From Clostridiaceae bacterium (GTDB lineage: Bacteria; Bacillota; Clostridia; DSM-8532): 33,679 bases of DNA. Within the stretch, counting starts at the first letter, position 1. Each line of letters opens with the position of its first letter. Where the stretch lies: contig JAAYKJ010000239.1 of the NCBI GenBank assembly GCA_012522505.1, positions 1 to 33,679 of the forward strand, written 5' to 3'. The translations under genes were made by a program, and so were the position numbers. The notes beneath the pieces are model-generated. The model saw nothing but the letters and a program-made list of their open reading frames with translations. It was not told the DNA's origin and made no database searches. Shown here piece after piece: positions 1 to 33,679 of this stretch.

Positions 1-35
1 AAAGGAGCCTTTTTATCCATTCGCCTGCAATGGAA

Positions 36-1115
36 TCAATTTTTTTGGATTCGTACATTACCAGAGGAGGTTTGTATATCTATCTTGCTGTCACCATCCC
101 CCGTTATGGCTTTCAGATTATTCTTCTTTGTTGAAATAACCCTCATGTCAAAATCACCACATTTGACGTCACCGGAGATGGTTTTTACCTCCAGCTCAAA
201 TTCACTGTATTCAGGTATATCAAGGTTAACAGAGCCGGATATACTCTTTGCACTGAAATCATTAAATCCCTCTTCAAATCTCACCTGGATATTCCCAGAA
301 GAGGATGCCATCTCTGCACTTCCATCTTTTAAATTGATCTCTACACTTCCCGATATACTACTGGAAGTAACCTTTTCACAAATTGCATTTTGAATACTGG
401 TGGAGCCTGATGTTACCTCCAGTTTAATGTCTTCGGCTTCAACCTTGTTAATACTACTGGTTCCGGATATGGTGCTTTGTTTGAAAGTATCACGGGCAAT
501 CAGTTCCCCCAGTTTAAAGTCTCCGGAGGTTGTCACCAGACGAATATTTTTACCGGTAATGTTGTCTATTTGAATACTCCCAGAGGTAGAATTAATCCGG
601 ATATCTTTTCCTGTTAGCTCAGGCGCACTGATTTTACCCGATACGCTGGTCACTTCAAGGTCTTCTGCCCACCTCTTCGGAATTTTAACATCAAGACAGG
701 TTCGCTCGGAGGTGAATGAACTCATGGTCTTTGGATATTTGATTGCTACAGCAATCGTGTCTCCTTTTTTAGTGGCCTCGAGAAAAGGCCGTGCGTCCGG
801 GTCAAGAGTGGATACATCACCATAAAAATGAGCTTCCACCTTTTCGGAATCATGTGTCTGGATATTGATTTCTGAGCTGACAGCATTAATGGTTATTCTG
901 TCAGTTCCTTTTGTTGATATCTCGCTGGTTTCGTCAATGTCATAGTTTCCAAATAGGTTTTTCTTCAGCAAACCTTTATCTTTATTGTTTTTCTCGATGG
1001 TTTTCACATCACTGTTTCCGTTGAAGGTATTTGCCATGGCGAATCCCCCAAAAATGACGGCAACAATGAGAATAAATCCAATCATCGGTAATATGTTTTT
1101 TCCTCTTTCTCTCAT
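36..1115 (-). CDS. DUF4097-family membrane-anchored beta-repeat protein
   Basis: The protein has 359 residues. One N-terminal hydrophobic segment (about residues 10-28) is followed by a long stretch rich in alternating Ser/Thr/Gly/Ile strands of the type 'ISGSVEI', 'TSGSTSI' and 'SSGNIQV'. This repeating pattern is the hallmark of DUF4097 (adhesin-like right-handed beta-helix) proteins, which usually sit outside the membrane; their function is not established. I start it at 1115, where GGAGAGGA lies just upstream of the ATG; an in-frame start at 1160 has no ribosome binding site. It lies downstream of the ABC exporter genes on the same strand, but about 200 bases separate them and two copies of a palindromic TTGTWTCACAA motif lie in that gap, so it may have its own regulated promoter. 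Family call is confident, role unknown. Confidence 0.82.
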   Translation of the reverse strand: MRERGKNILPMIGFILIVAVIFGGFAMANTFNGNSDVKTIEKNNKDKGLLKKNLFGNYDIDETSEISTKGTDRITINAVSSEINIQTHDSEKVEAHFYGDVSTLDPDARPFLEATKKGDTIAVAIKYPKTMSSFTSERTCLDVKIPKRWAEDLEVTSVSGKISAPELTGKDIRINSTSGSIQIDNITGKNIRLVTTSGDFKLGELIARDTFKQSTISGTSSINKVEAEDIKLEVTSGSTSIQNAICEKVTSSSISGSVEINLKDGSAEMASSSGNIQVRFEEGFNDFSAKSISGSVNLDIPEYSEFELEVKTISGDVKCGDFDMRVISTKKNNLKAITGDGDSKIDIQTSSGNVRIQKN

Positions 1116-1189
1116 ATGAATTCCTCTCCATTCACTTTTGTAGGAGATGTCAACTGGCATATATCCGTACCCAATCGATCACTCCATAC

Positions 1190-1221
1190 CTTTTGTATCA
1201 CAAAAGAGGTTTGTTTCACAA
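1190..1221 (-). promoter_or_regulatory. Two copies of a TTGTWTCACAA palindromic motif (candidate operator)
   Basis: TTGTATCACAA lies at 1193-1203, inside a perfect 17-bp palindrome CTTTTGT-ATC-ACAAAAG (1190-1206). A second copy, TTGTTTCACAA, lies at 1211-1221, 18 bp away. The pair is 75-105 bases upstream of the DUF4097 start. Paired palindromes of this size usually mark a dimeric repressor site (for example GntR- or TetR-type); no such regulator is encoded in the window. The assignment is inference. Confidence 0.4.
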
Positions 1222-1261
1222 GTCACTTAATCAAACTCTAATACAACTCTAATCATGATCA

Positions 1262-1285
1262 AATAGAGCGGATGTTCGCTCTATT
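1262..1285. repeat. Inverted repeat between ABC permease and DUF4097 gene
   Basis: AATAGAGCG and CGCTCTATT form a perfect 9-bp stem with a 6-base loop, 33 bases downstream of the permease stop. No T-run follows on the minus strand, so it is a weak terminator at best or a transcript-stabilising hairpin. Confidence 0.4.
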
Positions 1286-1318
1286 CCATCATTAAACGGC
1301 AAGCAGCACGATACTTCA

Positions 1319-2902
1319 TCACGCTACTTCTATATTGTTGAAAATGCCTTTGGATGCAAAGAATAGACCCAGTGCCACCAGGAAATTCCATAATGCGATG
1401 ATCATTAATGAAACAATTTCATTTCTCAAAACAGCCCAGACGATTCCCATAATAATTATTCCAGGCAAGACGACAAAACCAGAAATGAATAGCTTGATAA
1501 AAACCTTCATGACCTTGCTGTGCACACCTCCAAACAACCGTCGGGAAACAAGGTCTCCATAGATGTAGACTGCACCATACAAGGTGTAGCAGACAGCACA
1601 TATAATAATCAAGGGCAGACTGATCTGATAACCTGCGCTGTTCTGAACTTTAAACATGAATGAATAGGCTGAAAATAGCAAAACCCCATCACACATGTTC
1701 TTAATATTCTCTGGCAGTGTTGTATACAAAAGCTTTTTTCCATTTCCCTCGGGTATCAGGAAAACATACGGTTTATCCAGTTCTGTAGGCCATTTCCCCT
1801 GGACAATAAGGAAGAACAACATGTACGCACTGAAAAACAAGCAAAAAAATATCGATGTTTGACCTTCAGGCATAACAAAATAAATTCCTATCCCTGCAAG
1901 AGCAATGATCAGGCTGTTCCTGTCAAAAAACAGAAAATAGCTTACCTTGCGGTATTCCAAGAGACTCTTTTCAAAGATCGACCTAGCCCCGACAGATGAA
2001 AACCCGCCTTTGATCTTGCGCACTTTCATTTGCGCTGCAGCGGAATCCCGTCCCTGTCTTTTTGCTTTGATGCGCTTTTCAGTCTGTTCTGTGGCTGCGA
2101 GTACATCTTCATAGTAATCCAGATCTGTTTTATACAATACAACGATGAAGGTTATGATAAATGCTGTTAGAATGAACACGCTTATCCAGAAAGCGCTGTC
2201 AATACCAAACACTGCTGCAGAAGCTATGGTTTTAATCTGTCCCACCAAAGGTATCCATGTAAAAATATATCCGTTCATGTAGGTTGTGAGTGTGTCTGTG
2301 AATGACTTTTTCTCCAGCAGCATGAAGAAAAATCCCACGATGAACAGCATGATCAGAAGGTTCAGTATATTTTTAACCATGGCCCTTCGTTTGCTGCTGA
2401 CCGAAGAAATGGTATACAGAACCATTCCTACAATGGGATATAGTAACGAATAAAACAAAACAGCCAGAAGGATCATCCAGACCCCATAGCTTTGCAACAT
2501 GAAATTATTTTTTACATTAGGAATTTGAAATATCGTAAACAGAACAAATAACAGGGATGTACCCATATGCTTGATAAACCCGTATAAAAGCACCTTGCTG
2601 GGTTTCAATGGCGCGGTAAAAACCAGATTTACATCTGAGAAGCGGAAATAGGAACTTCCTCTTTCAATGCCTTGTTTCAGACTAAAGTAAAGAGCAATTA
2701 CCACAAGGCAGGTAAATATGGCACTGAACATCTCATTTGAACCATGACGGACAGTTCCGGAAGGCATTATCAGCACGGTAACAAGAGAACCCGCCAGCAA
2801 GAGCCCTATCAGGCAATATCCTATAAGTGCAAGTGGTTTTTGGGCCAACCCGCGGATGATATTCTTCAATTGTTTGCGCATGATGTACAACAGTGAGCTC
2901 AT
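1319..2902 (-). CDS. Putative ABC exporter permease (ABC_export-like, 527 aa)
   Basis: This is a polytopic membrane protein with about ten hydrophobic segments in two blocks, roughly residues 20-260 and 320-525, separated by a basic cytoplasmic stretch (about 265-310). The segment 'FRFSDVNLVFTAPLKPSKVLLYG' near residue 90, cited here only in part, matches the 'DVN-FTAP-P-VL-YG' signature I associate with the clostridial putative ABC exporter family. It would be the membrane half of an ABC exporter whose ATPase is the upstream gene. The two genes overlap by 4 bases (ATGA at 2899-2902), which indicates translational coupling. Substrate unknown. A start eight codons further in ('MRKQLKN') is possible. 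Confidence 0.78.
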   Translation of the reverse strand: MSSLLYIMRKQLKNIIRGLAQKPLALIGYCLIGLLLAGSLVTVLIMPSGTVRHGSNEMFSAIFTCLVVIALYFSLKQGIERGSSYFRFSDVNLVFTAPLKPSKVLLYGFIKHMGTSLLFVLFTIFQIPNVKNNFMLQSYGVWMILLAVLFYSLLYPIVGMVLYTISSVSSKRRAMVKNILNLLIMLFIVGFFFMLLEKKSFTDTLTTYMNGYIFTWIPLVGQIKTIASAAVFGIDSAFWISVFILTAFIITFIVVLYKTDLDYYEDVLAATEQTEKRIKAKRQGRDSAAAQMKVRKIKGGFSSVGARSIFEKSLLEYRKVSYFLFFDRNSLIIALAGIGIYFVMPEGQTSIFFCLFFSAYMLFFLIVQGKWPTELDKPYVFLIPEGNGKKLLYTTLPENIKNMCDGVLLFSAYSFMFKVQNSAGYQISLPLIIICAVCYTLYGAVYIYGDLVSRRLFGGVHSKVMKVFIKLFISGFVVLPGIIIMGIVWAVLRNEIVSLMIIALWNFLVALGLFFASKGIFNNIEVA

Positions 2903-3609
2903 ACACCAGCCACCCCTTCCGTGGTATCAAAGAAGATCTCCTCCAACGTTTCGTTACGGTTTTCAAGCTCACTTCTGGTCCTTGACAAAACCACTTTACC
3001 TTTGTTCATGATCAAAACTCTGTCCCAAACTTCCTCTATACTCTCGATAATATGAGTACTTATCAAAATGGCACAGCCCGCTTTTTTCAATTCCAAAAAA
3101 ATATTTTTCAGCTCTTTTATCGCTTTTGGATCGAGCCCCATCATTGGCTCGTCGAACATGATCATCCTGGGATTGATTAAAAGAGCACAGCATATACTGA
3201 TCTTCTGCTGCATCCCTTTAGACAATTCCTTACCCAATTTGTCCTTTTTATCAGCAAGCTCGAACCGAGCCAACAATCGTTCGGCAAGACTGTGCCAGTC
3301 GCCATCCAGCCTATAGGCGCGGGCTATAAACTCCATATGCTCCCATACGGTTAAATACTCATATACAGCCGCTGTTTCGGGCACATACCCAAAAACTTTT
3401 TTTGCTTGTATACTCTTATTGGAACTTCCGTTGATCAGAATTTCTCCATTAAAACGCAACAGACCAGCGATTGACTTGATCGTTGTGCTCTTCCCGGCGC
3501 CATTAGGGCCAAGCAGCACTCCAATCTCTCCCTCATTAATTGCAAAGCTGATATTATCTACTGCCAATACATTCTCATACCGCTTTGTCAAATTTCTTAC
3601 CTGAAGCAT
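2899..3609 (-). CDS. ABC transporter ATP-binding protein
   Basis: This is a 236-residue nucleotide-binding subunit that powers the adjacent permease. In this numbering it has Walker A GPNGAGKST (34-42), an LSKGM signature (129-133) in place of LSGGQ, Walker B 'MIMFDEP' (about 150-156) and the H-loop 'STHII' (His186). These features fit the drug/antibiotic-type exporter ATPases paired with ABC-2-like permeases. The longer open frame begins at 3648, but that ATG overlaps the -10 element of a strong promoter (3647-3652), so it cannot be translated from that transcript; the ATG at 3609 begins 'MLQVRNLTKRY', the normal family N terminus. The 13 skipped codons look like an imperfect duplicate of the start region. 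Overlaps the permease by 4 bases. Confidence 0.88.
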   Translation of the reverse strand: MLQVRNLTKRYENVLAVDNISFAINEGEIGVLLGPNGAGKSTTIKSIAGLLRFNGEILINGSSNKSIQAKKVFGYVPETAAVYEYLTVWEHMEFIARAYRLDGDWHSLAERLLARFELADKKDKLGKELSKGMQQKISICCALLINPRMIMFDEPMMGLDPKAIKELKNIFLELKKAGCAILISTHIIESIEEVWDRVLIMNKGKVVLSRTRSELENRNETLEEIFFDTTEGVAGV

Positions 3610-3646
3610 ACCCTTTCCGCATCCTTTCAAATTCAATACCTGTAAC

Positions 3647-3675
3647 ATTATACATCACAGTAAGCCCTTGTTCAA
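3647..3675 (-). promoter_or_regulatory. Sigma-A promoter of the ABC exporter operon
   Basis: TTGAAC (3670-3675), a 17-base spacer and a perfect TATAAT (3647-3652) read on the minus strand. The predicted transcription start near 3640 leaves a leader of about 30 bases before the ATG at 3609. The -10 overlaps the upstream in-frame ATG, which decides the start codon of the ATPase gene. Confidence 0.65.
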
Positions 3676-3725
3676 GAAATTAATGGAAGTTTGGGCATTG
3701 CTTACAGACATAGAGTTAAAAACGG

Positions 3726-4220
3726 TTATCTGCCGCAACACTTTTTGTATTTTTTCCCACTACCGCATGGGCATGGATCATTCCTGCCTATTTTTTCTAC
3801 GGTTACATGGCTGTCTTCATGCAATTTCATTCGTATCTTCTTTTTCTCTTCATCACTAAGAAGGGTATCCCACTGTGGCAATGTGTAAAGCCAATCAGCT
3901 TTTGCCTTCAGCATATTGTAGTATAGTTTTCCATAATCAATGGCAATATCAATGGAGCTATCTTCATTCAAATCCTCAAGCTGCAGTTCCTGCGACAGGC
4001 TGGTATTGATTCCATCCAGAAAACCGATAAAGGTTACCGGATCCATTCCATAGTGTTCGGCAAGCTCCTTGACAACACCTACTATCTGCTTTTGCTCACT
4101 GCCAAGTATCTCTTCGTAGGCTTCTGCTTCCTTAGCAAGATACCTTTGAAAGAACTCTCGGTTAGCACCGGATTGTTGATTATCTTCCATCTTATTCTGC
4201 CATTCCTGATATAATTGCAT
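3726..4220 (-). CDS. SEC-C motif protein
   Basis: The protein has 164 residues. Its C terminus is a textbook SEC-C zinc-binding motif, [13 protein letters not shown] (Cys150, Cys152, Cys161, Cys162), as found at the end of SecA and in many small stand-alone proteins. The preceding 140 residues are charged and helical with no recognisable catalytic motif. AAAGGAGAAAACA precedes the ATG, a strong ribosome binding site. It lies 70 bases downstream of argS on the same strand and may be co-transcribed; an AT-rich TATAAT in that gap lacks a good -35. Function is unknown: SEC-C domains bind zinc and can contact proteins or ribosomes, but nothing here says which. Confidence 0.8.
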
Positions 4221-4290
4221 TGTTTTCTCCTTTCAGTAAACTTCTGAAGATCTGGTCTGTTAGATGATCTTGATTATATTTCTAAACCTG

Positions 4291-5982
4291 TTACATTTTA
4301 TCTGGTGCCTGTATTCGAATCAAATTAAGAACATTCCTGATGACCGTTAAGGTACAGTTAACCAGCAGCAACCTGGCCTGTAACAGATTCTCCTCTTCTC
4401 CCTTTACCCGACAGGCATTGTAAAAACTGTGGAACCCGGAGGCCACGTCCATGACATAACGGGTTAACCTGCTAGGCTCCAGCGTTTGCGCCGACAGCGC
4501 TACCTCCTCGGGATATTGTGCCAGCTTTTTCATCAATGCCAGTTCCTCAGGTTGAACCAACAGAGTCATATCCACCTTTTCAATGGGTTTTTGCGTGATA
4601 TTCTCTTCGGCTAGTTTTTTAAGAATATTGCAGATCCTGGCATGGGCTTATTGGACATAAAAAACTGGGTTGTTTTTGGATTGTTCTACCGCCAGGTCCA
4701 TGTCAAAATCAAGATGACTGCCCGAAGTTTTGAGGTTGAAAAAAAACCTTGCCGCATCAACGCCAACCTCATCCAATAGGTCATCAAGAGTGATGGCTCG
4801 TCCGGTTCTTTTTGACATTCGTGCAATTTCACCGTTTTTATACAGGCGAACCAGTTGGAACAGCACTATCTGTAATCTGTCTTTTTGAACACCGCAGGCT
4901 TCCATCGCTGCTTTCATCCTGGCTACATGCCCATGGTGGTCCGCACCCCAGAGATTGATCACCTGATCAAAGCCTCTTTTAATAAATTTATTGCAATGGT
5001 AGGCAATATCGGCTGCCATATAGGTAGGGAACCCATTCCGCCGGATAAGCACCTCATCCTTTTCCAGGCCTGCTTTTTCACCATCAAGCCATAAAGCTCC
5101 GTCCTTTTCAAGAATAAAGCCTTTCTTCCTCAAAAGGTTCAGTGTTTCTTCCACGTCACCATCGTAAAGAGAGCTCTCTCTAAACCAGACATCGTAGTGA
5201 ATGCCATACCTGGCCAGCCCATCCTCAATTCGTTTTAAATTCTTCGGAAGAGCGTATTCAACCAATACCCTCCTTCTTTCCTCAGCGGGTTTTTCGGCAA
5301 GGCCTGCGCCAAACTCCTCCAGGTAAGCCTTGGCGTGATCGGTTATATCTTCTCCCATATATCCGTCCTGCGGGAACGGTATTCTTTCTTCACCAAAAAT
5401 CTGTTGCAGATATCGTGCTTCCAGCGAAGCACCAAACTTTTCTATTTGGTTGCCCGCATCATTGACATAGAATTCCCGTGTAACGTCATATCCGCATTTT
5501 TCCAATACACTGGCTATGCAGTCGCCCAGAGCGCCTCCTCTGGCATTTCCCATATGCAGCGGACCTGTAGGGTTTGCACTAACAAACTCAACCATCACCT
5601 TCTTGCCTTCGCCGATATTTACTTCTCCATAACCGTCTTTTCTTTCATCGATCAATGCAAGTGTTTCATACAACCATTGGTGGTTTAAATAAAAGTTTAT
5701 AAAGCCCGGGCCTGCAACCTTGGTTTCGGTGATGAACGTTCCTTCTGTCTGGATATATCCCAGAAGAACTTTAGCGATCTGTACGGGTGCCATTTTCGCC
5801 TGTTTTGCAATCTGCATTGCAATATTGGTTGAAAAATCTCCAAAGGATTCCTCTCTGGGATTCTCCAGATAAATTCGAGGCACTTCAACATTGGGAAGCT
5901 TCCCATCGGTTACCGCGCCGCTGATCGCCTTATTGAGCACTGTCTCAATTTGATTGCGGATTTTTTCATAAATACTGTACAT
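4291..5982 (-). pseudogene. argS: Arginyl-tRNA synthetase, interrupted by one in-frame TAA
   Basis: Class I arginyl-tRNA synthetase charges tRNA-Arg. The N-terminal additional domain (about residues 1-115), the HIGH-type motif HMGN (143-146) and the KMSKS-type motif MSKRTG (389-394) are all present. Codon 445 is TAA (4648-4650), after 'NNPVFYVQ'. The same frame then continues without interruption as 'AHARICNILKK' to a natural TAA at 4291, giving 563 codon positions, the normal family length. In ArgS proteins the motif reads VQYAHARI, so the stop replaces a tyrosine and one base change (TAT or TAC to TAA) explains it. The lost part is the anticodon-binding helical domain, so the 444-residue product should be inactive. 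It is last in the ddl-murI-ywiB run. Sequencing error, a second gene copy or readthrough are all possible. Confidence 0.9.
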
Positions 5983-6043
5983 TATCCAACCATCCTTTGC
6001 TTCTTACCAGCCACAATAGCCTTAATGCTGGCCTAAGGTTCTG

Positions 6044-6460
6044 TTATTGCACCTTGACACTTAATGTCGTAAGGCTGGTTACATGATTATTCACTTCTAT
6101 GATATACTCCAGATTGAATTTTCCGCCGTTATCGTTCATCTCCACATTTAGTTTGCGGGCGATCACGCCAACCTCGATCATCCCGAATTCAGTATTGTAA
6201 CCGGAGGTATGCTTCCTACCCTTTTCAAAAACCATGAGACTGGAAACATTGCCATGGCGGATCAGAGTAATTGAGTCCGGAGAAACTTTCAGTGTGGTGG
6301 TTGTCCCATCCAAGCCTGTAACTGCGCTCTCGGCATAGGTAATATAGTAGGCATTTTCTTTTTTATAATACGTCCCCTCGGTGATAAAATTCACTACTTC
6401 AGCATCCTCATTCAGGTGCTCTTGTTTGCTGTCTACCGTTATCATTACGTCCCTTTTCAA
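6044..6460 (-). CDS. ywiB: DUF1934 (YwiB-like) calycin-type protein
   Basis: The 138-residue beta-rich protein has the DUF1934 pattern: an N-terminal strand 'VMITVDSKQ', a central 'YYITYAES' and a 'GVIARKLNVEMND' region followed by 'YIIEVNN'. Homologues such as YwiB lie next to argS in many Bacillota; they have a calycin-like barrel and no proven function. I choose the TTG start at 6460 because AGAGGG sits seven bases upstream. The frame is open to another TTG at 6493, which has no ribosome binding site. It lies 40 bases downstream of murI and 61 bases upstream of argS, so it is almost certainly co-transcribed with both. Confidence 0.83.
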   Translation of the reverse strand: MKRDVMITVDSKQEHLNEDAEVVNFITEGTYYKKENAYYITYAESAVTGLDGTTTTLKVSPDSITLIRHGNVSSLMVFEKGRKHTSGYNTEFGMIEVGVIARKLNVEMNDNGGKFNLEYIIEVNNHVTSLTTLSVKVQ

Positions 6461-6500
6461 GATATTTCCCTCTTTCGTCAATAGAAAGCACAATTATGCT

Positions 6501-7310
6501 TTACAGATTACCGTCCAAATCCACTCGTTCAACATTTAGGATTTCTTCTCCTAATATCAGTTTACCCAATTCTTTAAACTTCTCCACACTGTCACTGGTA
6601 TAATACTGATAATGTGCTTCACCTTGTCCGGTGAGCAGGTCATGTTCATTCAAAAGCTCTTTCAGCGCAATAGACAGCTCTTCAGCTGAACTGACCTGAA
6701 CAACATCATCACCCAGCACCTTACGGATTGTATCTGTTAGCAGAGGATAATGGGTACAACCCAGAACAAGGGTATCTATGTTTTCTTTTTTTAGCTCCTT
6801 AAGATATTCAACGGCTACCATTTCCGTAATTTCGTTGTTCCACCAGCCCTCTTCAACGAGATTGACAAACAACGGGCAGGCTTTCGTATATATTTTCACA
6901 TCCGGGGCCATGCTCCGGATAGCTTTACTGTAGACTCCACTGGAAATCGTTCCAGAAGTTGCAATGATGCCGATTCTGCCACTTTTGGTCTTCTTTAATG
7001 CGGCTCTGGAGCCTGGTTCAATCACTTCCAGCACAGGTACATGGATGGATGATCTAAGTTCAGGCAGGGCCAACGCACTCATCGTATTGCAGGCAACCAC
7101 TAAAAGCTTTACGTTTTTCGATAGTAAAAACGACACATCCTGATGGGTATATTTTAAAACGGTTTCCTTGGATTTTGTGCCATAGGGTGTTCTACCGTTA
7201 TCTCCAAAATAGATCAGACTTTCCCGTGGTAACAATTTTTTAATTTCTTTCAGGACGGTTAGCCCACCAAGACCCGAATCAAATACACCGATTGGCCTGT
7301 TATCCATCAT
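6501..7310 (-). CDS. murI: Glutamate racemase
   Basis: Glutamate racemase interconverts L- and D-glutamate in the cytosol and supplies D-Glu for the peptidoglycan stem peptide. The 269-residue protein opens with 'IGVFDSGLGGLTV' (Asp11, Ser12), and both catalytic cysteines are present: Cys74 in 'VVACNTMSAL' and Cys185 in 'LGCTHYPLL'. Length is normal for the family. Its ATG overlaps the TGA of ddl by 4 bases (ATGA), so the two peptidoglycan-precursor enzymes are translationally coupled; DUF1934 and argS follow. Two consecutive ATG codons open the gene and either could be used. Confidence 0.95.
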   Translation of the reverse strand: MMDNRPIGVFDSGLGGLTVLKEIKKLLPRESLIYFGDNGRTPYGTKSKETVLKYTHQDVSFLLSKNVKLLVVACNTMSALALPELRSSIHVPVLEVIEPGSRAALKKTKSGRIGIIATSGTISSGVYSKAIRSMAPDVKIYTKACPLFVNLVEEGWWNNEITEMVAVEYLKELKKENIDTLVLGCTHYPLLTDTIRKVLGDDVVQVSSAEELSIALKELLNEHDLLTGQGEAHYQYYTSDSVEKFKELGKLILGEEILNVERVDLDGNL

Positions 7311-8416
7311 AGCACCCTTTCATACGAGCTTCGGTTTTCTTGAAACCGTAGAAAAGCCAGTTCTATCAACCTGTCCAGCAGTTCTCTGAATGGAACCCCG
7401 CTTGCCTCCCACAGTTTTGGGTACATACTGATACTGGTAAACCCTGGCATGGTGTTGATTTCATTAATATACACCCTATTGGTCAAATTTTCAACAAAAA
7501 AATCCACTCTGGCCAGCCCCGAACAATCCAAAGCCCTGAATGCAGTTACCGCGTATTGACGGATCTGTTCAATAATATCAGTTTTTAGTGTGGCTGGTAT
7601 TATGATTTCTGAATCACCGTCAATATATTTGGCCCTGTAATCATAGAATTCATTGCAGGGAATAATCTCACCAACCGTTGATGCGATTGGAGAATCATAG
7701 CCCAAAACAGCGCATTCCACTTCTCTTCCGTCAATGAACTGTTCGATTAATATCTTGCGATCATACTGTGCAGCCATCATCAATGCCTGTCGTAATGAAG
7801 CCGGCTCCTTTACCTTTGAGACTCCAACCGAGGACCCAGCGTTTGCTGGTTTGACAAAGCATGGATACCCCAATTCTTCCTGAACCCTGCCCTCAATTTC
7901 ATGAAATTTATCGGATATTTCAGGGCGCTTCACAACTAAATATTTTCCCTGTGTAATGCCCGCATGTTCAAATAGAACTTTACTGACAGCCTTATCCATA
8001 CTTATGGCAGAGGATAAAACGTTACAACCCACATAAGGAATTTCGGCCATTTCCAACAGCCCCTGTATCGTTCCATCTTCACCATTAATACCATGTAAAA
8101 CAGGAAAAATGACATCTGTTTTCTGAAAACCAGCAAGTTCATTCAATATAGTGGTTAACGTGCCGGCAGAATTGAAACCTTTAACAATCCAAGGTGTTTG
8201 ATTGTTCTGAGAAGCCTCTTCCCATCTCCCTGACCCGATATCCTGATATGCTCCCTTATAGGGAACCCATTTCCCCTGCTTCGTGATACCTATTGCTGAT
8301 ATTTCATATTTTTCGGGATTGAGATTCTCGATAATCGTTTGGGCAGAAACTCTTGAGACTTCATGCTCTGAAGATTGACCTCCAAAAAGAACAGCAACCT
8401 TAATTTTCCCCATCAT
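7307..8416 (-). CDS. ddl: D-alanine--D-alanine ligase
   Basis: This ATP-grasp enzyme makes the D-Ala-D-Ala dipeptide for peptidoglycan. Over its 369 residues it shows 'GGQSSEHEVS' near the N terminus, 'HGINGEDGTIQG', the ATP-grasp segment 'VKPANAGSSVGVSKV', an omega-loop 'FYDYRAKY', 'ARVDFFV' and the metal-binding end 'INEINTMPGFT'. The tyrosine in the omega-loop is typical of true D-Ala-D-Ala ligases rather than the D-Ala-D-Lac VanA/B type, so no glycopeptide resistance is implied. AAGGGAG lies seven bases before the ATG. It is first in the ddl-murI-ywiB-argS run, with a good promoter about 115 bases upstream. Confidence 0.95.
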   Translation of the reverse strand: MMGKIKVAVLFGGQSSEHEVSRVSAQTIIENLNPEKYEISAIGITKQGKWVPYKGAYQDIGSGRWEEASQNNQTPWIVKGFNSAGTLTTILNELAGFQKTDVIFPVLHGINGEDGTIQGLLEMAEIPYVGCNVLSSAISMDKAVSKVLFEHAGITQGKYLVVKRPEISDKFHEIEGRVQEELGYPCFVKPANAGSSVGVSKVKEPASLRQALMMAAQYDRKILIEQFIDGREVECAVLGYDSPIASTVGEIIPCNEFYDYRAKYIDGDSEIIIPATLKTDIIEQIRQYAVTAFRALDCSGLARVDFFVENLTNRVYINEINTMPGFTSISMYPKLWEASGVPFRELLDRLIELAFLRFQENRSSYERVL

Positions 8417-8528
8417 AAATAACTCCCTTAATTTTTAAACCTGCCTTACAGCCTTCTGCCATGCAGGGATAATGCATTTGCACTGCCAATAGCAGCACAT
8501 AATATCATGATTGAACAAGACCAATCTG

Positions 8529-8557
8529 ATTATACATGAAACAACCCGCCTTCACAA
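8529..8557 (-). promoter_or_regulatory. Sigma-A promoter of the ddl-murI-ywiB-argS operon
   Basis: TTGTGA (8552-8557), a 17-base spacer and a perfect TATAAT (8529-8534) read on the minus strand. Transcription would start near 8522, giving a leader of about 105 bases with no recognised riboswitch or T-box. The -35 lies inside the hairpin at 8545-8563. Confidence 0.62.
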
Positions 8558-8563
8558 GACGGG
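8541..8563 (-). terminator. Hairpin with short T-rich tail after the GerMN gene
   Basis: On the minus strand CCCGTCTT and AAGGCGGG pair over 8 positions, including one U-G wobble, with a 3-base loop, followed by TTGTTT. The T-run is short, so termination may be partial. The hairpin overlaps the -35 of the ddl promoter, so terminator and promoter share sequence. Confidence 0.45.
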
Positions 8564-8611
8564 ACTGTTTTTCATAATTTTAACCTTTTCCTTCCACAAA
8601 TGAGCAGAGGG

Positions 8612-8644
8612 AGTGATGGCTTCGGACATCCAAAGCCCATCACT
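8612..8644. repeat. Strong inverted repeat downstream of the GerMN gene
   Basis: AGTGATGG (8612-8619) pairs with CCATCACT (8637-8644), and the inner bases extend the stem to about 14 bp with one bulge and a 4-base loop. It lies 27 bases after the stop codon. No T-run follows on either strand, so it is more likely a 3'-end stabilising hairpin than an intrinsic terminator on its own. Confidence 0.45.
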
Positions 8645-8670
8645 TGAATTCTCCTGATTTAGTGAACTTA

Positions 8671-9420
8671 TCACTCCAATATTTCTTCTTCATAACCGCC
8701 ATCCGTACTGACTTCTTCATAACTATCATCAATACCAAAGTCCGTGTCGGAACCCTCGGTTTGCTCATTTAACCCTGTATTATCGGCACTTTCTTCCTGT
8801 TCGTCAGGTAAGACAGAAAAACTCTGTTTCCGGTTAATTAGCGCTTCATTGCGTGAGTACTTATTATCAAAGCGGAAACTGCCCTTGAAATCCTTCTGTA
8901 TTTTTCCATTTATCTGGAACTGAACAGTTTCAATATCTTTCAGTTCGGTCAAGGTATTGACTATTGAAAAAATGGTCATCTCCTCTGCTTCTTTTCCACC
9001 TGGATGATTATCCACAAATTCCTTTGTCATATCGACTATCGCGGTACGGCCTTCAATCTTTATCGGAGACCGTAATGAAGCTCCCTCAGGAATTGTGGGT
9101 TTAAGCGATGTATTGGCTGGTCCTTTAACAAGCTCTTTCACCATGGCAGATGCAAGTTTATCCGTTCCCTGCCTTGCATCTGCCATGCTTAAATAGCGCA
9201 TTTCTCCAACCAAGCTGGTGCCATCCATATCAGAGAAATACAGGTGTATCGGTAGTTTCTCATTCAGGCGTTTTGCATCGTCTTCAGAAAGAACAATACT
9301 TGACACCGGGCGTAACTCATCCTCTTCAATTTGCTTCATTGCTTTATCCCTTGTTCTGAGACAACCATTTAGTGCAACAATCAGAACCATACAAAAAACT
9401 ATCATGATTGTTTTTTTCAT
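8671..9420 (-). CDS. GerMN-domain sporulation/germination lipoprotein
   Basis: The 249-residue protein has a lipoprotein signal peptide ending in 'ALNGC' (lipidated Cys20). A GerMN domain spans about residues 55-175: 'LYFSDMDGTSLVGEMRYL', 'ASAMVKELVKGP', 'TIPEGASLRS' and 'AIVDMTKEFVDNHPGG' are the conserved stretches of this domain, found in GerM-type proteins that help link mother-cell and forespore complexes during engulfment. The last 50 residues are acidic and probably disordered, which is unusual. A ribosome binding site AGAGGGG precedes the ATG and a sigma-E-like promoter lies just upstream, in line with mother-cell expression. GerM in Bacillus has two GerMN repeats; only one is visible here, so I give no symbol. 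Confidence 0.85.
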   Translation of the reverse strand: MKKTIMIVFCMVLIVALNGCLRTRDKAMKQIEEDELRPVSSIVLSEDDAKRLNEKLPIHLYFSDMDGTSLVGEMRYLSMADARQGTDKLASAMVKELVKGPANTSLKPTIPEGASLRSPIKIEGRTAIVDMTKEFVDNHPGGKEAEEMTIFSIVNTLTELKDIETVQFQINGKIQKDFKGSFRFDNKYSRNEALINRKQSFSVLPDEQEESADNTGLNEQTEGSDTDFGIDDSYEEVSTDGGYEEEILE

Positions 9421-9452
9421 GTCAAAAACCCCTCTCAGATCTGTCTAAACTA

Positions 9453-9481
9453 TATCTATGTCCGTTACCGGACAAATATAC
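9453..9481 (-). promoter_or_regulatory. Sigma-E-like sporulation promoter of the GerMN gene
   Basis: On the minus strand GTATATT (9475-9481) is followed after exactly 14 bases by CATAGATA (9453-9460). This approximates the sigma-E pattern (KMATATT, N14, CATACAHT) with mismatches at one -35 and two or three -10 positions. The start would fall about 26 bases before the ATG. A palindrome TGTCCG-TTAC-CGGACA (9459-9474) fills the spacer. Confidence 0.4.
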
Positions 9482-9513
9482 TTCTGTGTCTTCGACTTTA
9501 AGAAGTTTTCACG

Positions 9514-9547
9514 TTTACAAAGGAGTCGGGATTCGATATGATTATCG
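9514..9547 (+). promoter_or_regulatory. Sigma-A promoter of the HTH gene with overlapping palindrome
   Basis: TTTACA (9514-9519), a 17-base spacer and TATGAT (9537-9542) form a good promoter. The 14-base palindrome CGATA-TGAT-TATCG (9534-9547) covers the -10, a position suited to repression, possibly by the HTH protein encoded 105 bases downstream. The regulatory role is inference. Confidence 0.5.
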
Positions 9548-9652
9548 TAAGTGAAGCTTTTATCAAATACTGTTAAGACCTCGTGCCCAGAAGGCCACGG
9601 GTCTGGCCAAATATAGATTTCATGGTCCTTGGAATAATTGAAAGGATAATTT

Positions 9653-9871
9653 ATGAAAGGGCGAATCAACCGTGAAAAAATGTTTGAACTCATGAAAGAG
9701 AGATGTCATGGGAACTATAATCTGTTCGGACGGCAATTGGGTATCGATCCGGCACATCTTCACCGTTTTCTAAACACCGGCGTCGGGGGTGGGAAAAAAA
9801 TGATCATTGCACTTATAAAGTACTGTGAGCATCATCATTTGAATTTCACACAATTTTTTGATCCCGACTGA
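9653..9871 (+). CDS. Small XRE/Cro-like helix-turn-helix protein
   Basis: The 72-residue basic protein has a helix-turn-helix pattern across about residues 20-60: 'LFGRQLGIDPAHLHRFLN' looks like helices 2 and 3 of a Cro/C1-type DNA-binding fold. A glycine-rich turn 'GVGGGKK' and a further helix follow. GAAAGGA lies six bases upstream of the ATG and a promoter precedes it. It is a single plus-strand gene between minus-strand genes and ends at a clean terminator, so it is its own transcription unit. Likely a small transcriptional regulator of unknown target; a phage or mobile origin is possible but nothing mobile is next to it. Confidence 0.72.
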   Translation: MKGRINREKMFELMKERCHGNYNLFGRQLGIDPAHLHRFLNTGVGGGKKMIIALIKYCEHHHLNFTQFFDPD

Positions 9872-9906
9872 ACCCATTCACCTTCTATAGAAACCACTGG
9901 TTTATC

Positions 9907-9932
9907 AGCCGGCATGGAATGCCGGCTTTTTC
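9907..9932 (+). terminator. Rho-independent terminator after the HTH gene
   Basis: AGCCGGCAT and ATGCCGGCT form a perfect 9-bp stem with a 3-base loop (GGA), followed by TTTTCTG on the plus strand. It sits between the convergent HTH and flavoprotein genes. Confidence 0.85.
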
Positions 9933-9934
9933 TG

Positions 9935-10834
9935 TCAGCTTCCGCTCATTTGAGATTGTTTTTGTTTGCGAACATATTCAATGATTTGTCTTCCTGCAAT
10001 AGCCCCTTGCCCAACAGCCACAGAAATCCGCTTAAAAATCCCGGTGCAGTCACCGGCCGCATATAAACCCTCAATGTTGGTTTCTTGGTTTTGGTTGACC
10101 AAAATGGATTGATCCTGCATCACTATGCCCAATTTCTGTGCAAAAGTAGAAGCGGATGCACTTTCGTAAGCCACAAAAATACCGTCCAAATGAAATTGAG
10201 TCCCATCCTCAAACACAAGATATTCCAGAAAATCCTCTCCTTCGAAAGATTGGATTGGTTTTTGATTCACTTGAAATGTTTCCAGATAACTCTCCATCTC
10301 TTCTGAAAATTCGGTTTTTTTCCCGTTTGTAAAGATGGTTATATCCTGTGTAAACGGAATCAATTCCTTTGCTTCATGTAGGGCAAAATCGTTATAACCC
10401 AAGACACCTGCTTTTTTATTGCGATAGAAAAATCCATCACAGGTAGTGCAATAGCTTACTCCTCTTCCCTCAAAATTCTTCAGGTTGCGGATTCCAATCT
10501 TCACCGTTTTCTGCCCCGTTGCGATTAGAACGGCCAAAGACTTCCACGTTCCTTTTGTCGTGGATACGTGAAAGATTTCATCCTTTTCAATAGAGATAAC
10601 CTCTTCTTCCCGAATTTCTCCACCAACCCTCAACAGCTGTTTTTCTCCTTCTTCCAGAAGCTTAGCTCCTGAAACAGACTGGGAGAACCCGTAATAATTA
10701 TCTATTTTTTCGGCTTTCTCCAAACCACTTTTCCCAAAACCCAATACAAGTGTTTTCATATTCGCACGCACTGTATACAGGGCCGTGGAAATTCCCGCAG
10801 GGCCTTTCCCAATAATAATTACATCATAAATCAT
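9935..10834 (-). CDS. Thioredoxin reductase-like flavoprotein lacking the NADPH-binding motif
   Basis: The 299-residue FAD protein has the TrxR layout: an N-terminal FAD motif 'GKGPAGIST', the redox-active pair YCTTCDG (about residue 133) and the C-terminal FAD motif 'GLYAAGDCTG'. The second Rossmann motif, normally GGGDSA, reads 'LGYNDFALHEA', and the HRRxxxR stretch that grips the NADPH phosphate is replaced by 'TIFTNGKKTEF'. This pattern fits the clostridial ferredoxin- or flavin-dependent TrxR-like enzymes that do not use NADPH. The likely role is dithiol reduction of a thioredoxin-type partner in the cytosol; no thioredoxin gene is adjacent. Its promoter overlaps that of the divergent plus-strand operon. 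Confidence 0.85.
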   Translation of the reverse strand: MIYDVIIIGKGPAGISTALYTVRANMKTLVLGFGKSGLEKAEKIDNYYGFSQSVSGAKLLEEGEKQLLRVGGEIREEEVISIEKDEIFHVSTTKGTWKSLAVLIATGQKTVKIGIRNLKNFEGRGVSYCTTCDGFFYRNKKAGVLGYNDFALHEAKELIPFTQDITIFTNGKKTEFSEEMESYLETFQVNQKPIQSFEGEDFLEYLVFEDGTQFHLDGIFVAYESASASTFAQKLGIVMQDQSILVNQNQETNIEGLYAAGDCTGIFKRISVAVGQGAIAGRQIIEYVRKQKQSQMSGS

Positions 10835-10863
10835 ATAAAATCTACCTTCCCTTCTATGTTTGT

Positions 10864-10892
10864 ATTTTACAGATCTTTTGTCACGAGAACAA
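10864..10892 (-). promoter_or_regulatory. Promoter of the TrxR-like gene
   Basis: TTGTTC (10887-10892), a 17-base spacer and TAAAAT (10864-10869) on the minus strand, with transcription starting about 20-25 bases before the ATG. It overlaps the -35 side of the divergent promoter at 10878-10910. Confidence 0.5.
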
Positions 10893-10910
10893 GGCTTTAT
10901 GCATAAACTA
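10878..10910 (+). promoter_or_regulatory. Sigma-K-like (or sigma-A) promoter of the 98-aa gene operon
   Basis: CATAAACTA (10902-10910) matches the sigma-K -10 consensus CATANNNTA exactly, and CAC (10882-10884) lies 16-17 bases upstream at the sigma-K -35 position. A sigma-A reading is also possible: TTGTCA (10878-10883), N18, CATAAA. An 18-base inverted repeat CTAAGA-CTGTAA-TCTTAG (10908-10925) starts at the end of the -10. Confidence 0.45.
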
Positions 10911-10939
10911 AGACTGTAATCTTAGCCAGAGGTGTTTAA

Positions 10940-11236
10940 ATGAACGATTTTTCAAACTATATACAAGGACAGATAACCAAAAAGAAGATAGAAAAAGGTC
11001 TGGAAATGCTTCGGAATGAAAGCCCAGCAGAATTGAAACGGAAACTTCAAAAAGTAAACGTAGAAGAAGTACTGCAGAAGATGGACGAATACGATAAAAA
11101 CCGGCTTCAGGAACTTGGGATTAATGTCAATGAGATGAAAAGCCGTGTTTCAGAATCGGATATTGCGAAAATCAAGCAAGTATTGGGCAGTGACGGTGAA
11201 AGGATAATCCGAAAGCTGCAGAATATGCTGCGGTGA
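10940..11236 (+). CDS. Unknown 98-residue helical protein (first gene of a three-gene operon)
   Basis: I do not recognise the family. The protein is highly charged and predicted almost wholly helical, with two similar lysine-rich segments ('LKRKLQKVNVEEVLQKMDEY' and 'IRKLQNML' near the end) and no signal peptide or membrane segment. AGAGGTG lies five bases before the ATG. Two further small genes follow at 44 bases and then by a stop/start overlap, and sleB lies beyond a terminator. The sigma-K-like promoter suggests late mother-cell expression, so a spore-associated role is possible but unproven. Confidence 0.7.
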   Translation: MNDFSNYIQGQITKKKIEKGLEMLRNESPAELKRKLQKVNVEEVLQKMDEYDKNRLQELGINVNEMKSRVSESDIAKIKQVLGSDGERIIRKLQNMLR

Positions 11237-11279
11237 AGCCAACAGATCCAATGAAAGTTTAAAAGGAGGTCGATCATCC

Positions 11280-11672
11280 ATGAGTCAGGATATGGGTGAC
11301 AAAATCCGGCAAATATCTGAGATGCTGAATAGTCCTGAAGCACAGGAAGGTATCCGGCATCTGTTCGGTTCATTGGGAACGAACAGGGACACGATGTCAG
11401 CTGGAACAGATTCCCGGATATCCGAAGCAGAAACGGAAACGCCGCAATCAAGCAGCTTGCCGCAATCAATACAGGAAACAGATTGGGTTAACTATATACA
11501 AAGCATGTTTAGTCAGATGAATAATGTTCAGGATTCCCGAGTTAACCTTTTGCGTTCGGTTCACCCTTTTTTAAACCCAACCCGGCGTGAACGGTGTGCA
11601 ACCTGTATGAATATTATGAAGGTTGCCAATATACTCAGGGCGATGACAAACAGCAATGGGAGGTTGTTATAA
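11280..11672 (+). CDS. Unknown 130-residue protein (second gene of the operon)
   Basis: The N terminus is helical ('DKIRQISEMLNSPEAQEGIRHLFGSLG'-like, given in part), the middle is Ser/Thr/Gln-rich and probably disordered (about residues 38-65), and the C terminus is a basic helical region 'LLRSVHPFLNPTRRERC' with a CATC cysteine pair. Small clostridial proteins with this 'LL-HPFL-P-R' C terminus occur in similar settings, but I know of no assigned function. A consensus AAAGGAGGT lies ten bases upstream of the ATG. The stop codon overlaps the next start (TAATG), so the two are coupled. Confidence 0.72.
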   Translation: MSQDMGDKIRQISEMLNSPEAQEGIRHLFGSLGTNRDTMSAGTDSRISEAETETPQSSSLPQSIQETDWVNYIQSMFSQMNNVQDSRVNLLRSVHPFLNPTRRERCATCMNIMKVANILRAMTNSNGRLL

Positions 11673-11938
11673 TGGCGGGAATTGATAATCATGAACTCTC
11701 CAACATTCCTTATCCTACAGAAAAAGACAACTGCCCCAAGCCACTTACAGCATCACCTTTTTTCGGTGGCTTTCCAGAAATCAGAAGTTTACTTAAGCAT
11801 ATCCAATTGGATGATATTCTTTTACTTGGATTGATCATATTAGTTGCGACCGATGATGATTGTGATAATTTCCTGCTTGTCTTGTTGATCATTATTTTTA
11901 TTGCAGGATTTGATAAACAGCTGTTTCCCTTCCTATAG
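11672..11938 (+). CDS. Unknown 88-residue protein with a C-terminal hydrophobic tail
   Basis: It starts at the ATG that overlaps the stop of the preceding gene by one base, with GGAGG eight bases upstream. The N-terminal half is polar and proline-rich; the C-terminal half is two short hydrophobic stretches ('LDDILLLGLIILVA' and 'FLLVLLIIIFIAGF') split by an acidic TDDDCD turn, so it may be a hairpin-like membrane protein. Such 'DDILLL' small proteins are common in clostridia without known function. It is the last gene before a terminator. The frame is open further upstream (11594) but that part overlaps the previous gene out of frame and has no ribosome binding site. Confidence 0.7.
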   Translation: MAGIDNHELSNIPYPTEKDNCPKPLTASPFFGGFPEIRSLLKHIQLDDILLLGLIILVATDDDCDNFLLVLLIIIFIAGFDKQLFPFL

Positions 11939-11971
11939 ATTCAATGAGCGCTATCGCTCATTGAATTTTCC
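11939..11971 (+). terminator. Terminator of the three-gene operon
   Basis: ATTCAATGAGCG and CGCTCATTGAAT form a perfect 12-bp stem with a CTAT loop, followed by TTTCC. The stem begins directly after the TAG stop of the 88-aa gene. Confidence 0.75.
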
Positions 11972-12089
11972 ATTCATTTCATGGCGGTGAATCGAATACT
12001 TTTATTTTTTCTGCACACAATTTCAATGTAACCGTTGAAACTCTAAGATAATTATTTCGATCATTATTTTATTTGAAATGAGGGAGGAT

Positions 12090-12779
12090 ATGCAAAAGAG
12101 AAAGTGGGCACGCATCATTATCGCAATTAGTCTGGCTATATGCCTTTTTTACCCGATCATGACGGACGGGGTTCGTGACATATTCGGATACAGCAGCGCT
12201 GTTCTTTCCTACTATGGCTCAAGGGGCACTGAAGTTGTAAATATACAGAAGAAACTAAAACAGTGGGGATATTATCATGGAAATGTGGATGGTATTTACG
12301 GCTATCAGACATATAAAGCCGTAAGGTACTTCCAGTATAAAAATAATTTAAAGGTAGATGGTGTTGTGGGACCGGAAACACTGTCTGCATTAGGACTTCC
12401 TTCAGGACAAAAGCCTTCTTCGGGAAACAATAAGGATCTTAACCTGCTGGCGCACATCATTCATGGCGAAGCCCGGGGAGAACCCTATATTGGCCAGGTA
12501 GCGGTTGCTGCCGTCGTATTGAACAGGATTGCGGACAGCCGATTTCCAAACAGTGTTGCTGGTGTTATTTATCAGCCAGGTGCATTTGATGCTGTCAGCG
12601 ACGGACAGATCAATCTAGAACCAACATCTCAGTCATATAAGGCTGCCAGAGATGCATTGAACGGATGGGATCCTACCTATGGGTGCATATATTATTACAA
12701 CCCGCATACAGCAACAAGCAAATGGATATGGAGCCGGCCTATCGTACTAAAAATAGGCAAACACAATTTCGCACGTTAA
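12090..12779 (+). CDS. sleB: Spore cortex-lytic enzyme
   Basis: SleB is a lytic transglycosylase that cleaves muramic-delta-lactam cortex peptidoglycan at germination. The roughly 229-residue protein has a signal-anchor helix (residues 8-25), a peptidoglycan-binding domain of the 'VVNIQKKLKQWGYY...GIYGYQT...VDGVVGPETL' type (about 45-105), and a C-terminal SleB/Hydrolase_2 domain with 'LAHIIHGEARGEPYIGQVA', containing the catalytic glutamate, and 'GCIYYYNP'. Length is close to other clostridial SleB proteins. I start at the ATG at 12090, preceded by GAGGGAGG; the ATG at 12078 has no binding site. No ypeB partner follows, as the next gene is convergent. Confidence 0.92.
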   Translation: MQKRKWARIIIAISLAICLFYPIMTDGVRDIFGYSSAVLSYYGSRGTEVVNIQKKLKQWGYYHGNVDGIYGYQTYKAVRYFQYKNNLKVDGVVGPETLSALGLPSGQKPSSGNNKDLNLLAHIIHGEARGEPYIGQVAVAAVVLNRIADSRFPNSVAGVIYQPGAFDAVSDGQINLEPTSQSYKAARDALNGWDPTYGCIYYYNPHTATSKWIWSRPIVLKIGKHNFAR

Positions 12780-12782
12780 GCA

Positions 12783-14075
12783 CTACTTTCGAACAATGTC
12801 TTCTTTCTTAATGCCTGTTCCAATAGCAATGATTTTGTGAACAGGCTGGTAAACATCCTCATACAGTTTAATGTATTGTTCATCCGCGATGCGGTATACC
12901 TTTACCAATAAACCTTCCTTGCCCGGTTCCTTCACTTCTTCCCAATTCTCTGGTAAGGATGAATCCTGAGAGTAAATCGTGGATGGCGCTATTTTCGTGG
13001 GTTCTGTTTTTATAGCCCCGTAACGCAGACCAGGTTTTCCGGCCAATGCAGCATTCCAAATGCCCGAGTCACAAATTTCAAACAGAAGAATAAGCTCTGT
13101 TTTCGATGTGTTTTTAAACTGAAGGTCTTTGGTGTTTTCAAGACTAACTTCAAGGCCTGGCTCTATACCGGGAATGGGCTGATTCGAAGATTCCCTCCCG
13201 ATTATCTTGATCGCCTCTACTGGAAGTACAGCCTGATAAACAGCGGAAGCCAAATGTTCCTGTAGTGGATCTAGAACTGGTGTGATTTTTTCCCTGAATG
13301 AGAAAATCTCATCGGGTTTAATTATTACATTCTGCACATTTTGAGTAAGAAGGCGAAACGCTTCTGCTTTCTCGGACGGAACCCTTCCTGTTGCAATGGG
13401 GTAGAGCTGAGAGTAGCTTTGAAGCTGTTTGGTGGTTATCTCAGGTTCTGTGACAATAAACAACTCCGGTGTCATGCTTTGTGATAAAACCATTTCTACG
13501 GTAGGATTTGTCCTGAGTTGTTTCTGTATATATTGAAGCGCTTTATCAATGTCAAGCTCCCGTCCGTCTTTTTGAGGCGTAACGGATAATGTGCCCTGAG
13601 CGAATATCAGTTCTGCATTACCTGGCTCAATGTGAAAGAAATCCTTCGCATCGGTAAAAACATCTCTGAATCGCGCTTCATTCATATACAACTCAGGCTT
13701 TGCCATTCCCGGATCTGCCCCGACCTTTCCAATTAACTGGAAAAAGCGGTTGCCATACTGGCCTTTCTCTATTCTTTCAAGGACTCTCTCGATATCTATC
13801 TGCAGTTCAAAGGAGCTGTAGGGTATCCTCATTCGCTTACCCTCCGACTCCAGAACAATTTCCCCTTCCTGGGCAATGGCATCGTAAAATGCGTTGATTG
13901 CTTCCTTTGCTTTATCCGGGGACAGGTTATCGAACACAAGGCCAGGCAACTCCAAACTAACGGATAGTTCCTGTGATGGAAGCATAAGCATCAGACCGGT
14001 GGGTATACCGACAGCCAAAAGCATTTGTAATGAAAAAACAATCAGCCAGAACCTAATACGCTTAAACTCCAACAC
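12783..14075 (-). CDS. Divergent VanW-family exported protein
   Basis: The 430-residue protein has an N-terminal membrane anchor (about 8-30), two peptidoglycan-binding-4-like helical/strand regions (about 45-200) and a VanW domain (about 215-345) recognisable from 'TGRVPSEKAEAFRLLTQNVQNVIIKPDEIFSF' (given as a partial landmark) and 'ASAVYQAVL'. A G5-like strand 'EDVYQPVHKIIAIGTG' ends it. The VanW core normally contains GGGxCQ before the 'STLYNA' helix; here that glycine/cysteine motif is gone ('PLQEHLASAVYQAVL'), so any activity tied to it is probably lost. VanW function is unknown even in vancomycin clusters. GTG start with TTGGAG eight bases upstream. Convergent with sleB, only 3 bases apart. 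Confidence 0.75.
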   Translation of the reverse strand: MLEFKRIRFWLIVFSLQMLLAVGIPTGLMLMLPSQELSVSLELPGLVFDNLSPDKAKEAINAFYDAIAQEGEIVLESEGKRMRIPYSSFELQIDIERVLERIEKGQYGNRFFQLIGKVGADPGMAKPELYMNEARFRDVFTDAKDFFHIEPGNAELIFAQGTLSVTPQKDGRELDIDKALQYIQKQLRTNPTVEMVLSQSMTPELFIVTEPEITTKQLQSYSQLYPIATGRVPSEKAEAFRLLTQNVQNVIIKPDEIFSFREKITPVLDPLQEHLASAVYQAVLPVEAIKIIGRESSNQPIPGIEPGLEVSLENTKDLQFKNTSKTELILLFEICDSGIWNAALAGKPGLRYGAIKTEPTKIAPSTIYSQDSSLPENWEEVKEPGKEGLLVKVYRIADEQYIKLYEDVYQPVHKIIAIGTGIKKEDIVRK

Positions 14076-14096
14076 ATTATCAACTCCAACGCATTT

Positions 14097-14123
14097 GAAA
14101 AGGCCAGGAACAATTCCCGGCCT
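14097..14123 (-). terminator. Terminator of the PRC-barrel gene
   Basis: On the minus strand AGGCC-G-GGAA, a TTG loop, then TTCC-T-GGCCT pair over 10 positions including one G-U wobble, followed by TTTTC. It separates the PRC-barrel gene from the downstream VanW gene. Confidence 0.65.
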
Positions 14124-14213
14124 GGTCTATACTTACGCAATTACATTACCATTCGTTACAAATACGGGTTACAAAGCTGTAAAAACGCTGCTCTTTCTTT
14201 AAACCGCACAGAC

Positions 14214-15083
14214 TCATGCTTCGTTGTTCTTCACGAGTTCTATCAGCTTACCTGAGCTCTTCGCTCTGTCCAGTACAGAATCGGTAATCGTTTCGCCGGC
14301 CCGAATGAAGATCATACCTTGATTGTCGGCAATATTTTTCGTTGCCTTACGTCCTTTAAGATAGTTCCTTTGTCGTTCTTCAAACAATTCAGCTGCGGTG
14401 CTCTTTTGCTCCTGTGAAGCTACTTCCGGTTCTGATGGTTCAGAAACATCTGCACTTTCTGCTTCCATCAGATCCAACACAAGCTCTTCATCAGCCGGTG
14501 ACTCTTCAAACAGATCACCTGTTACCGGTAATTCCCCGTCATTTTTTTTTTCCAACTCTATCCCATTCATTGCTGCCAGTTCGGACGGATCATCCAGAAG
14601 CCTGTTCTGAACATCATCTTCAACAACCATCAAAGTCTTTCCGAATGTTATTACACTTTCACGGGGGATAATGCGGATCTTCTTCTGCGTAATATCAGCA
14701 ATATATTCAACCCCTGCAATACTACATTGCTTGTCAACATTCACATAGATATCACCGGTTTCGCCAATCAGGCTTCCTTTTTTTGTGAGGACTTTGGTGT
14801 CCTTAACAGTGATGTTTTTTTGTAGCATATCAATTGCATCGGGTAGCTTGCTTATGTCGCTGATCGCTTCAGGATTTAGGATGGTCATGGCATATTCGCC
14901 AATTCCAAGCACATTGGCTGTAGGAATAACCCTGGTGCTGAGTACTTGGATACCACTGTCCACAACAAAGTAATCAATCGTACCCCGGTCTGCATTAATG
15001 ACTATATTTTTTACTTTTCCCACTTCGTTACCTTCTGATATGCTAATGATTGGCAACCCTATGATTTGTTGAGACTTTTTCAT
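14214..15083 (-). CDS. Tandem PRC-barrel domain protein with acidic linker
   Basis: The 289-residue protein has two PRC-barrel repeats: residues about 1-75 ('QIIGLPIISISEGNEVGKV', 'GTIDYFVV') and about 88-160 ('VLTKKGSLIGETGDIYV', 'KKIRIIPRESVITFG'). An acidic, glutamate-rich linker (about 185-235) follows, then a basic C-terminal segment 'RQRNYLKGRKATKN' and 'IRAGETITDSVLDRAKSSG'. PRC barrels bind proteins or RNA; the YlmC/YrrD-type versions in Bacillota are linked to sporulation or envelope functions but remain poorly defined. AAGGGGGT lies nine bases before the ATG. It is followed by its own terminator. Confidence 0.8.
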   Translation of the reverse strand: MKKSQQIIGLPIISISEGNEVGKVKNIVINADRGTIDYFVVDSGIQVLSTRVIPTANVLGIGEYAMTILNPEAISDISKLPDAIDMLQKNITVKDTKVLTKKGSLIGETGDIYVNVDKQCSIAGVEYIADITQKKIRIIPRESVITFGKTLMVVEDDVQNRLLDDPSELAAMNGIELEKKNDGELPVTGDLFEESPADEELVLDLMEAESADVSEPSEPEVASQEQKSTAAELFEERQRNYLKGRKATKNIADNQGMIFIRAGETITDSVLDRAKSSGKLIELVKNNEA

Positions 15084-15196
15084 TCCCGGTTTACCCCCTT
15101 AACCTGTTTCCTCATTGTCATAAAGCCAATGAAAGAATCAGTTCAATAACTATTCACATCCCGGCTTTACAAAATATATATCGCATCAATTATCAG

Positions 15197-16408
15197 TCAG
15201 TTCTCATACAAGCTCTGTAGAATCTGATCCTTAACTGTTTCACTCATAAGGTTTTCAAACTCCTCGATATATGTCAGGAGTATATCTTCAGCCAAATCTG
15301 CTTTTCCAGCATTTTTGTAAATAACACATATATCCAGAACAATCCAAAAAGCTGTCTCATCATCAGGCATTTTATCTAAGGCACTGGTATACAAAACAGC
15401 TGCTTCCATTTCATCGCCTTTTTGCTTAAGAAGAAAAGCCTTTTCAATGGTTTCATGAAGACTAAGTTCATTCAATTGTGAAATGTCTACTGCTGGCTCT
15501 GGACTCATGTCTACTCTCATTTTATCAATAATATCCGATGTGTCAACATTTTTTTCTATGTTTTTGTTATTTACAAGAGAATCTGCCAGTGAAACTGCTG
15601 CTTCATCCAATAAATCGTCTTTTTCTGTTATTTCTTGTTGCTGATCATCCTGTGGAACAGTATCACTGGATTTCTGTTCAAATGCATCCGGTCCTTCATC
15701 ATTTTCCGGGTATACATCATTCTCCAGTACCCGTTCCGGTTCCTGCATTTGTGAGGAAATCTTGCTTTGTTCTTCGTCCGAAAGAGCTTCGTCTTCGAGC
15801 AGAACTGTGGTGTTCCTTTCATCAGGCAGACTTTCCTCAATGGTTTCCAGCTCATCAGGTGTTTGCGATATATTGGGCTGATCAACCTCCGTTTGAATCA
15901 TATCTTCATCTTGCTTCTGGGGTTCTTCCTCTTCTGGCTTTATTTCCGGTGCAGTATTCTCCTGTAGCTGAGGTGTTGTTTCGCTGCATTGAGTGTCTTG
16001 GGCTTGTTCAAGAAGTTCGTCATTAGGTTCTGAATTTTCTGTATTAACAATCTGACGCTTTAATGCTTTAGCAGCATTTCTCGCAGCCTTTCGCTCCTCC
16101 CATTTTTCTGTGATATCATCGATTTTTTGTTTTGGAATAAGAAAGAAAAGCAGGATCAAAACAAAGAAAATCAGTAATATGTACAACAAAATCGTAACAA
16201 AAAGAGATACAACAAACTGTATAGCCATGTTTACAGTGAAAACAGATATCAATTTCGGAAAAAACAGACTGCCGGCACAAGCCAATACCGAGCTGATTAG
16301 AATACCCAAATGATAGCGGAAATCTCTCAGGTTTTTTTGGTGAAATATAATCAATAGGGCAACTGTAGATAAAATCACTACAGCAAACGAAACGTATGTA
16401 TAAAGCAT
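15197..16408 (-). CDS. Membrane protein with acidic linker and C-terminal TPR-like region
   Basis: I do not recognise a named family. The 403-residue protein has three membrane segments (about 4-22, 35-52 and 65-92, the last two very hydrophobic), a short basic cytosolic stretch 'KWEERKAARNAAKALKRQ', a 170-residue linker dominated by Glu, Gln, Asp and Ser (about 120-295) that is surely disordered, and a helical C-terminal domain (about 310-403) with 'AFLLKQKGDEMEAAVLYTSAL' spacing like a tetratricopeptide repeat. AGGGGTG lies seven bases before the ATG. It probably works as a membrane-anchored scaffold; partner unknown. Confidence 0.65.
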   Translation of the reverse strand: MLYTYVSFAVVILSTVALLIIFHQKNLRDFRYHLGILISSVLACAGSLFFPKLISVFTVNMAIQFVVSLFVTILLYILLIFFVLILLFFLIPKQKIDDITEKWEERKAARNAAKALKRQIVNTENSEPNDELLEQAQDTQCSETTPQLQENTAPEIKPEEEEPQKQDEDMIQTEVDQPNISQTPDELETIEESLPDERNTTVLLEDEALSDEEQSKISSQMQEPERVLENDVYPENDEGPDAFEQKSSDTVPQDDQQQEITEKDDLLDEAAVSLADSLVNNKNIEKNVDTSDIIDKMRVDMSPEPAVDISQLNELSLHETIEKAFLLKQKGDEMEAAVLYTSALDKMPDDETAFWIVLDICVIYKNAGKADLAEDILLTYIEEFENLMSETVKDQILQSLYEN

Positions 16409-16489
16409 GCATCAACACCCCTGTTTTTTCTTTGGTAGAGCCTTCGGTCAACTTTTTTGATTAATCGGTCATCCGCTCTATTTTCACCA

Positions 16490-16506
16490 TCCCGAAGCTT
16501 TCGGGA
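16490..16506. repeat. Small inverted repeat after the 72-aa gene
   Basis: TCCCGAA and TTCGGGA form a 7-bp perfect stem with a 3-base loop, 10 bases beyond the stop of the 72-aa gene. No T-run follows on the minus strand, so it is only a possible 3'-end hairpin. Confidence 0.35.
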
Positions 16507-16516
16507 ACGGTTTGCT

Positions 16517-16735
16517 TTATGCAAAAATGCGAAAAATCTTTGGTCCTATATATTTATCGTGCATTTGTAATAATTTCTTTACATAATAATATAATTCAAG
16601 CCGGGTCGCGGGCGGATCATGCCCTTCTTTACAGGCGCTCATCCGACTGAGGATTACACCTGCTACAAAACAGAAATTACGGTTTTGGCCTGCAAAATCC
16701 AGCAACAATCCATGATCCGGTTTATCACCCGACAT
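16517..16735 (-). CDS. Unknown 72-residue protein downstream of the cwlD-type amidase
   Basis: I do not recognise the family. The small soluble protein has 'LLLDFAGQNRNFCFVAGVIL' near the N terminus and a 'TRLELYYYVKKLLQMHDKY' helix near the end, with two cysteines. I accept it as real because GAGGA lies six bases before its ATG, it sits only 38 bases downstream of the amidase gene on the same strand, and nothing convincing is coded opposite. It is probably co-transcribed with the amidase, so a sporulation role is possible. Could still be a chance frame. Confidence 0.55.
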   Translation of the reverse strand: MSGDKPDHGLLLDFAGQNRNFCFVAGVILSRMSACKEGHDPPATRLELYYYVKKLLQMHDKYIGPKIFRIFA

Positions 16736-16773
16736 GCTTTTTCCTCAGGTCAATCCACTCTCAGCCCAAGGAT

Positions 16774-17502
16774 TTAGGAGCCTTCTTTTTCACCAAGGAA
16801 GTAATTATCAATACCCGTTTTTATCGCTTTGGCTAATCTCAGCTGGTAGTCTTCGCTGCGCAATTTCTGTTCCTCCGGTTGGTTTGACAGGAAACCACAT
16901 TCAACAATGATTGTAGGCGTTTTCAAATTACGGAGAATAACGATCGGCGTACTTTTCTCAAGCGCTTCCCGCTTGTTGGATGGATCAACATCCTCACGCA
17001 GGGTTTGTTGTACACTTAATGCCAGGTTCTTACTCTTTTCTGAGTTGGGCGGGTAAAACACCTGTGCCCCATAATACTTACTCTGACCAAAATCATTTAA
17101 ATGAATACTTACGACCAGGTCCGCTCCACTATTATCCATGAGCTCTTTTCTTCTTGTCAGATCCTGTCTTCGTTTATCGGTGATATCGGTTGTCCCCTCC
17201 GTATACACAAGCTTATCTTCCTCTCTGGTCATGATTACCCGATAACCCGCAGTCTCAAGCTGCTGTGCCAATAATTTGGCAATTGATAGATTAAGATCTT
17301 TTTCATTCACACCAGAATAGTTGCTGACTTTACCGGGATCTTCTCCACCATGGCCTGCATCGACGATAATCGTTCCAAGTGTTGTTATGGAGGATGCAGG
17401 CGTCGCTGCTTCCTCGCCCAAGTTTAGGCTGTATACAGCAATAGACAGCAAGAAAATAAGTATGATAAGAGTGAGGTTGCCTTTTTTTACCAATACGATC
17501 AT
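16774..17502 (-). CDS. cwlD: CwlD-type N-acetylmuramoyl-L-alanine amidase
   Basis: This is an Amidase_3 zinc enzyme of 242 residues. CwlD removes stem peptides so that muramic-delta-lactam can form in the spore cortex, the mark later recognised by SleB. It has an N-terminal membrane anchor (about 8-27), 'IIVDAGHGGEDPG' (zinc histidine), 'NEKDLNLSIA' (zinc glutamate), 'VVSIHLNDF' (zinc histidine) and 'IIVECGFLSN' (catalytic glutamate). Length and anchor fit CwlD better than the longer multi-domain amidases. I start at the ATG at 17502, with AAAGGACGGGG upstream; the open frame reaches 17559 but that start has no binding site and would place 19 polar residues before the anchor. sleB at 12.1 kb supports the cortex pathway. 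Confidence 0.85.
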   Translation of the reverse strand: MIVLVKKGNLTLIILIFLLSIAVYSLNLGEEAATPASSITTLGTIIVDAGHGGEDPGKVSNYSGVNEKDLNLSIAKLLAQQLETAGYRVIMTREEDKLVYTEGTTDITDKRRQDLTRRKELMDNSGADLVVSIHLNDFGQSKYYGAQVFYPPNSEKSKNLALSVQQTLREDVDPSNKREALEKSTPIVILRNLKTPTIIVECGFLSNQPEEQKLRSEDYQLRLAKAIKTGIDNYFLGEKEGS

Positions 17503-17613
17503 AGTATACCCCGTCCTTTGTTTCTTTTGTAATAACATATTCAGTAAGGGGTTGGCCATATACTATCATCGCTGATCAAAATTTGATTTTAATGCGTGAG
17601 AGTATGAAAATGT

Positions 17614-18171
17614 TTATTTCTTTTCCGTATTTTTGTTTCGCTTCGTTAGATTTTTGAATATTTTCAGCCTTCGCATAATATAGAAATCGTGGTATCCTGC
17701 CATATAACCCAACCCTGCGATAACAGGAATGAGAAGAAGCACAAGATGGTAACTCCATACTTCTTTGGATATCAGGGAAGCCAACCAGTAAAATGGGCCT
17801 GTTAAAAACTGCAGAGCTCTCCGTTTTGCGATAAGGTACAGTTCATCAACCCTTACGATGTAATAAAGAAGCTGCAGTATAAAAACAGGCAGAGCGCCTA
17901 TCAGTCCATACAGGAAGCCTTTATATGGAGGGGGATTGATCTTGTATTGGGGACGTTTTTCCCTGAATGCCACATCACTCATACCAGAGTAGATCATGGA
18001 AAATAGAACGATGAACATGATGATAGAGAATATAAAAATACCCTTCTCAATGTTGTTTTTAGCGAGGGTAAATACAAGCGACGAAAATATTGCAAATATA
18101 ACCAAAGAAATAAAATAATCTCCTGTTATCTTCAGACCCCGTTTAATTTGCGAGCTCACTTTATTATCCAT
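17614..18171 (-). CDS. Small polytopic membrane protein coupled to the REC-GGDEF gene
   Basis: The family is not recognised. The 185-residue protein has about four or five hydrophobic segments (about 18-36, 43-63, 88-108 and 140-162) with a basic C-terminal tail 'RRLKIFKNLTKRNK'. AGGAGA lies seven bases before the ATG and the first 8 bases overlap the end of the regulator gene, so the two are translationally coupled and may act together, for example as a membrane output or sensor for the regulator. That link is inference. Confidence 0.7.
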   Translation of the reverse strand: MDNKVSSQIKRGLKITGDYFISLVIFAIFSSLVFTLAKNNIEKGIFIFSIIMFIVLFSMIYSGMSDVAFREKRPQYKINPPPYKGFLYGLIGALPVFILQLLYYIVRVDELYLIAKRRALQFLTGPFYWLASLISKEVWSYHLVLLLIPVIAGLGYMAGYHDFYIMRRLKIFKNLTKRNKNTEKK

Positions 18172-19102
18172 TGTTAATTCTCCTGTCTTTTAAGTAGTTG
18201 CTACCCGGCATACTTTTAACAAATTTTTTCACTTCAGCGGCAGCCTGAGCGATTTGCAAGGCGTTTTCATACTGCACGGACTCGTTAGTAATAATCGCCA
18301 GTGAAATGGACATGATTGGGAATTTCTTAATTTGACCCAGTCTGTCCTTTGTAACAATATATTTGTTTTTAATATCGGTTTCATTATATAAGAAGACGAT
18401 TTTCCTGTCAAAGTCTTCAATAATAATTCGGCAAATATCTTCGCCGCGCTCAGGTGCTGTTATGATTAAAAAATCATCCCCACCGATGTGTCCGATAAAG
18501 TCATCACGAGTTCCTGCTTGGTGTACCGCGTCACGGATGATATCCGCCGTAAGCCTGATGGCAGAATCCCCTTTTGCAAAGCCATACACATCGTTGAACG
18601 CTTTAAAATTATCAAGATCACAGTAGATGACTTCTATTGGGAACCGGTTTGCAAGGCGATGATTCAACTCGGACTGTATTTCAATGTTCCCAGACAGCCC
18701 GGTTAACGGATTCGCACAACGGTTTCTGTCGATCCTGATTAGGGTATTTCTGACACGACTTAACAGTTCACGGTTGTTAAAGGGTTTAATAATATAATCA
18801 TCTGCACCCATTTCCAGGCCTATCAACTTATCGTCTTCACTGACCTGTGCGGTCAACATGATGATCGGTGTAAGAATATTGCTATCATCTGCACGCAAAA
18901 TACGGCAAACATCAAACCCGCTCATCCCCGGCATAATGATATCCAGAAAGATCAAGTCGGGCTTAACGGTGACAACCATATCCAGCCCCTCTTCCCCGGA
19001 GTAAGCAGAATAAACCTCATACCCCTCTTTAACCAGGATATCTCTTATCATCCGCTGCGTAAGCTCTGTATCATCGATGACAAGTATTTTTTTGCTGAAC
19101 AT
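18164..19102 (-). CDS. Response regulator with GGDEF domain (REC-GGDDF)
   Basis: The 312-residue protein has a receiver domain (about 1-122) with the acidic pocket Asp10/Asp11, phospho-acceptor Asp54 ('IFLDIIMPGMSG'), Thr84 and Lys106, followed by a GGDEF domain (about 125-300) with 'YCDLDNFKAFNDVYGF' and the active-site loop GGDDF (207-211). The fourth position is Asp instead of the usual Glu; such loops occur in active and inactive cyclases, so diguanylate cyclase activity is likely but not certain. The RxxD inhibitory site is not intact (TRDD). It would make cyclic di-GMP in response to phosphorylation. The cognate kinase is not adjacent; the orphan kinase at 21.7-24.0 kb is one candidate. 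It has its own promoter and a long leader of about 185 bases. Confidence 0.88.
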   Translation of the reverse strand: MFSKKILVIDDTELTQRMIRDILVKEGYEVYSAYSGEEGLDMVVTVKPDLIFLDIIMPGMSGFDVCRILRADDSNILTPIIMLTAQVSEDDKLIGLEMGADDYIIKPFNNRELLSRVRNTLIRIDRNRCANPLTGLSGNIEIQSELNHRLANRFPIEVIYCDLDNFKAFNDVYGFAKGDSAIRLTADIIRDAVHQAGTRDDFIGHIGGDDFLIITAPERGEDICRIIIEDFDRKIVFLYNETDIKNKYIVTKDRLGQIKKFPIMSISLAIITNESVQYENALQIAQAAAEVKKFVKSMPGSNYLKDRRINNG

Positions 19103-19294
19103 TGCAATCCCTACTGTCTTTCACTACTCGTTTTTTGCGGAGGTTAACTACTGGTATAATAATTGCCTGCTCAAATGATGTACAAAAAATTATTGGAGCT
19201 ATTTTGCATAAGATTTATGTACCTATTGCAGCAAAAGATAGATTATACTCCATATAAAGATCTCCAAGCGAAACCGGAGCACTCTTACACTTCT
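19103..19294 (-). other. Long structured leader of the REC-GGDEF gene
   Basis: About 185 bases lie between the predicted transcription start (near 19288) and the ATG at 19102, with no open frame of note. TTTTGC and GCAAAA, backed by GGAG and CTCC, could form a long-range stem. It does not match the cyclic di-GMP riboswitch core I know. The rest of the gap up to 19394 holds only the promoter. Confidence 0.35.
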
Positions 19295-19323
19295 ATTATA
19301 AACCGTATCCTGCCACTTGTAAA
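19295..19323 (-). promoter_or_regulatory. Strong sigma-A promoter upstream of the REC-GGDEF gene
   Basis: TTTACA (19318-19323), a 17-base spacer and a perfect TATAAT (19295-19300) on the minus strand. It matches the consensus at 11 of 12 positions. Confidence 0.65.
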
Positions 19324-19394
19324 CGATCCTTACTGTTAACTCAAAAATTGCCACGGGGAATCCTGGACCCTTGAATTACCCCCCTGGCCTTTCT

Positions 19395-19916
19395 TTATCT
19401 ATAAGCTCTTTTGTTGTTCTTACTGAACCGATCGGCATAACTGCTTGCGACGAATGAATCAGGTTTAATTTTGGCATCAACACCCAGTCCTTCGAAATAT
19501 CCAACCATCTCCCGGATTAATTTTCTGGTTTCACCTTTTGTCCCAATATCGATATGTGCTTCAAGTCTACAATCAAATGTATTGTGTTGAACAGCATATT
19601 CACACAAGGTATCGATCAGTTGCGCATTCAGCATCGACATGATTTCATAGGTTATAATGGTTTCTTTTGATATTTTCTCATTTAAGCTATCATACCGTTT
19701 GTTTTCTATTTTCTTGAGGATACAGCACCAAGCTCCCTGTCCAATTCGATGGATATGGATCCCGGTAGCAAAGCAGGTCTGCTTTCCGTTAACCTGAGAA
19801 TCGGTACCTACCGCAAGCCTGTACTTCTGCTCTGGGCTGGCGGCTATAAATTTTTTAATGTTTTCCACAACCTCTGGAAACCCAAAATTCTTTTGTGTTG
19901 AGTTAAAAAATTTCAT
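19395..19916 (-). CDS. ykuK: YkuK-family RNase H-like protein (DUF458)
   Basis: The 173-residue protein has the DUF458/YkuK signatures: 'LAVGTDSQVNGKQTCFATGI' near the N terminus, 'LEAHIDIGTKGETRKLI' in the middle and 'KPDSFVASSYADRFS' at the end. The acidic residues of these motifs resemble an RNase H fold active site, but no substrate has been proved for YkuK. Length matches the family (about 170). It starts 34 bases after pncB on the same strand with only a weak binding site (AAGGTTGG), so it is probably the second gene of a pncB-ykuK operon. Confidence 0.85.
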   Translation of the reverse strand: MKFFNSTQKNFGFPEVVENIKKFIAASPEQKYRLAVGTDSQVNGKQTCFATGIHIHRIGQGAWCCILKKIENKRYDSLNEKISKETIITYEIMSMLNAQLIDTLCEYAVQHNTFDCRLEAHIDIGTKGETRKLIREMVGYFEGLGVDAKIKPDSFVASSYADRFSKNNKRAYR

Positions 19917-19950
19917 TCTTCGGCCAACCTTCTCTGTTAACCCCTATTCC

Positions 19951-21393
19951 CTATTTAATCGAGTAATCCTTAAGAAGCTTTTCTTTCATCTCCCAAAGGG
20001 GTACTGATAAATCGACATAATACCGGTGGGGGTTTTCGAACCGTTTTACTTCATCCCATAAAGCATCGGTCTTCTCTTTGCAATAATCCCTTATCTCCTT
20101 CAGTGCAGGACTTTTATATACGCATTCTCCCTTATTGAAGATTGGTACCAAAAGTTTTTCCGCACGGAAATTGCGAACCGTTTTTCTTTTCCAGGTAAAT
20201 TCCGGGTCAAACAGCTCGTAGGGCTTGTTCTCATCAATTGTTTCATCATGCATTGTCAGCACATCGGCAATCGCTTTCCCGGTTTCTTTGTCAAACAACC
20301 GCCAGACTTGTTTGAAACCAGGGTTAATGACTTTTTCTACATTTTCACTGATCTTGATCCTGGGAACGATTTCCTCATTCTCTTCTACGGCCACCAGCTT
20401 GTACACCCCTCCAAACACAGGCTCGGAACGGGATGTAATCAGACGTTCACCCACACCAAATGAATCCACCTGCGCTCCCTGGACAAGGATATCCCTGATG
20501 ATAAATTCATCCAGTGAATTGGAAGCAACAATCTGACAATCTTCAAATCCTGCTTCATCCAACATTTTCCTCGCCTTTTTGGATAAATATGTGATGTCCC
20601 CCGAATCGATCCGAATTCCTTTAGGCCTGAAGCCTCTGGGGACGATCTCTTCCCTGAAGATTTTGATCGCATTAGGAACACCAGATTTCAGCACACTATA
20701 TGTATCCACCAGCAGAGTACAATTGTCAGGATAAAGCCTCGCATAAGCTCTGAATGCCGCCAATTCATTCGGAAACAATTGTATCCAACTATGTGCCATG
20801 GTCCCAAGGGCAGGGATTCCAAACTCTCTTTCAGCAATCGTACATGCCGTACCAATGCATCCGCCGATATATGCTGCTCGGGCACCATATATCGCACCAT
20901 CATATCCCTGGGCCCTTCTGGATCCAAACTCCATTACACCACGCCCGCCCGCAGCCCGAACAATCCTGTTTGCCTTTGTCGCGATCAGGCTTTGGTGATT
21001 GATTGTTAAAAGAATCATCGTTTCCACAAATTGAGCCTCGATAATTGGGCCTCTGACGGTTACAACCGGCTCATTGGGAAAGATCGGCGTACCTTCAGGC
21101 ATGGCCCAGACATCACAGGTAAACCGAAATCCTTTCAGATATTGCAGAAACGTTTCGTCAAACATCTTTTTCTTGCGCAAATAATCCAAATCCTCGTCTG
21201 TAAACTTTAGATTTTTAAGCTACTGTATCATCTGATGCACTCCGGCCATAATTGCAAAGCCGCCATTATCAGGCACTTTCCTGAAAAACATATCAAAATA
21301 TGCAATTTTTTCCTTTAGCCCGCTTTGAAAATAACCGTTTGCCATTGTAATTTCATAAAAATCTGTTAACATTGTAAGGTTTAGTCGATCCAT
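19951..21393 (-). pseudogene. pncB: Nicotinate phosphoribosyltransferase, interrupted by one in-frame TAG
   Basis: PncB converts nicotinate and PRPP to nicotinate mononucleotide in NAD salvage. The longest open frame (412 codons from 21189) lacks the family N terminus. Reading back in frame, the start is ATG at 21393, preceded by AGAGGGAG: 'MDRLNLTMLTDFYEITMANGYF' (landmark shown in part) is the canonical beginning, followed by 'AYFDMFFRKVPDNGGFAIMAG'-type sequence. Codon 58 is TAG (21220-21222) in the context 'HQMIQ-stop-LKNLKF', where relatives carry an aromatic residue, usually tyrosine. The rest is intact: 'MEFGSRRAQG', 'GTMAHSWIQ', 'DTYSVLKSG' and 'GIRIDSGDI'. Full length is 480 codon positions, normal for the family. 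One base change explains the break. Confidence 0.9.
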
Positions 21394-21527
21394 TTGTTTT
21401 CACTCCCTCTGCCCAGCTGTATAGTAATATGCCACAATTGGGTGTAAAAATACACAGCTAAAGGCCAGTAACTCGTCTTCAAAGTATGTGCTTTGCTTTA
21501 ACGATCGTCTCTATGATCTTATTTACC
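21394..21527 (-). other. 5' leader of pncB with a small hairpin
   Basis: About 130 bases lie between the pncB promoter and its ATG. A 14-base inverted repeat GTGTA-AAAA-TACAC (21442-21455) is the only clear structure. It could be an operator or a simple hairpin; I could not match it to a known NAD-repressor site. Confidence 0.3.
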
Positions 21528-21556
21528 ATTATAACAACAGGAGGAACTGCTTGCAA
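21528..21556 (-). promoter_or_regulatory. Sigma-A promoter of pncB-ykuK
   Basis: TTGCAA (21551-21556), a 17-base spacer and a perfect TATAAT (21528-21533) on the minus strand. Its position upstream of 21393 supports the longer pncB gene model. Confidence 0.65.
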
Positions 21557-21586
21557 ATAATTCAAAAAATCCATACGTGTTAGCAA

Positions 21587-21651
21587 GACATACTGTTACT
21601 GTTCACACCCTATATACTTGAGATATGGAGTGTGAACAGTAACGACATACT
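21587..21651. repeat. 49-bp palindrome flanked by 8-bp direct repeats (miniature element?)
   Basis: GTTACTGTTCACAC (21595-21608) and GTGTGAACAGTAAC (21630-21643) are perfect 14-bp inverted repeats around a 21-base centre that itself pairs further (CC-T-ATAT against ATATGG). The octamer GACATACT abuts both ends exactly (21587-21594 and 21644-21651). An inverted-repeat element bracketed by perfect direct repeats is what a small non-autonomous insertion with an 8-bp target duplication looks like. No T-run follows, so it is not a simple terminator. It lies 34 bases downstream of the histidine kinase stop. Confidence 0.55.
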
Positions 21652-21684
21652 CTTAAGACACTGGTTATAAAGGCATGTTAGAAC

Positions 21685-24045
21685 CTATTTCTCTTGAGGG
21701 TTTAGATATAAGTCTGAAAATTCCATCGCAGTAATATGTAGCAATTGATTCTTCAGAATCGATGTGTTTTCTTTATTTGAATTTGCCTGTGCTTTTATCG
21801 CAGGCAGAAAAACCGAGAAGGTACTGCCCTTTCCTAACCTGCTCTGAACAATAATTTCACCGCCTAATGCTTCAACCATCTGCTTAGCGAGTGACAACCC
21901 CAACCCACTTCCTTCCACACTTCGTGTGAGGAAGCTGTCCACTTGTCCAAAACGTTCAAATATCAGATCAAATTTATCTTTTGGAATACCAATGCCCTCA
22001 TCTTCAACTTCGATACAAGCCATTAACTTCTTGCGATGCCTTTTCAAAGATACACGGATGTAGATTGATTTTCCCCGGGGGGTAAATTTAATCGCATTTG
22101 AAAGCAGGTTTAAAAGAACTCTTTCATATTTCTCATCATCAAAACCCATTATTCTGCTTTCCACAGACGATGAAAATATCAGCTTAATTTCTTTTTGTTG
22201 TGCGTAAACCTGTACAGATTCGGTAATCAGCCTGGTGGCCTTGACAATATCCATATTGCTTACATTCAATTTCATTTTTCCGATACTCAACTTATTAACA
22301 TCAAGCAAATTGTTCACCAATTTTAACTGTCTAAAAGCATTCTGCTTTATCTTTTTCACATATTCTTTGGCCTTTATAGGCATTTCACTCCAGCAGAAAA
22401 GTTCTATAGCCTGAATGGCTGAATTTATAACGGTCAATGGCGTTTTAAATTCATGGGTGATGGTATAGACCAGCTCATCTTTCAGTTTTGAAATTTTTTC
22501 AATGGCATTCTTTTGTTCGATCTCATTGGTTATATCCATTGCAGTAATCAGTACTTCATTGATCTCATTATTTGTGTTCGTGATGGGCTGCAGAACCAGT
22601 TTATAAACACCTTTTCCCTCGCCATTCAGTATTTCCAGGTTTCCGAATACAGTCGCTTTTTGGACTTCCATTTCACGGAAATATCTCCGTACCTTTTTTG
22701 TGTCCGACACCGTATAGGCTAATAAGCGTTCTAAAAATTCATCATCTATCGGTATGCTGTTATCAACTTCCCGTTCAAGATCTGTTCCCCGAATCATCAT
22801 TTCGATAATGCTGCAGGCTTTCTTGTTCAGATCATACAGTTTCAGTTTGGGATAGGTAAGATATAAAATAGGCAAGCCAAGCGTATCAAAAATATTATAA
22901 TACAGATCCCTTTGATGCTGTAATTCCTTTTCGCGGTTCACCCTATCGGTAACATGCTGAACGCACAGAATTGCCATTTTCAGGTTGCGTTCCAAATCAT
23001 ACAGCGGCGTTCCGCTAACCGAAAGGTGGGTTTCTCTGTCACATGTTTTCAATGTATATAAAGCCTGCTCATACTTTTCCCCTCTTTTTAGCCGCGATAT
23101 GGGTAAGTTTTCAGGGTCTATTGCTCTATCATCTTTATCAAAAAATTCAAACTTTTCTATCAGTATTGGATTCTCTTCTGGAATGTTCATGCTTTCGAAA
23201 AATTTCTTTGTTACTTTATTAAGCATGACCGTCTTTCCACCCTGACTATAATCTTCGATATATAATCCGTCTGAAACGTTATCGAAGATTGCCTGCAACT
23301 GCTGATTCTTCTCATGTATAGTTTTTGTCTGTTCTTCAAGTCTGTTCCTGTTGATAACAGCCTCTGTCACTTCTTTAGCGATGATAACAATATATTGAAC
23401 GGCATTACCCTGTTTAAGGGGAGTTATGATCAAGTCCCAGTATGTAATCCCCTTTACAGGAAACTCGTACCTCATAGCATCAAGATGAATTGATTTTGAA
23501 TCGATATCGATCCCTTCACGGATCTGTTCATAGCTTGCTCCACCGAAACGGAGGAAAATGTTGCTGATATGGTCTCCAATACAACTTTGGGAATCATCAT
23601 AGAATACATTAATATAATCTGTCAGAAACTTGTTTGCTTTCAGAAGAAGAAGCTCTTTTGCGCATAGAACCATGAACCCTGTTTCACCATCATTATAAAT
23701 ATTTACCAATAGTTCTGCGATTCCATGAAGATACGGGATGCTCTTTTCGATAAACGTAACGCATAGAACATCACCCTGAGGTTCTATGGAAACCATTACT
23801 CTTTTGACATCATACGCTTTAGTGAAGATGTAGCATTCCGCTTTTTCTAAGGCAAAATTGTTGGGATGCCAGGAGGATTTCAAGACATCCTTAAATAGAA
23901 TAGATAATTCCTGATCCCTGATCTCGTTAAGTGAAAAACCAGTCAATTCTGTAAAGCCTTTGTTGGCAGAAACAGATTTTCCATTGCGCACATATAATTG
24001 CGCAACAGAATGTGGTACCATACGATTTGTCATAGCTTCCTTCAT
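21685..24045 (-). CDS. Cytosolic multi-PAS sensor histidine kinase
   Basis: The protein has about 786 residues and no signal peptide or membrane segment. In the numbering of the longest frame (796 aa) at least three PAS-type regions lie at about 25-110, 255-380 and 390-520, then HisKA with the phospho-acceptor His541 in 'THEFKTPLTV', and HATPase_c with the N box 'NLLSNAIKFTP' (about 657), the G1 box 'DEGIGIP' (about 693) and the G2 box 'GSGLGLSLAKQ' (about 723). A 38-residue unconserved tail follows. It should autophosphorylate in response to an internal signal. No response regulator is adjacent (orphan). The start is uncertain: ATG at 24045 (GGGG and GGGAG upstream), ATG at 24033 (AAGGA upstream) or GTG at 24075 (no site). 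Confidence 0.88.
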   Translation of the reverse strand: MKEAMTNRMVPHSVAQLYVRNGKSVSANKGFTELTGFSLNEIRDQELSILFKDVLKSSWHPNNFALEKAECYIFTKAYDVKRVMVSIEPQGDVLCVTFIEKSIPYLHGIAELLVNIYNDGETGFMVLCAKELLLLKANKFLTDYINVFYDDSQSCIGDHISNIFLRFGGASYEQIREGIDIDSKSIHLDAMRYEFPVKGITYWDLIITPLKQGNAVQYIVIIAKEVTEAVINRNRLEEQTKTIHEKNQQLQAIFDNVSDGLYIEDYSQGGKTVMLNKVTKKFFESMNIPEENPILIEKFEFFDKDDRAIDPENLPISRLKRGEKYEQALYTLKTCDRETHLSVSGTPLYDLERNLKMAILCVQHVTDRVNREKELQHQRDLYYNIFDTLGLPILYLTYPKLKLYDLNKKACSIIEMMIRGTDLEREVDNSIPIDDEFLERLLAYTVSDTKKVRRYFREMEVQKATVFGNLEILNGEGKGVYKLVLQPITNTNNEINEVLITAMDITNEIEQKNAIEKISKLKDELVYTITHEFKTPLTVINSAIQAIELFCWSEMPIKAKEYVKKIKQNAFRQLKLVNNLLDVNKLSIGKMKLNVSNMDIVKATRLITESVQVYAQQKEIKLIFSSSVESRIMGFDDEKYERVLLNLLSNAIKFTPRGKSIYIRVSLKRHRKKLMACIEVEDEGIGIPKDKFDLIFERFGQVDSFLTRSVEGSGLGLSLAKQMVEALGGEIIVQSRLGKGSTFSVFLPAIKAQANSNKENTSILKNQLLHITAMEFSDLYLNPQEK

Positions 24046-24161
24046 ACTCCCAGCCCCAGATACTAATTTAAGCACTTGCCAGCTTAATATATAGATTGTT
24101 CTATACCTGATAAATCATTATAGGCCATAATTCATCTTTATTCTACCGAAGATCATGCACA

Positions 24162-24181
24162 AGAGTGGTTATATACACTCT
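24162..24181. repeat. 20-bp inverted repeat upstream of the histidine kinase
   Basis: AGAGTG and CACTCT flank an 8-base AT-rich centre, about 120 bases upstream of the kinase start. A TATAAT with a poor -35 lies closer to the gene. It is a possible operator; the gap 24076-24301 otherwise shows no gene. Confidence 0.3.
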
Positions 24182-24301
24182 GAATCATAAGAAAGTAAAC
24201 GAAGATACGAAAAAGGGCGATACAGGACAAAAAGATATATGGCTAATCCCATGTGTTCTTCGCTCGCTGTGCATAACGAAAATTAGGTTCAATTTTTATA
24301 G

Positions 24302-24365
24302 ATGAAAAATGAGCTGACATAGCGAAATGTTGGGGGGTGTAACGCGCTGCCAGCCCATTTTTCAT
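24302..24365 (-). terminator. Long inverted repeat after the secreted-protein gene
   Basis: ATGAAAAATGAGCTG (24302-24316) pairs with CAGCCCATTTTTCAT (24351-24365) at 14 of 15 positions. The outer arms are A-rich on one side and T-rich on the other, so it can act as an intrinsic terminator in either direction. It begins just beyond the stop codon at 24369. The loop holds a further GCG/CGC pairing. Confidence 0.6.
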
Positions 24366-24368
24366 AGT

Positions 24369-24797
24369 TTAATAATCGTGCGTTTTGCTTGTTGTATAAG
24401 TGCTTTCAACCATAACACCGTCTATATACACGTAGCCGTAGGCAACAAGACGGTATAGATGTCCTTTGTCAACATACCATGCTTTCCCTAGGCCGCAACT
24501 TGTCCCGTCTTCAATTTTTGACCAGCTTTTTATTGTGGTCCAGACACCATTTTTCTTTTGCTGCAGGCAGATCTTCACCCCTGCCTGATCAATATTCCTG
24601 GTTGAATATACAAAGGCATCCATTTCGGCCCTGCCAGTGGATGTAATACAAAAATAACTCTGGAAGAAGTCAATATAAGTAAACATCGGTTTTATAACCC
24701 ATTCCGGATTATTCTCCTGATGCAGTGCATGCGATGGCAATGATACAATGGAAAACATCAGACAAAAAACGATAAGAAAAGCTACACGGCGTTTCAC
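24369..24797 (-). CDS. Small secreted protein (DUF6147-like)
   Basis: The 142-residue protein begins with a clean Sec signal peptide ('RVAFLIVFCLMFSIVSLPSHA', given in part) cleaved near residue 24. The mature part is about 118 residues of beta-rich sequence, with 'ITSTGRAEMDAFVYST', 'VKICLQQKKNGVWTTIKSW' and 'GKAWYVDKGHLYRLVAYGYV', a pattern I associate with small clostridial exported proteins of the DUF6147 kind. Function unknown. It starts at GTG with GGAGGAGGT seven bases upstream and has its own promoter. It follows the anti-sigma gene on the same strand, but the promoter indicates separate control. Confidence 0.7.
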   Translation of the reverse strand: MKRRVAFLIVFCLMFSIVSLPSHALHQENNPEWVIKPMFTYIDFFQSYFCITSTGRAEMDAFVYSTRNIDQAGVKICLQQKKNGVWTTIKSWSKIEDGTSCGLGKAWYVDKGHLYRLVAYGYVYIDGVMVESTYTTSKTHDY

Positions 24798-24843
24798 AAT
24801 ACCACCTCCTCCCGATAAAAGATTGAATCACATACCCGGAAGC

Positions 24844-24879
24844 CATCTACACAATAGATGCCTGTTTCACATTTGTCAC
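24844..24879 (-). promoter_or_regulatory. Promoter of the secreted-protein gene with palindrome at -10
   Basis: GTGACA (24874-24879), a 17-base spacer and TATTGT (24851-24856) on the minus strand. The palindrome CATCTA-CACAA-TAGATG (24844-24860) covers the -10 and may be an operator. Confidence 0.45.
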
Positions 24880-24986
24880 CACAAACACTTGCGCATTAGC
24901 TTCTTAATAATATAACAATCGAGAGTGGCAATTTGTTACACCAATTTGAGAAATTTATATAAAAATTGATCAATAAATGACTGACC

Positions 24987-25703
24987 TCATTTTTTAACGA
25001 CACTTTCGGCCATTTCTATGATGATATCCGGGCTTAGAGCTGAAGACAAACAGAAGCTAAAATCCTCATCGTTCCAAAATAGTATATTCATCTTAGGGCT
25101 TTCAAAAAGGGCAGCGGTATTACCGTTTATATGAACTTCCTTTTTTGAGCTTCCTTCTGTATCCAGATTATGATCGGAACCATTGCGTGTTTGCGAAAAC
25201 ATAATTCGTGTTTCATCTGCGTTAATGAACTCTATCGTTTTCGTATGAATGAGCTCACTTGCACTTTGGATATAGAAGCCTTTCGGAATGAATTGGGGAT
25301 AATAATACTCTTCCCAGGAAAGCATAGCATCTGGGAATTCGTCAATCCGGACGCTTGTGAAGTACTCATGGTTATCTAGCAGTAGATTATAAACCCTCGT
25401 TCTCACTGCGTCTACACTGATGGTAATAATAAGCATGGATAAAACCAGCGTCATTATGATGATGGCTACCCTGGATAAAGCCGTCTTCAGGTTCCCGATT
25501 AGCTTCTGAAACGCTTCCCTTTTTTTCATTCTGTCAAGATGTCGATTGAACCAAACATCAAGGCTTTCGGGAAGCTGAATGGAATTTACCTCTTCACCTC
25601 TGGCGTCTATTGCTTTACATACATTTTCCAGATGATGCTCACCAACAAAATCATAATATGCAAATATAACTTTTCCCGCTTTTTTATTCACCTGTCCGGT
25701 CAT
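24987..25703 (-). CDS. Membrane anti-sigma factor with DUF4367 domain
   Basis: The 238-residue protein has a soluble N-terminal part (about 1-78), one membrane helix 'VAIIIMTLVLSMLIITISV' (about 82-102) and an external DUF4367 domain (about 120-236) with 'IPKGFYIQSAS', 'IMFSQTRNG' and the terminal 'IIIEMAESVVKK'. DUF4367 proteins are typically encoded directly after an ECF sigma factor and act as its membrane-bound inhibitor, releasing it on an extracellular signal. The gene overlaps the end of the sigma factor gene by 20 bases; AAAGGTG lies six bases before the ATG at 25703. Confidence 0.82.
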   Translation of the reverse strand: MTGQVNKKAGKVIFAYYDFVGEHHLENVCKAIDARGEEVNSIQLPESLDVWFNRHLDRMKKREAFQKLIGNLKTALSRVAIIIMTLVLSMLIITISVDAVRTRVYNLLLDNHEYFTSVRIDEFPDAMLSWEEYYYPQFIPKGFYIQSASELIHTKTIEFINADETRIMFSQTRNGSDHNLDTEGSSKKEVHINGNTAALFESPKMNILFWNDEDFSFCLSSALSPDIIIEMAESVVKK

Positions 25704-26247
25704 AATAATCACCTTTCATAATCTCCTGTAATGCTTTTCTCGCGCGGTGCAGTCTTACCCTGACATTGCTTTCCGATATATTCAGAAGGTCGGCAATTTC
25801 CTCGCTGGATAGCTGGTATGTATATCTAAACACTAAAACATCGGCATATTCAGGATTAATCTGTGCTAATTTCCTTGCAACCCACTCTGCATTGTCAATC
25901 TTTATAACATGTTGTTCAGGATCAATCTCGACATCTTCATTGAAAACGTTTTCTGTTTTTTCAATATCAAAATTTATGCTTTTCTTTCTCATGTTATAAA
26001 TGTTGAAAGCAAGGTTTCTAACTATAATAACAAGAAAGCCCCTTGTTTTGTTACACTGAATATCATCTATTTTATCTATCTGGCTGTATATTTTTACTAT
26101 CGCGGACTGCACAACGTCCTCAGCCTCATGGTAGTCCTTTAAAATATCATACGCGGTAAAATATAACAGTTTACGGTAAAGTCTGTATATTTGCTCAATT
26201 TTGCTTTGTGTATGTTCATCTTCAATCGTCATCATTAGTGTAAACAT
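25684..26247 (-). CDS. ECF-type RNA polymerase sigma factor
   Basis: The 187-residue protein has sigma-70 region 2 (about 20-90) with 'YRLYRKLLYFTAYDILKDYHEAEDVVQ' (landmark given in part) and region 4 (about 125-180) with 'RYTYQLSSEEIADLLNISESNVRVRLHRARKAL' (landmark given in part), the promoter -35 reading helix-turn-helix. It directs polymerase to a small stress or envelope regulon, probably under the DUF4367 partner. AAGG lies six bases upstream of the ATG at 26247. A sigma-A promoter precedes it; I did not find a clear ECF-type autoregulatory promoter. Targets are unknown. Confidence 0.9.
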   Translation of the reverse strand: MFTLMMTIEDEHTQSKIEQIYRLYRKLLYFTAYDILKDYHEAEDVVQSAIVKIYSQIDKIDDIQCNKTRGFLVIIVRNLAFNIYNMRKKSINFDIEKTENVFNEDVEIDPEQHVIKIDNAEWVARKLAQINPEYADVLVFRYTYQLSSEEIADLLNISESNVRVRLHRARKALQEIMKGDYYDRTGE

Positions 26248-26297
26248 TTTATGCCTTCACCTGCTTACCCGAATAATCGGTTATTATTTACATAAGT

Positions 26298-26327
26298 ATT
26301 ATATTATAACAACCGCGGGAATTGCAA
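26298..26327 (-). promoter_or_regulatory. Sigma-A promoter of the ECF sigma/anti-sigma operon
   Basis: TTGCAA (26322-26327), an 18-base spacer and TATAAT (26298-26303) on the minus strand; a second overlapping TATAAT lies at 26303-26308. The leader before the ATG is about 45 bases. Confidence 0.55.
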
Positions 26328-26421
26328 TACATGCAGTCTAAGAACAGAGAGAATTGGATTCAACCCCTGATGAGTTCATAAACTTAACTCACACCAAAAT
26401 GCGACATTGCCAGGCTCCCGG

Positions 26422-27108
26422 TTAGAACCCAAGATAAAACATATAAAAACCAATCAGCAGCATCAATCCACCCATCATGATGTTTAGCACAGTACTGGCG
26501 TTACCATATTTCTCACTCCCGGATAGCTTTTTCACAAAGCCTAAGGATGTGCCCGCGATAACCGCCAGAATGCCATGCCCTAATGAATAAAGCAGTAATA
26601 ATAGAATACCCCATAAAAGGCTGCCTTTGCCTGCAACAATGGCCAGAAGTGCAATGAGTACCGGTGTTGAACACGGGGAAGAAAAAACACCGCCAAGGAT
26701 ACCTGCGATAAAAGCACCGATATAGCCTTTCTTCGTGCTCTTCGAAATCAGATAGCTTGAGGGGATTATTGCGAATATGCCCCATGTCTGGAAAGCCATT
26801 AATACCATCAATACACCGAGAACAATATACCACCACGATGATGAAGTGCCGATCAAACTCCCAGCAAGTGAGGCAACAACGCCCAACGCTGTGAAGGTCA
26901 CAGCTGACCCAGCCGCGAAGGTTACAGATAGCCGAAATGCTTTTCGGGTATCCCGTCCGATCCCTCCAACATAGCCTACCACAAGTGGAATACTGGACAA
27001 AGAACAAGGCGTAATGGATGTTAGCATACCAGCTACCAGTGCCAATAAAGGTGCCAGCCAACCGATCTCGATGATTTGCTTCGATAAATTTTCTAGTATT
27101 TCAGTCAT
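26422..27108 (-). CDS. CcdA/DsbD-like membrane thiol-disulfide transporter
   Basis: The 228-residue protein has six predicted membrane helices. Two cysteines lie in the conserved CcdA positions: Cys35 in 'SITPCSLSSIPLV' and Cys146 in 'FSSPCSTPVLIA'. These proteins pass electrons from cytosolic thioredoxin across the membrane to an extracellular thioredoxin-like protein. The upstream gene encodes exactly such a partner, and the two overlap by 4 bases (ATGA), so they are coupled and probably work together in keeping exported thiols reduced. Cytochrome c maturation genes are not present here, so a general redox or repair role is as likely. Confidence 0.87.
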   Translation of the reverse strand: MTEILENLSKQIIEIGWLAPLLALVAGMLTSITPCSLSSIPLVVGYVGGIGRDTRKAFRLSVTFAAGSAVTFTALGVVASLAGSLIGTSSSWWYIVLGVLMVLMAFQTWGIFAIIPSSYLISKSTKKGYIGAFIAGILGGVFSSPCSTPVLIALLAIVAGKGSLLWGILLLLLYSLGHGILAVIAGTSLGFVKKLSGSEKYGNASTVLNIMMGGLMLLIGFYMFYLGF

Positions 27109-27650
27109 TCCGCAACCCCCATGTCTTTCAGGATCATTTGCATCTGTTCCAGTGTCAATCCACCCTGATGAACGGTAAATGCATGTTCTCCGGTTTCCCT
27201 GTAGCTATACCTGGTAAATTCAATCCCAACTTTATCCCCTGGTATATAGGGTGAGCCGTCTGCGTTAATGAAAATTTGTGTTGGAATGACCTGTATGGGG
27301 AAGTCGGATGCTATATCACTGCTTTTCTCCACATCAATATACTTGACAATCGCTTTTCCCAACATTTGTTCATGAATTGCTTTCAATGCGGGTTTCATTT
27401 CTCTGCATGGGGAACAATAATCAGCTTCAAAGTCAAGGATGATGGGAAGCTCATGCGACTTAAGGGCTTCTAAATCAAGTGATGATATCTCCAGTGCGAA
27501 AACTTCATCATCTGGATGAGTGTTTGAACCTTCTTTGCTATAAATCGGGTTTTCCATGCTTTTATCAGCATTCTTAATAATCCATATCCCTGCAATAATA
27601 AGAATTACACAAACAGGGATGATAATTTTTACTATGCTCTTTTTATTCAT
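27105..27650 (-). CDS. Membrane-anchored thioredoxin-like protein
   Basis: The 181-residue protein has an N-terminal anchor (about 6-26) and a thioredoxin fold domain with the redox motif 'DYCSPCREM' (Cys79 and Cys82) and the cis-proline segment 'VIPTQIF'. The active site faces the outside, so it is the natural extracytoplasmic partner of the CcdA-like protein encoded next. I start at the ATG at 27650, preceded by AGGAGG and beginning 'MNKKSIVK'; the frame is open to 27719 but that extension has no binding site and would put 23 residues ahead of the anchor. A Fur-box-like sequence lies about 180 bases upstream. Confidence 0.85.
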   Translation of the reverse strand: MNKKSIVKIIIPVCVILIIAGIWIIKNADKSMENPIYSKEGSNTHPDDEVFALEISSLDLEALKSHELPIILDFEADYCSPCREMKPALKAIHEQMLGKAIVKYIDVEKSSDIASDFPIQVIPTQIFINADGSPYIPGDKVGIEFTRYSYRETGEHAFTVHQGGLTLEQMQMILKDMGVAE

Positions 27651-27673
27651 TCTAGCTGTTACCTCCTGTTTTG

Positions 27674-27787
27674 TTAACGCTGTCCTTCCCGCTGGAATTG
27701 CTCCAGTACCAGGAAACATTTGATTCTTAGCACCGTACTTTGTTTATTCCGTAGAATCAGTAGCGCTATATTCATCTTTAACCACAT
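27674..27787 (-). CDS. Possible 37-residue leader ORF before the thioredoxin/CcdA pair
   Basis: The reading frame starts at ATG 27787 with AAAGGAG five bases upstream and encodes a short basic, hydrophobic peptide ('MWLKMNIALLILRNKQS...'), ending 24 bases before the thioredoxin start. The strong ribosome binding site is the only support; codon use is unremarkable and I see no family. It could be a leader peptide, a decayed gene end or chance. Confidence 0.25.
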   Translation of the reverse strand: MWLKMNIALLILRNKQSTVLRIKCFLVLEQFQREGQR

Positions 27788-27826
27788 TCGCTCTCCTTTA
27801 CACAAGGAATTCGTAAAAACAGAATA

Positions 27827-27841
27827 TAACAATCATTTTCA
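27827..27841 (-). promoter_or_regulatory. Fur-family box-like sequence
   Basis: On the minus strand TGAAAAT-G-ATTGTTA matches the 7-1-7 Fur/PerR-type pattern TGATAAT-N-ATTATCA at 11 of 14 positions. It lies upstream of the thioredoxin/CcdA genes, where redox or metal control would make sense. The sequence is AT-rich, so a chance match is quite possible. Confidence 0.3.
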
Positions 27842-27900
27842 TTTGTCTGCTTTTTTAGGATTGCACCGTCTGTCAACAGATTTCCAGCTGTGTAATATTA

Positions 27901-27929
27901 TTGTAAATATTGAGAAGCGCTATTATAAT
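27901..27929 (+). promoter_or_regulatory. Sigma-A promoter of the RlaP pair
   Basis: TTGTAA (27901-27906), a 17-base spacer and a perfect TATAAT (27924-27929), about 30 bases upstream of the first RlaP start codon. Confidence 0.62.
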
Positions 27930-27961
27930 ATTAGTAATCATTGATGAGAGAAGGTTTATTT

Positions 27962-28732
27962 ATGAAAAAGGAAATCCTGGAAAAACTAAGGATTATTGAA
28001 AAAGAAAACAATATCAAAATCCTCTATGCCGTTGAATCCGGCAGCAGAGGCTGGGGTTTCGCATCTAAAGACAGTGACTACGATGTACGGTTTATATATA
28101 CTCCTCCCACTGACTGCTACCTCTCCATTGAAGATAAAAAAGATTTTATTGAGGTTCCAATCAATGACCTATTGGATATAAACGGATGGGATATCAGAAA
28201 GGCATTGCTGCAGTACAAAAAGTCAAATCCTACATTAATGGAATGGCTTAGTTCACCTATTATATACATCGAGGATTATAGTACTGCACAGAGAATGAGA
28301 GAATTACTGCCTGCTTACTTCTCACCGGTGCCTACAATATATCATTATCTTCATATCGCAAGAAATAAGTTTGAGGAGGTTATGAGTACAGACCAGGTCA
28401 ATATCAAACGTTATTTCTATATTTTAAGGCCCCTTCTTGCATGTATGTGGGTTGAAAAGAATAATACCACCCCTCCAATGGAGTTCAGCAAGCTAATGGC
28501 TGAGCAACAGTTGGATGACACCCTGGTTAATGAAATTTACAAACTGCTTGAGAAAAAGACTGCCAGCTTGGAAATTGATATCGAACCAAAAAGCCCTGTA
28601 ATCATTGATTTTCTCAAAGAAAAATTAACACATTACGAGCAATACCTCAAAACAGTCAGGAAAGTAAAAACATCCGATTATGAGGCCTTAAATATTCTGT
28701 TCCGGGAAACACTGAAGGAAGTCTGGGTATAG
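27962..28732 (+). CDS. RlaP/YcgL-type nucleotidyltransferase (first of a tandem pair)
   Basis: The 256-residue protein has a DNA polymerase beta-type nucleotidyltransferase core: 'ESGSRGWGF' (Gly27-Ser28) followed by the metal-binding 'DSDYDVRFIY' (Asp39, Asp41). The spacing, the 'GSRxxGF' start and the helical C terminus match the RlaP family (RNA repair pathway polymerase beta, which includes YcgL). Members are proposed on genomic grounds to act in RNA repair or tRNA end processing; no substrate is proven. I start at the ATG at 27962 (AGAAGG seven bases upstream); the frame is open from 27941. It is on the plus strand with its own promoter, 20 bases before a second member of the superfamily. 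Confidence 0.82.
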   Translation: MKKEILEKLRIIEKENNIKILYAVESGSRGWGFASKDSDYDVRFIYTPPTDCYLSIEDKKDFIEVPINDLLDINGWDIRKALLQYKKSNPTLMEWLSSPIIYIEDYSTAQRMRELLPAYFSPVPTIYHYLHIARNKFEEVMSTDQVNIKRYFYILRPLLACMWVEKNNTTPPMEFSKLMAEQQLDDTLVNEIYKLLEKKTASLEIDIEPKSPVIIDFLKEKLTHYEQYLKTVRKVKTSDYEALNILFRETLKEVWV

Positions 28733-28752
28733 TAACTACAAGGAGTTAGCAT

Positions 28753-29754
28753 ATGGATATACAATATATAAAAGACAAGTTGAATTCAAGTGATTATGAT
28801 TTTCTTAGGACAGATCCTCACCTTGGAAGGAATATATTAATCCTTACAACGGCAGGGTCTATTGCCTATGGTACGAATGTTGATGCCAGCGATATTGATA
28901 TCAGGGGTGTCACGATAGAATCAAAACAGGATATTATTGGATTATCAAGCTTTGAGCAGTTCGAGGATAGGACCACAGACACTGTGATTTACGGTCTCAA
29001 AAAGTTTATTACTCTGTGCCTGAACAGCAACCCAAATGTTCTGGAGATCCTGGGCACAAGGCCTGAACATCTTCTCGTCATAACAAAAGAAGGCCAACTT
29101 CTAAGGGATAATGTTGATTTATTCTTATCTAAAAGAGCAAGCCAGAGTTTTGGTAATTATGCCACCGCCCAGCTTAGAAGGTTGCAGAACGCTCTTGCAA
29201 GAGATAACTACCCTCAAGCAGAAAAGGAACAGCATATCCTTAATAGTATTTCAGGACAAATGGAGCATTTAAAACGGACTTACAAACGCTTCACAGACAG
29301 CGAAATCAGCTTATACATTGATAAATCGGATAAAGAAGAAATGGACACAGAAATATTTACTGATATATGCCTGAAGCATTATCCCTTAAGAGACCTTAGA
29401 AACATCTATTCAGATATGAATAGCATTGTAAAGGATTACTCCAAACTGAATCATAGGAACAGAAAAAAGGATGAGCTTCATCTCAACAAGCATGCTATGC
29501 ACCTAATCAGGCTATTGGTTACTGGCACGGAAATTCTTGAGGGAAAAGGAATCAATACTTATAGAGAAAAGGAACGTGAATTTTTCCTTGATATACGTAA
29601 AGGGAAATACAGCTATCGTGATATATTTCAGATGGTTGACGAGTATGAACGCAGGTTCAAATCGGCAGCTGAAAATACATCTCTTCCTGATGAACCGGAT
29701 TATAAGCGTGTCGAAGAATTAATGATAGAGATTTATGGAAAAACATTGTTATAG
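28753..29754 (+). CDS. RlaP-like nucleotidyltransferase (second of a tandem pair)
   Basis: The 333-residue protein has the nucleotidyltransferase motif 'TTAGSIAYGTNVDASDIDIRGV', given here as a landmark in part: Gly35-Ser36 and the metal-binding Asp47/Asp49. A long helical C-terminal region follows, with 'SISGQMEHLKRTYKRF' and 'LNKHAMHLIRLLVTGTEILEG', the conserved His/Arg-rich helices typical of the longer RlaP proteins (also common in large phages). AAGGAG lies eight bases before the ATG. It shares little sequence with its upstream neighbour outside the motif, so it is a distinct subfamily and not a recent duplicate. The target nucleic acid or metabolite is unknown. Confidence 0.8.
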   Translation: MDIQYIKDKLNSSDYDFLRTDPHLGRNILILTTAGSIAYGTNVDASDIDIRGVTIESKQDIIGLSSFEQFEDRTTDTVIYGLKKFITLCLNSNPNVLEILGTRPEHLLVITKEGQLLRDNVDLFLSKRASQSFGNYATAQLRRLQNALARDNYPQAEKEQHILNSISGQMEHLKRTYKRFTDSEISLYIDKSDKEEMDTEIFTDICLKHYPLRDLRNIYSDMNSIVKDYSKLNHRNRKKDELHLNKHAMHLIRLLVTGTEILEGKGINTYREKEREFFLDIRKGKYSYRDIFQMVDEYERRFKSAAENTSLPDEPDYKRVEELMIEIYGKTLL

Positions 29755-29847
29755 TATTATAATCATATTTCAATTTAATTACAGATATTGACTTATGGTT
29801 TTGTTCAAGTATATTATTCTTTGGGTAAGATTTACATAAACCAATCA

Positions 29848-29882
29848 GGTGACTGGTAGTTGACTTACGCCAACTGCTCACC
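29848..29882. repeat. Inverted repeat between the convergent RlaP and exoprotein genes
   Basis: GGTGA (29848-29852) with TCACC (29878-29882) and inner AGTTG with CAACT (29858-29862 and 29871-29875) form a two-part stem. TTGGGT and ACCCAA (29821-29826, 29880-29885) offer an alternative pairing. No T-run, so terminator function is uncertain. Confidence 0.35.
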
Positions 29883-29910
29883 CAAGCAACCTGGAAAGGA
29901 GCATGTAACC

Positions 29911-32808
29911 TTACTCAATAGGTCTCAGAAAATCTTCTCCATTAATTCTCGTGTTTAAGTCTTCGCTAACAATGTGAGCATTATCCCCTGACTCGTAGAA
30001 GATCCAGCCCCCTGCTATTCCAAAGTCATGGACATTTCCTTCAAGGGATACTGCTTCAATAACTCCTGTATCACAATTTATTCTATACAACCGATTTTCA
30101 TCTTCTTCATTTTCAAAATATACATACCCTTTTGAAACCGTATAAGCCATGCGATATCCTTTGTTAAACCAATCTTCGCCGCTAATACCCTGGCTCGTTT
30201 TATCAGTCAAACTAATTCGCATTAATTGACCAGTATCATAATCAAATCCATATACCCATCCATCATCTACAACGCACTGAAACAGGTTGAAATCTGGAAT
30301 AACAACTTGGTCTTCGGACATATCTGGTCTCATCTTGTTATATGCGTTCTGTTCCAGATCCCTATAATAGATCCAGCCATCATAAAGGAAAGGCTCGTTC
30401 TTATCCTCATAATACGTATAACTATCTTCGATATCGTTTATATCAAAATGGTATATGCCCTCGAAGTCTACAAGCAGTCTATTGTTATAAAAGACAATCG
30501 GTGAATCTTCGCCAATGGCCTCTATCACAATTCTTTGATTCGACCCGTCTTTCTTAACTCCAGATATCTGAAACTCTCCATAAGTATATATGATCTCATC
30601 ATGCCACACATTAATGAAGTGAGGAGATTCAGAACAGATAAATGTATTCTCGGTTAAATCGGGTTTAATTTTATAGAGTTCATCTGAATATGGATTGCAA
30701 TAATAAATCCATTGGCCATCATATGTGTAAAGACCGCCCCGAAGTATATTCCTTGTGCTGTAAACAAAGTGTTCATTTGCTGCCGGAGTTGTCTGTGTTT
30801 CAGGTTTATCCTCATTGTCTCCAATCGTTACTGTTTTGCTAGCTTTTAACCCTCTGAAATTGACTGTAACAGTGAACTCCCGGTAATCTGTTCCAATGTC
30901 TTTCTTGTCAAAATACAAGATGTTACCGTCCTTAAGGCATCCAGCCGCGAAGAGATCATTGGGGATCATGATACTGCAATCCAGGTTTTTTGTTATATTG
31001 CGGGGAATACCCAATGAATCGACAGCAATCACCTTGATGGGCATTTCTGTATCATATTCTATTTGTTCGGGCACTTCCAGAGAGATGCCTGTATATCTCT
31101 CCCAATACTCATGGCTGGTACCTTCAATCTCTATCATCCTCATTTCTTCCAAAGAGCGATAGAACCGAACTCCTGCTGGGTTCGCATCATCATCGTTCCT
31201 CCAGGTATATGTCCCAGTGCCATATGAGAAATCGAACATCTCATAAACTCCAACCAGAGTCTTTTTTGGATAACGCCTTATTGTCATGTAAATGTCTGTT
31301 TGCTGCTTTCTTAACGATCCATCCGGGTTCCGAAATAGCATCATATTATTGGGATAATTATTATCGTAGATGTATAGGTAAAAAAGATCTGTATCATTTT
31401 TATCCTGCTCCAATTTATAGGCGTTAACAGCGTGTCCTCCAATACCCCCATCCAAGGATACATGAATGATCTGATTTTTCTTGAACAAATCAGCAATTTC
31501 ACGTATCTTGGAGAACTCATTATTCAGTTTATAATTGCTTAGTGCTGATACTGCGCTGTCATAAAGGGTAGTTTTATTGGACCACAACCAGTAATTTGAG
31601 AGACATTTTAGTAGCTCCTGGTCGGGCTGTGAAATATCAGATATATTAACCGTTGTATAACTCTCCTGAGGCTCCCCCTTTGAATCATAATTTGTTATAG
31701 CAGCATCTGTGACTTTATATCTAAATGGGGTTTTGTCTTTAAAAATGACATCGTATTCTTCTGATTTTGTATCAAATGCCGGAGCAGCCTTTATTTCACC
31801 AATTATAGGTATTGAAAGCGTATTTTTGTTCATCTTTCTGCTGGGATTCATGCCATTGTAAATTTGATTGGTAGCAAATGCAAACCCTGAACAAATGCCA
31901 TCAGGAGAGCAATCCAGTGGCATATTACTAAAGGAAAAAGAATGTTTATCTATCTGAAAACCTGAATTCGCAATATATCCTGGTTGATAATCCATATCTT
32001 CGTTCGTATTATTTACGGTATGCTTCTTTATGTTGTGGAATAATCCTTTAATCCATTCTTCTATTTTGGAGATAGAATCTTTCGCGATTACGACAGGTTT
32101 TCCTGACAGAACTTCATCGAAGTTAATTTCAAGTTGCTGGGGATCTTTTGTAACATCGTTCCACAGTTCTACCTTGCCCGATAAGCTATTATAAAAATAG
32201 ACATACACTTCCTTGGGTTGGAAAGCACTTAAGTCTATCTTAACCTTACCTAAAAAATCATACAGACGGAATGGTGGTATGATTGGAGTCAGGTTATTGA
32301 AAGCCTCGCCATTATAACCTGAAAATATATACAGGGTTTCTGAATTGATATCTTCTGGAATCAGCTGAATTTCATCTGATATCCTTATCGTCTCCAGTGT
32401 ATCGTTTTGTATCGGTGAGTTGATGGATAGATGTTTCGTAATTTTTGCATAATCTGATATGCCATCGTCTGCGGTCGACCACTTCAAGGGATCGCTATCA
32501 TAAATATTGATTTCTTCATAATCACTGATTCCATCACCATCGCTATCTTCTGTATATGGGCTAAGGCCTAAGTCAATCTCTTCTTTGTTAGCGATACCGT
32601 CTTTGTCGATATCTGCAACAATAAAGTCTTCGGGAAGATTTTTCAGCAGTTCCTCATACACTTCTTTGTCATAACGAATCACCAATGGTTGTTCCGGGAA
32701 CTGAGCATCTGACATGGATGCGAGAGTCTTTGGTTGATTTAAGAAGTATATCCCGGCAACAGCTAAAATCATAATTAAGATAATTGCTGGAATGATTATT
32801 TTTTTCAT
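29911..32808 (-). CDS. Large exported protein: Ca-binding-like repeats, cysteine-peptidase-like core, DUF5050-like propeller
   Basis: The 965-residue protein has an N-terminal signal anchor (about 4-22). Residues 66-120 carry three Asp/Asn-rich calcium-loop-like repeats ('DIDKDGIANKEE', 'DSDGDGISDYEE', then a weaker 'ADDGISDYAK'), like thrombospondin type-3 or dockerin loops. The central part has 'PDGICSGFAFA' (Cys306), 'GGIGGHAVNAYKL' (His459) and 'YIYDNNYP' (Asp482/Asn483) in the order Cys-His-Asp/Asn expected of a papain-like or C39-like cysteine peptidase. A bacterial Ig-like region spans about 595-670. From about 690 to the end, repeated 'DGWIYY' and 'LYKIKPD' strands form a DUF5050-type beta-propeller. 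Probably a surface or secreted enzyme; the substrate is unknown. It is convergent with the RlaP pair. Confidence 0.72.
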   Translation of the reverse strand: MKKIIIPAIILIMILAVAGIYFLNQPKTLASMSDAQFPEQPLVIRYDKEVYEELLKNLPEDFIVADIDKDGIANKEEIDLGLSPYTEDSDGDGISDYEEINIYDSDPLKWSTADDGISDYAKITKHLSINSPIQNDTLETIRISDEIQLIPEDINSETLYIFSGYNGEAFNNLTPIIPPFRLYDFLGKVKIDLSAFQPKEVYVYFYNSLSGKVELWNDVTKDPQQLEINFDEVLSGKPVVIAKDSISKIEEWIKGLFHNIKKHTVNNTNEDMDYQPGYIANSGFQIDKHSFSFSNMPLDCSPDGICSGFAFATNQIYNGMNPSRKMNKNTLSIPIIGEIKAAPAFDTKSEEYDVIFKDKTPFRYKVTDAAITNYDSKGEPQESYTTVNISDISQPDQELLKCLSNYWLWSNKTTLYDSAVSALSNYKLNNEFSKIREIADLFKKNQIIHVSLDGGIGGHAVNAYKLEQDKNDTDLFYLYIYDNNYPNNMMLFRNPDGSLRKQQTDIYMTIRRYPKKTLVGVYEMFDFSYGTGTYTWRNDDDANPAGVRFYRSLEEMRMIEIEGTSHEYWERYTGISLEVPEQIEYDTEMPIKVIAVDSLGIPRNITKNLDCSIMIPNDLFAAGCLKDGNILYFDKKDIGTDYREFTVTVNFRGLKASKTVTIGDNEDKPETQTTPAANEHFVYSTRNILRGGLYTYDGQWIYYCNPYSDELYKIKPDLTENTFICSESPHFINVWHDEIIYTYGEFQISGVKKDGSNQRIVIEAIGEDSPIVFYNNRLLVDFEGIYHFDINDIEDSYTYYEDKNEPFLYDGWIYYRDLEQNAYNKMRPDMSEDQVVIPDFNLFQCVVDDGWVYGFDYDTGQLMRISLTDKTSQGISGEDWFNKGYRMAYTVSKGYVYFENEEDENRLYRINCDTGVIEAVSLEGNVHDFGIAGGWIFYESGDNAHIVSEDLNTRINGEDFLRPIE

Positions 32809-33117
32809 TTCACAACCCCAAAAGAGATATTTTCTTTATCTTTAATAGTATTATTATATCTGGGGGTATATTAATATTTATTGCTTTTTGTACCATATTT
32901 TTGAGCCAATGATTTTAGCCTGCTCACATCTGGCAGTCTCCAACATTGACCAAGTGCGTAATCTACCTAAGTATACTCCCGCACAGTTTCCTTGATACTC
33001 CTTCACGCTGCCTTATACTCCAACACATTTCCTGGGAGGGGGGTGCAAACTCATCGTTATCATTCGGAGGTAAATTTCGGAACTTAGGTAAAAAAGGCTG
33101 GCACGAGAATTTTACTC
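32809..33117. other. Gene-poor stretch with three GGAGTAT direct repeats
   Basis: No convincing gene. On the minus strand the heptamer GGAGTAT occurs three times (32973-32979, 32995-33001 and 33015-33021), spaced 22 and 20 bases apart, i.e. about two helical turns. A 43-codon frame (32886-33014, minus) beginning GTG-AAG has an AAGG before it but weak codon bias. The AT-rich 32850-32880 part could hold the exoprotein promoter, but no clear -35 is seen. Confidence 0.35.
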
Positions 33118-33309
33118 TTAACTATCTGTATGATACCTATAGTCAGAGTCTATCATTTCATCTTTACCCAATACAGGTATACCTAATTGATCTGACCAGT
33201 ATTTTTCTTTTTCATATGAAGTTGTTTCGTCATAAGGTGTTGCATCAACAAGGCATTCATGTGGCTCAACATCACCATTCAATGTATAATGACTATAAAA
33301 GTATTGAAG
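33118..33309 (-). pseudogene. C-terminal gene fragment without a start
   Basis: This 63-codon frame runs from one stop codon to the next with strongly gene-like codon use. It reads '...DVEPHECLVDATPYDETTS' and 'YWSDQLGIPVLGKDEMIDSD', and ends at a natural TAA (33118-33120). No start codon with a ribosome binding site exists, and the frame upstream is closed by TAA at 33310. It looks like the tail of a protein whose head was lost. Family not recognised. Confidence 0.45.
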
Positions 33310-33377
33310 TTATCACCAACGATGATACAAGAATCATCGAAATAAAAAATATAACAGCCATTAAACCTTTAGTATAA
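33282..33377 (+). pseudogene. Short plus-strand gene-tail fragment
   Basis: The last about 31 codons of a plus-strand frame, 'NDYKSIEVITNDDTRIIEI' and 'KNITAIKPLV' then TAA, have a purine-N-pyrimidine codon rhythm much more gene-like than the frame before them, and no ribosome binding site. It abuts the minus-strand fragment at 33118-33309 head to head, as if two truncated genes had been joined at about 33290. Family not recognised; low confidence. Confidence 0.3.
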
Positions 33378-33428
33378 AGGCTCAAACTTTTCAACGATTC
33401 CAAACGGGTACCCCAAAGTATTGAATCA

Positions 33429-33674
33429 TTATGTACATACCGCCTGCATAGCATGCGGTATTGCCATCTTTCGACGGTTTAAAGCAATAATTTGCTCTGC
33501 GGTTCGTACAATGCTACCGGTCTGAATGATATTTGTGCCAATGATGTAGCCTATGCCCACCAACACAAAGATAAGCATAGCAATGTGAAATGCAGTCGTA
33601 TGAACTTCGTAATTATCATATCGATAAGGGTGGAATACTACGGGCTCTGCAAAATCAGAGAGAACCTTTACCTG
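33429..33674 (-). pseudogene. Membrane-protein fragment at the right edge
   Basis: The 81-codon frame has gene-like codon use and reads '...DFAEPVVFHPYRYDNYEVHT', then a membrane helix 'IAMLIFVLVGIGYIIGT' and a basic helix 'RTAEQIIALNRRKMAIPHA', ending at TAA (33429-33431). It is closed upstream by TGA at the window edge and has no usable start ahead of the conserved-looking part, so it appears frame-shifted or truncated. It could continue in another frame outside the window. Family not recognised. Confidence 0.4.
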
Positions 33675-33679
33675 TCATG

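Follow-up and report, generated by a model that had tools for sequence, protein, structure and literature searches.

The argS gene and its in-frame stop codon

The window, that is, the whole stretch of 33,679 nucleotides that was analysed (positions 1 to 33,679 of contig JAAYKJ010000239.1), comes from an uncultured clostridium and includes on its minus strand a gene coding for arginyl-tRNA synthetase that is interrupted by a single stop codon. The features at this locus are the following:

4291..5982, minus strand: argS (arginyl-tRNA synthetase; Arg_tRNA_synt_N, tRNA-synt_1d and DALR_1 domains), 563 codons in a single frame, interrupted at codon 445 by an internal stop.
4648..4650, minus strand: TAA in frame, at a position occupied by a tyrosine codon in all relatives read (comparison of the motif with relatives).
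4294..4647, minus strand: C-terminal anticodon-binding part (DALR_1) located 3' of the stop, with purifying selection retained (DALR_1 E-value of 3e-32 on its own; pN/pS).

The argS frame begins with the ATG at 5982, ends with the terminal TAA (4291-4293) and is otherwise open, the internal TAA (TTA on the plus strand) being flanked by FYVQ and AHARIC. The Pfam analysis of the read-through product has revealed the N-terminal, catalytic and DALR anticodon-binding domains of an ArgS, namely Arg_tRNA_synt_N (residues 11-99), tRNA-synt_1d (120-406) and DALR_1 (443-563), each scoring above its cut-off. An uninterrupted reading frame, also expected of an ArgS, is lacking, with TAA as codon 445 of 563; this interruption is likely a sequence error. 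The fragment located after the stop was recognized as DALR_1 when searched alone (E-value of 3e-32), and therefore the continuity of the frame across the TAA is not a matter of chance. Since DALR_1 starts at residue 443, the stop deletes nearly all of this domain. The frame and its Pfam domains thus confirmed the description given in the sequence-only reading, an argS frame of 563 positions open except for the TAA at 4648-4650.

argS in related genomes

The source assembly consists of 276 contigs (3.29 Mb, 99% complete, 2.6% contamination), and the closest relatives of the source genome were published as metagenome-assembled genomes. The codon corresponding to the stop was TAT in 77 and TAC in 32 of the 109 argS loci of relatives read at this motif, and a stop in none, although some genomes are present in two collections and the number of distinct genomes is a few lower. 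This site, at the beginning of the anticodon-binding domain, is invariably a tyrosine, so that the proposal that the stop falls on a conserved tyrosine held in every relative read, and the stop itself is private to this assembly. Two genomes of the same genus have argS genes with open frames, 82% identity along the full length and a tyrosine codon at the site, and argS is also unbroken in the other genomes that matched it from end to end.

Only one argS was found in the 276 contigs of the source assembly. The gene is therefore not a pseudogene accompanying an intact copy, an explanation that was rejected, and the second intact argS that could have accounted for the stop is excluded as far as the genome has been assembled.

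Apart from the TAA, argS shows no decay. Of the 215 columns that do not vary among 29 close relatives, the gene departs at one besides the stop, a number within the range of the relatives themselves. The pN/pS ratio was 0.11-0.14 for the 118 codons located 3' of the stop versus 0.16 before it, and 3' of the stop there were 3 private amino-acid changes versus 12 private silent changes.

The conservation of both parts would also fit a split ArgS, consisting of a catalytic protein that terminates at the stop and a separate anticodon-binding protein translated by re-initiation, for which a GTG and an ATG are available 24 and 26 codons past the stop. However, re-initiation at these codons would leave out the 24-26 residues that immediately follow the stop and are part of DALR_1, and no relative with a split ArgS was found, making this arrangement extremely improbable. 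A natural split was hinted at by two argS matches in one relative (G020), but it was rejected because a run of N interrupts the gene in that contig (L154, G020:C135, about 2390-2450).

Other isolated stop codons in the assembly

A scan for interrupted genes based on codon statistics detected neither of the two cases present in the window, and it was replaced by a comparison with relatives. In this comparison, 811 kb of the source genome were scanned against 1.6 Mb from a relative in the same family whose genome is a single contig (G010), with 261 kb of aligned coding DNA. Four isolated stops aligned with orthologues were found, in argS, in the genes coding for nicotinate phosphoribosyltransferase (NAPRTase) and ribosomal protein S4 (rpsD), and in an mcsA-like gene; the remaining hits (gene starts, antisense frames and weak alignments) were judged by eye not to be breaks. 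The features found in addition to argS are the following:

19954..21393, minus strand: nicotinate phosphoribosyltransferase gene with one in-frame stop, single copy in the assembly.
21220..21222, minus strand: TAG in this gene, at a site occupied by tyrosine both in the PDB homologue 2f7f and in the single-contig relative (comparison with both).
L275:1469-1471 = G000:C20:21469-21471, minus strand: TAA at a leucine position of rpsD (ribosomal protein S4), single copy.
L214:6624-6626 = G000:C100:6624-6626, minus strand: TAG in the mcsA-like gene (UVR motif), where the relative has tyrosine.

The TAG at 21220-21222 cuts the nicotinate phosphoribosyltransferase gene, and for this reason the list of open reading frames gives it a late start, TTG 21189. 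The rpsD site is leucine in relatives and in solved structures of S4 homologues; the gene is single copy in the source assembly, and the other genomes matching over its length carry it uninterrupted.

In the reverse comparison, the single-contig relative showed a single plausible break over 280 kb, affecting a gene that is not known to be essential, and no isolated stops were found in 161 kb of the relatives' loci around argS. The rate in the source assembly (4 in 261 kb versus 1 in 280 kb and 0 in 161 kb) is thus above that of a good genome, with small numbers and hits sorted by eye.

Other matches were recorded during the scan. A glycosidase-like gene (L191:591-593 = G000:C126:20591-20593, minus strand) has a TAG within a match of only 28% identity and was left out of the count. 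The NAPRTase matches at G006:C355:3813-5246 and G009:C104:2951-4387 each carried a flag for one TAG. A pattern search that recovered the site of the source genome as positive control did not find TAG at the tyrosine site in these two genomes, and the flags may correspond to the natural stop that ends each match. At G021:C54:4341-5773 NAPRTase is split across two matches that overlap, with a TGA in the N-terminal match; this is likely a frameshift in that genome. No stops were present among the ABC-transporter matches listed, a list too short to be given weight.

Suppression or recoding of the stop codons

The presence of several stops in conserved single-copy genes of the same genome, three of the four at tyrosine positions, is compatible with an ochre suppressor that inserts tyrosine. 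TAA and TAG would then be read through by a suppressor tRNA or because of a weak release system, and ArgS and S4 would be made at a reduced level. Several observations make this very unlikely. A UUA, CUA or UCA anticodon was found in none of the 41 tRNA genes detected, an incomplete set, and tRNA-Tyr has only the GUA anticodon. Long open reading frames are ended by all three stop codons (TAA 136, TAG 78, TGA 97), and the next open stretch past them is short, with medians of 12, 16 and 8 codons, respectively. TAA stands for tyrosine in argS and for leucine in rpsD, where leucine is also present in the solved S4 homologues, so that one codon does not correspond to one residue; this, together with the termination of ordinary genes by TAA and TAG, does not fit a recoding with a single meaning. 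All the PylS hits were below the cut-off, and pyrrolysine at the TAG sites was rejected on this basis. A candidate suppressor tRNA (C115:31-103) was also rejected, as it was low-scoring, was missed by ARAGORN and has CUU (Lys) in the anticodon loop instead of a stop anticodon.

Some expected tRNA genes, among them Ile-GAU, Ala-UGC and Lys-UUU, were not seen in the assembly, and a suppressor gene could be absent in the same way. That a suppressor, perhaps inserting tyrosine, lies in an unassembled stretch, with argS, rpsD, the mcsA-like gene and NAPRTase depending on read-through of TAA or TAG, is considered less probable still. A literature search on read-through in bacterial synthetases retrieved nothing directly relevant.

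Origin of the stop codon

Isolated in-frame stops can arise through base errors in draft metagenome assemblies. The presence of further lone stops of this kind in conserved single-copy genes indicates that wrong assembled bases, rather than a cell that reads through them, are the likeliest cause. We infer that the TAA in argS reflects an erroneous base in the consensus of this fragmented draft assembly, with a probability of roughly 80%. The living organism would most likely have an ordinary tyrosine codon at this position and an intact, ordinary argS, and the stops in NAPRTase, rpsD and the mcsA-like gene would have the same cause, namely consensus errors. Both argS and rpsD are single copy and otherwise under selection, and it is unlikely that both are truly cut without suppression; if real, these breaks would be lethal or crippling.

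Nonsense mutations represent 4-5% of random coding changes, and four stops in 261 kb therefore correspond to roughly one wrong base per 3 kb, an estimate that assumes random errors and has a wide margin because the count is four. Two of the four stops are located on the source contig JAAYKJ010000239.1, but this contig was picked because of the argS stop and the coincidence is not remarkable. Against a base error, three of the four stops are at tyrosine positions, whereas tyrosine accounts for 19-22% of random nonsense changes, which gives a chance of about 0.02-0.04 of finding at least three of four (calculated by hand). This excess warrants some caution and is no proof of recoding. The literature search on nonsense caused by consensus errors in metagenome assemblies retrieved nothing directly relevant.

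Strain variants can enter a metagenome consensus and the source genome is not closed, so the TAA could also be a real nonsense allele caught by the consensus and carried by part of the population, either by cells that are dead or dying or by a strain whose other argS was not assembled here. However, one argS and one rpsD were assembled, two independent lethal alleles in a single consensus are unlikely, and neither the invariant columns nor the pN/pS values show relaxed selection on argS. This explanation is considered improbable.

The idea of a real nonsense-interrupted synthetase, proposed from the sequence alone, is thus unsupported and most likely wrong in view of the stops in three more conserved genes, the lack of a suppressor tRNA among those found, and the presence of TAA at both tyrosine and leucine; the alternative raised with it, an assembly base error, is the best-supported explanation. 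If the stops were real, read-through would be required for both an essential synthetase and a ribosomal protein, and the bacterium would live with natural nonsense suppression. When a lone in-frame stop is met in one gene of a draft metagenome-assembled genome, the stop rate across the whole assembly should be taken into account.

Comparison with known systems

This argS resembles bacterial ArgS (Pfam PF03485, PF00750 and PF05746) in having the three domains in the right order and the VQYAHAR motif around the site, as well as in its 82% identity to the genes of the same genus, and it differs in the replacement of the tyrosine codon of the motif by TAA. Some ciliates use codes in which UAR is read as tyrosine. 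The location of three of the four stops at conserved tyrosine codons is shared with systems of stop-codon reassignment or suppression, but here the sites are few, TAA is also found at leucine, TAA and TAG are still used as terminators and no suppressor tRNA was found among the tRNA genes assembled. As in the stops caused by base errors in draft metagenomes, the changes affect a single base, are private to one assembly and lie in genes otherwise under selection, with several unrelated genes affected, essential ones included.
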